A stretch of 64,000 nucleotides of DNA from Octadecabacter ascidiaceicola (GTDB lineage: Bacteria > Pseudomonadota > Alphaproteobacteria > Rhodobacterales > Rhodobacteraceae). The position numbers were made by a program, and so were the translations under genes. Positions 1 through 64,000 of this stretch are shown here, one piece after another. Each line of letters starts with the position of its first letter. The stretch's first letter is position 1. Location: assembly GCF_900185015.1 (NCBI RefSeq), contig NZ_FXYD01000003.1, forward strand, positions 1 through 64,000, read 5' to 3'. Under the pieces are notes generated by a model, which saw only the letters and a program-made list of their open reading frames with translations, was not told the origin of the DNA and ran no database searches.

Positions 1-695
1 TCCAGAACGTCCAAATACTCTTTCACAGCGCGCGGCGCATCGTTTGGATCAATGGCGCTGCGTTCCCAATCTTCCTTTGGCGTGGAGTTTTGTTTGTTCG
101 CATCGGCCTCGATTAAGCTAGCGTCTGGATGCTTACTAAATTCATGCAAACGACGTGCATCAGCGACAAACCATTTAGGGCAGCTTTTCTCAGTGAAGAG
201 GGATATTTGGTTTGCAAATTCCGGCGGTACGAACTGCGCAATATACTTCAGCTTAAGCTCTGTATTTCGCCTTTGAGCGATCGCAAATGGTTTTGTCTCG
301 AGTAAAACCCTGAAACCAGATCGATACTCAATAAGTGCATCCGCCGTATAAGCCACCTCACGACCATCCTCGCATGTGTACGTAACTGAACTGGGCTGAT
401 CCCAGATATGAACAACCTCCGGATCAGCCATGGCGACAAACAAGCCAGCCCCCTCAAGGTGGCTTTCGGTTTTCAGAGTGATGTATTTTTTTAGCTTCTG
501 GCTAAAGAATGGGATCCCGCCCCGGCTGCTTTGTCGAGATCGCTTGCTGAGTTTTCTAGTTCCAGCGCTTTCCAACGGAATCTTAACGACTCCTTGAAAG
601 CAATCAACGTAGGACTGGCGAGCACAAAGCTCAGGTTTCGATGTTCTTGATGGTTGTTCTTTGACCATAAGGTCATCTGTTGGTGACGACATCAT
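1..695 (-). CDS. TnsA-like transposase endonuclease, 3' end outside window
   Basis: The minus-strand frame is open from an ATG at 695 to the left edge (231 codons, no stop), so the C-terminus lies outside. A Shine-Dalgarno (GAGGGAGG) sits just before the start. The first 60 residues are basic and variable. A PD-(D/E)XK-type core follows: Glu in TESHLE (about residue 77), Asp in YTADALIEY (about 119) and ETK in LLETKP (133-135). This order and spacing match TnsA, the restriction-like subunit that cuts the 5' ends of Tn7-like elements together with a DDE transposase (TnsB). Family knowledge predicts tnsB/tnsC-like genes just beyond position 1, which cannot be seen here. Alternatives are a lone TnsA-fold nuclease of a restriction or defence locus. 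The neighbouring genes are all broken, as expected near a mobile element. Confidence 0.72.
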   Translation of the reverse strand, partial: MMSSPTDDLMVKEQPSRTSKPELCARQSYVDCFQGVVKIPLESAGTRKLSKRSRQSSRGGIPFFSQKLKKYITLKTESHLEGAGLFVAMADPEVVHIWDQPSSVTYTCEDGREVAYTADALIEYRSGFRVLLETKPFAIAQRRNTELKLKYIAQFVPPEFANQISLFTEKSCPKWFVADARRLHEFSKHPDASLIEADANKQNSTPKEDWERSAIDPNDAPRAVKEYLDVL

Positions 696-873
696 GCGCC
701 TCCCTCATTTGCGTGAAAACAATAGCTAACGCCGCCGCAAAAAGCGGCGTCGCAGCTTGACTTTTGGCGTATGAGAAGGGAAATTCGTCTGAGGTGGCGT
801 CGAAATCTACCTACAGAGAGCCCTCAATCGTCTATGACGAGCGAGGGTTTTCGCCTTCTCGGAGAATTATTAG

Positions 874-1017
874 CTATCCATCCGAGACCTCCATGTTTTC
901 ATGGGTTGGGCCAAATATCTCATCGACCGGAGTGCCGAGTTGAAGCGCGATGAAATCTTGGACCTTTTTTGAGCGACGACTTCTATGAAGCACTTTGCTG
1001 ACTAAGCTACGAGAGCC
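874..1017 (-). pseudogene. Remnant of an Nlp/Ner-like HTH regulator (C-terminal half)
   Basis: Read on the minus strand from about 1017 to a TAG at 874-876, one frame encodes a 47-residue segment containing SLVSKVL, RRSKKVQDFIALQLGTP and DEIFGP. This pattern (a recognition helix, then a basic RRS stretch, then an IA..LG.P..EIF tail) is typical of Ner/Nlp-like and related Xre-type DNA-binding proteins. There is no start codon, and the N-terminal half is missing. The frame starts exactly where the similarity of the neighbouring KptA fragment ends, so two unrelated genes were joined by a recombination or deletion. It is probably not translated as a functional protein. I recognise the pattern but not a specific gene. 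Confidence 0.5.
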
Positions 1018-1235
1018 GCCCTAATCTTCAATCCGTCTTCGGACAACGTGAAGCGTTTTTTTTCGTTGGCCTCGACGATCTGGACCAATTCCTCGCGGCT
1101 TAGTTTTCGGTTGGCTTTTTTCATTTTTCGCAACAGCTGGTCAACATCAACCCAGCCGTGCTTGTCCACCTGAAGACCTATCTCTTCAGGTTTGTGCCGG
1201 AGTACCAAGCTCAAAAACTTACTCTCTTTGCTCAT
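1002..1235 (-). pseudogene. kptA: Truncated RNA 2'-phosphotransferase KptA/Tpt1 (N-terminal half)
   Basis: The 77-residue product matches the N-terminal winged-helix half of KptA/Tpt1, which removes the 2'-phosphate from RNA using NAD+. The typical start (SKFLSLVLRHKPE), DKHGWVDVDQLL and the RFTLSEDGLKIRA segment are present. In the intact family, about 180 residues long, the protein continues into an ADP-ribosyltransferase-like half with the NAD site. Here the family pattern stops after IRA and the frame ends four codons later. The DNA beyond the break encodes part of a DNA-binding protein in another frame. The catalytic half is absent, so the fragment should be inactive. KptA genes in bacteria are often found in accessory islands. 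Confidence 0.75.
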
Positions 1236-1469
1236 GATTAGACTGCGTTACCATATTGATTGATCCGCAATTATCATGGCACCCGATGGATAGGAACCGT
1301 GGAGATATCCCTTTAAGAGATATGGCTCCGCCAAAAGGCCCTTCTACAGCGTCGTCGACTAAGCCCGGGTGCACGCATTACCGTTTACCTCACCTTTCAA
1401 CGTTTCCCCCAAGAAATCTCTTTCGACCGAGAGGCCAACCACTGCAAAACCCCATTGCTAGACGGCATG

Positions 1470-3292
1470 TTATCGGCATCTCAAAACCGCCTCATAGCAT
1501 TTGGGAAAGTACGACTGATCGTGTTCTGATAGTGCTGCAACGGCACCTCTACTCTTTGCTGAGATTCTTAAGGGAACTTTGACTGACCCAACGCCAGGAA
1601 CCACCACTGCAGCAGTCTTTGTTGCAAACTTTCCATCGTATTCTCCAGATTTGATGTACCTTTGAATTTTGACCAAAATGATTAGGTTGCGCTGCCGTGA
1701 ACTAAGGAAGGATTTGAGTTTGTCGGTGTCGACTGCCAGCCTCTCCCCAACTGTTTCCGTCTCATGTCGGCCTTGTCCTTTCCGCATTCCCCACGCCTCT
1801 GAACGCAGGAACACATTTTGGCTTTCATCCATCCAAAAACGACCAAAATCATCAGTCCGCTTTAGTGATAACGCTGCTATCGTTTTGTCGTTTGGCCTTG
1901 TTCTTCCGGCGACATGCTTGACAGCGTATGGATCAGAAGCATCGATAGATGCAGATCGCCCACGGCATCTCCGATACGTTCGGTCCTGCATGAGGCGACC
2001 AAAAGCAATCCATCGATTGGCTCAATAAGCAAAGCCTCGATGAGCTGTTTCGCAAACGAGTTGGTGTTGGTTGCTGCTGCTCTCAGTCCGGCGTGATCCA
2101 CGGCGTCAAGGAGCAAGACTATCTTCGCGGCACTACTCCGTCTTTGGACAGCAGCAGTTGCCTGCTTTAGGCGCTTAAGGCCCGTTCGCAAAAGTGAAGC
2201 TTCGTCCGCGCCAGGCAGCAAAGGGTCACAAAGTCCTTTCACCGCTATTGAGTTGACCAAGTGGACCAAACTCCGATTTACCAAGTGACGTTCGTCACCC
2301 GGCATTCTCCATCGGCCGCCGCCAAATCCATCGTGAAGTATGCAAAGACAGTTCTCACCAAAACGTTGAGCTAACGCTTGCAGAGTAACTGTTTTACCTG
2401 AACCACCAGCGCCATGTATCAACATAGGGCTTTGGGCATTGAGTAGGTCCGCAACAACGATGTCTAGGAAAGAACGAGCAACTACGTTTTCAACATCTGG
2501 AAACGATTGAGGCACAGGAAATAGGTCGTCCTCATCACTCAACTCAAGAGCTCCAAGAACATCAGTGCGTTTTACAACGTTGTCTTTGTATCCCTCCGTA
2601 CCCGCCTTATCCCTTAAAAGCTGGCAAAGGCTATGGTAGCGAAGTTTAGCGAACACGTCGTTTGCGCCGCCCCAATCCGCCAAAATATTTCTAACGCTTG
2701 CTTTTTCTCCACGAAGTGAGCGACCAGCCCCGACGATATTGAGCGTGGCCAACAGCTCTACCAACTCGACCGAAGCGGTTTCTTCGCCCCCTGTCAGCGT
2801 ACGATATTGTCGTTGTTGCAAACCGTTAAGAGAAGAATAGGGTTTCTCTTCGGAAATTGCCTTGATTGTTGCCCTTAAGTTATCACCGACTTCGCGATTG
2901 GTCGCAAATTCAAATTCCAAAGAGGCTTCGACCCAACTCGCCCCATTCTGCTCAATAAAGTCATGCCTCGTTTCGAGAAATTTAGATATGGTCTTTGAGA
3001 TGTGGCCGGCGGAGAGCGTTGTATCAACTTCCGACGCAACGTATTTAAATTGCGTCACGATTACTTTTTTGGCGTTTTCTGACGGATGGCCTCCAAAATA
3101 CTGGACCATGTCTGCTATATCCATGGTTTCGCTGGAAAGACCTTCAGATTCTTCTTTTGCGAAACCCTCCATGGCGATTGCATGGAGTTCTGAGCCCGGC
3201 AGCAATAGTGCTAATGTAACACGGGAAGCCCAAGCCTCATGATATTCGTGGCCATCTCTTGAGGCAGCTACAGTAATAGGGTCGTTTGACAA
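1470..3292 (-). pseudogene. Broken STAND NTPase with PD-(D/E)XK-like N-terminus, antiphage-like
   Basis: The 5' part (about 3292 to 1880) has a likely TTG start at 3292 behind TTGGAGG. Its first 100 residues carry a nuclease-like pattern: DGHEYHEAW, an acidic MDIADM, then VTQFKY (a QxK motif as in DUF4297/Cap4-type nucleases). A STAND/NACHT NTPase domain follows, with Walker A GAGGSGKT, Walker B LLLDAVDHA and the VASCRTER sensor. The frame stops soon after SMSPEE. A second minus-strand frame (about 1905 to 1470) continues with DDFGRFWMDESQN and GERLAVDTDKLKSFL, which look like the C-terminal end of such proteins. The long sensor region expected between them is missing. I infer an internal deletion with a frameshift. 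Related architectures (Avs-like) sense phage proteins and kill infected cells. This copy should be inactive. Confidence 0.68.
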
Positions 3293-3843
3293 AAAAACCT
3301 CCAACAAACTCAAGCAAATATTACAACTATCGGTATAGTCTGTGCCTTTGGCCAGCGAAATTCTTCATTCGTTTGGTTGAACAACTTCGAATTCATTTTT
3401 TAATAGGTGTTATGCCCTTTTTACACATACCATCAGCAGATAATCACAGTATCTCACTACTAGAGTAGTATTGGTTTTGGCTGTCCGCGCTGCAGATATT
3501 AAGCTAAGGCCAGCACCTAAATTTCGCGCAAGCGACCATGTGCTGAAACAAAGGTGGCCACCGCAGCATAGCAACCTTCTGGTCGACGGCAGACTTAGGC
3601 AGAGGAGCTACGATGTGACCTTATTCTTACCCACAATACTCCATCGATGAATACCAGAAAATGTCGAATGCGCTCCAGACAGACTACCGCGAACGTTTGA
3701 AAACTGCTCCATTGGAACACTCTTGAGAAATTAAATCCAGCCATGCCATTTACGCAAAACTGCAGGTTAGATGTCAAAAACTGGCGGCTCGGCGTCAAAA
3801 AGTTTCACCTTATCTGTCATTCCAGAAAGGAGAACGAACCCAA
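3293..3843. other. Island boundary, mostly non-coding
   Basis: This stretch separates the broken defence genes from the conserved nrdJ gene, and it looks richer in A+T than the core genes. The only protein-like trace is a plus-strand stretch between two stops at 3619-3726 (35 codons, containing SIDEYQKMSNALQTDYRERL). It has no start codon near its beginning and I cannot assign it. I see no tRNA, no integrase gene and no clear direct repeat that would mark an attachment site. Confidence 0.4.
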
Positions 3844-6105
3844 TCAGCCACACTTGGAATAGCCGCAATCCGAGCAGGTCATGCAGCCTTCAACCATACG
3901 AAGCGTATACTGGCCACAGCTGGAACAAGCATTGCCTTTAGGCTTCATGTTCACCACCTCAGCGTGTGGGTCCGTTTTCAAACCCATACCCTCTCCGGCC
4001 AAAAAACCAGTCGAAACCATGTGCTTTTCGATCACCCCACCAATCGCGGCGAGGATAGACGGCACGTATTTGCCGTTCATCCATGCCCCGCCACGCGGAT
4101 CAAACACCGCCTTAAGCTCTTCAACAACGAAGGACACATCGCCACCACGACGGAATACCGCCGAAATCATACGTGTCAATGCAACGGTCCATGCGAAGTG
4201 TTCCATATTTTTGGAGTTGATAAACACTTCAAACGGGCGGTGCTGCCCTTGATGCAAAATGTCGTTTACGGTGATGTAAATCGCATGCTCTGAATCCGGC
4301 CATTTCAGTTTATAGGTCTGACCTGTCAGTTCGCCTGGGCGGTCCAGCGGTTCGGTCATGTAAATGACGTCGCCAGCGTTTTCATCGGCGATGACTTCGG
4401 GCTTTTTGTCTTCGGCAACCGACAATACGGACCCAGTTACATCATTGGGGCGATAGGTCGTGCAGCCCTTACAGCCTGAATCCCACGCCTCCATGTAGAC
4501 CTCTTTGAAATCATCAAACGAGATGTCTTCCGGCACGTTGATTGTCTTGGAGATCGAGCTATCGACCCATTTCTGTGCAGCCGCTTGCATGCGGACATGC
4601 TCAAGCGCGGGCAGCGTTTGGGCGTTGACGAAATAGTCCGGCAATTCAGCGTCACCGTGCAGATCGCGCCACATTTTGACAGCGTAATCGACGACCTCTT
4701 CTTCGGTCCGCGAACCGTCCTTTTGCAGAACTTTGCGATTGTAGGCGTAGGCGAACACTGGCTCGATACCGCTGGACACGTTGCCCGCGTAAAGGCTGAT
4801 GGTGCCTGTTGGGGCAACGGAGGTCAGCAACGCGTTGCGGATGCCATGCTCACGGATCGCGTCACGCACATCATCGTCCATCTGCATCATGTTACCCGAC
4901 GCCAGATACTGATCCGCATCAAACAACGGGAACGCGCCCTTTTCCTTGGCCAAGTCCACCGACGCCAGATACGCGGCGCGGGCGATCGTTTTCATCCAGA
5001 CTTCCGTCTGACGCGCCGCCTCCTCTGAGCCATAGCGCAGGCCCGTCATCAAGAGCGCATCCGCCAACCCTGTAACGCCAAGCCCGATCCGACGCTTTGC
5101 GGCGGCCTCTTTCGCTTGCGCTTCCAATGGGAATTTTGATGCATCCACAACGTTGTCCATCATGCGAACGGACGTCGCGACCAGCTCGGTCAATTCAGCT
5201 TCGTCTACATTCGCTGCTTTCTCGAACGGGAAATGCACCAAACGCGCAAGATTCACAGAGCCGAGCAAACAGGCGCCATAAGGTGGCAAGGGCTGTTCGC
5301 CGCAGGGGTTGGTCGCTGCGATAGTTTCCACGTAGTTCAGGTTGTTCATCTCGTTGATACGGTCGATGAAAATCACACCGGGCTCGGCATGGCTATATGT
5401 GGACTGCATGATGCTGTCCCAGAGTTCGCGGGCTTGAACGGTGCGCACAACAACGCCATCCCAAACAAGATCCCACGCTTTGCCTGCTTTTACCGCTTCC
5501 ATGAACGGGTCTGTGACAAGCACAGACATATTAAACATCCGCAAACGGGCGGCATCGGATTTCGCGGTAATGAAGTCTTCAACGTCAGGGTGATCACACC
5601 GCATCGTCGCCATCATCGCACCACGGCGGGACCCCGCAGACATAATCGTGCGGCACATCGCGTCCCAGACATCCATAAACGACAGCGGGCCTGACGCATC
5701 CGCCGCAACACCGTGCACAGTTGCCCCCTTGGGTCGAATGGTTGAAAAGTCGTAACCGATCCCCCCACCCTGCTGCATCGTCAGCGCAGCCTCACGTAGG
5801 TTGTCAAAAATGCCAGACATCGTGTCTGGGATTGTGCCCATCACAAAGCAGTTGAACAGCGTGACAGACCGATCCGTCCCTGCGCCTGCGGTAATGCGGC
5901 CCGCTGGCAAATATCTGAAATCTTCCAATGCCTTATAAAACTTAGGCTCCCACTCAGCAGGCTTCTTTTCCACGGACGCCAGTGATTTCGCGACGCGCGA
6001 CCATGTTTCTTCTACCGTTGCATCAATCGGCGTGCCATCCGCCTCTTTCAGGCGGTACTTCATGTCCCAAATTTGTTCGGCAATAGGGGCGGCAAAGCGG
6101 GTCAT
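3844..6105 (-). CDS. nrdJ: Adenosylcobalamin-dependent ribonucleoside-diphosphate reductase (class II)
   Basis: Converts ribonucleotides to deoxyribonucleotides using a radical generated from adenosylcobalamin. The 753-residue product has the N-terminal MTRFAAPIAEQIW start typical of the alphaproteobacterial form, the NCFVMG cysteine, the glycine-rich QQGGGIGYDFS segment and the active-site NPCGEQPLPPYGACLLGSVN. It ends with a zinc-ribbon-like tail (CSSCG, then CMTCSDCGYSKCG) that carries the exchangeable redox cysteines. I chose the start at 6105 because AAGGA lies just before it. A start 14 codons further upstream is possible but fits the family less well. No cobalamin riboswitch is visible in the short upstream region, which is shared with the divergent gene at 6208. 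Single gene, no NrdI/NrdR nearby. Confidence 0.97.
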   Translation of the reverse strand: MTRFAAPIAEQIWDMKYRLKEADGTPIDATVEETWSRVAKSLASVEKKPAEWEPKFYKALEDFRYLPAGRITAGAGTDRSVTLFNCFVMGTIPDTMSGIFDNLREAALTMQQGGGIGYDFSTIRPKGATVHGVAADASGPLSFMDVWDAMCRTIMSAGSRRGAMMATMRCDHPDVEDFITAKSDAARLRMFNMSVLVTDPFMEAVKAGKAWDLVWDGVVVRTVQARELWDSIMQSTYSHAEPGVIFIDRINEMNNLNYVETIAATNPCGEQPLPPYGACLLGSVNLARLVHFPFEKAANVDEAELTELVATSVRMMDNVVDASKFPLEAQAKEAAAKRRIGLGVTGLADALLMTGLRYGSEEAARQTEVWMKTIARAAYLASVDLAKEKGAFPLFDADQYLASGNMMQMDDDVRDAIREHGIRNALLTSVAPTGTISLYAGNVSSGIEPVFAYAYNRKVLQKDGSRTEEEVVDYAVKMWRDLHGDAELPDYFVNAQTLPALEHVRMQAAAQKWVDSSISKTINVPEDISFDDFKEVYMEAWDSGCKGCTTYRPNDVTGSVLSVAEDKKPEVIADENAGDVIYMTEPLDRPGELTGQTYKLKWPDSEHAIYITVNDILHQGQHRPFEVFINSKNMEHFAWTVALTRMISAVFRRGGDVSFVVEELKAVFDPRGGAWMNGKYVPSILAAIGGVIEKHMVSTGFLAGEGMGLKTDPHAEVVNMKPKGNACSSCGQYTLRMVEGCMTCSDCGYSKCG

Positions 6106-6207
6106 GTGACATCCTTTTGATTGGCTGGCAGAATCGAGAGCAGACATCTACCCTACCGAACACGGAACGAAATTGGAACATTCTTTAACTATTTGAGGCG
6201 AAAATCT

Positions 6208-6639
6208 GTGACCCCAAAACTGCACCTACAAAAGCTCAGCGTGGGTACAGAAAGTGTCGCAGGTTTGGCTGAATGGCACGCTTTAACGCGCACTCAAACC
6301 CCTGACGGGCTGCCACGCCACATCACGCGCATGTGGCCTAAGCGAGAGGCAGAGTTACTCGAAGGTGGGTCGATATTCTGGGTGATTAAGGGCGAATTGG
6401 CCTGTCGCCAGCGCATTATGCGTTTTGACGAAGTGATCGGCAGTGACGGCATCCGCCGCTGCGCTTTCGTTCTAGACCCCGAACTTATTCGCGTCGTTCC
6501 GACGTTAAAACGTCCTTTTCAGGGATGGCGGTATTTGAAGCCAGAAGACGCACCGATGGATCTGCCGAAGGGACGGGAGGCGGAAGAAGCGCTACCTGCT
6601 TCGCTATCTGCTGCCTTGGCAGAGATCGGGATTCTTTAG
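6208..6639 (+). CDS. DUF1489 family protein
   Basis: A 143-residue protein of the conserved alphaproteobacterial DUF1489 family, whose function is unknown. Family-typical segments are KLSVGTESVAGL near the N-terminus, TPDGLPRHITRMWPKR, GGSIFWVIKG in the middle, and RRPF-like FQGWRYL near the C-terminus. I chose the GTG at 6208, preceded by GAGG, because family similarity begins there. The frame stays open further upstream to an ATG at 6121, but those residues look non-coding. It diverges from nrdJ with about 100 bases between the starts. Confidence 0.85.
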   Translation: MTPKLHLQKLSVGTESVAGLAEWHALTRTQTPDGLPRHITRMWPKREAELLEGGSIFWVIKGELACRQRIMRFDEVIGSDGIRRCAFVLDPELIRVVPTLKRPFQGWRYLKPEDAPMDLPKGREAEEALPASLSAALAEIGIL

Positions 6640-6823
6640 AATGAAACCACCCGAAGGCGTCAGTGCTGTGGCCGCAGCATCTGGTGCATTCAGCGCGGCA
6701 AAACGCCTGGCCCCAACGTCCGCTAACACTTTATCAACCATTATTTTTGTGTTGCTGGCGTGTTTCTTGCCAGCAAGAACAAGTCCCTATTTTTTAACGA
6801 CTGATATTTTTAGAAGAACTACG

Positions 6824-7354
6824 ATGAAAACCCTATTTATAAGTACAGCCATCGCTGTCAGGGCTGTCACCGGAGCCGCGGCGCAGGAACTTAGCTACGG
6901 TCAACTTTTTGCCAACTACGGTATGTGGTCTACGCCAGGTGGCGATGCAGACGTACCGATCCTCGGCGCAGAAGCTGGTGTGCGTTCAAGACTTTGATTT
7001 CTGGATAGACGGTGCGCAGGTAACAATATCGCCTGATGGCGCCCCAGTGAACCTGACGGGTGACGTATTCACAATTGGTGCAGGTTACACATTCGCTGAC
7101 ACTTACCGTGTAGACGTGTCGTCTTCTAACCTAAGTGTTGGATTTTGCGGACCTGATCCGCATTCGTGGCACGTACAACGTACCCGACACATACACATTG
7201 TATGCTGGCCTTTCGCGCTGACCTTGGCGGCACTGAATTGGACGGCTTTAACTTCGGCATGTCCATGAACTTTGGCGACAAGCCTGCCTCATACGAAACA
7301 ACTGCAGATCGTCTGTTTAGTGTCGTTGAGACAGCAGCTGCGTTCGACTACTAA
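6824..7354 (+). pseudogene. Decayed outer-membrane/secreted protein gene
   Basis: The start at 6824 encodes a signal peptide (MKTLFISTAIAV...GAAAQ) followed by ELSYGQLFANYGMW. The frame then breaks near 6995. A second frame (about 6990-7150) continues with DFDFWIDGAQVTISPDGAP and GAGYTFADTYRVDVSSSNL. A third supplies RIRGTYNVPDTYTLYAGL, then RADLGGTELDGFNFGMSMNF to a stop at 7354. Joined together these make one plausible beta-rich protein, with the alternating aromatic and polar strands of small outer-membrane barrels. At least two frameshifts are needed, so the gene is broken. I do not recognise the family with certainty; a porin-like or autotransporter-like barrel is likely. It lies downstream of the DUF1489 gene in the same direction. 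Confidence 0.65.
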
Positions 7355-7379
7355 GTTTTTTCTTAAGTTTGCATTGGAG

Positions 7380-7407
7380 TAGGGCATCCTTTGGGTGTCC
7401 TATTTCG
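7380..7407 (+). terminator. Hairpin terminator between convergent genes
   Basis: TAGGGCATCC and GGGTGTCCTA pair over ten positions (two G-U pairs) around a TTT loop, and a short T-rich stretch follows. It lies downstream of the broken membrane-protein gene and facing the end of hisG, so it may serve both directions. Confidence 0.6.
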
Positions 7408-7456
7408 CGTTTAAGATCAGTGAATTGACAGCATAACCACCACCATCAATCCCAAT

Positions 7457-8149
7457 CTATCGGGCTAGTTTCGCGTCAAGCGTCTTTAGGATTTCGCGTT
7501 GCTCTTTGGACCAATTGCTGCGGCGGCCGCGGAAAAGCGTGGCTTGGCTGGCATGGATTAGCCCATCACCCAATATTTTCAGCCCGTTAGCGCGCAGGGT
7601 CTCGCCCGTTGACGTGATGTCAGCAACCGCTTCAGCGGTTTCGTTGCGGATTGTGCCTTCTGTCGCGCCTTGGCTGTCGACCAACTGGTAATCTGCGACG
7701 CCATTCTCGCGCAGGAAGTCCCGCACAAGGCGGTGGTATTTTGTGGCGATCCGCAAACGGAAGCCGTGGTTGGCACGGAAAGCAGCGGCAACGGCATCGA
7801 GGTCGTCCAAATTGTCGACGTCAATCCATGCTTGCGGCACGGCGATGATTAGGTCCGCCCCCCCGAAGCCCATCTTGGCGACTTCGACAACCCGTTGATC
7901 CCAAGAGCTGAGCTTTTCACGCACGAGGTCAGAACCCGTCACGCCAAGGTGGATGCGCCCAGCATCCAACTCACGCGGGACTTCTCCGGCGGACAAAAGC
8001 ACCAATTCGATGCCGTCAATTCCGTCCACAGCGCCCGCGTATTCGCGGTCGGACCCGGATTTGCGCAGCGTCACACCGCGTGCAGCGAACCAATCAAACG
8101 TCTTTTCCATCAACCGCCCCTTGGACGGCACACCGAGCTTGAGGGTCAT
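7457..8149 (-). CDS. hisG: ATP phosphoribosyltransferase, short form
   Basis: Catalyses the first step of histidine biosynthesis, joining ATP and PRPP. At 230 residues this is the short form, which lacks the C-terminal regulatory domain and works only in a complex with HisZ. The N-terminal LKLGVPSKGRLMEKT and the PRPP-binding segment ADITSTGETLRANGL (about residues 175-190) are clear. Its start overlaps the stop of hisZ by four bases, so the two subunits are probably translated in a coupled way. The order hisS-hisZ-hisG is seen in other Rhodobacteraceae. Confidence 0.97.
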   Translation of the reverse strand: MTLKLGVPSKGRLMEKTFDWFAARGVTLRKSGSDREYAGAVDGIDGIELVLLSAGEVPRELDAGRIHLGVTGSDLVREKLSSWDQRVVEVAKMGFGGADLIIAVPQAWIDVDNLDDLDAVAAAFRANHGFRLRIATKYHRLVRDFLRENGVADYQLVDSQGATEGTIRNETAEAVADITSTGETLRANGLKILGDGLIHASQATLFRGRRSNWSKEQREILKTLDAKLAR

Positions 8150-9228
8150 TGTGCAGCCTCCGCGATTGCAACAAGATCTGGGCGGATCACGCCACCAACG
8201 GCGGGAACGCCTTTGCCAGCGCCCAAAACCGTTGTCAGCGCGTCATAGCGCCCACCTGTCGCCACAGGTGGAATGTTCAGGTCTGCAGCGGCCGAAAAGC
8301 CGAACACGAAACCGTCGTAATACTCCATTGAGGTCCGCCCATAAGCGGCCTCAAACGGAAGCGTCTCGACGTCGATTCCACGTGCAGACAGTGCGTCGAG
8401 CCGTGCGGACATGCCGTCGACCGCAGTAGAAATTGACGGCAAATCAACCGCAATATCGCCAAGGAGCGTCATCGCATTGGGTGCGGTTTCACGAACGCTT
8501 AGCAACGCGTCCAACAGGTCGCGCTCCATGTTCGAAATGGGGTCAGCGGCGGCATCGTCGCGTAGCGCTTCGATCCGCAATGCAATCTCAGATTCAGACC
8601 GCAAACCCAACACCGAAGGTAAGTTCGCCATCGGGTCAGCCTCGGCCAGCAACGCGGCGCGGGCTGCGGGAACCGGTGTGATACCACCAAACCTGTCCAG
8701 CAACGCCTTAAAGCGGCGCGGACGCCAAAGGTGGCGCATAAGGGCCGCGCGACGGCGTTCCGTAGTTTTAAGCCCCATCACGGCGGCACGAAGTATACCG
8801 ATGTCTCCTGTAACAGGCGTAACAGGCACATCCGCGAGAATTTCAGCAAAGGTCGCGAAGACCTCGGCGTCTGCGGCTGCGACATCACTGCCGTCAAACA
8901 CCTCAAACCCTACTTGAACAAACTCGGACGGACGGGCCTCGTCAATTTCCTGCTTCCGGAACACTTTGCCAAAATAGGTGTAGCGCGCAGGTTCCGCGCC
9001 AAAGGCCATGTGTTGCTGTACGATTGGCACCGTGAAATCGGGGCGCAACATCTGCTCACCGCGCAGTGGGTCTTGAGTTGTGAACGCACGGGCGCGGATG
9101 TCTTCGCCGTAAAGATCCAAAAGCGTTTCAGCAGGTTGTAGGTAATCCGCATCCGTTATCACGGCGCCGCGTTCGGCAATAGCTGCTTGATAGCTCCGCG
9201 CGCGGTCCCAATTGGATTGTCCGGTCAT
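8146..9228 (-). CDS. hisZ: ATP phosphoribosyltransferase regulatory subunit
   Basis: HisZ is a catalytically inactive paralogue of histidyl-tRNA synthetase that binds short HisG and provides histidine feedback control. The 360-residue product keeps the class II synthetase fold: a motif-2-like stretch (YFGKVFRKQE), SEFVQVGFEVFD and a C-terminal TGGRYDAL segment. It lacks the C-terminal anticodon-binding domain of a real HisRS. I chose the ATG at 9228, two bases after the hisS stop codon, rather than a longer frame that reaches into hisS. It is co-transcribed with hisS upstream and hisG downstream. Confidence 0.95.
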   Translation of the reverse strand: MTGQSNWDRARSYQAAIAERGAVITDADYLQPAETLLDLYGEDIRARAFTTQDPLRGEQMLRPDFTVPIVQQHMAFGAEPARYTYFGKVFRKQEIDEARPSEFVQVGFEVFDGSDVAAADAEVFATFAEILADVPVTPVTGDIGILRAAVMGLKTTERRRAALMRHLWRPRRFKALLDRFGGITPVPAARAALLAEADPMANLPSVLGLRSESEIALRIEALRDDAAADPISNMERDLLDALLSVRETAPNAMTLLGDIAVDLPSISTAVDGMSARLDALSARGIDVETLPFEAAYGRTSMEYYDGFVFGFSAAADLNIPPVATGGRYDALTTVLGAGKGVPAVGGVIRPDLVAIAEAAQ

Positions 9229-9230
9229 TG

Positions 9231-10718
9231 TCACTGGTTTTGCTCGTCCAATAAGGCTTTGATCCGGCTGACCAGATCGGCACGTGGAATTTCGAACTGT
9301 TGTGGGCGTTCGCTCCATTCTTCCTGCGATGCAGTCTCGGCAATCTTCGCGCCAAGGATCAGGTCTTTGACTTGCAGCGTTCCCGCCGCCAACTCGTCTC
9401 CGCCTTGGATGATTGCAATTGGGGAATTGCGCTGATCCGCATACTTCAACTGGTTGCCAAAGCTTTTGGGGTTACCAAGGTAGACTTCGGCGCGAATGCC
9501 CGCATTGCGAAGCTCGGACACAATCGCCTGATAGTCCGCCATGCGGTCACGATCCATAACGGTAACCACGACGGGGCCCGTTGTGTCCATGTTCAGACGG
9601 CCCTTCATGTGCAGGGCTGCAAGCAGGCGATCAACGCCGATAGACACACCCGTCGCCGGAACTTCTTGGCCGGTGAAGCGTTTCACGAGGTCGTCGTAGC
9701 GACCACCACCAGCAACAGAACCGAAGGAACGCGGACGGCCCTTTTCGTCTTTGATCTCGAACGTCAGTTCGGCCTCAAACACGGGGCCAGTGTAATATCC
9801 AAGACCACGCACAACCGACGGGTCAATGACGATACGGTCAGGACCATAACCGCCAGCCGCCAAAAGGTCTGCCATTGTTTGCAATTCATCCACGCCCTTT
9901 GCGCCAACTTCGCTGTCACCGATAGCGGCCCGCAGGTTCGCCAATGTGCCCTCAGTTGTGTCAGACTTGGATGTCAGAAATGCGACAACAGGCTCGGCCT
10001 GAGCATCGGACAGGCCCACGCCGTCGATATAGGCACCAGAGGCATCCAAGCGTCCCTTGCCCAGCAATTCACGCACGCCGCTTTCGCCAACTTTGTCGAA
10101 CTTGTCGATGGTACGCAGGACGTTGGCGCGTTGGTCGTCATCAAACAGGCCCATAACCTCAAGCACACCGTTCAAAACCTTGCGGTTGTTGATGCGCACG
10201 ACGTAGTCGCCACGATCAATTCCAACGGCTTCCAGCGTATCCGCCAGCATCGCGCAGATTTCGGCGTCTGCGGCGACATTACCAGACCCAACAGTATCCG
10301 CATCACATTGATAGAACTGACGGAACCGTCCCGGACCCGGCTTTTCATTGCGCCACACAGGACCCATCGCAAAACGACGGTAGGGCGTCGGCAAATCGTT
10401 GCGGTGCTGGGCGAAGACGCGGGCCAAAGGTGCGGTCAGATCATAGCGTAGGGCCAGCCAGTCACCGTTGTCGTTTTCATCTTCTTCCTGCCACGCAAAG
10501 ACGCCCTCGTTCGGGCGATCCACGTCGGGGAGGAACTTGCCGAGAGCCTCAACGGTTTCAACAGCCGCTGATTCAAGCGCTTCGAACCCGTAGCGATGAT
10601 AAACCCCAGCAATCGTGCGCAACATGTCTGTGCGCTGCGCGACTTCTGCACCGAAATAGTCGCGAAACCCTTTTGGGGTCTGCGCCTTGGGTCGTTGGGG
10701 TTTTTTCTGCTTGGCCAT
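9231..10718 (-). CDS. hisS: Histidyl-tRNA synthetase
   Basis: Charges tRNA-His with histidine. The 495-residue protein has a lysine-rich start, then PKGFRDYFG, the [13 protein letters not shown] segment, motif 2 ([20 protein letters not shown]), the histidine-binding [24 protein letters not shown], motif 3 ([13 protein letters not shown]) and a C-terminal anticodon-binding domain. It is first in the hisS-hisZ-hisG unit, so translation capacity and histidine synthesis are likely expressed together. The promoter should lie in the 100 bases shared with the divergent slyX gene. Confidence 0.98.
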
Positions 10719-10821
10719 TGGTTTGGCTCCCGCTCAGGACATTGAATACCCGCGCTTTACCGCGCCCACACGCGCCACGCAACAGCAGGGGCTAGCAAAG
10801 CGTCGCCCAGCGCCTTAATGG

Positions 10822-11031
10822 ATGTGTATGAGTGATCAAACAAACCTAGAAGAACAGCTCGCGCACCTTAGCCGCACGGTGGATGATTTGTCCGATATCG
10901 TCGCCCGCCAAGAAGGTGAGATCAGCAAGCTGACGTACCGCGTGCAGATGTTGATGGAACGCGAGGCGAGCCGTGAGATGGACACGGGTAGCAGCGTGCC
11001 CTTGGCAGACCAACGCCCGCCGCACTACTAG
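10822..11031 (+). CDS. slyX: SlyX family protein
   Basis: A 69-residue, highly charged, predicted coiled-coil protein (LEEQLAHLSRTVDDLSDIVARQ, then EISKLTYRV) with the conserved C-terminal tail DQRPPHY. SlyX homologues are widespread, and their function is not established. Translation may start at the first ATG (10822) or at the ATG two codons later (10828). No strong ribosome binding site decides between them. It diverges from hisS, and its end lies four bases from the end of the convergent lipoprotein gene. Confidence 0.85.
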   Translation: MCMSDQTNLEEQLAHLSRTVDDLSDIVARQEGEISKLTYRVQMLMEREASREMDTGSSVPLADQRPPHY

Positions 11032-11034
11032 GTG

Positions 11035-11907
11035 TTAGCCGTCCTTTAGGGACATCGCCAAAACTTCGCCGTCATGGACAAGGATTTGCGCCCACTGCGT
11101 TGGCACAGAACTGAACGTTCCGCCAAAGAAGTTGTAGACGGTTATGAAGTGCGTATCGCGGTTCAACCGCTCTGTGCGTTCACCGCAGGGCTGACCACGA
11201 CCCACGCGACATTCGCTTGCCTTTAACGCCTCATAGGCGTTGTCGGTTGTTGTGTAGTCGATGCGTTCGTTGCTGCTTTGGTAGCGGACGAATTCATGGG
11301 TTTCGATGTCGCCTGTTACGACCACAGCACCCGTAAATGTGCGCGCGCAGTTGTCGTCAAACCCAGTGATGTAAAAGGGTCGAAGGGACGTCGTGTGGGG
11401 GATTGTGTCGTAGATTTTGAAGCCTCCACCGCCATCAATTTGCGTGCCAAGCTGGTTTGAGCGTAAACCACACACACGGGCGATTTCACCGAAGGGCATT
11501 ACGGTTCCGGCATCGACGTCCGTTGCATCAGGGCCTGTGCGCGGGCGATCAGCGCGGCCATTACCGCTAAACAAACCACGCAAGCCACGGCGCGGCGCCT
11601 CCGCTTGCGCAGGTTCTTGCGGAGTAACAGCGGCGGAAACTTCGACCGGTTCATCTGTGTCAGAGACTGCCGTATCAGCCAAAGCCGCTTCCACAGCGGC
11701 ATTTGTCGGATCGTCAGGTTGGCGATTTAGCATCCGGCGAAATAAGCCACCGCCGCCAGCGTTATTGCGTGCCTCGGCCGGAGTTTCGGCGACGTTTGCT
11801 GCGCCATCCGCAACGGCCACATCACCCAAACGCGCCACATCGCGCAACGGATCTCCACATGCGGAAAGCCCTGTAGCTACTACCAATCCCAACAAAATAT
11901 GGCGCAT
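11035..11907 (-). CDS. Lipoprotein of unknown function
   Basis: The 290-residue protein starts with a lipoprotein signal (LLGLVVATGLSAC, cysteine at about residue 17), so it should be anchored in a membrane. A low-complexity, Ala/Pro/acid-rich linker follows (about 20-125). The C-terminal domain (about 130-290) has paired cysteines (ARVCGL, DDNCAR, ASECRVGRGQPC) that may form disulfides in the periplasm. I do not recognise the domain. It lies downstream of dnaE on the same strand with a 100-base gap, so it may be a separate unit. Confidence 0.75.
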   Translation of the reverse strand: MRHILLGLVVATGLSACGDPLRDVARLGDVAVADGAANVAETPAEARNNAGGGGLFRRMLNRQPDDPTNAAVEAALADTAVSDTDEPVEVSAAVTPQEPAQAEAPRRGLRGLFSGNGRADRPRTGPDATDVDAGTVMPFGEIARVCGLRSNQLGTQIDGGGGFKIYDTIPHTTSLRPFYITGFDDNCARTFTGAVVVTGDIETHEFVRYQSSNERIDYTTTDNAYEALKASECRVGRGQPCGERTERLNRDTHFITVYNFFGGTFSSVPTQWAQILVHDGEVLAMSLKDG

Positions 11908-12011
11908 TAAGCGTCCTTCACCTTACCGTTTCGAATGTCTTAACGGATGGGCTGGCGTGCGTCCACCGGCCCCTTTGGACAGGCGAGGTTTTGCCGCATC
12001 TGTTGGCGGCA

Positions 12012-15000
12012 TTAGATTTCCTGAACTTCGATCACACCAGTAAGACTGCGCAATGCGCCCTTGATCTGCGGGTTCACTGGGAATTCAGCACCGAGTTCCA
12101 CGTCAATCTCGCCCAGTTCTGCATCATCAATGGTGAAGGTAATTGGCCCACGGCCACCCTTAACCTTATCGCGGATCGCGTTTTGCAAAATCTCATCGAC
12201 CGTCGGGATTGCGGTGAGGTCGCCAAGGAACACCCGCAACCCGGTTGAGCCTGCATCAGCCACGGCCAGATCAATCGGCGACACGGACCGCCCGAGGAGT
12301 TTGAGCTGCTCGCTTTCCATCGTGGCTTCGACGCTTAGGACAACCTGCGCGCCTGTTTCCAGAAAATCACGCGAGGCCTCCAGCGTGTCGCTGAACATCG
12401 TGACCTCGTACTGACCCGTCGGATCAGAAAGCTGTACAAACGCAAACCGGTTGCCACGTGCAGATTTGCGTTCCTGACGGCCCGCAACTGTGCCCGCCAT
12501 TTTGGACACATGCGGCCCCTGCTCGGCCTTGGCTGTCACTTCATCAAGCGTCAGCACGCCTTTGCGTTTGAGCGGGGCAAGATAGTCATCCAGCGGGTGG
12601 CCAGACAGATAGAACCCGACGGCCTTGAATTCTTCGGCAAGACGTTCGGCGGGCAACCAGTCTTCACATGCAGGCAAACGAGGTTCTGGCAGATCATCAC
12701 CAGCCTCGCCAAACAACGAAACCTGATTGGAGTTTTTCTGATCGTGGATCGCAGCGGAATAGCCCACAAGCGCATCCAGTGCGCCCAGCACCTTGCGGCG
12801 GTTCGGGTCCAGCACATCAAAGGCGCCAGCGCGGGCCAGCATCTCCAGCGGGCGCTTACCGACACGTTTCAGGTCAACACGGCGGGCAAAATCGAAAAGC
12901 GTAGAAAACGGTTTTGCGCCCTCGGCCAGTCGCGCGTCTACGATCAGGCCCATCGCGTCCGCACCGACGTTCTTCAGACCTCCAAGGCCGTAAACCAACG
13001 CCCCATCCTGCACATCAAACGTGGCAAGCGATGTGTTCACGCAAGGCGGCTTCCAAGGCAGCCCAAGCCCCTTCTTCACCTCTTGGAAATACACCGCCAG
13101 TTTGTCCGTCAGGTGGATATCGCAGTTCATCACGCCGGCCATAAACTCAACCGGGTGGTTCGCCTTTAACCAAGCGGTTTGATAGCTGACCACCGCATAG
13201 GCAGCGGCGTGGGATTTGTTGAAACCGTAGTTGGCGAACTTATCCAGAAGGTCCCAGACTTCCTGCGCCTTCTTTTTGTCGACACCGTTTTCAGCGGCAC
13301 CGGAAATGAACTTCGGCTTCTCGGCGTCCATCGCCTCTTGCAGTTTTTTACCCATCGCGCGGCGCAGCAAATCCGCGCCCCCAAGGGAATAGCCCGCCAT
13401 TTCTTGGGCGATCTGCATAACCTGTTCTTGGTAAACGATGATGCCTTGGGTTTCGTCCAAGATATGGTCGATCGACGGGTGCAGCGTGTCACGATCGGAT
13501 GTGCCGTTCTTCACCTCACAGAACTTCGGAATATTCTCCATCGGGCCGGGGCGATACAGCGCCACCAGCGCGATGATGTCTTCGATACAGTCCGGTTTCA
13601 TGCGCCGCAGCGCATCCATCATGCCGCTGGATTCCACTTGGAACACGGCGACAGTTTTGGCGGCGGCATAAAGCTTGTAGCTGGCTTCATCATCCAGCGG
13701 GATCGCGTTGATCTCGTTCACGGCGCCTTCGGCAGGAACATACAATTCGGTTCCATCCGCCGCTGTGTGAATATCGCGGCCCGTTTTGCGGATCAGATCA
13801 ATAGCGTTCTGAATCACGGTTAGGGTTTTCAGGCCCAAGAAGTCGAACTTAACCAGACCCGCTTGTTCCACCCATTTCATGTTGAACTGCGTCGCAGGCA
13901 TATCAGATCGAGGATCCTGATAGAGCGGCACAAGTTCGTCGAGCGAACGGTCGCCAATCACAACACCCGCCGCGTGTGTCGATGCGTTCCTCAGCAAGCC
14001 TTCCAGCTGTTGCCCATAGGTGAGCAAACGATCAACGACTTCTTCGTTGTTCGCTGCCTCGCGCAGGCGCGGTTCATCCGCCAGGGCTTTGACGATGCTG
14101 ACGGGTTTGACGCCCTCAACGGGGATCATTTTTGATAGCTTATCGACCTGCCCGTAAGGCAGCTGCAAAACCCGCCCAACATCGCGCACCGCCGCCTTAG
14201 ACAACAAAGCACCAAAGGTGATGATTTGGCCAACCCTATCGCGGCCATATTTATCCTGAACGTAGCGAATGACTTCTTCGCGGCGGTCCATACAAAAATC
14301 GATATCGAAATCGGGCATGGACACACGTTCGGGGTTCAAGAACCGCTCAAACAGCAAGGAATACCGCAACGGATCGAGGTCGGTAATCAACAACGCATAG
14401 GCCACCAATGACCCCGCACCAGACCCACGACCAGGCCCCACCGGAATATTGTTATCCTTGGACCACTTAATGAAGTCCGCAACGATCAAAAAGTAGCCGG
14501 GGAAGCCCATGCCCTCAATGATGCCCAGCTCGAACTCGAGCCGTTTTTCGTATTCAGATACATCCGCCGCATGGGGGATAATCGCCAGACGGTTCTTGAG
14601 GCCAGCCTCAGCCTGACGGCGCAATTCGGCGACCTCGTCATCGGCGAACTTGGGCAAAATCGGGTCGCGTTTGTAGACTTTGAAGGCGCAACGTTTGGCG
14701 ATTTCAACTGTGTTGGCGACGGCCTCTGGCAGATCAGCGAACAGCGTGACCATCTCTTCTTGCGACTTGAAATAGTGCTGCGGGGTCAGGCGACGGCGCG
14801 GCTCGTTTTGGTCGACGTAAGCCCCATCCGCGATGCAGATCAACGCATCATGCGCTTCATAGATCGCGGCCTTTGGGAAATAGACATCGTTGGTTGCAAC
14901 CAGCGGCAGGTCCATTGCGTAGGCCATTTCAACATGGCCTTGTTCCGACAAAGCTTCGGCCTCTGGCAGGCCACCGTCAACAGGATGGCGTTGCAGTTCC

Positions 15001-15515
15001 ACATACAAACGGTCAGGAAAAGTTTTCGCCAACCGAGTCATTAACGCCTCGGCGGCGGGTCGCTGTCCTGCACGCAACAGCCGCCCGACAGGTCCATCCG
15101 GCCCACCGGAAAGACAGATCAAACCGTCGGAATGCTTGGTTAGATCATCCAGTGAAACCTGCGGCAACTCGCCATTCGCGTTTAGATACGCACAAGAGTT
15201 CAGCTTCATGAGGTTCATGTAACCCGCCTCGCTTTGCGCGAGCAAAACAAGGGGCGCAGGTGGTTCAGGTCGGCGACCTGGCTCATCCGTACCTAACCCC
15301 AGATCGACCTGACACCCGATGATCGGCTGCACGCCAGCCTTCGCCGCGTATTCAGAAAACTCCAATGCGCAAAACAGGTTATTAGTGTCCGTCACGGCCA
15401 CCGCTGGCATCCCGGCCTTTTCCGCGAGACCACTCAGCGTTTTCACGGGAACCGCCCCTTCAAGCAGGGAATACTCCGTGTGCGTGCGCAGGTGTATGAA
15501 TCGCGGATCAGCCAT
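12012..15515 (-). CDS. dnaE: DNA polymerase III alpha subunit
   Basis: The replicative polymerase subunit, 1167 residues from the ATG at 15515 (AGGGTG lies upstream). The N-terminal PHP domain begins FIHLRTHTEYSLLEG. The catalytic region includes GPGRGSGAGSLVAYAL and the metal-binding aspartates of MPDFDIDFCMDRR. The helix-hairpin-helix and OB-fold parts follow (GRQERKSARGNRFAFVQLSD), with a C-terminal beta-binding and tau-binding region. This is the DnaE1 type found in all alphaproteobacteria. A longer reading frame upstream is unlikely to be used. It diverges from the ArsR-type regulator. Confidence 0.98.
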   Translation of the reverse strand: MADPRFIHLRTHTEYSLLEGAVPVKTLSGLAEKAGMPAVAVTDTNNLFCALEFSEYAAKAGVQPIIGCQVDLGLGTDEPGRRPEPPAPLVLLAQSEAGYMNLMKLNSCAYLNANGELPQVSLDDLTKHSDGLICLSGGPDGPVGRLLRAGQRPAAEALMTRLAKTFPDRLYVELQRHPVDGGLPEAEALSEQGHVEMAYAMDLPLVATNDVYFPKAAIYEAHDALICIADGAYVDQNEPRRRLTPQHYFKSQEEMVTLFADLPEAVANTVEIAKRCAFKVYKRDPILPKFADDEVAELRRQAEAGLKNRLAIIPHAADVSEYEKRLEFELGIIEGMGFPGYFLIVADFIKWSKDNNIPVGPGRGSGAGSLVAYALLITDLDPLRYSLLFERFLNPERVSMPDFDIDFCMDRREEVIRYVQDKYGRDRVGQIITFGALLSKAAVRDVGRVLQLPYGQVDKLSKMIPVEGVKPVSIVKALADEPRLREAANNEEVVDRLLTYGQQLEGLLRNASTHAAGVVIGDRSLDELVPLYQDPRSDMPATQFNMKWVEQAGLVKFDFLGLKTLTVIQNAIDLIRKTGRDIHTAADGTELYVPAEGAVNEINAIPLDDEASYKLYAAAKTVAVFQVESSGMMDALRRMKPDCIEDIIALVALYRPGPMENIPKFCEVKNGTSDRDTLHPSIDHILDETQGIIVYQEQVMQIAQEMAGYSLGGADLLRRAMGKKLQEAMDAEKPKFISGAAENGVDKKKAQEVWDLLDKFANYGFNKSHAAAYAVVSYQTAWLKANHPVEFMAGVMNCDIHLTDKLAVYFQEVKKGLGLPWKPPCVNTSLATFDVQDGALVYGLGGLKNVGADAMGLIVDARLAEGAKPFSTLFDFARRVDLKRVGKRPLEMLARAGAFDVLDPNRRKVLGALDALVGYSAAIHDQKNSNQVSLFGEAGDDLPEPRLPACEDWLPAERLAEEFKAVGFYLSGHPLDDYLAPLKRKGVLTLDEVTAKAEQGPHVSKMAGTVAGRQERKSARGNRFAFVQLSDPTGQYEVTMFSDTLEASRDFLETGAQVVLSVEATMESEQLKLLGRSVSPIDLAVADAGSTGLRVFLGDLTAIPTVDEILQNAIRDKVKGGRGPITFTIDDAELGEIDVELGAEFPVNPQIKGALRSLTGVIEVQEI

Positions 15516-15653
15516 GATCAGCACCCTAGCTGGGGCGCGAAACAGGTTAAAGCGTTGATGTGGGTTGCGGGCACTCACGGCCCTCAAATTTAAAGCTTAG
15601 CTTTTTTGCTAAGTAACTTGACGACGGCACAGAACGGCGACAAAATTCTCTAC

Positions 15654-15968
15654 ATGCCCAGAGACCTGAACGCCATTTTTGCCGCCCTTTCGGACCCAAC
15701 CCGCCGCACCGTGATTGAGCAGTTGGCCAAGGGCCCGGCGAGCGTCACAACCCTCGCAAGCGACTACGACATCGCCTTACCCACCTTCATGCGCCACTTG
15801 AAAATTCTGGAAACCAGCGGCCTCGTGCGCTCGGTGAAAAAGGGGCGCGTGCGCACCTGCCACATCGAAGCCGCCCCCATGATGGAGCTGCAAGGCTGGC
15901 TTGAATGGCAGCGCCGCGTTTGGGAAAGCGGCATAGATAACAGCCGAATTGAGCCCCCAGAACCTTAG
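15654..15968 (+). CDS. ArsR family transcriptional regulator
   Basis: A 104-residue winged-helix regulator: IFAALSDPTRRTVIEQLAKG, the recognition helix around LPTFMRHLKILETSGLV, and the wing VKKGRVRTCHIE. It lacks the cysteine metal-binding motif of arsenic sensors and resembles the subgroup usually paired with an SRPBCC (AHSA1-like) protein. No such partner is next to it. I chose the ATG at 15654; the frame is open upstream to a TTG, but the family start fits MPRDLNAIF. It lies upstream of and parallel to the xanthine dehydrogenase genes, so it could regulate them, but nothing in the sequence proves that. Confidence 0.85.
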   Translation: MPRDLNAIFAALSDPTRRTVIEQLAKGPASVTTLASDYDIALPTFMRHLKILETSGLVRSVKKGRVRTCHIEAAPMMELQGWLEWQRRVWESGIDNSRIEPPEP

Positions 15969-16085
15969 CCTTCTTGGGCCAAGGGCTTGCCAAAGCCGCC
16001 CTTTCTCGCTTTGATCGGGCACGCAGGGTCTACGCCGCATCGACCCAGCCACCAACTTTCCTTGGTACCGCGGCAGAGCTATATC

Positions 16086-17447
16086 ATGAATGTAACGTTT
16101 CTTCTCAACGGAGAGACCGTGGTCGTGGACACACATCCCACACAAACGCTGCTCGATTGGCTGCGCGAAAAGCGCCACCTAACTGGCACGAAGGAAGGTT
16201 GTAACGAAGGCGACTGCGGCGCCTGTTCTGTGATGGTGACGGACCAAAACGGCGCACGCACCTTAAACGCCTGCATCCTGTTCATGCCGCAGCTTCATGG
16301 GAAGGCTGTGCGCACTGTCGAAGGCCTCGCCGCGCCGGACGGAACCTTGCATCCCGTTCAACAAGCGATGATCGACAATCACGGCAGCCAGTGCGGTTTC
16401 TGCACACCCGGTTTCGTGATGTCGATGGCGACTGGCCACCTGAACGGGCGCACCGATCACGATGATATTCTTGCGGGCAATCTATGTCGTTGCACGGGCT
16501 ACGCCCCGATTATCCGCGCAGCCAAGGCCAGCGAGGGTGCGACTGTCCCCACCCACATGAACGACGCACCACTTAACCTAGAAGAGAATTCTCAAGTTCC
16601 AGCGCCGGAAACGAGTGACGCACTGGCGGAATGGTATATGGCGCACCCTGAAGGCACCCTCATCGCGGGTGCGACGGATGTTGGTCTTTGGGTAACGAAA
16701 CACTTCGCCGATCTAGGCGATGTGGCGTTTCTAAACCGCTGCGCTGACTTGCAACAAGTTGAGGACCAAGGTGACAGACTGCGCATCGGCGCAGCCGTCA
16801 CTATGACAGATGTGATGGCGGCGATGCGCGACTTGCATCCATCCTATGCTGAGATGATCCGCAGATACGGGTCCGAACAGGTGCGCAATGCGGCGACCAT
16901 TGGTGGTAACATCGCCAACGGATCACCCATCGGGGACAACCCGCCTGCCCTCATCGCGCTTGGCGCCAAGTTACACTTGCGTTGTGGCGACACACGCCGC
17001 GACATGCAGATCGAGGATTTCTTCGTTGCCTATGGCAAACAAGACCGTCAGTCGGGTGAATTCGTCGAGGCTGTGACGATCCCTAAAAAGGCACCCGCTT
17101 TGCGCTGCTACAAACTGTCGAAACGGTTCGACCAAGACATTTCGGCAGTTTGCGGCTGTTTCAATGTTTCCGTCGACCGCGACACAATCACTGACGCACG
17201 CATCGCATTCGGCGGCATGGCGGGAACGCCTATGCGCGCCGCGCAGGCGGAAGCCGCTTTGGTCGGGCAACACTGGTCGCTTAAGGTCGTGCAAAGTGCC
17301 GCCAGTGCGCTCTCCCAAGACTTCCAGCCTTTGAGTGACATGCGCGCCTCCGCCACGTACAGAATGGAAGCAGCTCAGGGGCAGTTATTGCGCTATTTTG
17401 ATGACCTAAATGGCAACCAAACAAATGTTCTGGAGGTCCGCGCATGA
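16086..17447 (+). CDS. xdhA: Xanthine dehydrogenase, iron-sulfur/FAD subunit
   Basis: Carries electrons from the molybdenum site to NAD+. The 453-residue product has two [2Fe-2S] clusters, with ligands [11 protein letters not shown] in the ferredoxin domain and CGFC plus CRCTGY in the second domain (residues 1-160). An FAD-binding domain follows ([31 protein letters not shown]) and then the CO-dehydrogenase-like C-terminal domain. I chose the start [10 protein letters not shown] at 16086; the frame is open further upstream but that part has no family similarity. First gene of the purine unit; its stop overlaps the start of xdhB (ATGA). Confidence 0.96.
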
Positions 17448-19798
17448 GCGTTTCAAAACCCCTCCCTCATGACGCTGCAAAGCTCCACGTTACGGGAACA
17501 GCGCGCTATGTCGATGACGTTCCAATGCCTGCCGACACGTTGCACCTTGCATTCGGCACGAGCACGATTGCACGCGGTACAGTCAAGTCGGCAAACCTAG
17601 AAAAGGTGAAACAAGCGCCGGGCGTCGTCGCTGTTTTGACGACACAGGATTTACCCTTCGCCAACGACGTCTCCCCCTCGATCCATGACGAACCATTGCT
17701 GTCAGACGGGGCCGTTCACTATGTCGGGCAACCGCTTTTTCTGGTTGTCGCGCAAACCCATTTACAAGCCCGCTTCGCAGCGAAGCAAGGGAACATTGAA
17801 TACGTCGAAGAAACGCCGATCCTAAGCATCGAAGACGCGCTCGCCGCTGATGCGCGTTTCGAGGAAGGCCCACGAGTATACTCCAAGGGCGATGTCGACA
17901 CCGCATTGAACTCTGCCCCCAATCGTCTTCAAGGACGGCTCGAAATGGGCGGACAAGAACACTTCTACCTCGAAGGCCAAGCTGCGCTCGCGTTACCGCA
18001 AGAAGGTGGCGATATGGTGGTGCATTCTTCAACCCAGCACCCGACAGAAATCCAGCATAAGGTGGCCGACGCGCTGGGTGTTGAGATGCATGCGGTACGT
18101 GTTGAAATCCGCCGTATGGGCGGCGGATTTGGTGGCAAAGAAAGCCAAGGCAACGCTCTCGCGGTGAGCTGCGCCATTGCCGCGCGTTTGACGGGGCACC
18201 CCTGCAAGATGCGCTATGACCGCGATGACGACATGACGATCACCGGAAAGCGCCATGATTTCCGCATCGACTACGATGTTGGCTATGATGCGAGCGGGCG
18301 CCTGACCGGTATCGACTTCACCCACTACACGCGCTGCGGATGGGCGCAGGATCTGTCGCTGCCTGTCGCGGATCGCGCCATGTTACATGCGGACAATGCC
18401 TACCTATTGCCTGCCGCACGCATAACGTCCCACCGCCTGAAAACCAACATGCAAAGTGCAACCGCCTATAGGGGCTTTGGTGGTCCTCAAGGCATGCTAG
18501 GCATCGAGCGCGTTATGGATCACGTCGCACATGCCCTAGGCAAAGACCCTGCCGAAATACGGCGCGTGAACTACTATGCCGCGCCTAATGCGCTGAGCGG
18601 GTCGCCCGAGGAAAAAGCGGGAACAGGCAAGCGTTTCGGTGGTAAGTATTCGCCTGTTGTAGAAGCTGAAAACACAACGCCCTACGACATGGAAGTCACT
18701 GACTTCATCCTGCACGAGATGACTGAAAAGCTACTTACGGATGCTGACTACGAAAGCCGTAAAGCTGCCATTTCTGAATGGAACGCAACTCATGAGACCC
18801 TCAAGAAAGGGATCGCTTTCAACCCGGTAAAGTTCGGCATTTCATTTACTTTGACGCACCTAAACCAAGCGGGCGCGCTGGTGCATGTATATCAGGATGG
18901 ATCGATCCAACTGAACCATGGCGGCACAGAGATGGGTCAAGGGTTGTTCCAGAAGGTCGCGCAGGTCGCTGCGGCGCGGTTCGGGGTGGATTTGAGTGCA
19001 GTTAAAATCACGGCAACGGACACTGGTAAGGTTCCGAACACGTCGGCAACGGCGGCATCTAGCGGGACGGATTTGAACGGCATGGCTGTGCAGAACGCCT
19101 GCGATATCATTCAGAACCGCATGGCGGAATGCCTTGGCGGGCTACATGGAATTGCGGCTGAGGATGTTGTTTTCCGCGACGGATTGGTTGTGGTTGGGGA
19201 TACGAAAATGTCCTTTGCGGACGCTGCAAAGGTGACCTACGAAAACCGCGTCAGCCTAAGCGCAACGGGCTTCTACAAAACCCCTGAAGTCGCGTGGGAC
19301 CGGATTGCTGGAAAGGGGCGCCCGTTCTTCTATTTTGCCTATGGCGCTTCGATTTCCGAAGTCGTGATCGACACGCTAACGGGTGAAAATCGCCTTTTGC
19401 GCGTGGATGTACTTCATGATGCGGGGGCGTCCTTGAACCCCGCGCTGGACATTGGCCAAATCGAAGGTGGCTTTGTGCAAGGGGCGGGTTGGCTGACGAC
19501 CGAAGAACTTGTTTGGGACGACGCAGGCCGCTTGCGCACGCATGCGCCCAGCACCTACAAAATTCCCGCGTGCAGTGACCGACCCGAAGTTTTCAACGTC
19601 GCTTTATGGGACGGCGAAAACCGCGCTGAAACTGTCTACCGTTCCAAAGCGGTCGGTGAGCCACCCTTTATGCTTGGGATATCGGCGCACATGGCCTTGG
19701 CGGATGCGTGTAGTGCTTGTGGATCGAGCTATCCGGACCTACAGGCCCCCGCGACAGCGCAAGAGGTGTTGCAAGCCGTGAAACGGGCCCGGGCATGA
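17444..19798 (+). CDS. xdhB: Xanthine dehydrogenase, molybdopterin-binding subunit
   Basis: The catalytic subunit that hydroxylates hypoxanthine and xanthine to urate at a molybdenum cofactor. The 784-residue protein has the conserved GGGFGGKES and [11 protein letters not shown] segments, GGTEMGQGL, and the active-site glutamate near the C-terminus in [10 protein letters not shown]. Start and stop codons overlap with both neighbours, so XdhA, XdhB and XdhC should be made together. Xanthine is the expected substrate by family; related molybdenum hydroxylases with other substrates exist, but the adjacent purine-type importer supports xanthine. Confidence 0.96.
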
Positions 19799-20571
19799 GC
19801 CAGAACGAAGACCCTTTCATTGCGGTGACCGTTGGTGGAGTCAAAGGCTCTGCACCGCGCGAAGTTGGTGCCGCCATGAGGGTATGGGCGGACCGTCAAG
19901 ATGGGTCTATCGGTGGCGGAGCGCTGGAATTTGAGGCGGCGAAGATTGCGCGGCAAATGCTGCACGACGACATAGCGCAGGCCCGTCGGATTATGCCCCT
20001 TGGTCCCGACTTAGGCCAATGTTGCGGCGGTGCCGTGACTCTTGATTTCATCCAGGATGCCGTGCGGGTCGAACCAACTCAGCCCCCGCTTTGGATTTGG
20101 GGCGCGGGTCATGTTGGGCGTGCGATTGCGCATGTCTTAGCGCCCTTGGAAGATCGCCAAATTACGTTGATCGACACCACCGCTGAGAGGATGCCGGATG
20201 TGCTGCCGGTTACGGTTGCCCCCCTCGTTGCGGCTAACCCGATCCTTGCGGTACCGCATGCACCTGATGACACCGATCATATCATTTTGACCTATTCGCA
20301 TGACCTTGATCTGGCGCTTTGTGATGCGCTTTTGCGGCATGGATTCGCCAGTGCAGGTTTGATCGGGTCCGCGACGAAATGGGCGCGGTTTCGATCAAGA
20401 CTCGCCTCAATGGGGCACACCTCCGCACAGATATCACGCATAGCTTGTCCCATCGGGGATCCGAGCCTTGGAAAGCACCCGCAGGCCATTGCCGTTAGCG
20501 TTGCGGCTGCGTTAATCTCTGCTTCGGCGAACGGCGCAGTACGTCACGGGATAGGGGAACGCACAGGATGA
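19795..20571 (+). CDS. xdhC: Xanthine dehydrogenase accessory protein XdhC
   Basis: XdhC binds the molybdenum cofactor, helps its sulfuration and delivers it to XdhB; it is not part of the final enzyme. The 258-residue product shows the family pattern: VGGVKGSAPREVGAAM at the N-terminus, GGGALE, LGQCCGG, and a Rossmann-type WGAGHVGRAIA at about residue 105. I chose the start at 19795, which overlaps the xdhB stop (ATGA). The frame could extend upstream within xdhB, but that part is not family-like. Its own stop overlaps the next ABC gene. Confidence 0.94.
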   Translation: MSQNEDPFIAVTVGGVKGSAPREVGAAMRVWADRQDGSIGGGALEFEAAKIARQMLHDDIAQARRIMPLGPDLGQCCGGAVTLDFIQDAVRVEPTQPPLWIWGAGHVGRAIAHVLAPLEDRQITLIDTTAERMPDVLPVTVAPLVAANPILAVPHAPDDTDHIILTYSHDLDLALCDALLRHGFASAGLIGSATKWARFRSRLASMGHTSAQISRIACPIGDPSLGKHPQAIAVSVAAALISASANGAVRHGIGERTG

Positions 20572-22088
20572 CCGAACCGCTTGTGAAGCTCGAAGGGCTG
20601 ACCAAAGCCTATCCGGGAGTTGTTGCAAATTCCGATGTATCTTTTGATATACAAGCGGGCGAAGTGCACGCGCTTCTGGGCGAAAACGGCGCTGGTAAAT
20701 CCACCTTGGTCAAAACGATCTACGGATTGGTTAAGCCTGACTCTGGCACGATGACACTGGACGGGCAGCCGTTTACCCCAGCAGAACCACGTGCTGCGCG
20801 TGCGGCTGGTATCGCGATGGTTTTCCAGCATTTTTCACTGTTCGAGGCCTTGAACGTTGCCGAAAACGTTGCCCTTGGGATGGAAAACCCGCCCCCGATG
20901 AACACCCTCGCCCAGCGCATCAAAGAAGTGTCCGAAACCTATGGATTACCACTGGACCCGACGCGTATTGTTGGTGATCTGAGCGCGGGCGAACGCCAAA
21001 GGGTTGAGATTATTCGCTGTCTTTTGCAGGACCCAAAGGTTCTAATTATGGACGAACCGACGAGCGTTTTGACACCACAGGAAGTCGATATTCTGTTCGA
21101 GACTTTGCGCAAGTTGAAGTCCGAAGGGACGGCGATTTTATACATCTCTCATAAGCTTGAGGAGATCCGTGCGCTCTGTGATCACGCCACGGTTTTGCGC
21201 CTTGGAGAGGTCGTTGGGACATGTGTGCCAAAGGAAACCTCGGCACGGGAAATGGCTGAACTGATGGTGGGCGGCACGCTCCATGTGCCGGAACGCGAGA
21301 CTGGAGAAACCGGTGAAACATTGATGAAAATCAGTGGCTTGTCAGCCGCTTCACCGGCGGAGTTTGGCACCTCATTGAAGGACATCACGCTGGAAATTCG
21401 GGCGGGCGATGTCATCGGGATTGGTGGCGTGGCAGGTAACGGGCAAGATGAATTACTTGGGGCGTTGTCGGGCGAAATTCGGGTTGGTGCGGGACAGGTT
21501 GCCTTTATGGGGCGAGACATTGGCCAGCTCGCGCCGGATGCGCGACGAAGCCTTGGGATTTGTGCCGCGCCAGAGGAGCGCATGGGCCATGCGGCCGCGC
21601 CTGACATGTCGCTTACAGAAAACGCGGCCCTGACAGGGCGCAAACGTAAAGCACTGACGAGCAACGGTTTTATCGACTGGGGGAAGACGCGGAACTTCGC
21701 GGAAGAGATCATCGAGCGCTTTGATGTGCGCACCCCGGGGGCGGGCAATGCGGCGCGGTCTTTGAGTGGCGGAAACTTGCAAAAATTCGTCATTGGGCGG
21801 GAAATTCTACAAGATCCTCAGATACTTATCGTCAATCAGCCGACGTGGGGCGTTGATGCGAGCGCGGCGGCGGCCATTCGGCAAGCGTTGCTTGACCTCG
21901 CGGCCAAGGGGGCTGGGGTCATTGTGATCAGCCAAGACCTTGATGAGCTTATGGAAATTTCAGATCAGTTCGCCGCGTTGAACGAAGGGCGGTTGTCGAA
22001 ACCGCGCCCTGCGCAGGGGCTGACGGTTGAGGAAATCGGCCTGATGTTGGGCGGCGCGCACGATATGGAGGTGGCCCATGTTGACTAA
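20568..22088 (+). CDS. BMP-type nucleoside/purine ABC transporter, ATP-binding protein
   Basis: A 506-residue ATPase with two nucleotide-binding domains in one chain, as in sugar and nucleoside importers of the RbsA type. The first domain has Walker A GENGAGKSTL, signature LSAGERQRVE and Walker B VLIMDEPTSVL. The second has a changed Walker A region (GVAGNGQDELL), signature LSGGNLQKFV and IVNQPTWGVDAS, with Gln in place of the catalytic Glu, which is normal for this family. It starts inside the xdhC stop. Directly linked to xdhABC, it should power import of a purine base or nucleoside that XdhABC then oxidises. Confidence 0.93.
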   Translation: MTEPLVKLEGLTKAYPGVVANSDVSFDIQAGEVHALLGENGAGKSTLVKTIYGLVKPDSGTMTLDGQPFTPAEPRAARAAGIAMVFQHFSLFEALNVAENVALGMENPPPMNTLAQRIKEVSETYGLPLDPTRIVGDLSAGERQRVEIIRCLLQDPKVLIMDEPTSVLTPQEVDILFETLRKLKSEGTAILYISHKLEEIRALCDHATVLRLGEVVGTCVPKETSAREMAELMVGGTLHVPERETGETGETLMKISGLSAASPAEFGTSLKDITLEIRAGDVIGIGGVAGNGQDELLGALSGEIRVGAGQVAFMGRDIGQLAPDARRSLGICAAPEERMGHAAAPDMSLTENAALTGRKRKALTSNGFIDWGKTRNFAEEIIERFDVRTPGAGNAARSLSGGNLQKFVIGREILQDPQILIVNQPTWGVDASAAAAIRQALLDLAAKGAGVIVISQDLDELMEISDQFAALNEGRLSKPRPAQGLTVEEIGLMLGGAHDMEVAHVD

Positions 22089-22119
22089 TTTCACACCAAA
22101 AATGACCGTATGGAACGCG

Positions 22120-22152
22120 TATGGGTTTGATATGGGTTTGGTATGGGTGGAT
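22120..22152 (+). repeat. Three 11-base tandem copies in an operon gap
   Basis: TATGGGTTTGA, TATGGGTTTGG and TATGGGTGGAT follow one another in the 69-base gap between the ATPase and permease genes. The last copy supplies a GGGTGG that may act as ribosome binding site for the permease start at 22158. It is the only sizeable gap between xdhA and the second permease. Confidence 0.6.
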
Positions 22153-22157
22153 GCCGT

Positions 22158-23240
22158 ATGATTATTCTTGAGAAACGCCCGCAACCGTCGCAGTTTTGGT
22201 CCTACGGTGCACCGATTGTTGCCGTCTTTGTGACGATGATCTTTGGGGCAGCCCTATTCGCAGCCCTTGGCCAACCACCTATCGAAGCGCTTAGTAAGAT
22301 CTTTTGGGAACCGCTGTTTGGCGAGTTCAGCTTTTTCTACTTGCCGCAACTTTTGATCAAGGGTGCACCTTTGGTTGCCATCGCTCTGGGCCTGTCGCTT
22401 GGGTTTAAGGCAGGGATTTGGAACATTGGCGCGGAGGGGCAGTACATTATCGGGGCGCTTTGCGGTGCTGCCGTGGGCCTTGCGTTTTATCCGATGGAAG
22501 CGCGTTGGCTTGTCCTTCCAGCCATGTTGATTGCGGGGGCACTGGGTGGTTTCGCATGGGCCATGATCCCCGGCATTTTGCGGGTGAAGTTCAACACGAA
22601 CGAGATTTTGGTGTCTTTGATGTTGGTCTATGTGGCCGAACAACTGCTGGCGGCGATGGCGCTGGGCGCGATGAAAAACCCCGAAGGCATGGGGTTTCCG
22701 GGGTCGCGCAACCTGTCGCAGTACGGTTCGGCTAGCTCGTGGATTGACCAAGGGAACGGGATGCATTGGGGCGTCGTGATTGCGCTAATCGCTGTGATTT
22801 TCGCCTATATTCTTTTTGCCCGTCACATCCTTGGGTTTCAGATCAAACTGGCAGGCCAAGCACCACGTGCGGCAGCATTTTCGGGTGTTAGCCCAGCGCG
22901 GTTGGTGCTGTTTTGCCTTGGCGTGTCAGGGGCGTTGGCGGGGATTGCTGGCCTGACGGAAGTGTCCGGCCCTGCGGGGGTTGTGAGCATCGATTTCAAC
23001 GTCGGCTACGGTTTCACAGCGATCATCGTGGCGTTCTTGGGCCGCTTACATCCGGTAGGTATTTTGATGGCGGGGGCGTTGATGGCGCTGACCTATATTG
23101 GCGGCGATGTCGCGCAAAGCTCGCTTGGGTTGCCTAAGGCCGCGATCCAAGTGTTCCAAGGGACGCTTTTGTTTTCGCTGCTAGGGATTGATGTGCTGAC
23201 GAACTACCGCGTGCGGATAAAGCGGGGGGCCGTGGCATGA
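22158..23240 (+). CDS. BMP-type ABC transporter permease, first subunit
   Basis: A 360-residue integral membrane protein of the BPD_transp_2 family. It has about ten hydrophobic segments and the family pattern LGLSLGFKAGIWNIGAEGQY (about residues 75-95), GGFAWAMIPGILRVKFNTNEI in the cytoplasmic loop, and GYGFTAIIVAFLGRLHP near the C-terminus. In these importers two different permeases form the channel; the second is encoded at 23557. I chose the ATG at 22158. Its stop overlaps the start of the small membrane protein (ATGA). Confidence 0.93.
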   Translation: MIILEKRPQPSQFWSYGAPIVAVFVTMIFGAALFAALGQPPIEALSKIFWEPLFGEFSFFYLPQLLIKGAPLVAIALGLSLGFKAGIWNIGAEGQYIIGALCGAAVGLAFYPMEARWLVLPAMLIAGALGGFAWAMIPGILRVKFNTNEILVSLMLVYVAEQLLAAMALGAMKNPEGMGFPGSRNLSQYGSASSWIDQGNGMHWGVVIALIAVIFAYILFARHILGFQIKLAGQAPRAAAFSGVSPARLVLFCLGVSGALAGIAGLTEVSGPAGVVSIDFNVGYGFTAIIVAFLGRLHPVGILMAGALMALTYIGGDVAQSSLGLPKAAIQVFQGTLLFSLLGIDVLTNYRVRIKRGAVA

Positions 23241-23557
23241 GGATTTCCAAGCATAATACACCGATCATCATGGGTGGCCTGATGGGGCTGATGATGATGT
23301 GGATGTTGCACGGTGCCTTGACCGGTGAGGGAACGATTGGTGCGGGTGCTTTGATTGCGTTTATTGCGGCACATGTTGTTTTGGCCGCAATTGCGATTGG
23401 GATGGCTGTGTTTGCGGCCCGTTTGTCACCGCGCGTACGCCAATTCATGGACAGGCTGCACCACCCATCGCTGTCACACGTGGCTGCAATGTTCTCGAGC
23501 GCGGCAGCCGTGGCGCTGGTTTTGCATTTCGGCATTCATGGATTGGGAGGCATCTGA
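23237..23557 (+). CDS. Small membrane protein inside the BMP transporter operon
   Basis: A 106-residue protein with three predicted membrane segments (about 10-30, 35-60, 82-104). The loop between the second and third is basic and histidine-rich (RVRQFMDRLHHPSLSH). Four-base and one-base overlaps with the two permease genes show it is translated with them. The standard BMP importer has no such subunit, so it may be an accessory subunit, a stability factor or a lineage-specific addition. I do not recognise a family. Codon use looks like that of its neighbours. Confidence 0.8.
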   Translation: MRISKHNTPIIMGGLMGLMMMWMLHGALTGEGTIGAGALIAFIAAHVVLAAIAIGMAVFAARLSPRVRQFMDRLHHPSLSHVAAMFSSAAAVALVLHFGIHGLGGI

Positions 23558-24633
23558 TGTTTGGATCTATTGACCCGCAGCTGTTGCTTGCGTCCCTTAT
23601 GGTGGCTGCGACCCCTATTATGCTTGCCGCGATTGGCGAGCTGGTGGTGGAACGTGCCGGGGTTCTGAACCTTGGCGTTGAAGGCATGATGATTACGGGA
23701 TCTGTCATCGGGTTTATTGCTGCGATCAAAACGGGCAACCCGTGGATCGGGTTTGCTGCCGCCGCTTTGGGAGGTGCCGCGCTATCGCTGCTGTTTGGCG
23801 TGTTGACGCAGTTCTTGTTGTCCAATCAGGTGGCGACGGGTTTGGCGTTGACGCTGTTTGGGCTGGGGCTGGCTGCGTTGCTTGGGCAGGGTTATCTTGG
23901 TGTGAAGGCACCTGTATTCCCCGATTGGCATATCCCGCTGCTGGGGGACATTCCGATTATCGGGCCGATCGTTTTCCAGCATGACCCGATGGTTTACCTC
24001 GGGCTTGGCATTGTTGCTGGTGTTTGGTGGTTCCTGAAGAAATCCCGCGCCGGGCTGGTCTTGCGCGCTGTCGGTGAAAACCACGAGGCGGCCCATGCGC
24101 TGGGCTATAATGTGATCCGCGTGCGCATGTTGGCGATCATGTTTGGCGGGGCCTGTGCGGGGCTTGGCGGGGCGTATCTGTCTATCGTGCGGGTGCCGAC
24201 CTATGCGGCGGGGTTGACGGCCGAGATGGGTTGGATTGCTTTGGCGATTGTGGTGTTCGCGGGCTGGAAGCCGGGGCGGTTGCTACTCGGTGCTTATCTG
24301 TTTGGCGGCGTTACGGCGTTGCAGCTCAACCTGCAGGCGGCGGGGCTTTCGTTGCTGGATGTTCTCACGATTGTCGCGCTTGTGGCAGCTGTGGTCGTCG
24401 TAAGTGTCGGGTTTATTCAGAATCGGGCGTTCACGGCAAAGATGCTATGGTGGGCTGCAAGTCTTTGCATCGCGGCGGCATTCTTTAGCTTTTATAAATG
24501 GCTTGGATGGGTTTTTAACGAAACTCTTTGGCTTTCGTCCTCGCCTTATATTGCCACCATCTTCGTTCTGGTCATTATGTCCAGCGGCGGAGCGCCAGGC
24601 TCACTTGGCAAGTCGTTCCATGCCTCACGTTGA
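23557..24633 (+). CDS. BMP-type ABC transporter permease, second subunit
   Basis: A 358-residue membrane protein of the BPD_transp_2 family, the partner of the permease at 22158. It shows the typical GELVVERAGVLNLGVEGMM near the N-terminus, GLALTLFGLGLAALLG, the cytoplasmic coupling stretch RAVGENHEAAHALGYNV and MFGGACAGLGGAYLS. It has an extra C-terminal hydrophobic tail. Its ATG overlaps the stop of the small membrane protein by one base. The substrate-binding protein follows after 39 bases. Confidence 0.93.
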   Translation: MFGSIDPQLLLASLMVAATPIMLAAIGELVVERAGVLNLGVEGMMITGSVIGFIAAIKTGNPWIGFAAAALGGAALSLLFGVLTQFLLSNQVATGLALTLFGLGLAALLGQGYLGVKAPVFPDWHIPLLGDIPIIGPIVFQHDPMVYLGLGIVAGVWWFLKKSRAGLVLRAVGENHEAAHALGYNVIRVRMLAIMFGGACAGLGGAYLSIVRVPTYAAGLTAEMGWIALAIVVFAGWKPGRLLLGAYLFGGVTALQLNLQAAGLSLLDVLTIVALVAAVVVVSVGFIQNRAFTAKMLWWAASLCIAAAFFSFYKWLGWVFNETLWLSSSPYIATIFVLVIMSSGGAPGSLGKSFHASR

Positions 24634-24672
24634 GGCCAATTAAAAACTTAAGAAATCCTAGGGGGATTACAC

Positions 24673-25755
24673 ATGTTGAGAAGAACACTATTGGCGAGCG
24701 CTGCTGCTGCCACGTTCGTTGGTACAAGCCTCGGCGCGCAAGACGTCACAAAAGTCGGTTTCGTATACGTTGGCCCAGTCGGTGACGGCGGTTGGACGTA
24801 TGAGCACAACCAAGGCCGTTTGGCGGTTGAAGCAGAATTTGGCGACGCGGTTGAGACTGTGTTCGTTGAAAGCGTTCCAGAAGGCCCAGACGCAGAACGC
24901 GTGATGACACAGATGGCGCTTGAGGGTGCTGACCTGATCTTCACAACGTCCTTTGGCTACATGGACCCGACAATCAACGTTGCGGCTCAGTTCCCAGACG
25001 TTCGTTTTGAGCACGCGACAGGCTACAAGCAGGCGGACAACGTTTCTGTTTATTCAGCACGTTTCTACGAAGGCCGCGCAGTTCAGGGCCACATCGCGGG
25101 TCAGATCACTGAATCCAACGTGATCGGCTACATCGCGTCCTTCCCGATCCCGGAAGTTATCCGTGGCATCAACTCTGCCTACTTGCACGCCAAGGAAGTG
25201 AACCCAGACGTCGAGTTCAAGATCATCTGGGCCTACACATGGTTCGACCCAGCAAAAGAAGCTGAAGCGGCTAATGTTCTGATCGAACAAGGCGCGGACG
25301 TGATCTTGCAGCATACTGACTCCACAGCTCCACAGGCTGCGGCACAGGCGGCTGGCAACGTTTACACATTCGGCCAAGCGTCAGACATGTCCGAGTTCGG
25401 CCCAATGCCGCGCGTTTCCTCCATCATCGATGACTGGGCACCGTACTACATTGCCCGCACACAGGCTGTTATGGACGGCACATGGGAAAGCACATCCACG
25501 TGGGATGGCATCGGTGCTGGCATGGTTGGCATCGGTGAAATCTCTGACGCGATCCCTGCGGAAGTGAAAGCATCTGCTGAAGACATGGTCGCGCGTTTGG
25601 CGTCTGGTGAATACCACGCGTTCACTGGCCCGATTAACAAACAAGACGGTTCTGCATGGTTGGCTGAAGGCGAAACAGCGCAGGATTACACAGACGATGG
25701 TTTGGCCGGCATGAACTTCTATGTTGAAGGTCTGACCGGTGAGATCCCGCAATAA
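24673..25755 (+). CDS. BMP family substrate-binding protein, purine-type importer
   Basis: A periplasmic binding protein of 360 residues with a signal peptide (LLASAAAATFVGTSLGA). The mature part begins KVGFVYVGPVGDGGWTYEHN, the usual start of BMP/Med-type proteins that bind nucleosides or purine bases. It also has GADLIFTTSFGYMD and the ARFYEGRAVQGHIAGQ segment. A good ribosome binding site (AGGGGG) precedes the start. It is last in the xdh/ABC unit and is followed by a strong terminator. The precise ligand cannot be told from sequence; xanthine, hypoxanthine or guanine is likely from context. Confidence 0.93.
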   Translation: MLRRTLLASAAAATFVGTSLGAQDVTKVGFVYVGPVGDGGWTYEHNQGRLAVEAEFGDAVETVFVESVPEGPDAERVMTQMALEGADLIFTTSFGYMDPTINVAAQFPDVRFEHATGYKQADNVSVYSARFYEGRAVQGHIAGQITESNVIGYIASFPIPEVIRGINSAYLHAKEVNPDVEFKIIWAYTWFDPAKEAEAANVLIEQGADVILQHTDSTAPQAAAQAAGNVYTFGQASDMSEFGPMPRVSSIIDDWAPYYIARTQAVMDGTWESTSTWDGIGAGMVGIGEISDAIPAEVKASAEDMVARLASGEYHAFTGPINKQDGSAWLAEGETAQDYTDDGLAGMNFYVEGLTGEIPQ

Positions 25756-25774
25756 GCGATAGTTCGAATTGACG

Positions 25775-25803
25775 AAAGGCCCGCCAGAGATGGCGGGCCT
25801 TTT
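25775..25803 (+). terminator. Strong terminator of the purine unit
   Basis: A perfect 12-base-pair stem (AAAGGCCCGCCA / TGGCGGGCCTTT) with a GAGA loop and a short T run lies 20 bases after the binding-protein stop. It closes the xdhABC-ABC unit. Confidence 0.9.
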
Positions 25804-25825
25804 GCGTTTGAAGGGCAGGCAAGAA

Positions 25826-25852
25826 AAAGCCTCGCAAAACGCGCGAGGCTTT
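25826..25852 (-). terminator. Second hairpin, oriented for the minus strand
   Basis: AAAGCCTCGC and GCGAGGCTTT form a ten-base-pair stem with a seven-base loop. On the minus strand it is followed by more Ts, so it would end a transcript coming from the right (the reading frame at 25860-26157). The two terminators stand back to back. Confidence 0.75.
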
Positions 25853-25859
25853 CTCAATG

Positions 25860-26157
25860 GAATTGAGAATGTTGACGAGAAAACCCTCTCAACCAACAAA
25901 CACGACTTCGAACAGATCCCTCCAGACCCATATTCGCCTATCGCCAGCCCTCCGTTAAAATGATCGCGAATGATCGCACGGCCCATTTGTGCTGCACTGG
26001 CCAAGCCAGAAATCGTCCAATAAACATCGGAAAATGTCATCAAATATAGAGCAACGATCGATTTGTTGCGGATCAACCCCGACTTGGCGACCGTCGAAAT
26101 CAGGTCCAATCCAACCAGCTCAATCCTATGTCGTCGCACCGCTTCGTCGAAGTTCAC
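25860..26157 (-). pseudogene. Unrecognised gene fragment or decayed gene, minus strand
   Basis: From a GTG at 26157 the minus strand encodes about 90 residues that look like real protein: FDEAVRRHRIELVGLDLIS, SIVALYLMTFSDVYWTISGL, and a C-terminal GGICSKSC. A hairpin terminator for this strand lies directly after it. However, no stop codon occurs in this frame before the hairpin, and the frame runs on antisense through the binding-protein gene. That means the 3' end is lost or frameshifted; another frame has a TGA at about 25856. I do not recognise a family. Treat it as a decayed gene or a gene with a frameshift. The remaining 190 bases up to 26350 hold nothing I can identify. Confidence 0.4.
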
Positions 26158-26350
26158 GGCATGCCTTAACCCTACACAGTTTGAGCCAGTTGACGTTGAC
26201 GTAAACCCACATACATCACAAGACCAAATGGCGATTGTCGCGATGCGCGACTAAGTCTTTGCACCTAATAGTTAAACGTTTCCCCAAAACCTCCACTTCC
26301 CTCCCCTCGCACCCTCCCCTAAGCTCGCGAAAAATTCTAAGGAACGTAAA

Positions 26351-26746
26351 ATGCCATATCGCGGTGCAGGTGGAACGAACGGCGGGGAAGGTAGCTTTCT
26401 GATCGGGATTATCATGATGATTGCAGGGGGGTATTTGCTCCTGAAAGGGATCATGGTGCGGCCGCAATTCGGGTTCGGTAATCAAATGTTCGCTGTGGGT
26501 GGCTTTCCCGTCACAACAGGGCTGGTTCTGGTCCCTTTCGCATTCGGCGTTGGCATGATCTTTTACAACAGCCGGAATTGGATTGGCTGGGTTCTGGCGC
26601 TGGGGTCTGTCCTTGCGCTGGTTGTCGGGGTGATTGCATCTATCAACTTCACCTTGGTGCGGATGAGCGCGTTTGATTTGCTGATGATCATGATCTTGTT
26701 GATCGGTGGTATCGGGCTGTTTTTACGTTCGCTTCGGGGGCGCTGA
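26351..26746 (+). CDS. Small multi-spanning membrane protein, unknown function
   Basis: A 131-residue protein with four predicted membrane segments (about 16-34, 52-72, 78-100, 108-127) and a short glycine-rich N-terminus (PYRGAGGTNGGEGS). The start is supported by TAAGGA eight bases upstream. It ends three bases before the oxidoreductase gene at 26750, so the two are co-transcribed. I do not recognise a family, and nothing suggests a catalytic role. Confidence 0.8.
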   Translation: MPYRGAGGTNGGEGSFLIGIIMMIAGGYLLLKGIMVRPQFGFGNQMFAVGGFPVTTGLVLVPFAFGVGMIFYNSRNWIGWVLALGSVLALVVGVIASINFTLVRMSAFDLLMIMILLIGGIGLFLRSLRGR

Positions 26747-26749
26747 GGT

Positions 26750-27823
26750 ATGATTGATTTTCTGGTTATTGGCGGCGGCATTGCTGGCACGTCTGTCGGT
26801 GCGCGGTTGTCCCACCATGGGCATGTTGTTGTTTTGGAACGTGAAAGCGCGCTGGCGTATCACGCATCGGGGCGCTCTGCCGCGTTGTTTGAGGAAAGCT
26901 ACGGGTTGGCGTCGACCGTTGCGTTGAATGAAGCCAGTCGCGACTATCACTTCGAGGCGAATGGCGGCGTGACCAGCCCGCGTGGGTTGATGTTGGTTGG
27001 GACGGCCGACGACAAAGACACGTTTGAAGCGGATTTGGCGGGGATGCATCTGGACACTATCAGCGTTTCAGAGGCGCGCGCGATGCTGCCGATCCTGAAC
27101 GATACGGTAACGCGGGCTGGCTATGACGCGGATGCGTGGGATCTGGACACGGACCGTCTCGTGCAGAACTTTGCGAGCGAAGTGCGAGGGAATGGCGGCG
27201 AAGTACGAAGCTCGGCTGAAGTTTCAGCCGTGACCCGCACTTCGGCAGGCTGGGACGTTCGCGTTGGAGAAGACGTTTTGAACGCCCGCGTTGTCGTAAA
27301 CGCCGCTGGCGCATGGGTGGATGTGGTCGCTGAAATGGCTGGTATTGCGCCGCTTGGTGTCACGCCATTGCGCCGGTCTATGGCCCGCATCCCTGCCCCC
27401 GGTGGGCATGACGTTTCAGACTGGCCGATGCTGTTTGGCCCCGGTGAAGATTGGTACGCAAAGCCTGACGCAGGTGCGCTGATTGTGTCGCCTGCCGAAG
27501 AGGTTTTCATGCCACCGATGGATGCTTGGGCGGATGATATGATGCTAGCGGAAGGTTTGGCGCGGTATGAGGCGCATGTGACGGAACCCGTAACGCGATT
27601 GCTTTCCAATTGGGCAGGACTGCGCACCTTTGCGCCAGATCGCAATCTGGTTTTGGGGCCGGACAAGGCTGATCCGTCATTTGTTTGGATGGCGGGACAA
27701 GGTGGTTATGGTTTTCAGACCGCACCCGCGGCGAGTCAATTGGCCGCCGATCTAGCAGTTGGAAACACACCGCAAATCGCAGCGGATATGGTCGCGAAGC
27801 TGTCCCCTGCCCGTTTCGTTTAG
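26750..27823 (+). CDS. FAD-dependent oxidoreductase, D-amino-acid dehydrogenase-like
   Basis: A 357-residue protein of the DAO fold. The N-terminal Rossmann motif is VIGGGIAGTSVGARLSHHG, followed by HASGRSAALFEESYG. The FAD-contacting VVVNAAGAWVD lies in the middle and GQGGYGFQTAPA near the C-terminus. This pattern is close to D-arginine dehydrogenase and related enzymes that oxidise amines or D-amino acids; the substrate cannot be assigned. The end overlaps that of the convergent Hint-domain gene by four bases. Confidence 0.85.
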   Translation: MIDFLVIGGGIAGTSVGARLSHHGHVVVLERESALAYHASGRSAALFEESYGLASTVALNEASRDYHFEANGGVTSPRGLMLVGTADDKDTFEADLAGMHLDTISVSEARAMLPILNDTVTRAGYDADAWDLDTDRLVQNFASEVRGNGGEVRSSAEVSAVTRTSAGWDVRVGEDVLNARVVVNAAGAWVDVVAEMAGIAPLGVTPLRRSMARIPAPGGHDVSDWPMLFGPGEDWYAKPDAGALIVSPAEEVFMPPMDAWADDMMLAEGLARYEAHVTEPVTRLLSNWAGLRTFAPDRNLVLGPDKADPSFVWMAGQGGYGFQTAPAASQLAADLAVGNTPQIAADMVAKLSPARFV

Positions 27824-28362
27824 GCGACGGCGACCATCAGTTCCCAAGATCGCAATGTCATGTAGCCCAAATCGCATTCGCCCTCAGGCATAATCGACTC
27901 AATTGGAACGCCTTCTGCGAACAAGATGTGCTGTTCGGCCAGTGAAATCTGAATGTAGCTAACGGGAATTTTTGCGCGGACCACTTTCACGTTCGGGTGG
28001 CTCACGGCGAGGGACTTTGCCCGAACCAGCACCGCGTCCGCCCCAAACATTAAAGGGACGCGGATGTGTTCAAACAAAACGCGGTGCTGCGGCCCGACGT
28101 TTAGGTCAGAATGTGGAAGACCAAACCCAAGTGCGCCCTGCGCGATACAAACTGGGAAATGATTGCGTTCACTCGGTGCCGCAAATGCTTCACGGATGTT
28201 GGCAATTGGCTGTGGGCCATGATCGCGGGTTTCAACCATATCACCGATCTGCAAATCACGCGCTGCACGTTGCCCTGTGGGGGTTAAAATGCGGGTCTGT
28301 GGTGTGATGCCAAACGCTGCAATCCATGGGGCAAGCGCCTGTAGCTCTGGTTGAAATCTCAT
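27820..28362 (-). CDS. Hint-domain protein
   Basis: A 180-residue protein made mostly of a Hint (hedgehog/intein) fold of the type common in Rhodobacteraceae. It shows TRILTPTGQRAARDLQIGDMVETRDHGPQPI and HRVLFEHIRVPLMFG, then VSYIQISLAEQHILFAEG near the end. In self-splicing members the block starts with Cys or Ser; here the equivalent stretch reads FGITPQTRIL, so the nucleophile seems absent. I chose the ATG at 28362; the frame extends upstream without family similarity. Members of this group are often parts of secreted or surface proteins, but this one is short and stands alone. Function unknown. Confidence 0.8.
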   Translation of the reverse strand: MRFQPELQALAPWIAAFGITPQTRILTPTGQRAARDLQIGDMVETRDHGPQPIANIREAFAAPSERNHFPVCIAQGALGFGLPHSDLNVGPQHRVLFEHIRVPLMFGADAVLVRAKSLAVSHPNVKVVRAKIPVSYIQISLAEQHILFAEGVPIESIMPEGECDLGYMTLRSWELMVAVA

Positions 28363-28544
28363 ATCTGCTCTTTCCGATGTCGTTCCTCGGTTTAAACAAT
28401 TTCTAATGTAGCAAACTGGCGCCATCGTGACGCAATTGAGGCAAGTGTTGTCAGTTTTACCTGTACTTTTGGACAGTTCGTTTTAAATGTTCGACGCTAG
28501 ACCGTTCACGTTGACCCCACGAGAGAGACGCGCAAAAGTACCCC

Positions 28545-29510
28545 ATGCTGAGTGAATCTGACCCTAATTTTCAAGCAATTAGCGCGATGCTGCGTGAGTT
28601 CTCGGATGCGATGGGTTTTCATGGTCTCCCAAAGGTTACGCGCATTTTCACCTCTCCGGTTTTGCCATTGGAACGTCAAGTTTTGCGAGTCGCCTTGGGC
28701 AATGACCTCTATGCGATGAAGATTGACTTCACATCTGATGTCACCGCGAGACTGGCGAAAGAATTTGATGGCTTGAAACAACTGAACGCGCATTTTCAGA
28801 CCTACGAAAAACTGGGAACAGCGACGCCGATTTACCTATCCAAGGCGGGCACGTTCTTTGCCATGGATTTTCTTGCTTTTTTGACAGCTGGGCAAAGGTT
28901 GCAGCAATCACAGCAACTGCAAACAACCCGACAGGTCTACCGCCGTGCAGGGCTTTGGCTGACCGCAATGCACGAGTTTAAAGAGCCGAAACAGGGAAAG
29001 TTTGACGGCAAATGGATGGTGCATGAGATCAACGCACGGATCGAAGACGGTCAGATGGAAGCGCCATTAGCGAACGTGGAACGGATGCGTGATATCCTGC
29101 GCGAGGAGATCGTTGACGTTCACCACACAAAGAGCACCCGCGCCTGGAGCCACGGGGATTTTCACAGTGAAAACATAATGATGGCCCCCGGAATGACGTA
29201 TGCCTTTGATCTAACCGAGGCACGCATGAAAATGGCGCTATACGATACTGTGGATTTTCTAAAGGTTGATATCTACCGACAGGTGCCCGGTGAAGAAATC
29301 GACCGATCCGGTATTATCGCCAAACACCGCGAGATGTTTTTCAAAGGCTACAAGCACGCGATCAAACCCAAGCTGTTTGACGTCGCGATGCGGGGACGGC
29401 TGTTGATTGACTGGGCCTCGATTGAAAGGTCCAGCTACGCCAAAAACGAAAGCCAGCAGTTGCAGTTTTTGCGGTTGAAGCAGCGTTTGGATATTGCGTT
29501 TAAAGCTTAG
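28545..29510 (+). CDS. Aminoglycoside-phosphotransferase-fold protein
   Basis: A 321-residue protein with the APH/choline-kinase-like fold. The catalytic loop is WSHGDFHSENIMM (about residue 200) and the metal-binding aspartate follows in AFDLTEA. The N-lobe has LYAMKIDF, with a lysine in the position of the ATP-binding residue. The target molecule is unknown; this family includes antibiotic, sugar, choline and homoserine kinases. It stands alone and converges on the FAD/GcvT enzyme gene ten bases later. Confidence 0.75.
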   Translation: MLSESDPNFQAISAMLREFSDAMGFHGLPKVTRIFTSPVLPLERQVLRVALGNDLYAMKIDFTSDVTARLAKEFDGLKQLNAHFQTYEKLGTATPIYLSKAGTFFAMDFLAFLTAGQRLQQSQQLQTTRQVYRRAGLWLTAMHEFKEPKQGKFDGKWMVHEINARIEDGQMEAPLANVERMRDILREEIVDVHHTKSTRAWSHGDFHSENIMMAPGMTYAFDLTEARMKMALYDTVDFLKVDIYRQVPGEEIDRSGIIAKHREMFFKGYKHAIKPKLFDVAMRGRLLIDWASIERSSYAKNESQQLQFLRLKQRLDIAFKA

Positions 29511-29520
29511 CCCACAGGGG

Positions 29521-32031
29521 CTAAGCTCCGTCAGCGTTTTTGCGAATGGTTTCGTTTTTCGGATCATAGGGGCTGTCTTCGACAACCACTGCGTCCCACA
29601 ATTCACGGAACATGCGCACCTTTACCTTCGTGCCGACCTCGCACAGTTCCGGCGGCAGGTAGCCCATACCGATGGATTTGTTGAAGGCCACGGAATAGCC
29701 GCCCGAGGTTAGACGCCCGACCTTTTGGCCGTCATGGATCAGCGCTTCGCGGCCCCATGGGTCTGCGTCGGCGGGCCCGTCAATCAGCAGCGTGACGCAT
29801 TTTGAACGGATGCCGATTTTCTGCATCGCTTCTTTGCCGTGGAAGTCCTTTTCGAGGTCCACAAAGCGCGGCAAGTCGGCCTCAAGCGGGGTCGCATCAC
29901 GGCCCAGTTCGGTGCCGAAGGCGCGGTAGGATTTTTCCTGACGCAGCCAGTTTTGCGCCCGTGCACCGACCAGTTTCATGCCGTGCGGTTCACCCGCTTT
30001 TTCAAGCAAATCAAACAGATAGTTCTGCATTTCCATCGGGTGGTGCAGTTCCCAGCCGAGTTCACCGGTGTAGGCCACGCGGATGGCGTTGACCGGACAC
30101 ATGCCCAGTTCAATCTGCTTGGCAGACAACCACGGGAAGTTTTTGTTGTGTAGCGCCGTTTCTGGATTTGCGTCATTGATGACCGCGTTCAACACGTCAC
30201 GGGATTTCGGGCCCGCGATGGCGAAGACGCCCCATTGGGTGGTGACGTTCTGGCAGTCGATGCGGCCAAATTCGGGTTCTTTGTCCTCGATCGCTTTGCG
30301 CAGGAAGTCGGCGTCATAGTCCGTCCATGCGCCCGCAGAGACGAGGTAATAGCTGTCCTCGCCCGTGCGCACGATGGTGTATTCGGTGCGTGTGGTGCCG
30401 TGGGACGTAAGTGCGTAGGTCAGGTTGATGCGGCCGATTTTCGGGAGTTTGTTGGTGGTGAACCAGTCAAGAAACGCGGTCGCGCCGGGGCCCTTTACGA
30501 CATGTTTGGTGAAGGCTGTGGCGTCGATTAGGCCGACGCCTTCGCGGATAGCTTTGGCTTCATCCACGGCATGTTGCCACCATGCGCCGCGGCGGAAGGA
30601 GCGGCTGTCGTGATCGAAATTGTCAGGCGCATCCAGCGGGCCGAAGTAGTTCGGGCGTTCCCAGCCGTTGACGAACCCGAACTGTGCGCCGCGTGCTTTT
30701 TGGCGATCATATGCGGGGGCCGTGCGCAAGGGGCGACAAGCGGGGCGTTCCTCGTCTGGGTGGTGCAGGGTGTAGACGTGGTCGTAGCATTCCTCGTTTT
30801 TGCGGGCGGCAAACTCGGTGGTCATCCAGTCGCCGTAGCGTTTGGGATCGAGGCTTGCCATGTCGATTTCGGCTTCGCCGTCCACCATCATCTGCGCGAG
30901 GTAGTAGCCTGTACCGCCAGCAGCGGTGATGCCGAATGAGAACCCTTCGGCGAGCCACATGTTACGCAATCCCGGCACAGGGCCGACCAGCGGGTTGCCG
31001 TCTGGGGTGTAGCAAATCGGGCCGTTGAAATCGTCCTTCAGCCCGCTTTCTTCGCAGGATGGGACACGGTGGATCATCGCCATGTATTGTTCTTCGATGC
31101 GTTCCAGATCGAGCTGGAACAGATCGGCACGGAAGCTGTCTGGCACGCCGTGTTCAAACACTGCAGGCGCGTTCTTTTCATAGACGCCGAGGATCCAGCC
31201 CCCGCGTTCTTCGCGCACGTAGGATTGGGCGTCGGCGTCACGGACAACGGGGTGTTCAACACCACCGTTTGCGCGAAATTCGACCAGCGCAGGATCTTGA
31301 TCCATAACGATAAACTGGTGTTCAACAGGGATCGCGGGCATCTTGATGCCGAGCATTTTCGCGGTGCGTTGGGCGTGGTTGCCGGATGCGGTGACAACGT
31401 GTTCGGCGGTGATAACGATTTGTTCGTCGGACGACACAAGATTGCCGCCCTTTTCGACCATCTTGGTGCAGGTGACTTCCCAAGCAGAGCCGTTCCAGTT
31501 GAACGCGTCGGCCTGCCATTTGCGCACGACTTCAACGCCGCGTTGACGCGCGCCCTTGGCCATCGCCATGGTGACGTCGGCTGGGTTAATGTAGCCGTCT
31601 TCTGTGTGGTAGATCGCTCCTTCGAGGTCTTCGGTGTTGATCAGGGGCCAGCGTTCTTTGATCTGTTCGGGTGTCAGCCATTCAAATGGCACATCGCAGG
31701 TTTCAGCCGTGGACGCATAAAGCATGTATTCTTCCATGCGTTCCTTGGTTTGGGCCATGCGCAGGTTGCCGACGACAGCGAAGCCAGCGTTCAGGCCTGT
31801 CTCGGCCTCAAGTTCTTTGTAAAAGTCGACCGAGTATTTGTGGATGTGGGTCGTCGCGTAGGACATGTTGAACAACGGCAGCAAGCCCGCTGCGTGCCAT
31901 GTGGACCCTGACGTAAGTTCGTCGCGTTCCAGCAACATCACATCATCCCAACCTGCCTTGGCGAGGTGATATGCGATTGACGTTCCGACGGCACCGCCGC
32001 CAACAACCAAGGCTTTTACTGTAGTTTTCAT
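29521..32031 (-). CDS. Dimethylglycine/sarcosine dehydrogenase-like FAD enzyme with GcvT domain
   Basis: An 836-residue fusion. The N-terminal half is a DAO-type FAD domain (ALVVGGGAVGTSIAYHLAKAG, then SGSTWHAAGLL, where the His is the usual site of covalent FAD attachment). The C-terminal half is an aminomethyltransferase (GcvT) domain: VGLIDATAFTKHVVKGPGA, RVAYTGELGWELHHP, and GYSVAFNKSIGMGYL at the end. Enzymes of this layout demethylate dimethylglycine, sarcosine or related methylamines and pass the one-carbon unit to tetrahydrofolate. The exact substrate is not clear. AGGGAGT precedes the start, and an inverted repeat lies upstream. Confidence 0.88.
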   Translation of the reverse strand: MKTTVKALVVGGGAVGTSIAYHLAKAGWDDVMLLERDELTSGSTWHAAGLLPLFNMSYATTHIHKYSVDFYKELEAETGLNAGFAVVGNLRMAQTKERMEEYMLYASTAETCDVPFEWLTPEQIKERWPLINTEDLEGAIYHTEDGYINPADVTMAMAKGARQRGVEVVRKWQADAFNWNGSAWEVTCTKMVEKGGNLVSSDEQIVITAEHVVTASGNHAQRTAKMLGIKMPAIPVEHQFIVMDQDPALVEFRANGGVEHPVVRDADAQSYVREERGGWILGVYEKNAPAVFEHGVPDSFRADLFQLDLERIEEQYMAMIHRVPSCEESGLKDDFNGPICYTPDGNPLVGPVPGLRNMWLAEGFSFGITAAGGTGYYLAQMMVDGEAEIDMASLDPKRYGDWMTTEFAARKNEECYDHVYTLHHPDEERPACRPLRTAPAYDRQKARGAQFGFVNGWERPNYFGPLDAPDNFDHDSRSFRRGAWWQHAVDEAKAIREGVGLIDATAFTKHVVKGPGATAFLDWFTTNKLPKIGRINLTYALTSHGTTRTEYTIVRTGEDSYYLVSAGAWTDYDADFLRKAIEDKEPEFGRIDCQNVTTQWGVFAIAGPKSRDVLNAVINDANPETALHNKNFPWLSAKQIELGMCPVNAIRVAYTGELGWELHHPMEMQNYLFDLLEKAGEPHGMKLVGARAQNWLRQEKSYRAFGTELGRDATPLEADLPRFVDLEKDFHGKEAMQKIGIRSKCVTLLIDGPADADPWGREALIHDGQKVGRLTSGGYSVAFNKSIGMGYLPPELCEVGTKVKVRMFRELWDAVVVEDSPYDPKNETIRKNADGA

Positions 32032-32406
32032 CCGTGCGACTCCCTAGCGGTACTTGCACGTAATTTGGCGCAATTACGCGGGCTTCGCCAAGCTTCGCCG
32101 ACTCCAAACGCACCAAAACCGACCATGTGCTAAAAATCATGAGAAAAAGGCAGGAACCGATCCCATCTTCAACGACGGCCATGCACCGTCAAAACAGCCT
32201 ACTTTCGCCCACATTCCCTTAACGTAAGCTATTTTCAACTTTGGCAAGAACGTGAAGTATTATCAAAAGGTTAACGAGTGCGGTAATTTTGCGACAGGCG
32301 GTAATATGGGTGCAGTTCCCCCTAGGAGAATGAACAGACTGCGCCTATGTTGACGTCAGAGTAACGTGAGAGAGCCGTGTTAAGCGGCCCCACGAGGAGA
32401 GCAGTA
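32032..32406. other. Divergent intergenic region
   Basis: This 375-base stretch lies between the FAD/GcvT gene and a small lipoprotein gene and must contain promoters for both. It holds the inverted repeat at 32059-32078 and an A/T-rich part near 32220-32290. I see no further gene, tRNA or known riboswitch. Confidence 0.4.
32059..32078. promoter_or_regulatory. Inverted repeat, possible operator
   Basis: CGTAATT and AATTACG form a perfect seven-base inverted repeat with a TGGCGC spacer. It lies 28-47 bases before the start codon of the FAD/GcvT gene, a position fitting an operator or a 5'-UTR hairpin. No regulator gene is adjacent. Confidence 0.4.
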
Positions 32407-32607
32407 ATGACACGTATTTCACTAACAGCGCTTGGCGCTGCGATGGTTCTTGGGGCATGTACACCGCCCGAATTCGCTTCACGGATGGATACCAGCGATA
32501 CGCTGTATTCAGGCTTTGAAGCAGCTGAAAGCTATACACCGCGCCCAGTCGGTACGCGTTCGGAAAATGATTTCATGCGTTTTTCAACCATGAGCCTTGT
32601 ACGTTAA
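32407..32607 (+). CDS. Small lipoprotein
   Basis: A 66-residue protein with a lipoprotein signal: LTALGAAMVLGAC with the cysteine at residue 17 or 18, followed by TPPEF. The mature part is short, polar and rich in Ser/Thr. GAGGAG eight bases before the ATG supports the start. The family is not recognised. Such tiny lipoproteins may act in envelope stability or as entericidin-like peptides, but there is no direct evidence for either. Confidence 0.7.
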   Translation: MTRISLTALGAAMVLGACTPPEFASRMDTSDTLYSGFEAAESYTPRPVGTRSENDFMRFSTMSLVR

Positions 32608-32713
32608 CACCTTATTTTACGGGTAGTGCCGCACACTTCTTGAGGTGCGGGAAACCCGACTCGACTTATGTCAGTGCATAATTGACCTTAGGGAAACCAA
32701 AGGGAGTATAGTT

Positions 32714-33349
32714 ATGCGTAATATGGATCTGATGGACGCCGCCGAACTTGTCGCCAACAGCTATCGGGGCAAATCCCACCTGCCCCCTGTTCGTACAACC
32801 GTTCGCGAGGGTCACGTTGAGGCTTACCTGTTATCAAACAACACATTGGTCATTCCAGGAACGAACGATACCGAAGATTGGACCAAGTCAAATCTTGTAA
32901 TCGGGAAGCAGAAAGTTTCTTGGAAGTTGAAAGGCAAGGCAGGTGGGAATGCGATTTGGCATAGGGGCTTTGCTGGGCATGCGGCGACCATCTCCAATAA
33001 ACTTGGAAGCGCGAGGCCAACATTCATCGTCGGCCATTCTTTAGGCGCGGCGGCTGCTCAGATTCTTGGCTGTATTTACGGCGTTCCCGCAATTGGGTTT
33101 GCCTCACCGATGCCACGGCAAGGATCCCGCAAACTGTCGAGCGAACACCTCGTGTTGAACGTGGTGCGCAACGATGATCCTGTGGGGCGATTGCCCCCGA
33201 AGGGCCTTGGGTACCGACGCGTTGGAAACACCGAGGTCATGCATCCCGTGAAAAAAGAGAAAGGGCTGCGGCACGCGATGGAGCACTACATCGATCTGAT
33301 GAAGATTGAGCGGCGTGCGGGGAAAATCGTTAAAAGCTGGCCGCGATAG
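32714..33349 (+). CDS. Lipase class 3-like alpha/beta hydrolase
   Basis: A 211-residue protein with the nucleophile elbow GHSLGAAAA (about residue 106). An Asp in VVRNDDPVGRLPP and a His near the C-terminus (MEHYIDL) may complete a catalytic triad. The overall pattern matches short class 3 (fungal-type) lipases. There is no signal peptide, so a cytoplasmic location is likely. GGGAG lies before the ATG at 32714; the frame is open further upstream without similarity. It ends directly next to the end of the convergent dehydrogenase gene. Confidence 0.78.
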   Translation: MRNMDLMDAAELVANSYRGKSHLPPVRTTVREGHVEAYLLSNNTLVIPGTNDTEDWTKSNLVIGKQKVSWKLKGKAGGNAIWHRGFAGHAATISNKLGSARPTFIVGHSLGAAAAQILGCIYGVPAIGFASPMPRQGSRKLSSEHLVLNVVRNDDPVGRLPPKGLGYRRVGNTEVMHPVKKEKGLRHAMEHYIDLMKIERRAGKIVKSWPR

Positions 33350-34336
33350 TTACAGCATTGCCGGAACGACGAGATCAGGCGGGCGGTGGCCGTCGTCGAA
33401 TGTTTTGATGTTCAGCAGGACTTTCTCGCCCATCTCAACGCGCCCCTCGACTGTGGCAGAACCCATGTGAGGGAGCAGCACGACGTTCTTCAGCTCGCGC
33501 AAACGCGGGTTAATGTCTGTGCCGTTCTCGTAAACATCCAAACCAGCGCCCGCGATTTCACTGGCGCGCAACATGCGGGTTAGGGCGTTCTCGTCGATCA
33601 CTTCGCCGCGGGCTGTGTTCACGATGACTGCATCCGGTTTCATCAGTTTCAAACGGCGTGCGTTCATCAGGTGGAACGTCGCGGGCGTATGCGGGCAGTT
33701 GATGGATATGATGTCCATGCGGGCGACCATTTGGTCGAGGCTGTCCCACCATGTCGCGTCCAGATCGCCCTCGACCTCGGGGCGCAGGCGGCGGCGGTTG
33801 TTGTAGTGGATTTGCATTCCGAACGCGCGGGCACGTCTGGCGACGGCTTGCCCGATACGCCCCATGCCCAAGATCCCCAGCCGGCGGCCCGCAATGCGCC
33901 CGCCCAACATGGCCGTTGGCGCCCAGCCGTCCCAGTCGCCAGTCTGCATCAGCGCGAGGCCTTCGGGAATGCGGCGTGTGACCGACAAAATCAACGCCAT
34001 CGTCATGTCGGCGGTGTCTTCGGTAACAACGCCCGGTGTGTTGGACACCAAGACCCCCCGTTGGCGTGCGGTTTGCACATCGATGTGGTCCACCCCTGCC
34101 CCGTAGTTCGCAATAAGTTTCAGCCGATCCCCCGCCTGCCCGAGAACCTGTGCATTGATTTCATCGGTAACCGTCGGGACCAGTACATCGCAGGTCTGCA
34201 TCGCCGAAATCAGCTCTGCCGTGGTCATCGGCGTGTCATCGTCGCGCAGGGTCACGTCGAACAATTCGCGCATCCGCGTCTCAACTGCATCGGGCAACCG
34301 TCGCGTGACGGTAACACTTAGACGTTTGCTTGGCAT
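33350..34336 (-). CDS. D-2-hydroxyacid dehydrogenase, glyoxylate/hydroxypyruvate reductase-like
   Basis: A 328-residue NAD(P)-dependent reductase. The nucleotide-binding motif is LGILGMGRIGQAVARRA, and the catalytic residues are Arg in NTARGEVID, Glu in AGLDVYEN and His in LLPHMGSAT. This arrangement is typical of GyaR/GhrB-type enzymes, which reduce glyoxylate or hydroxypyruvate. The specific substrate is not known. It reads away from the SH3-domain gene. Confidence 0.88.
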   Translation of the reverse strand: MPSKRLSVTVTRRLPDAVETRMRELFDVTLRDDDTPMTTAELISAMQTCDVLVPTVTDEINAQVLGQAGDRLKLIANYGAGVDHIDVQTARQRGVLVSNTPGVVTEDTADMTMALILSVTRRIPEGLALMQTGDWDGWAPTAMLGGRIAGRRLGILGMGRIGQAVARRARAFGMQIHYNNRRRLRPEVEGDLDATWWDSLDQMVARMDIISINCPHTPATFHLMNARRLKLMKPDAVIVNTARGEVIDENALTRMLRASEIAGAGLDVYENGTDINPRLRELKNVVLLPHMGSATVEGRVEMGEKVLLNIKTFDDGHRPPDLVVPAML

Positions 34337-34446
34337 GATGGTGTCCCTTTGCTTGCCCTACGGGGCGGTTATTGCCAAGTTGCCCTCAAAGGTCCGGTGG
34401 CACAAGAACCACCATATAAATTCAGGGCCAGACGAGAGCAGAGATT

Positions 34447-34986
34447 ATGATTTTTACACGTACAGTTTGTCTGGCGATCGCGATGGCGTTTGGTGCGCCT
34501 GTTGTTGCACAAGAAGCGGCCCCCGAAACCGTGACGCCGATTACCGCCGTTCAAGGTGAACGTGGGCCGGTGACAAACTTGCCGATGCCGCGTTTTGTGT
34601 CGCTGAAGGCCAATGAGGCGAACGTGCGCCGTGGTCCTTCGCTTTCCCACCGGATTGACTGGGTCTTTCAACGCCGTGACATGCCGCTGCGTGTTGTGGG
34701 CGAATACGGCCACTGGCGCCGTGTTGTAGACCGTGAAGGTATGGGTGGCTGGGTGCATTATTCCCTGCTGTCGGGCAACCGCACGGTTATTGTTGATCGC
34801 GATCTTTTGGTCCTGCGTGGGCAGCCTGTCGCGGATTCTGCCGAGATTGCCATATTGGAGCTTGGTGTGATTGCTGACCTTGGCGAATGCAGTGCGGACT
34901 GGTGCCGCCTGCGGGCGGACGGATACCGTGGTTGGGCGCCGAAAACCGCGCTGTTTGGCGTCGCACCGGACGAGTTGCGCGACTAG
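34447..34986 (+). CDS. Exported SH3-like domain protein
   Basis: A 179-residue protein with a signal peptide (IFTRTVCLAIAMAFGAPVVAQ). One bacterial SH3-like domain is clear: RFVSLKANEANVRRGPS, then FQRRDMPLRVVGEYGHWRRV and GMGGWVHYSLLSG. A second, degenerate copy follows (VLRGQPVADSAEIAILELG...WCRLRADGYRGWAPK). These domains usually bind cell-wall peptides, so a periplasmic, peptidoglycan-related role is likely. It converges on the M3 peptidase gene. Confidence 0.85.
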   Translation: MIFTRTVCLAIAMAFGAPVVAQEAAPETVTPITAVQGERGPVTNLPMPRFVSLKANEANVRRGPSLSHRIDWVFQRRDMPLRVVGEYGHWRRVVDREGMGGWVHYSLLSGNRTVIVDRDLLVLRGQPVADSAEIAILELGVIADLGECSADWCRLRADGYRGWAPKTALFGVAPDELRD

Positions 34987-35005
34987 CCAATCGGCCCTGC
35001 GGGGC

Positions 35006-35029
35006 TTGAGTATTTAAGAGCCAAAGAAA
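35006..35029 (+). repeat. 24-base intergenic element, copy 1
   Basis: Begins TTGAGTATTTAAGAGCCAAA and is identical over 24 bases to the copy at 54704-54727. It sits between two convergent genes (SH3-domain protein and M3 peptidase), 19 bases after the first stop, and directly follows a GC-rich CCCTGCGGGG stretch. Confidence 0.85.
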
Positions 35030-35044
35030 GAGATGGGACGCGCC

Positions 35045-37060
35045 TTAGTTTGCTAGGCCGCGCCCTTTTAGCAATGCAGTTGCGTCTGGCATGGACCCTC
35101 GGAATTTTTGGTAGAGGACGGCGGCGTCTTCTGATCCGCCAGCGGATAGAATGTGTTTTTCCAGCTTCGCGGCCATGGCGGGGTCGAATGGGCCGCCGTT
35201 TTCCTCAAACGCTTGGAAGGCGTCAGCGTCCATGACTTCGGACCACATGTAGCTGTAATAGCCGCTTGAATACCCGTCGCCCGCGAACACATGGGCGAAG
35301 TGCGGTGTGGCGTGGCGCATGCGGATTGCGTGGGGCATGCCGAGGCTTTCAAGGACTTCGGCCTGCTTTTGCATCGGATCGGCGGGGGCATCTTCGGTTT
35401 CGTGGAACGCCAGATCGACCATCGCGGAGGCGACATATTCGACGGTGGAAAAGCCCATGTCGTAGGTTGCAGCCCCAAGCATCCGGTCCAGCAGATCGCG
35501 CGGCATGGGTTCGCCCGTTTCGGCATGGGTGGCGAATTTCTCAAGAACGTCAGGGACTTCGAGCCAGTGTTCGTAAAGCTGGCTGGGAAGTTCGACGAAA
35601 TCACGCGGCACTGAGGTGCCTGAAATCAGCTCGTACGTCACATCGGATAGCATCTGGTGCAGGGCGTGGCCGAATTCGTGGAATAGGGTGCGGGCGTCGT
35701 CGTATGACAGCAAGGCGGGCGCGTCTTTCGGCGGTTTGGCGAAGTTGCACACGTTGATCACATGAGGGCGGATGTCGCCCGCCAGTTTCTGTTGGCTACG
35801 CATTGCTGAACACCACGCGCCGGAGCGTTTGGAGCCGCGTGCGAAGTAATCCCCGATGAAAACCGCCACGTGTTCGCCGTTGCGTGTAACATCCCAAGCG
35901 CGGCAGTCTTCGTGGTAGAGCGGCGCGTCGATGGGCGCAAATTCCAGACCGAACAGCCTGTTTGAACAGTCAAATGCTGCTTCGATCATGCGGTCCAATT
36001 GCAGGTAGGGTTTGAGCTCTGCCTCATTGAGGTCGTGTTCGGCGGCGCGGCGCTTTTCGCTGTAATAGCGCCAATCCCACGGTTCCAGCGGGCCGGTTTC
36101 GCCATCATTGTGCATTGTGGCTTGTAGGACTTGCGCGTCCGCTTCGGCAGCGGATTTGGCGGGTTCCCAGACTTGCATCAAAAGCGCACGCACGGCGCCT
36201 GGTGTTTTCGCCATTTCGGTTTCGAGTTTGTAGTCGGCGAAGCTGTCATACCCGAGCAGGTTCGCGCGTTCGGCGCGTAAGGCGAGGATTTCAGCGGCCA
36301 AGGCGCGGTTGTCAGTTTCACCACCGTTTGCGCCACGGGCTGTCCATGCTTCATAGGCTTTTTCGCGCAGGTCGCGTCGCAGCGAGAACTGTAAGAACGG
36401 CACGATCAAGGAGCGTGAGAGGGTAACAACGGGGCCGCCAGCGTCTTTGTCTTCGCCAGCCGCTGTTGCCGCTTGGATCACAAAGTCAGGCAGGCCTGCC
36501 ATGTCATCAAGGGGCATGAACCAACTGCGCTCATCCGCCAAAAGGTTTTGTGTGAATTGGGTTCCAAGCACGCTAAGGCGTTGCTTTACCTCGGCCAAGC
36601 GGTCAGCGGCGTAGCCCGTCAGTTCCGCGCCAGAGCGCACGAAGTTGCGGTGGACCAGCATCAAGACGCGGTGTTGTTCGTCGTTCAGATCAAGGCTCTC
36701 GCGGGTTTCCCAAAGCTTTTCGATCCGCGCGAACAGATCGGCGTTGGCGGTGATTTCTGACGAATATGCGGACAGCATTGGCGAGAAGTCCCGCATCAGG
36801 CCTTCGCGGACCTCGTTGCTGTCAGCCCCCGCCAAGGCGAAGAAGGGTGAAAGTACCTTTTCAAGAGGCGCATCAGCGAGGGACAGGGATTCGATCGTGT
36901 TGGCGAAAGTCGGTTCGGAGCCATCACAGATTGCGGCGATTGCGACGCGCGCTTCTTCCAAGGCTTCCTCAAGGGCGGGGGCGAAATGAGCGTCTTCGAT
37001 CAGATCGAAGGGTGGCAATTCAAACGGTGTGTTCCAAGGCGCACGCAACGGATTTGTCAT
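35045..37060 (-). CDS. M3 family peptidase, oligopeptidase A / Dcp-like
   Basis: A 671-residue zinc metallopeptidase that degrades short peptides, probably in the cytoplasm because no signal peptide is present. The zinc motif HEFGHALHQ (about residue 460) and the third ligand region FVELPSQLYEHW are intact, and GYSSGYYSYMWSEVMDADAF near the C-terminus is typical of the family. I chose the start at 37060 (GGAGA upstream) rather than seven codons earlier. It may be PrlC-like or Dcp-like; the sequence alone does not decide. Confidence 0.93.
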   Translation of the reverse strand: MTNPLRAPWNTPFELPPFDLIEDAHFAPALEEALEEARVAIAAICDGSEPTFANTIESLSLADAPLEKVLSPFFALAGADSNEVREGLMRDFSPMLSAYSSEITANADLFARIEKLWETRESLDLNDEQHRVLMLVHRNFVRSGAELTGYAADRLAEVKQRLSVLGTQFTQNLLADERSWFMPLDDMAGLPDFVIQAATAAGEDKDAGGPVVTLSRSLIVPFLQFSLRRDLREKAYEAWTARGANGGETDNRALAAEILALRAERANLLGYDSFADYKLETEMAKTPGAVRALLMQVWEPAKSAAEADAQVLQATMHNDGETGPLEPWDWRYYSEKRRAAEHDLNEAELKPYLQLDRMIEAAFDCSNRLFGLEFAPIDAPLYHEDCRAWDVTRNGEHVAVFIGDYFARGSKRSGAWCSAMRSQQKLAGDIRPHVINVCNFAKPPKDAPALLSYDDARTLFHEFGHALHQMLSDVTYELISGTSVPRDFVELPSQLYEHWLEVPDVLEKFATHAETGEPMPRDLLDRMLGAATYDMGFSTVEYVASAMVDLAFHETEDAPADPMQKQAEVLESLGMPHAIRMRHATPHFAHVFAGDGYSSGYYSYMWSEVMDADAFQAFEENGGPFDPAMAAKLEKHILSAGGSEDAAVLYQKFRGSMPDATALLKGRGLAN

Positions 37061-37116
37061 GAAAGTCTCCTTTGTTGCCAACCTAGGCAGCTGTTGGGGA
37101 AGGTGCCACCGCCAAC

Positions 37117-37914
37117 TTAATGGTCCGGTGTTTTCTGCCGAAGATGCCGTTCCAGACGGCGCAAGGCGAGGCTCAGTCCGATGGTCATCGTTAGATAGAT
37201 CAGCGCGACGACATTATAGGTTTCAAAATAACGGAAGTTGCCTGCCGCGGTGACCTTGCCAGCCTGCGTGACGTCCAAAACACCCAATACGGAAACAAGC
37301 GAACTATCCTTCACCATCGCAATGAAATCATTGCCCAAAGGAGGAAGGATACGGCGAAAGGCTTGTGGGAATATGATGTGACGAAAGCGGTGCCATTTAC
37401 CAAGGCCTAAAGCCTCTGCCGCTTCGATCTGTCCCTTATCGACGCTTTGAAGTCCGGCGCGAAAGACCTCGGCGATGAATGCGGAATACCCGATTGTCAG
37501 GGCAATTACAGCGCGCCAAAGCATGCTGAAATCGCGGTTGCGGATGGGATCAAAACCCAGCCCTTCGATGACCAAATTGAAGCCGGCCACAAGAAGCGGG
37601 GCCAGCACAAAGGCCACGTATAAAAGGAGCACAATAATTGGCACGCCGCGCACGACTTCGATGTAAAGCCGGGCGGTTTGGCGTACGACGATCCATCGCG
37701 ACATGGACATCAGCGCGAGGCCAAGGCCGATGCTGGCTGCCAAAGCGAACCCAATGATCGTGACGAATAGCGTTATTTTTATGCCCTTTGATAGGGTTCT
37801 CAGAACGTCTGAATACAGATCATCCGCGACCACCTGCCAAAACAAATAGCCGCCCACCGCCAAAACGATGAGCAGCCAATACGGGAAATCCCGATCTTGC
37901 TGGGGCGTTATCAC
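37117..37914 (-). CDS. Polar amino-acid ABC transporter permease
   Basis: A 265-residue permease of the HisM/GltK type, with about five membrane segments. The N-terminus has LSKGIKITLFVTIIGF; the ATPase-contact loop is EALGLGKWHRFRHIIFPQAFR. Its gene starts six bases after the stop of the binding protein, so the pair is one unit. These importers usually need an ATP-binding subunit, which is not encoded nearby. Confidence 0.92.
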   Translation of the reverse strand: MITPQQDRDFPYWLLIVLAVGGYLFWQVVADDLYSDVLRTLSKGIKITLFVTIIGFALAASIGLGLALMSMSRWIVVRQTARLYIEVVRGVPIIVLLLYVAFVLAPLLVAGFNLVIEGLGFDPIRNRDFSMLWRAVIALTIGYSAFIAEVFRAGLQSVDKGQIEAAEALGLGKWHRFRHIIFPQAFRRILPPLGNDFIAMVKDSSLVSVLGVLDVTQAGKVTAAGNFRYFETYNVVALIYLTMTIGLSLALRRLERHLRQKTPDH

Positions 37915-37920
37915 GCCGCC

Positions 37921-38706
37921 TTACTCGCCAAGTTTATAGTCCAGGAACCAGCGCACATTCAGCGCCTCAATGGTGCCGTCCCCCTGCATGTCAGCGATTG
38001 CCGCGTTGATCGGCTCAACAAGGTCGGAACCTTGCGGGAAGATGAAGCCGAAGTCTTCAGTGCCAAGCTTCTCTCCGACGATTTTCAGCCCGCCATCTGA
38101 GGCGTCAACATAACCGTTGGCAGCTGTACCATCCGTCAACACAAGGTCGACGTCCCCGTTTCGAAGGGCAGCAACCCCCGCACCGAAGGTTTCAAAAAGC
38201 TGAATGCGCGGGTTGGCCTCATCTGCATCAAGCACATCGTACACAGCGACGTAAAACGGCGTGGTGCCCGGCTGTGCGGCGACAAGCAGGTCATCATCAG
38301 CGGCAAAGCCGGCGGCGTCCGCAAAGCGTTCCTCGTCACTGCGTACAAGCATCACCATTTCAGACGTCATGTAAGTGTCTGAAAAATCGACGATTTCGGC
38401 GCGATCTTCGCGAATAGTGATACCGGTCATGCCCATATCGAATTGGCCTTCGGAGACCGCAGGGATCATCGCGTCCCAGCTGATGTTTTCGTAAGTGATC
38501 GTCGCGTTCAGGCGCTCCGCGACTTCGGCCATGGCGTCATATTCCCAACCAACGGCATTGCCGTCGCCATCGATGAACTGAAGCGGCGGATAGGCGTTTT
38601 CCGTAACAACGACAATTTCGCGACCTTCAAGGTTCGGCAAATGCCCATCGGCCAGCGCGGTTGTGGCGAATAGGGCGGTGGTAATAGCGATCAATTGTGT
38701 CTTCAT
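37921..38706 (-). CDS. Polar amino-acid ABC transporter substrate-binding protein
   Basis: A 261-residue periplasmic protein with a signal peptide ([15 protein letters not shown]), then [17 protein letters not shown], the typical start of family 3 (SBP_bac_3) binding proteins for polar amino acids. Other family segments are [36 protein letters not shown] and a C-terminal [17 protein letters not shown]. The ligand is unknown. It forms a two-gene unit with the permease. Confidence 0.93.
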
Positions 38707-38766
38707 GGCAGTCTCCCTCAGGTTGGATTGGGTCGAGTATGGCGCAGCAGGCTATGGTGGCAAGCA

Positions 38767-39810
38767 TTAGCCACAAATCAAACAATCTGTGCGCGGCTTT
38801 ATCGTGATAATGCGCGTTTCGGCGTAAAGTGCATCGTAGATCAGCAAGCGTCCGCGCAAGCCCTCGCCCGCAACTGTTAAGGACTTAACGGCCTCGACAG
38901 CCATCATTGCACCAAGCACGCCAGGCAGCGGACCGAGCACGCCGCCTTCTGCGCAACTTGGCACCAGCGATGGGTCGGGACGCTCTGGAAAAATGCATTG
39001 ATAACATGGCGTACCAGCATGTGGGACGTATTCACTGATCTGCCCTTCCCACTGGGTTAAAGCAGCTGAAATCAGCGGTTTTTGTGCTTTAACGCAGACC
39101 TCATTTACCAAATAGCGTGTCTCGAAGTTATCCGTACCATCGAGCACGAGATCATATTCCGCGACCAATTCTGATGCGATCTCTCGGGTCAGTCGACGCT
39201 GATATGGTTTTACGGTGACATTGCTATTTAGCGCGCGCATGGCCTCAGCCGCGGATTGCACCTTTGGCTTGCCGATACTCGGTTCGGTATGAATGACTTG
39301 TCGCTGGAGGTTGGAGTTATCGACCACGTCGTCGTCAATAACGCCGATCGTGCCGACACCAGCAGCGGCAAGATATTGCAGCGCCGGTGCGCCCAAGCCC
39401 CCCGCACCGACGACCAATACAGAAGCATCCTTCAACGCCTTCTGCCCTGCCCCGCCGATTTCGCGCAGCACGATATGGCGGGCATATCTGGTGAGTTCGG
39501 AATCGGTAAACGGTCCTTCGTCGCTGTTCGCTTGGATACTGTCATTCGTCACGGGGCCGGAGCGCGCGCGCAACGCTGATAGCAAATTCGAATACCCAAA
39601 GACCACCAATCCAGCAAAAACAGCAAATATCCACACTTCAGGTTCATCACCCGTGTTACGCCTGATCGGATGACCATCCGGCAAAACAAAGTGCAGAACG
39701 ATCACGACGGCAAGCAATACTGCGATCATTGCAAAGCGGTAGGATCGTGGCAGTTTCATCGCCAACCCGATGCCCCAAAGGGCCGCTGCGAGACCGATAA
39801 CAATCATCAT
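38767..39810 (-). CDS. Membrane-anchored ThiF/MoeB family adenylyltransferase
   Basis: A 347-residue protein. The first 95 residues hold three hydrophobic segments (about 1-17, 27-45, 62-80). The rest is an E1-like ThiF/MoeB/HesA domain: YARHIVLREIGGAGQ, the ATP-binding VVGAGGLGAPALQYLAAAG, DGTDNFETRYLVNE, and zinc cysteines in CYQC and CLIC. Such enzymes adenylate the C-terminus of MoaD or ThiS for molybdopterin or thiamine synthesis. The membrane anchor is unusual for the family in general, though similar fusions occur in Rhodobacteraceae. It is the last gene of coaBC-dut-moeB. Confidence 0.88.
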   Translation of the reverse strand: MMIVIGLAAALWGIGLAMKLPRSYRFAMIAVLLAVVIVLHFVLPDGHPIRRNTGDEPEVWIFAVFAGLVVFGYSNLLSALRARSGPVTNDSIQANSDEGPFTDSELTRYARHIVLREIGGAGQKALKDASVLVVGAGGLGAPALQYLAAAGVGTIGVIDDDVVDNSNLQRQVIHTEPSIGKPKVQSAAEAMRALNSNVTVKPYQRRLTREIASELVAEYDLVLDGTDNFETRYLVNEVCVKAQKPLISAALTQWEGQISEYVPHAGTPCYQCIFPERPDPSLVPSCAEGGVLGPLPGVLGAMMAVEAVKSLTVAGEGLRGRLLIYDALYAETRIITIKPRTDCLICG

Positions 39811-39821
39811 CGCGTGACCAC

Positions 39822-40274
39822 CTATGTCGTTCCGGTTGAGCCGAACCCGCCTGTGCCACGCGCGGTTTCATCGACTTGTCCAACCTCAAACACGCCCTGC
39901 ACCACGGGCGCGACAACCATCTGCGCAATCCGCATGCCGTGGGTGATTTCGAAAGGCTCATCGCCACCATTTTGCACGATCACACCAAGAGGGCCACGAT
40001 AATCGCTGTCGATGGTGCCGGGGCTGTTGGGCAGCGTGATCCCGTGTTTCAACGCGAGGCCAGAACGCGGTCTGATTTGCACTTCATACCCGTCTGGGAT
40101 GGCCAAACGTAGGCCCGTTGGCACCAGCGTTCGTGCGCCCAGGGCAAGGGTAACACCCTGACAATCAGCGAAATTTGCTTTTAGATCAGCGCCAGCAGCG
40201 CCGGACGTTTCATATGTTGGCAGGCCGAGCGTTTCGTCTGCGCCATCAAGCCATTCAAAGCGGATTGTCACCAT
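39822..40274 (-). CDS. dut: Deoxyuridine 5'-triphosphate nucleotidohydrolase
   Basis: A 150-residue trimeric dUTPase, which hydrolyses dUTP to dUMP and keeps uracil out of DNA. All five motifs are present: [38 protein letters not shown] and the C-terminal [10 protein letters not shown]. Its start overlaps the coaBC stop by one base, an arrangement often seen in alphaproteobacteria. Confidence 0.97.
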
Positions 40275-41461
40275 CAGCCCAATGCCTCGGCGATTTTTTC
40301 AGCTAAGCGTTGCGCGACCTGATCCTTGCCCATGCGTGGCCAGTTTTCTGCGCCATCTTCTGAGATCAAGGTAACATCATTCTCGGATCCACCCATAATG
40401 CCCGTGCTGGGCGACACATCATTCGCCACAATCCAATCGCAGCCCTTGCGCTTACGCTTTGCGGTCGCGTTTTCGATGACGTTTTGTGTTTCCGCCGCGA
40501 ACCCAACGACGAGCTTTGGCTTTTGCTTCCCCGCACAAACGGAGGCCAAAATGTCTGGGTTCTCAGCGAACTCTAAAACAGGTAACCCATTGCCATCTTT
40601 CTTTATTTTCTGATCGGCAGCGTTCGCCACGCGCCAATCTGCGACCGCGGCGGCAAATATTGCGGCGTCGGCCGGCAGCGCTGAATTGACCGCCTCAAGC
40701 ATCTGGTCTGCCGTTTGGACTTCAACCAAATCGACACCCATCGGGGCCGCCTTATCCGCAGGACCAGTCACGAAAGTCACCTGCGCACCAAGGCTGAGCA
40801 ATGCGCGCGCGATCGAGGTACCCTGAGCGCCGGACGAGCGGTTCGCGATGTAGCGAACAGGGTCGATTGGTTCATGTGTCGGGCCAGAGGTTACCAAAAT
40901 ATGCCGCCCCTTAAGGGGGCCGTCGTTCACGGCCGTTTCAACCGCGCCTACGATTTCCAGTGGCTCAGCCATTCGGCCAAAGCCAAATTCACCACAGGCC
41001 ATATCACCCTCATTAGGGCCACATATCAAAATACCATCTTCAAGAAGGATTTTCAGATTTCGCTGGGTCGCAGCATGTTCCCACATACGTACGTTCATGG
41101 ACGGCGCTATCAGCACGCGTTTGTCCGTCGCCATCAGCAAGGTCGAGGCAAGATCGTTCGCCAAACCAGCGGCCATCTTTGCCATCAAATCAGCCGTTGC
41201 GGGGGCAACGACGACCAAGTCAGCGGCGCGGCTTAACTCAATGTGGCCCATTTCGGCCTCATCGTTCAGATCGAACAGGTCTTGGTAAACCTTTTCGCCC
41301 GCCAAAGCGGAAACGCTAAGTGGCGTTACGAACTCGGTTGCCGCATTGGTCAAAACCGGAGTCACGGAATGCCCGCGTTCGCGCAACCTGCGGATCAGGT
41401 CGAGCGATTTAAATGCCGCGATACCGCCGCCGATGATCAACAGAATTTTCTTGCCAGCCAT
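40274..41461 (-). CDS. coaBC: Phosphopantothenoylcysteine decarboxylase / phosphopantothenate-cysteine ligase
   Basis: A 395-residue bifunctional enzyme of coenzyme A synthesis. The N-terminal CoaC part binds FMN ([29 protein letters not shown], and the cysteine-containing [13 protein letters not shown]). The C-terminal CoaB part has [15 protein letters not shown] and NRSSGAQG, and uses CTP to couple cysteine. Both halves look intact. First gene of the coaBC-dut-moeB unit. Confidence 0.97.
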
Positions 41462-41633
41462 ACGCTTGCCCTCTCATTAACGCGTAAAGACTAGGGGGTC
41501 GCGCGGGCGGTGGCCAGACACGAATATCCGAACTAGGCAGACATAAACCTTATGGTTCAATCCGAGCGCTTTGCTTTTGGCGGGGTTCTGTTTACGAATT
41601 ACGCAACGCCACGGATCACAGAAAGGTCCTTCT

Positions 41634-42167
41634 TTGCCTCTGCCCCAATTCACACTCGTCTTAGGTGGCGCCGCATCGGGCAAGTCTTCCTTTGCAGAAG
41701 CCCTTTGCTTTCAATCCACTAGGTCACGTGTGTACATTGCTACCGCTCAAGCCTTTGACGATGAAATGCGTGCGAAGGTCTCAGCGCATAAGGCTCAACG
41801 TGGGTCTGAATGGTTAACTATTGAGGCCCCTTTAGAGATTGCAGATGCAATTTCAGAACGGGCCGAAGGCGAAGTCGTTTTGCTAGATTGCGCGACCCTT
41901 TGGCTTAGCAACGTGCTGCTTGCCGAGCAGGATGCATCGGAGGCGACTGTAGTTCTTTTGGCCGCGATTGCAGCGTGCCCCGCCCAAGTCATCGTCGTTT
42001 CCAACGAAGTCGGCCACGGGATTGTCCCTGATAACGCCCTCGCGCGGCAGTTTCGCAATGCACAGGGGCGGCTGAACCAATCGCTCGCTGCGCGCGCCGA
42101 TTTGGTTGTGAATGTTATTGCCGGGCTACCGCAAATCCTCAAAGGGGATAAGGACATGTTAACGTGA
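41634..42167 (+). CDS. cobU: Adenosylcobinamide kinase / phosphate guanylyltransferase
   Basis: A 177-residue enzyme of cobalamin nucleotide-loop assembly. It has a P-loop (LGGAASGKSSFAE), HKAQRGSEWLTIEAP (with the guanylylated His), CATLWLSN and SNEVGHGIVP. I chose a TTG at 41634 because family similarity starts four residues later and AAAGG lies seven bases upstream; the frame stays open to an ATG at 41571. Its stop overlaps the next gene (GTGA). It fits with the B12-dependent NrdJ in the same window. Confidence 0.92.
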   Translation: MPLPQFTLVLGGAASGKSSFAEALCFQSTRSRVYIATAQAFDDEMRAKVSAHKAQRGSEWLTIEAPLEIADAISERAEGEVVLLDCATLWLSNVLLAEQDASEATVVLLAAIAACPAQVIVVSNEVGHGIVPDNALARQFRNAQGRLNQSLAARADLVVNVIAGLPQILKGDKDMLT

Positions 42168-42739
42168 CGGTCATATATTGGGTGCGCCACGCGCCAACCC
42201 ATGAAAAGACCTTTGTGGGTCATCGCGATGTCCCCGCAGACCTGTCTGACGAAGCGCAGATTGCGCGGTTGGATGGAGCGTTACCCCAAAATGCGCTTGT
42301 CGTTTCTTCTGATCTTTCCCGCAGCGTGGACACGGCGACAGCGATCCAAGGCCGCCGATTGCGGCTTCCCCATCGGGCGGGCCTGCGCGAATTTGATTTT
42401 GGGGATTGGGACGGGCTGCATTTTTCTGAGGTTGCCGAAAAATGGCCAGATTTGTCGCGAACGTATTGGCAAAATCCGGGCGACGTTGCTGCGCCAAATG
42501 GTGAAAGCTGGCATGCCGCCGCTGATCGTGTTTCTAGCGAAATTTCCTCAGTCATCGCAGACAACCCGCGCCGCGATATCATTGCCGTCGCGCACTTCGG
42601 TGCGATCCTGACACAGATGCAACGGGCTGCGGGTATCACTCCCTATGCCGCCCTCGCCCATCGGATCGACAACTATTCAATTACTGAAATTCAAGTTCGC
42701 CCAACCTACGGCGTCGCGAGGGTCAATCACGTTCCGTGA
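42164..42739 (+). CDS. Histidine phosphatase family protein, alpha-ribazole phosphatase-like
   Basis: A 191-residue phosphoglycerate-mutase-fold phosphatase: VRHAPT with the catalytic His, SSDLSRSVDTA, REFDFGDWDGLHF and VAHFGAIL with the second His. The overlap with cobU suggests it acts as CobC, removing the phosphate from alpha-ribazole phosphate in cobalamin synthesis. This rests on context; by sequence it could be another small-molecule phosphatase. The start is a GTG. Confidence 0.82.
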   Translation: MTVIYWVRHAPTHEKTFVGHRDVPADLSDEAQIARLDGALPQNALVVSSDLSRSVDTATAIQGRRLRLPHRAGLREFDFGDWDGLHFSEVAEKWPDLSRTYWQNPGDVAAPNGESWHAAADRVSSEISSVIADNPRRDIIAVAHFGAILTQMQRAAGITPYAALAHRIDNYSITEIQVRPTYGVARVNHVP

Positions 42740-42798
42740 AAGGCCCCAACACAAATTACGATTTGCGCTGATGCGGTCTCCCAAAGTAGCGTTGGCTC

Positions 42799-43488
42799 AT
42801 GACATATCAATTAATCCTCGGAAATCGCTTGTATTTTAGCTGGTCCATTGCGGCCAATATGATGGTTGAAAAGTTCGGCTTGTCTGAACACTTCGACATT
42901 CAAATCGTGTTGCCCAAAGAAGAAGCAGACGTTGCACGCTTTCTAAAAGACATCCCACCAGCACGAACATTGCCAACAATGGTGACGCCAGACGGCATTG
43001 TCGTGTCCGATAGCCTCGCGATTGCTGAGGAGCTGGCATCGCGTTTTCCCGAAGCGAACATGTGGCCAACAGACCCAGCAGCACGCGCTTTAGCGCGAAC
43101 AGTTGCGGCGGAAATGCATTCCAGTTTTGGCGGTTTGCGCGGCAATTGGCCAGTCAATTTACGCCACGTATTTACAGGTGCGGTCGCACCTCCGGAGATA
43201 GAAAAAGAACTCGATCGGTTGGAGACCATCTGGGCCAACGCACGAGAAAAATCAGATTCCACCACGCCTTGGCTCTGCGGAGATTACTGTATTGCGGACG
43301 CGATATTTGCGCCCATGGCCGCGCGTTTGGCTGCCTACAAATTCGACACGCGACCTGTGACGAAGGCCTATGTTGCTGCGCATCTTGCCGATCCCGCATT
43401 TCAGAAGTGGCGTGCAGATGGATTGCAAAACGATCCAGTCATGCCGAAGTTCGACCTTGATTTACCAACTGAGCCGTGGCCGGTCTGA
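42799..43488 (+). CDS. Glutathione S-transferase family protein
   Basis: A 229-residue GST-like protein. The N-terminal thioredoxin-fold domain has LYFSWSIAANMMVEKFGL with a Ser in the expected catalytic position and TLPTMVTPDGIVVSDSLAI (the Pro and the Glu/Asp-Ser glutathione site). The helical C-terminal domain ends with FQKWRADGL. The substrate is unknown. It stands alone between the cobalamin genes and comM. Confidence 0.85.
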   Translation: MTYQLILGNRLYFSWSIAANMMVEKFGLSEHFDIQIVLPKEEADVARFLKDIPPARTLPTMVTPDGIVVSDSLAIAEELASRFPEANMWPTDPAARALARTVAAEMHSSFGGLRGNWPVNLRHVFTGAVAPPEIEKELDRLETIWANAREKSDSTTPWLCGDYCIADAIFAPMAARLAAYKFDTRPVTKAYVAAHLADPAFQKWRADGLQNDPVMPKFDLDLPTEPWPV

Positions 43489-43539
43489 ACGTATCCTGTG
43501 TAATTTCCGGAGCATTTACCATTCAGTAACCACCCTGCT

Positions 43540-43555
43540 GTTAATGATCATTAAC
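43540..43555. promoter_or_regulatory. Palindrome resembling a CtrA box before comM
   Basis: GTTAATGATCATTAAC is a perfect 16-base palindrome 19 bases before the comM start codon. It contains TTAA and TTAAC, the two halves of the CtrA binding site, but with six rather than the usual seven bases between them. CtrA is known to control competence genes, including comM, in some Rhodobacteraceae. Confidence 0.5.
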
Positions 43556-43574
43556 GGTAGGGAAAGGGTTTGAA

Positions 43575-45086
43575 ATGGTAGCACGCGCCTACACGGTCGC
43601 GTTCGAGGGTGTTGAGGCGCGGTTGGTCGAGGTTCAATGCGCAACCGCCCCGGGGATGCCGGCATTTTCAATTGTAGGCTTACCTGACAAGGCCGTTTCC
43701 GAAGCGAAAGATCGCGTTCGCGCGGCGCTCAGCGCTTTGTCGATCGCCCTGCCCTCCAAAAAAATTACTGTTAACCTCTCGCCTGCGGACTTACCAAAAA
43801 TCGGGTCTCATTTTGACCTACCGATCGCGCTTGCACTGCTCGCGGCGCTCGACGTTATACCCCATGACAAGCTGGCGGAAACCGTCGCATTGGGGGAGCT
43901 TTCGTTGGATGGTACGCTCATTCCGGTTCTAGGTGCGCTTCCTGCTGCTATGGCAGCCGCCACTGAAAACAAATCACTTTTTTGCCCTTCAACTTGTGGC
44001 CCCGAAGCTGCTTGGGTCGATGCTGCGGCCGTGTTCGCGCCCAAAACGCTTGCCGAAACCCTACGCCACTTCACAGGCCAAGCACCGCTTTCACCCGCGG
44101 AACCAGGCGAGATCGCACCGCTTCAGGGAGGGCGAGATTTCAGTGACGTTAAGGGGCAAGAGAAAGCCAAACGCGCACTAGAGATCGCAGCAACAGGCCG
44201 CCATCATGTCTTGATGGTCGGCTCGCCCGGGTCCGGGAAATCTATGTTGGCCGCGCGACTATCAAGTATCTTGCCGCCACTAACACCTGCGGAAGCGCTT
44301 GAAACGTCGATGATCCATTCCCTTGCCGGGCTGTTAAACGAAGGAGGAATTAGCCGCGCCCGCCCGTTTCGAGAACCACATCACACCGCGTCGATGGCCG
44401 CAATTGTTGGGGGCGGGCGCGGAGCAAAGCCGGGGGAAATCTCACTCGCGCATAATGGTGTTTTATTCATGGACGAATTCCCCGAATACCCGCGCACCGT
44501 TCTGGAAACGCTCCGCCAGCCTATTGAAGCAGGCGAAGTCGTGGTGGCGCGGGCCAACGCACATGTCCGCTACCCTTGTCGGTTCATGCTGATCGCGGCC
44601 GCAAACCCTTGTAAATGCGGGTATTTAGCCGACCCGATGCGTGCCTGTGCTCGCGTTCCTGTCTGCGGTGAAGAGTATATGTCGCGCATTTCGGGGCCAT
44701 TGATGGATCGATTCGATCTGCGGATTGAGGTGCCGCCGGTGGCGCTGTCTGACCTCGACCTTCCGCAATCTGGTGAAAACTCCGCGGCGATCGCAACGCG
44801 GGTCGCGAAGGGTCGAGACATTCAAGCGGAGCGGTTTGCGGGTACTGATTTGCGGGTTAACGCGGACCTTGAAGGCAGCGCGTTAGAGGAAGTCGCGACG
44901 CCGGACACCGAGGGAAAGGCCCTATTGTTGCGGGTAGCAGATCGGTTCGGCCTGAGCGCGCGTGGGTATCACCGCGTCTTGCGGGTCGCTCGCACAATCG
45001 CGGATTTGGATGGGTGTGACGATGTGCGTAAACCCCACGTGGCAGAGGCCGTGGGCTATCGCTTGGCGCTTTCAAAGGAGCTTTGA
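43575..45086 (+). CDS. comM: YifB/ComM family Mg-chelatase-like AAA ATPase
   Basis: A 503-residue protein with an N-terminal Lon-like ChlI domain (PGMPAFSIVGLPDKAVSEAKDRV), an AAA core with Walker A MVGSPGSGKSMLAARL and Walker B NGVLFMDEFPEY, and a cysteine stretch (ANPCKCGYLADPMRAC). ComM is a branch-migration helicase that helps integrate incoming DNA during natural transformation. Here it is preceded by a CtrA-like palindrome. Its 3' end overlaps the convergent hydrolase gene by 31 bases. Confidence 0.95.
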   Translation: MVARAYTVAFEGVEARLVEVQCATAPGMPAFSIVGLPDKAVSEAKDRVRAALSALSIALPSKKITVNLSPADLPKIGSHFDLPIALALLAALDVIPHDKLAETVALGELSLDGTLIPVLGALPAAMAAATENKSLFCPSTCGPEAAWVDAAAVFAPKTLAETLRHFTGQAPLSPAEPGEIAPLQGGRDFSDVKGQEKAKRALEIAATGRHHVLMVGSPGSGKSMLAARLSSILPPLTPAEALETSMIHSLAGLLNEGGISRARPFREPHHTASMAAIVGGGRGAKPGEISLAHNGVLFMDEFPEYPRTVLETLRQPIEAGEVVVARANAHVRYPCRFMLIAAANPCKCGYLADPMRACARVPVCGEEYMSRISGPLMDRFDLRIEVPPVALSDLDLPQSGENSAAIATRVAKGRDIQAERFAGTDLRVNADLEGSALEEVATPDTEGKALLLRVADRFGLSARGYHRVLRVARTIADLDGCDDVRKPHVAEAVGYRLALSKEL

Positions 45087-45946
45087 ACAAAGGCCGCGGC
45101 TTTGCGCATTGCGGCGTTGGCTTCGGGAAGTCGGCCATCAAATATCTGCCAAACGTGCGGAACATGGGGCCAGATATCGACAGTTCCGCCCGTTGCCTTA
45201 CCCATTCTCTCGGAATCACTTCGCAAAGCTTCGTCCTTGCCGACTTGGATCAAGACTGGCGGCGGGTTCTGGAAATCAGCAAACAGTGGGCTCGCGAGAG
45301 GGTGTTTCGCATCCGCGCCGTTCAAGTACAGATCGACCGCTTCTTGCATTCGGCTAACCGGGATCAGCGGGTCTTTTTCTTGGTTCGTCGTGATCGTTTC
45401 CCCTGACAGGGTTAGGTCTGCCCATGGCGAAAACGCGAGGACCGCGGCTGGGCGTTCGTTTCGCGCAAGTACAGTCGACAACAAACCGAACACCAAATTT
45501 CCGCCCGCACTGTCGCCCGCAATCACGATCTGATGCGGCTTCCTGCCATTCGCGATTAGGTGGTCCCATGCTTTGAGTGCGGCAATTGGGGCTGCTGGAA
45601 ACGGCGCGTCCTGCAACACTGGATAATTAACAAGAAAAACGGCGGCCTTTGTGCGCTTGGCCAATCGGCCAGCGAAGGCGCGATAGCTGCGTTGTGATCC
45701 CGTTACGAACGCACCGCCGTGCAGGAACAGGATTGCGCGGTTTGCGATGGGTGTTCCGACGGTTATTCGGCTTGACGGGCCGTCTTGGGTTACTTCCAAG
45801 CCTTTGGGTTTGCTAAATAAAAATGGCGCGGCCCGCTCAAAACTGCGGTTCGCTTTTTCAGGGGTTCCGGTCCGCTTCAACTTGGGCTTCACCAGCCAAA
45901 GCATTCCGAACGTTAGTAACCGAAGCCTTATTGAGGGTGTCGTCAT
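45056..45946 (-). CDS. Alpha/beta hydrolase, hormone-sensitive-lipase type
   Basis: A 296-residue esterase-like protein. It has the oxyanion-hole motif [12 protein letters not shown], the nucleophile GDSAGGN, a likely Asp in [14 protein letters not shown] and a His in HVPHVWQIF. No signal peptide; the N-terminus is basic. It lies downstream of gshB (overlap ATGA) and converges with comM, sharing its last 31 bases on the opposite strand. The substrate is unknown. Confidence 0.88.
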
Positions 45947-46896
45947 GGGCGTTTGGCCTCAATCGCCTCCCAAATCTTGGCGGCAATGTTGACGCCGTCA
46001 AAGCGTTCGAGTTCCTGAATACCGGTAGGCGACGTTACGTTGATTTCGGTCAGGTAGTCGCCGATCACGTCGATCCCGACAAAGACCTGTCCTTTTTCAC
46101 GCAGCAGCGGGCCGATGCGGGCGCAAATTTCAAGGTCGCGTTCTGTCATGCCGATCTTTTCTGGGCGGCCTCCAACATGCATGTTTGAACGGGTTTCGCC
46201 CTTTGCTGGCACACGATTGATGGCGCCGACGGGTTCGCCATTCACGAGGATGATACGCTTATCGCCCGCGCTAACGTCTGGCAAAAATTTCTGCATGATC
46301 AATGGCTCACGGTTAATTCCGGCGAATAATTCATGCAATGACGCGAGGTTGCTATCGCCCTTTGACAGCTTGAAAACACCCGCCCCACCATTCCCATAGA
46401 GCGGCTTGAGGATCACATCGCCGTGGCGTGCGCGGAAGGCTTTAAGCGTTTCAAGGTCGCGTGCAATCGCTGTTGGGGGTGTCAGATCTGGGAAATCCAA
46501 CACGAGCAGTTTTTCAGGGTAGTTTCGCACCCAGAATGGATCATTCACGACCAAGGTGTCAGGGTGAATCCGATCCAGAATATGGGTCGTTGTGATGTAA
46601 CCCATATCGAAAGGCGGGTCTTGGCGTAGCCAGATCACGTCGACCTCTGCGAGGTCTTGTTCGCGCATTTCACCAACTGTGAAGTGATTGCCTTCTTCCC
46701 GACGAACAACCAAATCCTGCCCACGCGCAAGAACGCGGTCTTCCTGATAGCTCAGCTGATCTGGCGTGTAATAGAACAGTTTATGCCCACGCGCCTGTGC
46801 TTCTTCGGCGAGGCGGAAAGAGCTGTCGGCGTTGATATCAACAGCATCAATAGGGTCCATTTGAAAGGCAACGGTCAGAGGTTTTATAGCGGTCAT
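45943..46896 (-). CDS. gshB: Glutathione synthase
   Basis: A 317-residue ATP-grasp enzyme that adds glycine to gamma-glutamylcysteine. The N-terminal [30 protein letters not shown], and the ATP-binding [17 protein letters not shown] and [18 protein letters not shown] are typical, with [19 protein letters not shown] near the end. I placed the start at 46896; an ATG four codons earlier is equally possible. It forms the rsmI-yraN-gshB block, common in alphaproteobacteria. Confidence 0.96.
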
Positions 46897-46956
46897 AACG
46901 AAGTCCATCTAAAAGGGTCTCCCCTACATGGACCCGCCCCACGCCAAGCGCAATGA

Positions 46957-47328
46957 TCAGGCAGCCATAAATGCGTTTTCGATCACATCGACGCGACCAA
47001 CTCCATCTACTAAGGCAAGGTCAATGCGCACGTCCGTCAATTGGCCCCGTGGCTGGCTCGCAAGAAATTCGGAGCCCGCGCCATAAATCCGATCCATCTG
47101 GCGGCGCGTCAGGTGCGTGGCCGCCTGAGCGTGGCTGCGGCTTTTCTTTACTTCAATGAAAATTACGCCGTCACCGTCCTGCGCAACAAGGTCGATTTCA
47201 CCGCATGACCCGCGCCAACGTGTTGCCAAGACAGGGTGCCCAGCGCGGGCATAGCGTTGCGCAACGATATCTTCCGCAGCGAGACCTGCATGATACGACG
47301 TTAAACCCCGTGCTTGTTTGGCTGTCAT
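46957..47328 (-). CDS. YraN family protein, endonuclease-like
   Basis: A 123-residue protein of the YraN/UPF0102 family, with a PD-(D/E)XK-like pattern: RWRGSCGEIDLVAQDGDGV and IFIEVKKSRSH, which carry the Glu, Asp, Glu and Lys of the fold. Its cellular role is not known. It overlaps rsmI by four bases and precedes gshB. The position between these two genes is conserved in related bacteria. Confidence 0.92.
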   Translation of the reverse strand: MTAKQARGLTSYHAGLAAEDIVAQRYARAGHPVLATRWRGSCGEIDLVAQDGDGVIFIEVKKSRSHAQAATHLTRRQMDRIYGAGSEFLASQPRGQLTDVRIDLALVDGVGRVDVIENAFMAA

Positions 47329-48185
47329 GCTTGATCCTTCAGGCTAAGTGCCAATTGGTACACGTCGCGACGGGCCATGCCTGTGGCACCCGCCACGGCC
47401 GTTGCCGCGTCTTTCACGCGCATGGTTTGCATGGCTGACAAAAGTGCTTCTTTCACGTCGTCCTCATTTAACTCTGCGACTTCACCGCGGTCGATCAGGA
47501 CAACGATTTCGCCTTTTAGCGCGCGTCCATCTAACTGTTCCAACAGATCAGAGGGTGTACCTGTCAGCACTTCTTCGAACTTTTTCGTAAGCTCGCGGCA
47601 GATCACCACCTTTCGAGCCTCCCCCAAAACCTCGCGCAAATCATTTAACATTGCGTGAATCCGCTTTGGGGATTCGTAGAGAACTACGGTCGCTTGCAAA
47701 TCTTTTAGGCCATCAAGCGCCGTGCGGCGCGCGCCTGAGCTGTTGGACAGGAATCCCGCAAAGTGGAACGCGTCGCTCGGAAGGCCTGACACCGTCAGGG
47801 CAGCCAACACAGCGGATGCACCAGGGGCTGTTGTCAGCGGTAGATCGGCCTCGCGCATGTCTGCGGCCAATTTATACCCCGGATCGGCAACAAGTGGCGT
47901 GCCTGCTTCGGAGACATAAGCGACAGATTTTCCGTCACGTACTGCGGCCAATAATCGGTCACGCACGGTTGCTTGCGAATGGTCATGATAGGCCACCATC
48001 GGACGTTTGCCTGCGGAAATTCCGTGGATTTCCATTAGCTTACGCGTGCTCCGAGTGTCTTCGGCGGCAATCACATCAGCGCTCGCCAGAATATCCAGCG
48101 TGCGCAGCGTGATGTCGCGCGCGTTGCCGATTGGCACGGCACATAGGTAAAGTCCGGCGGATAGGGGAATTGTGCGATGATTCAT
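47325..48185 (-). CDS. rsmI: 16S rRNA (cytidine1402-2'-O)-methyltransferase
   Basis: A 286-residue SAM-dependent methyltransferase that modifies C1402 in the 16S rRNA decoding centre. The N-terminal LYLCAVPIGNARDITLRTL, AAEDTRSTRKLMEIHGI, EAGTPLVADPGYKLA and VLYESPKRIHAMLNDL are family signatures. It diverges from the LpoA-like gene, with about 85 bases between starts. This rsmI/lpoA divergence is common in proteobacteria. Confidence 0.97.
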   Translation of the reverse strand: MNHRTIPLSAGLYLCAVPIGNARDITLRTLDILASADVIAAEDTRSTRKLMEIHGISAGKRPMVAYHDHSQATVRDRLLAAVRDGKSVAYVSEAGTPLVADPGYKLAADMREADLPLTTAPGASAVLAALTVSGLPSDAFHFAGFLSNSSGARRTALDGLKDLQATVVLYESPKRIHAMLNDLREVLGEARKVVICRELTKKFEEVLTGTPSDLLEQLDGRALKGEIVVLIDRGEVAELNEDDVKEALLSAMQTMRVKDAATAVAGATGMARRDVYQLALSLKDQA

Positions 48186-48271
48186 ACCTAGACCCTCAGG
48201 ATGGGCGCATTATGATGCGCGCCAAGATGCGGCGGCACAATGCCCGCCACCAAAAGGAAGTGAGATAGTCC

Positions 48272-49468
48272 ATGTCAGCCCGTTTGCCCAGCCACCCTGC
48301 CGCTGTTCGCCCAATTGCAACCCGAATTTTCGCCTTTGCCGCGGTTGCGTTCTTGGCAGCGTGTGACCTTGCCTTGCCCGGTGTGGGGGGCAATTCCGGC
48401 CAGCAAATCGATCCGAATGCGCCCGTGCAGGTTGCGTTGCTTGTCCCCGGTGGATCAGGGCAAGCGGAAGCCAGCGCGATCGCTGCCAGCATTGAAAATG
48501 CTGCGCGTTTGGCGATTGCAGACCTCAACGGTGTCGAGATTGATCTGCGGGTTTACAACACCGCCCGTGATCCTGGTCAGGCAAGCCAGATGGCTGCAAC
48601 TGCGATAGCGGATGGCGCCAAGATTATCCTTGGGCCACTCGATGCGGCCAGCGCAAACGCGGTTGGCGTCACTGTAGCGCCCGCAAACGTTAACGTTTTG
48701 GCGTTCTCGAATAACCCAGCGATTGCTGGCGGCAATGTCTTTGTTTTAGGGAACACATTTGGCAATGTTTCTGATCGTTTGGTAAGCTATGCGGGCACAC
48801 AGGGCATCAATCAGTTCATGATCGTACATCAGGATGATCTTGCTGGTTCGATCGGACGCGATTCAATTGCAACATCCATCCGCTCGGCCGGTGGTACAGT
48901 GTCCGGTGTTGAGGCATACCCGTTCAGCCAAGAAGGAATTTTCGCCCGTGCACCAGCGATCGCAGCGGCGACAAACGCCAGCGGCGCGCAGGCTGTGTTC
49001 GTGACGGACAACGTTGCAGGTGGCTTGCCCATCTTGGCGACGTCCTTGGATGATCAGGGCCTGAACCCTGCCAATACGCCACTTGTTGGAATCACCCGTT
49101 GGGATGCGGCACCACAGGCGGCGACACTTCCGGGTTTGCAGGGCGGTTTGTTTGCAATGGCAAACGCTGGCCGCGAAGCTGCGTTCCGCAACCGCTATGA
49201 GGAATCCTACGGTTCCGCGCCGCACCCGCTTGCGAGCATTGCATATGACGGTATCGCCGCGATTGGTGCTTTGGCAGCCACAGGTGACCGCAACGCGCTT
49301 ACGTCCGGGTCGTTGACCCGTGCGTCCGGCTTTGCTGGTGCGACAGGCATCTTCCGCTTTCGCCCAGATGGAACCAACCAACGTGCGCTTGCAGTTGCGC
49401 GGATCGTGAACAACCAAGTTTCGATCGTAGATCCGGCACCGCAATCTTTTGGACGCGGTGGATCCTGA
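48272..49468 (+). CDS. LpoA-like penicillin-binding protein activator lipoprotein
   Basis: A 398-residue lipoprotein: a hydrophobic stretch ending in VAFLAACDLAL sets the lipid-carrying cysteine at about residue 31, after a basic N-terminus. The rest is a type 1 periplasmic-binding fold (VQVALLVPGGSGQAEASAIAASIENAARLA, then IILGPLDAASANAV). In E. coli LpoA this fold activates PBP1A from the outer membrane. The divergent rsmI/yraN context supports this. It could also be a receptor-like lipoprotein. The final 20 bases overlap glnD. Confidence 0.85.
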   Translation: MSARLPSHPAAVRPIATRIFAFAAVAFLAACDLALPGVGGNSGQQIDPNAPVQVALLVPGGSGQAEASAIAASIENAARLAIADLNGVEIDLRVYNTARDPGQASQMAATAIADGAKIILGPLDAASANAVGVTVAPANVNVLAFSNNPAIAGGNVFVLGNTFGNVSDRLVSYAGTQGINQFMIVHQDDLAGSIGRDSIATSIRSAGGTVSGVEAYPFSQEGIFARAPAIAAATNASGAQAVFVTDNVAGGLPILATSLDDQGLNPANTPLVGITRWDAAPQAATLPGLQGGLFAMANAGREAAFRNRYEESYGSAPHPLASIAYDGIAAIGALAATGDRNALTSGSLTRASGFAGATGIFRFRPDGTNQRALAVARIVNNQVSIVDPAPQSFGRGGS

Positions 49469-52247
49469 TCTGACCTTCGATCCAAACCAATTACCGGTCC
49501 CTGAGGACCTAATTTGCGCCGCGGAAGATATTCTCGACCGCGGCGCTTTGCGTGATGCGATCAACACAGCAATCGCTGATTGCGGAACAGGCGGCGGTGA
49601 GCGCCGCAGAGCGGTTGTGCCGATTCTTAAGGATGCGATCAAATCTGGGCGTGACCGGATTGCCGCCGCGTTTTTAGCCTCGCCGTTTGAATCTATTCCA
49701 ACCACTCAGGCCTATGCCTGGCTGACGGATGCGATCGTGATCGAAGTCTTTGAATTGGCGAGAACGCATTTACATCCACTCAACAACCCGACCGAAGCAG
49801 AGCGTCTTGCTTTGATTGCTGTTGGCGGGTCCGGACGCGGCGAAATGGCACCGCAGTCCGACGTCGACCTGCTGTTCCTTGCGCCCTACAAACTGACACC
49901 TTGGTCCGAGAGCCTGATCGAATCGATGCTCTATATCCTTTGGGATCTGAAGCTGAAGGTCGGCCATGCTAGCCGCACGGTCAAAGACTGCCTGCGCTTG
50001 GCCGGCGAAGATTACACGATCCGTACGAGCCTTGTTGAAGAACGTTTCTTAGTAGGCGACGCAGCCCTTGCCGTAGAACTGACGGAACGCCTGCGCACCG
50101 AGCTATTCGCATCCACAATTCCTGAGTTCATCGAAGCCAAACTTGTTGAACGTGAAGAACGCCATCAAAAGCAAGGCGGCCAGCGCTATATGGTCGAACC
50201 GAATGTGAAAGAAGGCAAAGGCGGCTTGCGCGATTTGCAGTCGCTTTACTGGATCGGCAAATACATTCACGGGGTGAAAGACGCGTCTGAGCTGGTGAAA
50301 TTCAAGGTCTTTACACAAGACGAATATGAAGAATTCAAAGCCGCGCATGAATTCCTTTGGGCCGTACGTTGTCACCTACATTTGCTGACTGGGCGCGCCA
50401 CAGACCAGCTGACGTTTGACATGCAGGTCGAGGTCGCGGATCGCATGCACTACAAGGACCGTGGCGGACGTCGTGCGGTCGAACACTTTATGCAGGACTA
50501 TTTTCGTTTCGCGACCGATGTTGGCGAATTGACTCGAATCTTCTTGGTTGCTCAGGAAGAAGCCCTGTTAAAAGCCAAACCCATGTTGCAGCGCCTGTTT
50601 ATCCGCAAGAAAAAGGCGAAGGCCCCCTATGCGATCAAACACAACCGCCTGACTGTCGAGAACCCTGACGCTTTTCTGACAGACAAGCTGAACCTGTTGC
50701 GCATTTTTGAGGAAGCGCTGCGTACCGGTACGTTGATCCATTCCGATGCCATGCGCCTGATCAAAGCCAACCTGTATTTGATTGACGACGAAGTGCGCGC
50801 CAACAAAGAAGCGCGACGTATTTTCCTTGATCTGATGCTTAAACACGGCAATCCGGAACGCGCTTTGCGGCGGATGAACGAGCTTGGTGTTCTGGGCGCG
50901 TTTATTCCCGAGTTTGAAGCCATCGTCGCGATGATGCAGTTCAATATGTATCACCACTACACGGTGGACGAGCACACGATCCAAACGATCAGCCACCTCG
51001 CCAAGATCGAACGCGCGGAACTGGACGAAGAGCTGCCCGTCTCGGCGTCCATCATCAAAGGTGGCATCAACCGCAAGGTTTTGTATGTCGCGCTGTTGCT
51101 GCATGACATTGGTAAGGGGCGCGATGAGGATCACTCGATCCTAGGGGCGAAAATCGTGCGCAAGGTCGCGCCGCGTCTTGGGTTGTCCAAGAAGGATTGT
51201 GAAACGGTTGAGTGGCTGGTGCGTTATCATTTGCTGATGTCGGACATGGCGCAAAAGCGCGATATCGCCGACCCGCGCACGGTGCGTGATTTTGCTAAGG
51301 CGGTGAAGACGACTGAGCGGCTTGATCTGCTGTGCGTGCTGACGGTGTGTGACATTCGCGGCGTTGGGCCGGATACATGGAACAACTGGAAGGCCGTGCT
51401 GATCCGTGGGCTGTATCGTCAGACGCGGTTTGCGCTTGAGAACGGCATGGAAGCCCTCAACCGCGAAGAACGCGGCACGGAGGCGCGCAAAAACTTGCGT
51501 GCGGCGCTTCCCGATTGGTCCGAGAAAGCCTTGCGAGCAGAAGTCGCGCGTCATTACCCGCCCTATTGGCAGGGCTTGCACGTGACCGCCCATGTTGATT
51601 TCGCAAATCTACTGGCAGGGATCGGCACGGATGAAGTCCGCATCAACCTGACACCTGATGATGACCGCGACGCGACGCGTGTTTGTTTCGCAATGGCCGA
51701 CCACCCCGGTATTTTCAGCCGTATGTGTGGGGCTTTGTCCCTTGCAGGCGCCAACGTCGTAGACGCCCGAACGTTCACATCAAAAGATGGTTTTGCAACG
51801 GCGGCGTTCTGGGTGCAGGACAGCGACGGCCACCCCTATGAGGAAGCCCGCCTGCCCCGCCTGCGTCAAGTGATTGAGCGAACGCTACAGGGTGAGATCG
51901 TTCCGCGTGAAGCACTTGCGGACAAGGGCAAGTTCAAGAAGCGTGAAAAAGCGTTCAGGGTTCCGACCTCTATCACCTTTGATAACGAAGGCTCGGAGAT
52001 TTACACGATCATCGAAGTCGACACCCGTGACCGTCTTGGCCTTTTGCATGACCTGACCCGTACGCTTGCGAACGCTAACGTTTATATCTCAAGCGCGGTT
52101 ATCGCGACCTATGGTGAACAGGTGGTGGACACGTTCTACGTCAAAGACATGTTTGGCCTCAAATTTCACGCCGAGAGCAAACGAAACGCTTTAGAACGAA
52201 AGTTGCGTGACGCTATCATGCAAGGTGTTGAGAGGGATTCGGGTTAG
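49449..52247 (+). CDS. glnD: Bifunctional PII uridylyltransferase/uridylyl-removing enzyme
   Basis: A 932-residue nitrogen sensor that modifies PII proteins with UMP when glutamine is scarce. The nucleotidyltransferase domain has VGGSGRGEMAPQSDVDLLFL (about residue 120). The HD domain carries HDIGKGRDEDHS (about 555). Two ACT domains that bind glutamine lie at the end (ADHPGIFSRMCGALSLAGA and TRDRLGLLHDLTRTLANANV). The start is uncertain: the TTG at 49449 or the GTG three codons later, both inside the end of the preceding gene. The 20-base overlap suggests coupled translation. Confidence 0.95.
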   Translation: MDAVDPDLTFDPNQLPVPEDLICAAEDILDRGALRDAINTAIADCGTGGGERRRAVVPILKDAIKSGRDRIAAAFLASPFESIPTTQAYAWLTDAIVIEVFELARTHLHPLNNPTEAERLALIAVGGSGRGEMAPQSDVDLLFLAPYKLTPWSESLIESMLYILWDLKLKVGHASRTVKDCLRLAGEDYTIRTSLVEERFLVGDAALAVELTERLRTELFASTIPEFIEAKLVEREERHQKQGGQRYMVEPNVKEGKGGLRDLQSLYWIGKYIHGVKDASELVKFKVFTQDEYEEFKAAHEFLWAVRCHLHLLTGRATDQLTFDMQVEVADRMHYKDRGGRRAVEHFMQDYFRFATDVGELTRIFLVAQEEALLKAKPMLQRLFIRKKKAKAPYAIKHNRLTVENPDAFLTDKLNLLRIFEEALRTGTLIHSDAMRLIKANLYLIDDEVRANKEARRIFLDLMLKHGNPERALRRMNELGVLGAFIPEFEAIVAMMQFNMYHHYTVDEHTIQTISHLAKIERAELDEELPVSASIIKGGINRKVLYVALLLHDIGKGRDEDHSILGAKIVRKVAPRLGLSKKDCETVEWLVRYHLLMSDMAQKRDIADPRTVRDFAKAVKTTERLDLLCVLTVCDIRGVGPDTWNNWKAVLIRGLYRQTRFALENGMEALNREERGTEARKNLRAALPDWSEKALRAEVARHYPPYWQGLHVTAHVDFANLLAGIGTDEVRINLTPDDDRDATRVCFAMADHPGIFSRMCGALSLAGANVVDARTFTSKDGFATAAFWVQDSDGHPYEEARLPRLRQVIERTLQGEIVPREALADKGKFKKREKAFRVPTSITFDNEGSEIYTIIEVDTRDRLGLLHDLTRTLANANVYISSAVIATYGEQVVDTFYVKDMFGLKFHAESKRNALERKLRDAIMQGVERDSG

Positions 52248-52275
52248 CAACTGCACGGGACAAGAAGGGTTTGAG

Positions 52276-52860
52276 ATGCACGGTCATACTTGGAACGATC
52301 TTCTCGCCGAGGTTCAAAGCCTGCATGAAACTTCCCCGTCCCTGCAAAGCTTTTGCCCATTCCCGAACGACGCCGCTGCGCAGGATGTGACGCCGTTTCA
52401 TATTGTGTCGACCGACCTGCTGCAGCGCGAAGAAGGGTTGGTTAGCGATCGATACGGCCCGCTACGGGACGCATTCATTGCCGCGGCCCCACACGCACAA
52501 TGGCGCGAAACCTATAAGGACACAGATATCGGGCAAGATTTCTTGGATCGCTTCGGATGCTATTGTCTGATCGGGGACGGCGGGGCGTTCACCAGTGAAA
52601 GCATGCGCGCCTATATGGTCTATATGCCTGCTGGGCTTCACTATCCTTGGCACGACCATGTTGCCGAGGAAATCTACTTTGTTGTGGCGGGAGAAGCGGA
52701 ATTTCATCGCCACGGTGAGGCATCAGAAACCCTCACGGCCGGCGATACGTCCTTTCACGCCAGCAGCCAGCCCCACGCAATGACGACCCATGATCATCCC
52801 GTGTTGGCGCTTGTGCTTTGGCGCAACGGATTTGACAGCGGCCCCAAATTAACACCCTAA
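52276..52860 (+). CDS. Cupin of the DMSP lyase family, DddQ-like
   Basis: A 194-residue protein with a C-terminal cupin barrel. Its putative metal and active-site residues fall in PWHDHVAEEIYFVVAG (His128, Glu132, Tyr134) and QPHAMTTHD (His167). This order and spacing closely match the zinc-binding His, Glu, Tyr and His reported for DddQ, which cleaves dimethylsulfoniopropionate to dimethyl sulfide and acrylate. Length also fits DddQ (about 190-200). There is no signal peptide. AAGAAGGG precedes the ATG at 52276. Neighbours (glnD, murJ) are not DMSP genes. Activity is inferred; other DMSP-lyase-like cupins may have different substrates. Confidence 0.72.
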   Translation: MHGHTWNDLLAEVQSLHETSPSLQSFCPFPNDAAAQDVTPFHIVSTDLLQREEGLVSDRYGPLRDAFIAAAPHAQWRETYKDTDIGQDFLDRFGCYCLIGDGGAFTSESMRAYMVYMPAGLHYPWHDHVAEEIYFVVAGEAEFHRHGEASETLTAGDTSFHASSQPHAMTTHDHPVLALVLWRNGFDSGPKLTP

Positions 52861-52876
52861 ATCCTAAAGATGCCCA

Positions 52877-53122
52877 ATGGCCCTAACGCGAGACATTCAT
52901 CCAATGCCTGCTTTTGTTAGCGCAGCACTAGATGCACGTAACCTGCGCATGGTGTTTGATGCGCGCCCTGCCTATCAGCAAAACGACTGGATTGGCTGGA
53001 TCACAGCGGCAAAGCGCGAGGACACAAAGCAACGCCGGTTGGAAAAGATGCTTTCAGAGCTTGCGGCAGGCCACGGCTACATGGGAATGGAGTGGCAACC
53101 AAAGCCGTGTAAGGAAGACTGA
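52877..53122 (+). CDS. Small YdeI/OmdA-like protein
   Basis: An 81-residue protein matching the C-terminal YdeI/OmdA module: FVSAALDARNLRMVFDARPAY, WIGWITAAKREDTKQRRLEKML. The function of the family is unclear; members have been linked to bacteriocin protection. The translation start may be the ATG at 52877 or one nine codons later. It ends one base before the start of murJ, so the two are probably co-transcribed. Confidence 0.72.
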   Translation: MALTRDIHPMPAFVSAALDARNLRMVFDARPAYQQNDWIGWITAAKREDTKQRRLEKMLSELAAGHGYMGMEWQPKPCKED

Positions 53123-53123
53123 C

Positions 53124-54698
53124 TTGAAACCGATCCGCCTACTCTCCGGCTTTTTGACCGTTGGCGTTTGGACGTTGCTTAGCCGCATCCTTGGTTTTGT
53201 ACGCGACATTCTGATCGCAGGGTATTTGGGTGCTGGCCCCGTGGCGCAGGCATTCCTGATCGCATTTTCATTGCCAAACATGTTCCGGCGCTTCTTTGCA
53301 GAGGGCGCGTTCAACATGGCCTTTGTGCCGATGTTTGCAAAGAAGCTTGAAACGGACTCTGACGCGAAAACATTCGCACAGGACGCCTTTACCTTTATGG
53401 CCTTTGCGCTGACCGCGTTCACGACGATCGGCATTCTGTTGATGCCGTGGCTGGTGACCGCGATGGCATCCGGTTTTGTCGGAGATGAACGCTTCGATCT
53501 TGCAGTCGCTTACGGGAAAATCGCGTTTCCCTATATTTTATTCATCTCATTGGCGGCATTGCTGTCCGGTGTGCTGAACGCGACAGGCCGTTTTGTTGCG
53601 GCAGCCGCGGCGCCCGTCTTGTTGAACGTGATCTTCATTGCCGCAATTGGTTTTGCCGCATTCAGCGCAACTTTTGCAGTCGAAGAAGGCGCTGAAACAA
53701 CCCGCTTTATCGGCAGCCACCTCGCGTGGGCCGTGCCTTTAGCTGGGATCGCGCAATTGGCGCTGGTTTGGTTTGCGGCAAAGAGGGCGGGTTTCGCGAT
53801 GGCGTTGCGCCTTCCGCGCCTAACGCCTGATTTGAAGCGGCTATTTATCATCGCTGCGCCTGCGATGTTGGCGGGTGGTGTTGTGCAAATCAACCTGCTG
53901 GTTGGTCGCCAAGTGGCCAGTTATTTTGATGGGGCCATCGCATGGCTGTCCTATGCAGACCGCCTCTATCAACTTCCACTGGGCGTCGTGGCGATTGCGC
54001 TCGGCGTGGTGCTGCTGCCCGACCTTAGCCGCCGTTTGGCGGCAGGCGACGAAGTTGGTGGGCGAGATGCCTATAACCGCGCGACTGAGCTTTCGCTGGC
54101 GTTGACGATCCCCGCAGCGGTCGCGCTGATGGTGATCCCTGTTCCACTTGTCGAAGTCCTGTTTATGCGCGGGGCGTTTGATTCTGATGACGCTGCGGCG
54201 ACGGCGCTTGCCGTGATGGTTTACGGCGCAGGGCTGCCTGCATTCGTTTTGCAAAAATCCCTTCAGCCGCTGTACTTCGCGCGCGGAGACACGAAGCGCC
54301 CGTTCTATTTTGCCGCTGTTGCGATGGTGGTGAATGCTATCGTCGCTATTGGTCTGTCGATTTACATCGGCTACATCGCTGCCGCCGTTGCCACCACGCT
54401 GGCGGGTTGGATCATGGTTTGGCTTCTCTGGAGTGGTAGCCGGTCTATGGGGGACGCCGCGAAATTTGATGCGCGGTTCAAAACACGTTTCTGGCGGATC
54501 GTACTTGCGTCCATATTGATGGGTGCGTTGCTATTGGGTGCTGTCCTGGCGATTGGCCCTTATCTTGGGATGGGGACAATACGCTATTTCGCGCTAGCCA
54601 TTGTCGTCTTCATCGGGATTGGCAGCTACTTCCTGATCGGCCATTTGATTGGCGCATTCCGGCTTTCAGAATTCAAGGCAGCGATGCGTCGCGGCTAA
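53124..54698 (+). CDS. murJ: Lipid II flippase MurJ
   Basis: A 524-residue membrane protein that flips the peptidoglycan precursor lipid II. It has about fourteen membrane segments and conserved residues of the family: WTLLSRILGFVRDILIAGYLG, LPNMFRRFFAEGAFNMAFVP, and SYADRLYQLPLGVVAIALG. I chose the TTG at 53124, preceded by AAGGAAG at a seven-base distance; the frame stays open upstream but that part overlaps the preceding gene without similarity. A copy of the 24-base element follows its stop codon. Confidence 0.96.
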   Translation: MKPIRLLSGFLTVGVWTLLSRILGFVRDILIAGYLGAGPVAQAFLIAFSLPNMFRRFFAEGAFNMAFVPMFAKKLETDSDAKTFAQDAFTFMAFALTAFTTIGILLMPWLVTAMASGFVGDERFDLAVAYGKIAFPYILFISLAALLSGVLNATGRFVAAAAAPVLLNVIFIAAIGFAAFSATFAVEEGAETTRFIGSHLAWAVPLAGIAQLALVWFAAKRAGFAMALRLPRLTPDLKRLFIIAAPAMLAGGVVQINLLVGRQVASYFDGAIAWLSYADRLYQLPLGVVAIALGVVLLPDLSRRLAAGDEVGGRDAYNRATELSLALTIPAAVALMVIPVPLVEVLFMRGAFDSDDAAATALAVMVYGAGLPAFVLQKSLQPLYFARGDTKRPFYFAAVAMVVNAIVAIGLSIYIGYIAAAVATTLAGWIMVWLLWSGSRSMGDAAKFDARFKTRFWRIVLASILMGALLLGAVLAIGPYLGMGTIRYFALAIVVFIGIGSYFLIGHLIGAFRLSEFKAAMRRG

Positions 54699-54703
54699 CG
54701 TAT

Positions 54704-54727
54704 TTGAGTATTTAAGAGCCAAAGAAA
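54704..54727 (+). repeat. 24-base intergenic element, copy 2
   Basis: Identical to 35006-35029. It also lies between convergent genes (murJ and the VOC protein), five bases after the murJ stop codon, and in the same orientation relative to the upstream plus-strand gene. Confidence 0.85.
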
Positions 54728-54737
54728 CCGAAGAGAG

Positions 54738-55136
54738 TCAGGCCCCTGACCAGAGCAATTCAATCCGCAAACCACCTGGTTCTGCAAACATCATGTGTTG
54801 GCGAGGGCCGCTGCCTATTGGTTCGGGCATAAACTCGATTGCGACGCCCTTCGTCTGGGCGAGTGTAGCGGCAAGGGCGTTTAAGGTTTCTTCATCTGCC
54901 ACCTCAAGCGCGAGATGGTGCAGGCCCAACCCTGTCTTGCGATCAAACGGCGCGGGGGTGTCCGTTTGCACCTGCCACAGCGTGAGGCGCAACGAACCGT
55001 CCGTGACCGTGGTGCGTGGATAGCTTTCGTCACGCGCAGTCACGTCCCAGCCCAAGGTGTCCTCAAAGAAGCGCGTTGTCTGGTCCAGATCGCGCACAGT
55101 GAGACCGAGGTGATTGAGGCCGATGGTTTTAGACAT
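54738..55136 (-). CDS. VOC/glyoxalase-fold protein
   Basis: A 132-residue protein of the vicinal oxygen chelate superfamily: IGLNHLGLTVRDLDQTTRFFEDTLGW at the N-terminus with a His metal ligand, LGLHHLALEVADEETLNAL in the middle, and FAEPGGLRIELLW at the end with the Glu ligand. The two repeats each give a beta-alpha-beta-beta-beta unit. Substrate unknown; glyoxalase, dioxygenase or resistance roles are possible. AAAGGGAA supports the start. The pseudo-rhomboid gene ends two bases upstream of it. Confidence 0.85.
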   Translation of the reverse strand: MSKTIGLNHLGLTVRDLDQTTRFFEDTLGWDVTARDESYPRTTVTDGSLRLTLWQVQTDTPAPFDRKTGLGLHHLALEVADEETLNALAATLAQTKGVAIEFMPEPIGSGPRQHMMFAEPGGLRIELLWSGA

Positions 55137-55138
55137 AT

Positions 55139-55843
55139 CTATTCCCTTTGACGGATGCGGTTTAGGAAAGCGGCCCAGCCACCCGGTGCAAGAAGCGGGG
55201 CGATGAATAGGCCAACCAGAAAGCCAGCAACTTCGGCGATCCAAGTCGGGGAGGAGCCGAAGATCATTGAGTAGACGAGGAGGATGCCCAGCAAGATGCC
55301 AATCAGCGTGAAGGCCTTGAACTGATTGTCCCCCATGCGCCCGAGCGTGAGCCACATGAGATAGGTGTACGCCCCGATCAGCCCGTAGACGCCGGGATAT
55401 GCGCCGATGAGTTGGGTGTTTTGCCATGACAGAAGGCCATAGATCGCGGCGCCGAAGATCGAGCACGCGAAGAACAGGATAAGAAATGAAGCGGCGCTGA
55501 AGATTTCTCCGACAAATTTACCAAGCGCAAGCAGGAGCACGCAGGCCCAAAGCGCGTGGGAGAAATTGGCGTGCACGAAGGGGTACGTGACAAAACGCTT
55601 ATAGTAGTCGAACGATCCGCGCCCGCGTTCAAACACTTCGGTCATGATTTCGGGGTAGAATTGGATTTCCCCGAAAACGGCAGATCGCCAGCCGACGCCC
55701 TGTGCCCCACCGATCATGCCATTGGCAGCAGCACTCAGCGTAAATTCAACACCAGCGATGATCAAAACCAATATTAGCGGCACAAACGGGACGGCGTTAA
55801 ACGGGTTTTCTGCGGGCTCGGAGTCGTGCATGGGGCGGTCCAT
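55139..55843 (-). CDS. Rhomboid-like membrane protein without catalytic residues
   Basis: A protein of about 234 residues with six to seven membrane segments. The fold and the order of segments match rhomboid proteases (YKRFVTYPFVHANFSHALWA at the conserved HxxxxH position). However, the active-site GxSG is replaced by GAYPGVYGLIGAY, and the second catalytic histidine in the last segment is missing (AEVAGFLVGLF). It should thus be a pseudo-rhomboid that binds rather than cuts membrane proteins. The start is uncertain (55831, 55843 or 55867). It diverges from trpS. Confidence 0.78.
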   Translation of the reverse strand: MDRPMHDSEPAENPFNAVPFVPLILVLIIAGVEFTLSAAANGMIGGAQGVGWRSAVFGEIQFYPEIMTEVFERGRGSFDYYKRFVTYPFVHANFSHALWACVLLLALGKFVGEIFSAASFLILFFACSIFGAAIYGLLSWQNTQLIGAYPGVYGLIGAYTYLMWLTLGRMGDNQFKAFTLIGILLGILLVYSMIFGSSPTWIAEVAGFLVGLFIAPLLAPGGWAAFLNRIRQRE

Positions 55844-55910
55844 TCGGTTGACGGCGTTAAGGGGCATGGGTAAGCGGTTGTGAAACCGAAATCCAGCTTT
55901 GGAACGCATC

Positions 55911-56930
55911 ATGACTGAAACCAATTTCACACCGCGCGTCTTTTCCGGCATCAAACCATCCGGTGGTTTGACGCTTGGCAACTATCTGGGTGCGATCAAG
56001 CGTTGGGTCGACATGCAAAGCAGCGACACGGAAAGCATCTATTGCGCGGTGGACCTGCACGCGATCACCGTTTGGCAGGACCCTGAGGCGCTGAAATCCG
56101 GCACCCGTGAACTGGCGGCTGGGATGCTGGCGTCTGGCATTGATCCTGAACAGTCCATCCTGTTCAACCAGTCCCAAGTGCCGGAACATGCGCAGTTGGG
56201 GTGGATTTTCAATTGCGTGGCCCGTGTGGGCTGGATGAACCGCATGACGCAATTTAAGGACAAGGCCGGTAAGAACGCCGAGAAGGCTTCTCTTGGTTTG
56301 TACGCCTACCCGTCCCTAATGGCTGCGGATATTCTGCTGTATCACGCGACGCATGTTCCTGTGGGCGAAGACCAAAAGCAGCACGTTGAACTGACCCGCG
56401 ACATCGCCAACAAGTTTAACAACGACTTTGGCGTCGACTTCTTTCCAATCACTGAACCAGTGATCGAAGGTCCGGGCATGCGGGTTATGAACCTGCGCGA
56501 CGGCACCAAGAAAATGTCCAAGTCCGGCGAGAGCGACATGGAGCGCATCAACATGCTTGATGACGCTGACAAGATCGCCAAGAAGTTCAAGAAGGCGAAG
56601 TCCGACGCTGAGGCGCTGCCAGAAACCGTTGAAGGGCTTGCTGGGCGACCAGAGGCGAAAAACCTTGTCGATATTTACGCCGGTCTGAATGACATGACGC
56701 CGGATGCCGTGATTGCGGAATATGCGGGGGCACAGTGGGGTCGGTTCAAACCTGCGTTGGCGGAACTGGCTGTGGCCAAGCTTGCGCCGATTTCTGACGA
56801 AATGAAGCGTCTGATGGATGATCCGGCCGAGATTGACCGCAAACTGGCCCGTGGCGCAGAGAAAGCGCGCGCGATTGCAACGCCTATTTTGGACAAAACC
56901 TACGACATCGTTGGTCTACTACGGTCATAA
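55911..56930 (+). CDS. trpS: Tryptophanyl-tRNA synthetase
   Basis: A 339-residue class I synthetase that charges tRNA-Trp. The HIGH-type motif is [13 protein letters not shown] and the KMSKS motif is [17 protein letters not shown]-like [21 protein letters not shown] forms the tryptophan pocket. I chose the ATG at 55911, with GGAACG upstream. It lies directly before an unrelated membrane protein gene (19-base gap). Confidence 0.97.
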
Positions 56931-56949
56931 TCAAAATGAGGCAGGCTGG

Positions 56950-58008
56950 ATGAGGCGACTTGTTTACCTAAGCCTGCATCTAACACCTTTTGCGGCAACC
57001 GCTGTTTGTACTGCATGGTTGCTTGCACATTCCCCGTTTGCTGCGCCGTTAGTTGAGCGAACGTCAAACCAGATCGAAGCGCAGCTGACCCGTGTGATGG
57101 CCCGCGAGGTGGATTTGGCGTGGTTGTTGCCGCGCATTCAGGTCGCCATTTTTGAACAGGACTTGATGCAACTTGATCTGCTGTTGGGGCTGGCCAACGA
57201 CTTCGGCGTGGTCTTGCCGCCTGATTTGGTGGCTGACATCGCCGACTTGGATGCGGCGGCGTCTGGATTTTTAGCGCGCAGTACGGCTTGCGGCGCGTGT
57301 GCGGTTGATATCACGTCCTGCGGTACTCTGGCCCAGATCGGAACCTGCGCTTTACCATTTGAACTTACCCCTGCTGGCGACGTGAACGCGTTAAGGCGAG
57401 CAGGAGTTACATATATAGAAGGCGGCGACGTGGATCGCCTTGATGTCGGGTTGGCGATTGTCGGATTGGGCGCAACGGGTGCGGTACTGGCCACTGGCGG
57501 CACCAGTTATTCATTGAAAGCCGGCACATCAGTGTTGCGCATGGCGCGCCGGCTGGGAACGTTGACGCCTGAACTGACAGCGCGGTTGACCCGTTTGATG
57601 AGCGATGCCGTGCGCTGGGACAGGTTTGGCGACCTTGCGCGGTTCCGTATTGGCCCGGCTGAAATGGTCGACAGCGCCAAATTGGGTGAACTCAGCGATC
57701 TGGGCGGATCATTAAGCCGGGTGGCGGATAATACATCTGTCGCAGAGGCCATTTCGTTGCTGCGTTATGTGGACAACACGCAAGACGCGGCACGCATGGC
57801 ACGGGTTAGCGATATATTTGGACACAAAACACGCGGTATATTTGAAGTCTTGGGCAAATCACGTGTCTTTCGTGCGATGGTTCGCATAAGCGACTTAGCG
57901 CTTGGCGCGGCTCTGGGGCTATATGCCTTGGGATTGAACATATTGGTGTTTATCGCGCAGCAATGCGGCAATGGCGCCCTTCGCGGAACGCGGCGCCTGT
58001 TGCGATAA
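56950..58008 (+). CDS. Membrane protein of unknown function with a cysteine-rich segment
   Basis: A 352-residue protein with an N-terminal membrane segment (LTPFAATAVCTAWLLAH), one in the middle (VGLAIVGLGATGAVLATGG) and one near the end (LGAALGLYALGLNILVF). Between them lies a cysteine-rich patch (STACGACAVDITSCG, IGTCALPF), which may form disulfides outside the cytoplasm. GAGG precedes the start at 56950. I do not recognise a family. Similar proteins next to trpS may exist in related genomes, but this cannot be checked here. Confidence 0.78.
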   Translation: MRRLVYLSLHLTPFAATAVCTAWLLAHSPFAAPLVERTSNQIEAQLTRVMAREVDLAWLLPRIQVAIFEQDLMQLDLLLGLANDFGVVLPPDLVADIADLDAAASGFLARSTACGACAVDITSCGTLAQIGTCALPFELTPAGDVNALRRAGVTYIEGGDVDRLDVGLAIVGLGATGAVLATGGTSYSLKAGTSVLRMARRLGTLTPELTARLTRLMSDAVRWDRFGDLARFRIGPAEMVDSAKLGELSDLGGSLSRVADNTSVAEAISLLRYVDNTQDAARMARVSDIFGHKTRGIFEVLGKSRVFRAMVRISDLALGAALGLYALGLNILVFIAQQCGNGALRGTRRLLR

Positions 58009-58075
58009 CCTCGTAAATATCGATTGCGCGATTGATCGCTCTCCGGCAAAGTCTACATGTTGAATGGAGACAATA

Positions 58076-58531
58076 ATGCGCAAGTTCCTCGTTATTCTTG
58101 ATGATAGCCGTGAATGCCTGAACGCGATGCGGTTTGCTGCGATGCGTGCTGCCAAAACAGGTGGCGGCGTTGAAGTGCTTTCCATTATTCCACCTGATGA
58201 GTTCAACCACTGGATCGGCGTGGCGGACGTTATGCGCGCCGAAGCCCGTGAACGTATCGAGGTCCATTACGAAGTTTACGCCAAATGGATGCGTGACAAG
58301 CAGAACGTTGACCCAGAATTGGTGATCCGCGAAGGCGTTCCAGTGACGGAGATCCTTGCGCAAATCGACGAAGACCCTGAAGTTGGTGTTTTGGTCTTGG
58401 GCGCGGCGACGGACAAAAAGGGGCCCGGCCCGCTCATTACCGCGATGACAAAACAAGCAGGGTCATTGCCCATCCCGATGACAATTGTTCCCGGTGATAT
58501 GTCAAAGGAACGGCTTGAAGCGATCAGCTAA
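58076..58531 (+). CDS. Universal stress protein family protein
   Basis: A 151-residue protein with the UspA fold: FLVILDDSRECLNAMRFAAM at the N-terminus, LVIREGVPVTEILAQIDE in the middle, VLVLGAATDKKGPGPLI, and IPMTIVPGD at the end. The usual ATP-binding GxxG-9x-GS(S/T) is not fully kept, so it may not bind ATP. A GGAG lies before the ATG at 58076. The role is general stress resistance by family; nothing more specific can be said. Confidence 0.85.
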   Translation: MRKFLVILDDSRECLNAMRFAAMRAAKTGGGVEVLSIIPPDEFNHWIGVADVMRAEARERIEVHYEVYAKWMRDKQNVDPELVIREGVPVTEILAQIDEDPEVGVLVLGAATDKKGPGPLITAMTKQAGSLPIPMTIVPGDMSKERLEAIS

Positions 58532-59009
58532 GCCCGGACGACGGTCTAAACAGTACCAACCATCAGAAAAACGTTCGGATTTCCGCGCGGCCTTCGGGTT
58601 CTAGCTCGCCGACATGACCATGGTTGCGACGAAAAATCCCGATATTTCATCAGCTTCCCATCACAGAACTGAGAAATCCTGAAATAATTTAAAAAAATTT
58701 TCGATGCTGTTGTGAGCGTTTGAAACAATGATTTGTGCGCGGATGCACACATCGTTTCGAACCATGGTGCGCCCAGTCATGTGATCCGCTTCCATGCCCG
58801 TAGATTCACATTTCAAGACCTAAATATCGTCAAAGGCCGATCAGTTTTTCGTGTTCCCTCAGGGGGTTTCAGAACAGCTGTTGAGGGTCCAATTCAGTCT
58901 CATCGAAACGCAGAACAACACTGCATCGACAAAAATTAAACCGCCCCTCGTATGAAGAATACGACCGGCAAAACAAACCGCCCCAGATGGGCGCAAGAAA
59001 GGAAATACC
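58532..59009. other. Intergenic region of 478 bases
   Basis: The stretch contains an A/T-rich part (AATAATTTAAAAAAATTTT around 58682-58702) that could hold a promoter, and a partly self-complementary TTGTGCGCGGATGCACA near 58733. Neither a tRNA nor a recognisable small RNA is visible, and short frames here look non-coding. It may carry regulatory sequence or an uncharacterised RNA in front of the exported protein gene. Confidence 0.35.
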
Positions 59010-59351
59010 ATGTTCAAGACAGTATCCCTCGCACTCGCAGCAATCGCAGCTTCCGCAACAATCGCTTCCGCTAGCCCAGATAGCTATTTTTCAAACTTCG
59101 CAGCGTCCACAGAGCGGACAACAGAAGTTGAACTGGGCCTCGTCGTTGCAGAAGGTGCTGGCGTCGTTGAGATCTACACATACACAAACGGCCAAGCAGG
59201 TAAGTTGCTCGGCTCAGAGAACGTGCACGCTGGCGGCAACCCGTCCGTAGACGTTGAAATTGCACCAGCATACGGTGACGCAATCGCGCTGCTGAAAGTT
59301 GGTGGTCAGGTTGTAGACTCAGAAGTTCTGCGCTTCGACACTAACAACTAA
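59010..59351 (+). CDS. Small exported protein of unknown function
   Basis: A 113-residue protein with a signal peptide (LALAAIAASATIASA). The mature part is mostly beta-strand (VELGLVVAEGAGVVEIYTY, LLGSENVHAGGNPSVDVEI) and ends RFDTNN. AGAAAGGA before the ATG and a terminator right after the stop show it is a single-gene unit, possibly well expressed. I do not recognise a family. Confidence 0.8.
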   Translation: MFKTVSLALAAIAASATIASASPDSYFSNFAASTERTTEVELGLVVAEGAGVVEIYTYTNGQAGKLLGSENVHAGGNPSVDVEIAPAYGDAIALLKVGGQVVDSEVLRFDTNN

Positions 59352-59377
59352 AACTGCCCCCCTGTCTCTCCCCGCTG

Positions 59378-59404
59378 CGGACCGTCCAAACATTGGGCGG
59401 TCCG
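59378..59404 (+). terminator. Terminator after the small exported protein
   Basis: CGGACCGTCC and GGGCGGTCCG form a ten-base-pair stem (one G-U pair) with a seven-base loop, 26 bases after the stop codon. Confidence 0.75.
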
Positions 59405-59494
59405 TATGCGTTTATACTTTAGAACCATTCCAAACCTTGACTTCACGCTCTGGCGAGCGCATATCTAAATCCTGACAAAAAAGGTTTGCTGCCC

Positions 59495-60055
59495 ATGTTT
59501 ATCCAGACTGAATCAACACCGAACCCGGCAACGCTGAAGTTCCTACCAGGCCAGACCGTGCTAGAAGCCGGAACGGCCGATTTTGCGAGCGTCGAGGCCG
59601 CTGGGAATAGCCCCTTGGCAACACGCGTTTTCGCGGTTGAGGGTGTCACGGGCGTGTTTTTTGGCGCCGATTTCGTGACTGTCACCAAGGCGGACGGCGT
59701 TGAATGGGACCACATCAAACCCGCGATTTTGGGCGCCATCATGGAGCACTACCAGTCTGGTGCGGCGGTAATGACCGGTGCGCAGGCAGATTCTGGACAT
59801 GCTGAACACACCGGCGAAGACGGTGATATCGTCAACCAGATCAAAGAACTGCTTGATACACGCGTACGCCCAGCCGTTGCACAAGATGGCGGCGACATCA
59901 CATTCCACGGCTTTGAGCGCGGCGTTGTTTACTTGCAGATGCAAGGCGCCTGTGCGGGTTGCCCGAGTTCGACCATGACATTGAAAATGGGCATCGAAAA
60001 CCTGTTGCGCCACTACATCCCTGAGGTTCTAGAGGTGCGCCCCGTTGCCGCATAG
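59495..60055 (+). CDS. NifU-like iron-sulfur scaffold/carrier protein (Nfu type)
   Basis: A 186-residue protein with an N-terminal Nfu domain (MFIQTESTPNPATLKFLPG) and a C-terminal NifU-like domain with the cluster-binding CAGCPSSTMTLKMGIE. Nfu proteins pass Fe-S clusters to target enzymes. It is the first gene of nfu-tsaB-rimI, a common order in Rhodobacteraceae. The start is the ATG at 59495; a TTG three codons before it is also possible. Confidence 0.93.
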   Translation: MFIQTESTPNPATLKFLPGQTVLEAGTADFASVEAAGNSPLATRVFAVEGVTGVFFGADFVTVTKADGVEWDHIKPAILGAIMEHYQSGAAVMTGAQADSGHAEHTGEDGDIVNQIKELLDTRVRPAVAQDGGDITFHGFERGVVYLQMQGACAGCPSSTMTLKMGIENLLRHYIPEVLEVRPVAA

Positions 60056-60061
60056 GATTTT

Positions 60062-60643
60062 ATGAAGATGGGGCCAACCATCTTAGCATTTGATACATCG
60101 GCGGCACATTGTGCCGCCGCTTTGCTATCTGACGGAAAGATCGTCAGCTGCGTTGAGGAAATGTCACGCGGTCAAGGCGAACGTCTCATGGTGTTGTTAG
60201 AGGAGGTCTTGGCCGAGAACGAGACGACATGGGCTGATCTTGACGCGATTGCTGTTGGGACCGGGCCAGGGAACTTCACCGGGATCCGCATTTCTGTTTC
60301 CGCTGCGCGGGGCCTCGCGCTTGGGCTTGGCAAACCTGCGATTGGTGTGAACGGCTTTGAAGCCGTCGCGTTTGAAAAACCGCGCCCGTTCACTGCCTAT
60401 CTACCCGCGCCAAGGGAACAGCGTTATGCGCTTGAGCTGAGCGACACGGGCACGAACGCTCCCCGTCAGGAAGATGGGGCAGCACCCGCACCAGATGCGA
60501 AAGAAATGATCGAAGCGGTCGCAAAAATCGCCGCCGCACGGGTGGCTCAGGAAACTGAGCCGTTCGCGCGGCCTGCGCCGGTTTACGTTCGCGCGCCCGA
60601 CGCGGCGCCTCCACGTGAAAAACCACCCGTTATTTTGCCATGA
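60062..60643 (+). CDS. tsaB: tRNA N6-threonylcarbamoyladenosine subunit TsaB
   Basis: A 193-residue protein that dimerises with TsaD to make t6A at position 37 of tRNAs. ILAFDTSAAHCAAAL and IAVGTGPGNFTGIRISVSAARGL are the usual N-terminal signatures. The translation may start at 60062 or at 60068. The last third is proline-rich and more variable. Its stop overlaps rimI (ATGA). The pairing of tsaB and rimI is widely conserved. Confidence 0.94.
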   Translation: MKMGPTILAFDTSAAHCAAALLSDGKIVSCVEEMSRGQGERLMVLLEEVLAENETTWADLDAIAVGTGPGNFTGIRISVSAARGLALGLGKPAIGVNGFEAVAFEKPRPFTAYLPAPREQRYALELSDTGTNAPRQEDGAAPAPDAKEMIEAVAKIAAARVAQETEPFARPAPVYVRAPDAAPPREKPPVILP

Positions 60644-61065
60644 CGCCTGAAGGCCTAGCACGCACGCACGCCACCGCGTTTGGCGGGAACGGCTGGCCCG
60701 AAGAAGACTTTGCACAGTATCTTGATGATCCGAATGTGTTTCTTCACGGCTCTGATGCCAGTTTCGTCGTCCTGCGTCTTGCAGGGCCTGAAGCGGAAAT
60801 TCTTACCCTCGCGTCAGACCCTGAATGCCAAGGTCGCGGCCTCGCCACGCGAAACTTGGAACGGGCCCTGCGCATCCTTGGTCACCAAGGCGTCCAAGAA
60901 ATCTTTCTGGACGTGGCAGAGGACAACACCCCTGCCCTCGCGCTGTATGCCCGCTGCGGGTTCACCGAGTTTTCACGCAGACCCAACTACTACGCAAACG
61001 GCGCCACCGCGATTTGCATGAAATCCGTGCTTTCCGTAGCGTCGCCTACCGACGAGACCACCTGA
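60640..61065 (+). CDS. rimI: Ribosomal-protein-alanine N-acetyltransferase
   Basis: A 141-residue GNAT acetyltransferase. The acetyl-CoA binding stretch is ECQGRGLATRNLERALRI, followed by EIFLDVAEDNTPALALYARCGF, typical of RimI, which acetylates the N-terminus of ribosomal protein S18. The overlap with tsaB supports the assignment. The exact target is inferred. Confidence 0.9.
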   Translation: MTPEGLARTHATAFGGNGWPEEDFAQYLDDPNVFLHGSDASFVVLRLAGPEAEILTLASDPECQGRGLATRNLERALRILGHQGVQEIFLDVAEDNTPALALYARCGFTEFSRRPNYYANGATAICMKSVLSVASPTDETT

Positions 61066-61216
61066 AGCCGCCTAAGTGCTAAGAATCGGTTGATCTTTTC
61101 CGCGTCGCATTGCCTAATTTGCCCATGATCGAAAAAATCGGCCCATCGCATCGGTGCGCCATAGATCCGGGATCGCTGCTACATGCGGCCCTCCAACAAA
61201 AACTTGGGAGAGTTTT

Positions 61217-62215
61217 ATGACCCTTATGACCAAAATCCTTAGCGCAACCACTGCGCTGGCTCTGACAGCTGGTGCTGCTTGGGCTGACGGCCCTGCAATC
61301 ATTTATGACCTCGGCGGTAAGTTCGATAAGTCATTCAACGAATCTGCTTTCGGTGGCGCACAGCGTTGGGCTGAAGAAACTGGCGAAGAATTCGCTGAAT
61401 TCGAAATCACATCTGACGCGCAGCGCGAACAGGCGATCCGTCGTTTTGCCGAAGCTGGCAACAACCCGATCGTTATGGCTGGTTTCTCATGGGCGACACC
61501 GCTTTCCGAAGCGGCTGGCGACTACCCTGACACCAAGTTCGTTCTGATCGACATGGTTGTTGATGCGCCAAACGTGCGTTCTGTTGTCTTCAACGAGCAC
61601 GAAGGGTCTTATCTTGTTGGTATGATGGCTGCTGAAGCATCCGAGACTGACATCGTTTCCTTCGTTGGCGGTATGGACATCCCACTGATCCGCAAATTCG
61701 CTTGTGGCTACGCCCAAGGTGTAATGGCTGCGAACCCTGACGCGACAGTGATCGCCAACATGACAGGCACAACGCCGTCCGCTTGGAATGACCCCGTAAA
61801 AGGTTCCGAACTGACACTCAGCCAGATCTCTCAGGGTTCTGACGTTGTGTTTGCTGCGGCTGGCGGCACCGGTATCGGTGTGCTTCAGACAGCTGCTGAC
61901 GAAGGCATCCTGTCCATTGGTGTTGATGCGAACCAGAACTACCTTCACCCGGGTCAGGTTCTGACATCCATGCTCAAGCGCGTCGACAATGCTGTCTACG
62001 AAAGCTTTGTTGCTGGTGAAGGTGTTGAAGTTGGCTTTAACGTCATGGGCGTTTCCAATGACGGCGTCGGTTACGCACTGGACGAGCACAACGCTGACCT
62101 CGTGTCCGCCGAGATGCAGGCAATGGTTGATGAAGCCGCTGCTGCAATGGCCTCAGGTGAGCTGATGGTTCACGACTACATGTCTGACGAAACGTGCCCG
62201 GCTCTTGAATTCTAA
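61217..62215 (+). CDS. BMP family substrate-binding protein, second importer
   Basis: A 332-residue periplasmic protein with a signal peptide (ILSATTALALTAGAAWA). The mature protein starts AIIYDLGGKFDKSFNESAFGG, the hallmark of BmpA/TmpC-type nucleoside binding proteins, followed by VMAGFSWATPL and GVDANQNYLHPGQVLTSML. It differs clearly from the first importer's protein at 24673 and is likely to bind nucleosides. GGGAG lies eight bases before the ATG. A terminator separates it from the ATPase gene, so it may be made in excess, as is usual for binding proteins. Confidence 0.93.
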   Translation: MTLMTKILSATTALALTAGAAWADGPAIIYDLGGKFDKSFNESAFGGAQRWAEETGEEFAEFEITSDAQREQAIRRFAEAGNNPIVMAGFSWATPLSEAAGDYPDTKFVLIDMVVDAPNVRSVVFNEHEGSYLVGMMAAEASETDIVSFVGGMDIPLIRKFACGYAQGVMAANPDATVIANMTGTTPSAWNDPVKGSELTLSQISQGSDVVFAAAGGTGIGVLQTAADEGILSIGVDANQNYLHPGQVLTSMLKRVDNAVYESFVAGEGVEVGFNVMGVSNDGVGYALDEHNADLVSAEMQAMVDEAAAAMASGELMVHDYMSDETCPALEF

Positions 62216-62238
62216 GAGCGGTTAACAGACGGTAACAG

Positions 62239-62272
62239 AAGGGCCGCGCTGATCAGATCGGCGCGGCCCTTT
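62239..62272 (+). terminator. Terminator or attenuator inside the second BMP cluster
   Basis: AAGGGCCGCGC and GCGCGGCCCTT form an 11-base-pair stem with a short T run, 24 bases after the binding-protein stop. It may reduce transcription into the following ABC genes. Confidence 0.8.
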
Positions 62273-62303
62273 GCTTAAACGATTTACGACAGGGGGAGCG
62301 ACA

Positions 62304-62678
62304 ATGAGCGATGCATTATCCACATTTTTTGACGCATGGAGCGAAACAGACGCGACGAAGCGCGCGGCTATGATTGCAGCATCGACAACCCCCGCGGCCA
62401 TCTACTCCGACCCGCGAACAGGCGCTCGACTGACAGGGCACAATGATATCTCAGATTATGTTGGCATGTTTGTTGCTAATGCGGCGGGCTGGACAGCGCG
62501 TGTGATGACCACTGACACCGTAAACGGCTACGCGCGTTCGGCTGTCGACTTTAGCGGAATGGGGCCGGACGGCAACGAGATGACCCAGCACGGCACCTAT
62601 TTCTCAGAGGCCGATGAAGACGGGAAGCTAACGATGATCGCTGGTTTTGTTGGGTTGGGGTATAATCCTGATGTCTGA
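62304..62678 (+). CDS. SnoaL/NTF2-like small protein
   Basis: A 124-residue protein with an NTF2-like pattern: LSTFFDAWSETDATKRAAMIAAS, IYSDPRTGARLTGHNDISDYV and a C-terminal beta-rich part ending GFVGLGYNP. Its role is not known; relatives act as small-molecule binding domains or isomerases. GGGGGAG lies before the ATG. The last eight bases overlap the ABC ATPase gene in another frame, so it is translated together with the transporter. Confidence 0.75.
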   Translation: MSDALSTFFDAWSETDATKRAAMIAASTTPAAIYSDPRTGARLTGHNDISDYVGMFVANAAGWTARVMTTDTVNGYARSAVDFSGMGPDGNEMTQHGTYFSEADEDGKLTMIAGFVGLGYNPDV

Positions 62679-64000
62679 AATCGCTCCAGCTATTGAACTT
62701 GTCGGTATTTCCAAGGCTTTCGGGCCGGTCCAAGCCAACAAAGACATTTCCATCCGCGTTATGCCAGGAACGATCCACGGGATCATCGGCGAGAACGGCG
62801 CGGGGAAATCCACGCTTATGTCGATCCTTTACGGGTTCTATAAGGCCGATGCGGGGGAGATTTTCATCTCTGGTCAAAAGACCGTCATCCCTGATTCACA
62901 GGCCGCGATTGCCGCGGGTATTGGCATGGTGTTCCAGCACTTCAAACTGGTGCAGAACTTTAGCGTTCTTGAGAACGTGGTCCTTGGGGCCGAAGATGGC
63001 GCGTTGCTGCGTCCATCTCTTGCCAAGGCGCGTAAGCAATTGAAATCCCTAGCGGAAGAGTACGAACTTAATGTCGACCCAGATGCCATCATTCAAGACA
63101 TCGGCGTTGGCATGCAGCAGCGTGTTGAGATTTTGAAAGCGCTCTATCGTCAGGCCGATATCCTTATTCTGGACGAACCGACGGGCGTTTTGACCCCTGC
63201 TGAGGCCGACCAGTTGTTCCGTATTTTGGGACGCCTGAAAGAAGAAGGCAAAACCATCATCTTGATCACGCACAAACTGCGCGAGATCATGGATATTACG
63301 GACACCGTTAGCGTGATGCGCCGTGGTGAAATGACTTCGACCGTCAAAACGTCAGAGACCAACCCAGCCGACTTAGCCGAGCGTATGGTCGGCCGAAAGG
63401 TGTTGTTGCGCGTGGATAAAGTTCCCGCGCAGCCAAAAGACGTTATTCTAGAGGTCAAAGACCTCAACATCACCGATGAGAAAGGTGTTCATCGTCTTAA
63501 AGGCGTGTCGTTCAACGTGCGTGCGGGTGAAATCCTTGGCATCGCGGGGGTTTCTGGCAACGGACAATCCGAACTGCTGGAAGTTCTAGGGGGCTACGAA
63601 AAGGCCACTGGTGAAATTCTATTGAATGGTGAGGCGATTGATCTGACGGGCGCGTTTTCAGACGGCCAGTCGCGTCGTGCACGCGGTATTGCCCATGTCC
63701 CTGAAGACCGTCAGCACGAAGGTCTGATTATGGATTTCACCGCGGCGGAAAACACCGCCTTTGGCTATCACCATGACCCGAAATACCAGCGCAACCGTCT
63801 GTTGATGGACAACGCGGCAATCATGAAAGACGCGCAGGAAAAGATGGACCGCTTTGATGTGCGCCCACCGAACCCGATGCTGGCCGCCAAGAACTTTTCG
63901 GGCGGGAACCAGCAAAAGGTCGTTGTTGCCCGCGAGATTGAGCGTGACCCTGACCTATTGCTTGTTGGGCAACCGACTCGCGGTGTCGACATTGGCGCGA
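62671..64000 (+). CDS. BMP-type nucleoside ABC transporter ATP-binding protein, 3' end outside window
   Basis: The frame is open from ATG 62671 to the right edge (443 codons). It carries two ATPase domains: Walker A GENGAGKSTL, signature-like IGVGMQQRVEI and Walker B ILILDEPTGVL in the first; SGNGQSELL, FSGGNQQKVVV and LLVGQPTRGVDIG in the second. It is the RbsA-like ATPase of the second importer; the permease genes are expected just beyond the edge. About 60-70 residues should be missing by comparison with the 506-residue copy at 20568. Confidence 0.93.
   Translation, partial: MSEIAPAIELVGISKAFGPVQANKDISIRVMPGTIHGIIGENGAGKSTLMSILYGFYKADAGEIFISGQKTVIPDSQAAIAAGIGMVFQHFKLVQNFSVLENVVLGAEDGALLRPSLAKARKQLKSLAEEYELNVDPDAIIQDIGVGMQQRVEILKALYRQADILILDEPTGVLTPAEADQLFRILGRLKEEGKTIILITHKLREIMDITDTVSVMRRGEMTSTVKTSETNPADLAERMVGRKVLLRVDKVPAQPKDVILEVKDLNITDEKGVHRLKGVSFNVRAGEILGIAGVSGNGQSELLEVLGGYEKATGEILLNGEAIDLTGAFSDGQSRRARGIAHVPEDRQHEGLIMDFTAAENTAFGYHHDPKYQRNRLLMDNAAIMKDAQEKMDRFDVRPPNPMLAAKNFSGGNQQKVVVAREIERDPDLLLVGQPTRGVDIGA

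Follow-up and report, generated by a model that had tools for sequence, protein, structure and literature searches.

The tnsA remnant and the contig edge

The window, the whole stretch of 64,000 nucleotides analysed here, derives from Octadecabacter ascidiaceicola (GCF_900185015.1, NZ_FXYD01000003.1, positions 1–64,000 of the forward strand) and represents bases 1–64000 of contig C5 in an assembly of 3.23 Mb and 11 contigs that is rated 99.99% complete. Its left edge carries an open reading frame of 231 codons on the minus strand (3–695), which is real and composite. The first 190 codons (126–695, minus strand) are the 5′ part of a tnsA gene, as indicated by profile PF08722 and by an alignment of 12 homologues. 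Codons 191–231 encode 41 residues of an IS1182-family transposase, not of TnsA, and tnsA is therefore truncated at its 3′ end; the C-terminal part of TnsA, present in the homologues, is lost from the window copy. The match to PF08722 (Tn7_TnsA-like_N) scores 26.7 bits, just above the cut-off of 26.5, and a good Shine–Dalgarno sequence, GAGGGAGG, precedes the ATG. Invariant columns of the alignment include S78, E81, D119 and K135, and E133 is likewise present in the window copy. A profile search of the PDB gave E. coli TnsA (1f1z) as the top match, which is weak (E 0.034). An AlphaFold model of the 190-residue piece, computed from the single sequence, was uninformative (mean pLDDT 39), and a phage search with the frame returned no match.

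These results revise the first-pass annotation in part. It had read the frame as TnsA-like, which holds for the PF08722 match in the 231-codon frame and fails for the last 41 codons. It had also proposed the catalytic set Glu77, Asp119, Glu133 and Lys135, of which the last three stand, whereas the first acidic residue is Glu81 and not Glu77, because the Glu81 column is invariant in the 12 homologues. The good ribosome binding site that it noted is confirmed. Its proposal of an element extending leftward, if with an intact gene set, is not supported, as tnsA is cut by the IS1182 fragment, the contig stops and no tnsB was found in the genome.

The IS1182-family fragment occupies window bases 1–127 (minus strand) and was recognized by blastn, by tblastn and by its position within an annotated IS1182 transposase. 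The best blastn matches cover exactly 127 bp of IS1182-family transposases at identities of up to 89%. With such an insertion sequence the window thus shares 127 bp of transposase, fused in frame to tnsA, but it holds an internal piece only, equivalent to about codons 146–186 of a 462-codon transposase of which the first ~145 codons are missing. Several contig ends of the same assembly have exactly 127 bases in common, and IS1182 pieces sit at several of the ends. We infer that this exact sharing reflects an assembler run with k=127 that halted in a repeat, in which case window bases 1–127 would double as the k=127 terminus of C5. The junction itself could instead be an assembly error at the repeat, and the true tnsA would run on intact past the point where the contig stops; in favour of this, the foreign part has exactly the length of the overlap at other contig ends, and IS1182 pieces lie at several ends. 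Contigs from a de Bruijn graph, by contrast, normally terminate at a real branch, and no tnsB turned up elsewhere in an assembly of 99.99% rated completeness, so we regard such an error as quite improbable.

Because window base 1 is the terminus of C5, the sequence to its left cannot be read, and the continuation beyond C5 is ambiguous since IS1182 pieces occur at several contig ends. TnsA, TnsB and TnsC profiles run against 12 contig pieces of the assembly in search of the neighbour of C5 gave no match. Neither PF09299 nor a nine-row TnsB alignment detected tnsB in the genome, in searches that had no positive control and for a locus within which the contig ends. The only TniQ match is a truncated stub of 177 codons on contig C3 (28081–28458). 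It was rejected as part of the tnsA locus, as it lies 28 kb inside C3 and shows no linkage; standing alone, it may be a vestige of some other element since lost. A similarity between the start of C3 and cargo of a congeneric element (G004) proved to be merely that of two amidohydrolase-like paralogues, so named from sequence. The glutamine synthetase gene beside nrdJ in genome G002 was discarded as a marker for the far side of the locus, as only distant paralogues (29–32%) occur in the present genome. Three further contigs (C4, C6 and C11) have identical first and last 127 bases and hence look circular. The 5,513 bases of C6 equal 5,386 + 127, a size that matches the phiX174 sequencing control, and we take this contig to be a likely contaminant.

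Broken genes between tnsA and nrdJ

The region to the right of tnsA contains remnants of three further genes, all on the minus strand. The first is a small Ner-like regulator of the HTH_35 type (889–1029), identified by its translation and by tblastx against loci upstream of tnsA. A Ner-like HTH_35 gene precedes tnsA in several related elements; the pre-tnsA genes of two relatives match HTH_35, one above the cut-off and one slightly below. The second is the N-terminal half of kptA (1002–1235), which encodes an RNA 2′-phosphotransferase and matches positions 6–78 of 177 in PF01885 (E 5e-21). The kptA remnant ends where the HTH remnant starts, and one relative (G210) has a full-length kptA frame immediately before tnsA. 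The third is avs3a (AVAST type 3), represented by a C-terminal fragment (1470–1991; profile positions 1948–2057 of 2083; NF041816, E 4.5e-12; PDLC02167, E 1.3e-14) and an N-terminal part (1877–3313; positions 1–424 of 2083; NF041816, E 1.2e-75; PDLC02167, E 1e-69). The likeness to Avs3a is confined to 424 profile positions at the N terminus and 110 towards the C terminus, whereas about 1500 central codons are gone and the two pieces lie in different frames, so that the gene falls short of a full-length Avs3a.

Decay over the 2.6 kb to the right of tnsA, as described in the first-pass annotation, is thereby confirmed and resolved into broken HTH, kptA and avs3a genes (695–3313). DNA without a counterpart in relatives continues past these genes (3314–3831), and homology to the nrdJ regions of nine relatives starts only at 3832–3851. 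Next to it lies nrdJ (3844–6147, minus strand), an intact frame for an adenosylcobalamin-dependent (B12) ribonucleotide reductase that is conserved in relatives and scores 591.7 bits against TIGR02504 (cut-off 399.95). No tRNA genes were found in window 1–12000, and neither Rfam families nor tandem repeats in window 1–6200. At nrdJ in most relatives, cargo sits between nrdJ and tnsA, for which reason the broken genes are more likely to be the element's own cargo than DNA outside it.

The proximity of Avs3a and KptA remnants, and the failure to find tnsB in the genome, could also be taken to mean that the frame encodes an independent TnsA-like nuclease within a defence locus rather than part of a transposon. 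We consider this very improbable, since homologues of the frame head tnsA-tnsB-tnsC-tniQ operons, which upholds the original assignment to a Tn7-like element; moreover, the gene is truncated, and a PADLOC scan yielded no match for it.

Tn7-like elements downstream of nrdJ in related genomes

TnsA homologues are present in 33 of 394 genomes of the family, including the present one, with 37 copies in 32 of the 393 other genomes. The set searched for nrdJ comprised 40 genomes (the present one, seven picked by hand and the 32 in which TnsA had been matched), and nrdJ was found in 37, the exceptions being G020, G161 and G281. Ten of the 37 TnsA copies, in nine genomes, are located no more than 45 kb downstream of nrdJ, and the same distance upstream contains none; nine of the ten are on the nrdJ strand, as in the window. 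The chance expectation for 4-Mb genomes is about 0.42 copies, a value that must be read in the light of a 45-kb limit picked after seeing the data and of copies that are not independent. In joined stretches, operons of tnsA-tnsB-tnsC-tniQ follow nrdJ in six genomes (G255, G265, G349, G264, G105 and G004), and partial sets in others.

We further used the TniQ of G105 as a query, which revealed relatives in 46 of the 394 genomes. Among 21 new TniQs with upstream DNA, five lie downstream of an nrdJ that shares their strand (G043, G386, G382, G341 and G157), four show no nrdJ in the ~20–40 kb upstream (G058, G296, G122 and G128), and for twelve the upstream stretch reaches a contig end. The 21 were taken near the top of the list, leaving out a copy close to the start of contig C26 in G024 and lower-scoring rows, and the position of nrdJ in G341 was known beforehand; the check is partly prospective. 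The TniQ survey supports the link to nrdJ, though not as an exclusive one.

Four elements display both ends together with a 5-bp target duplication, and their nrdJ-side ends lie 14–26 bp past the nrdJ stop codon. The element of G105 spans 31.1 kb, with its end 14 bp past the stop and the duplication TCAGA. Two others are from the window's genus: that of G004 measures 29.0 kb (end 23 bp past the stop, duplication TTGAA) and that of G005 9.2 kb (19 bp, CTATG). The inverted ends of all three, taken with their identical 5-bp duplications, beat 200 of 200 shuffles; for G005 the tested stretch was centred on the end found in an earlier search. The fourth element, in G360, is split over two contigs: its nrdJ-side end lies 26 bp past the stop on C26, and the opposite end is on C31, roughly 10 kb past tniQ. 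Its ends agree in 26 of 28 bases, the next-best place reaching 19 of 28, and GAAAT lies outside both; these values were read from the scan and carry no shuffle test.

A first end search over 13 loci, including the window, recovered G105 and G005 only, and a second over seven of these recovered G105, G004 and G005; four further loci and G157 gave no pair of terminal inverted repeats with a duplication. Such pairs were thus obtained at 4 of the 19 nrdJ loci examined, where a contig end cuts off the sequence of at least four, namely G081, G210, G216 and the window. Within the window's genus, 4 of 10 nrdJ flanks match a proven nrdJ-element end at 0 of 300 shuffles, three of them (G003, G011 and G012) the end of G004 and one (G015) that of G005.

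The arrangement of these loci varies. In G005 (L113), the ends of the 9.2-kb element agree in 23 of 24 bases and only a tniQ fragment was detected, so that the element is perhaps non-autonomous. In G105 (L178, L164 and L177), two tns sets follow nrdJ in tandem, the second tnsA lying 44 kb from nrdJ, and by eye a stretch resembling the end of G081 starts directly after the right end and target duplication of the first element. Elements appear to stack at nrdJ, given this adjoining end and the distant second tnsA. A split layout is found in G382 (L236, L235 and L252–L254), where the minus-strand pair tnsB-tnsA lies close to nrdJ and the plus-strand pair tnsC-tniQ follows some 17 kb on, and it occurs there twice in succession over ~67 kb; G216 (L167) likewise has tnsB-tnsA on the minus and tniQ on the plus strand. 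Opposite-strand TniQ genes without other tns genes as neighbours stand directly after nrdJ in G002 (L106:2638-3849) and G349 (joined locus, 830-2677). The nrdJ-side end in G341 and G157 has a conserved AAA ATPase gene as its neighbour (L239:989-2080 and L241:2381-3472), and a similar AAA ATPase N-terminal part seems, by reading, to be fused to an amidohydrolase-like part in G004 (start of L179:966-2633). In G043 (L225 and L226), the nrdJ beside the element is found in overlapping pieces in different frames, perhaps as the result of a frameshift.

The cargo at these sites includes defence genes. Of 10 long frames picked by hand from the nrdJ-side regions of six genomes, eight match PADLOC models, which include type I restriction genes, Ppl, SIR2 and LmuB. 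The cargo of G004 looks metabolic by reading, not defensive, and counts against the pattern. The wreck of avs3a in the window fits this defence-cargo pattern.

TnsA lineages and a proposed nrdJ attachment site

The window copy keeps tnsA only, and its relation to the nrdJ elements was approached through gene trees. The first trees combined 20 of the family and plasmid loci with the nrdJ-linked ones, using TniQs longer than 250 and TnsAs longer than 150 residues. Ten of 12 nrdJ-linked TnsAs form one clade (support 99/98), the exceptions being the window and G407, and nine nrdJ-linked TniQs fall into two clades, of seven (98/96) and two (100/100). In a tree of 46 TnsA rows, from which G020, G290 and the first G264 copy were excluded, a branch with support 100/99 parts 26 rows, containing 15 of 16 nrdJ-labelled copies, from 20 rows. 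The latter half comprises tRNA-linked copies (eight rows), G360, G407, the window and other copies. The window TnsA hence lies outside the half that holds most nrdJ-linked copies. It forms a long branch of uncertain placement, and in an AU test on a 33-row tree its inclusion in the nrdJ clade was not rejected (p 0.31).

The sequences closest to the window TnsA belong to tRNA-linked Tn7-like elements of the family: G016 (35%), G057 and G161, and the element of Phaeobacter inhibens plasmid NZ_CP081213.1 is of the same type. A tRNA-Arg (ACG) gene lies upstream of tnsA in G016, G261, G161, G290, G341, the first G264 copy, Phaeobacter and Tritonibacter; it is tRNA-Pro in G057 and tRNA-Ala in G359. 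The G016 element is complete: its ends agree in 27 of 33 bases, and CCTGC flanks it on either side (read from the scan). The Phaeobacter element resembles the window in having an HTH_35 gene before tnsA and defence cargo, whereas it, like G016, sits after tRNA-Arg (ACG) and the window copy after nrdJ. This kinship raises the alternative that the tnsA piece stems from a tRNA-targeting element and came to lie near nrdJ by coincidence, through nesting in another island or a rearrangement such as one mediated by IS1182. The nearest TnsAs, from elements after tRNA-Arg or tRNA-Pro, the position in the tRNA-linked half of the tree (100/99) and the resemblance of the HTH remnant to that of tRNA-linked elements all favour it. 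Window 1–12000, on the other hand, holds no tRNA, and the same half of the tree contains both G360, whose two ends are at nrdJ, and G407, with a tnsA remnant that follows nrdJ at a distance of 6 kb and shares its orientation. We judge the coincidental adjacency unlikely.

The locus probably represents the decayed remains of a Tn7-like transposon with defence cargo whose insertion point lay immediately downstream of nrdJ. A recurrent insertion site at the 3′ end of nrdJ is well supported in the relatives by sequence comparison, and its use by the window's own element would follow by analogy with them. Points against insertion at nrdJ are that the window's end has not been found, that its TnsA lies outside the nrdJ half and nearest to tRNA-linked copies, that only 4 of 19 loci yielded ends, and that 4 of the 21 TniQs related to that of G105 show no nrdJ upstream in ~20–40 kb. 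A comparison of the window's nrdJ flank with 12 element ends reached 6 of 500 shuffles at best, which over 12 comparisons is not convincing, and another with five ends gave no match. No terminal repeat was established for the element in several end comparisons, its far end lying outside the contig. To judge from the alignments, the nrdJ-side end should fall within 3314–3831, with a candidate at ~3819 on the minus strand.

The elements of the relatives share with Tn7 (TnsABC+D, attTn7) the order tnsA-B-C-tniQ/tnsD, a 5-bp duplication, TGT...ACA ends and an insertion point immediately behind a conserved gene's stop codon. They differ in the site, which is downstream of glmS for Tn7 and at the 3′ end of nrdJ for these elements. 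TnsD serves as the selector of Tn7: it binds the end of glmS, and the element inserts just downstream (PMC2918618). By analogy, a TnsD-like TniQ bound to the conserved nrdJ 3′ end would recruit TnsC, and cutting and joining by TnsA and TnsB just past the gene would leave nrdJ intact. Of nine TniQ frames at nrdJ, seven have 531–642 residues and two are shorter (269 and 404). In Faure et al. 2023 (PMC10293859), long C-terminal TniQ/TnsD extensions are linked to direct site recognition, and the length of the seven longer nrdJ-site TniQs is consistent with such a role. Avs3a, and possibly KptA, would have been cargo of the element, placed between tnsA and the end that faces nrdJ. Its decay may have involved an internal deletion that took most of avs3a and a second deletion that fused kptA to the HTH gene before tnsA, with an IS1182 fragment now standing in for the tnsA 3′ end.

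The first-pass suggestion of an uncharacterised Tn7-like element finds partial backing in the elements of the relatives at nrdJ, whereas the window copy itself has no intact set. Among the papers listed from the open PMC library, no title or abstract opening describes this site, although supplementary tables and subscription papers might list the site; the main texts of PMC10293859 and PMC8649781 contain neither 'ribonucleotide' nor 'ribonucleoside'. On balance, we lean towards the view that the nrdJ 3′ end is an unreported Tn7-type attachment site in this family, used by at least two TnsA lineages, at which elements stack in tandem and defence genes gather. The lineage of the window would then have switched target while keeping its transposase, given that the TnsA of that lineage is known elsewhere in tRNA-linked elements.

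Taken alone, the window is an ordinary wreck, and its value is that of a pointer to the nrdJ site. Where defence islands accumulate, and which genes could be harmless integration sites, depends on the safe landing sites of Tn7-like elements. If the proposal is true, more than one transposase lineage would share a new site at a core metabolic gene, a case that would reveal how target selection moves between lineages, and nrdJ would offer a defined spot for seeking defence systems in these bacteria.
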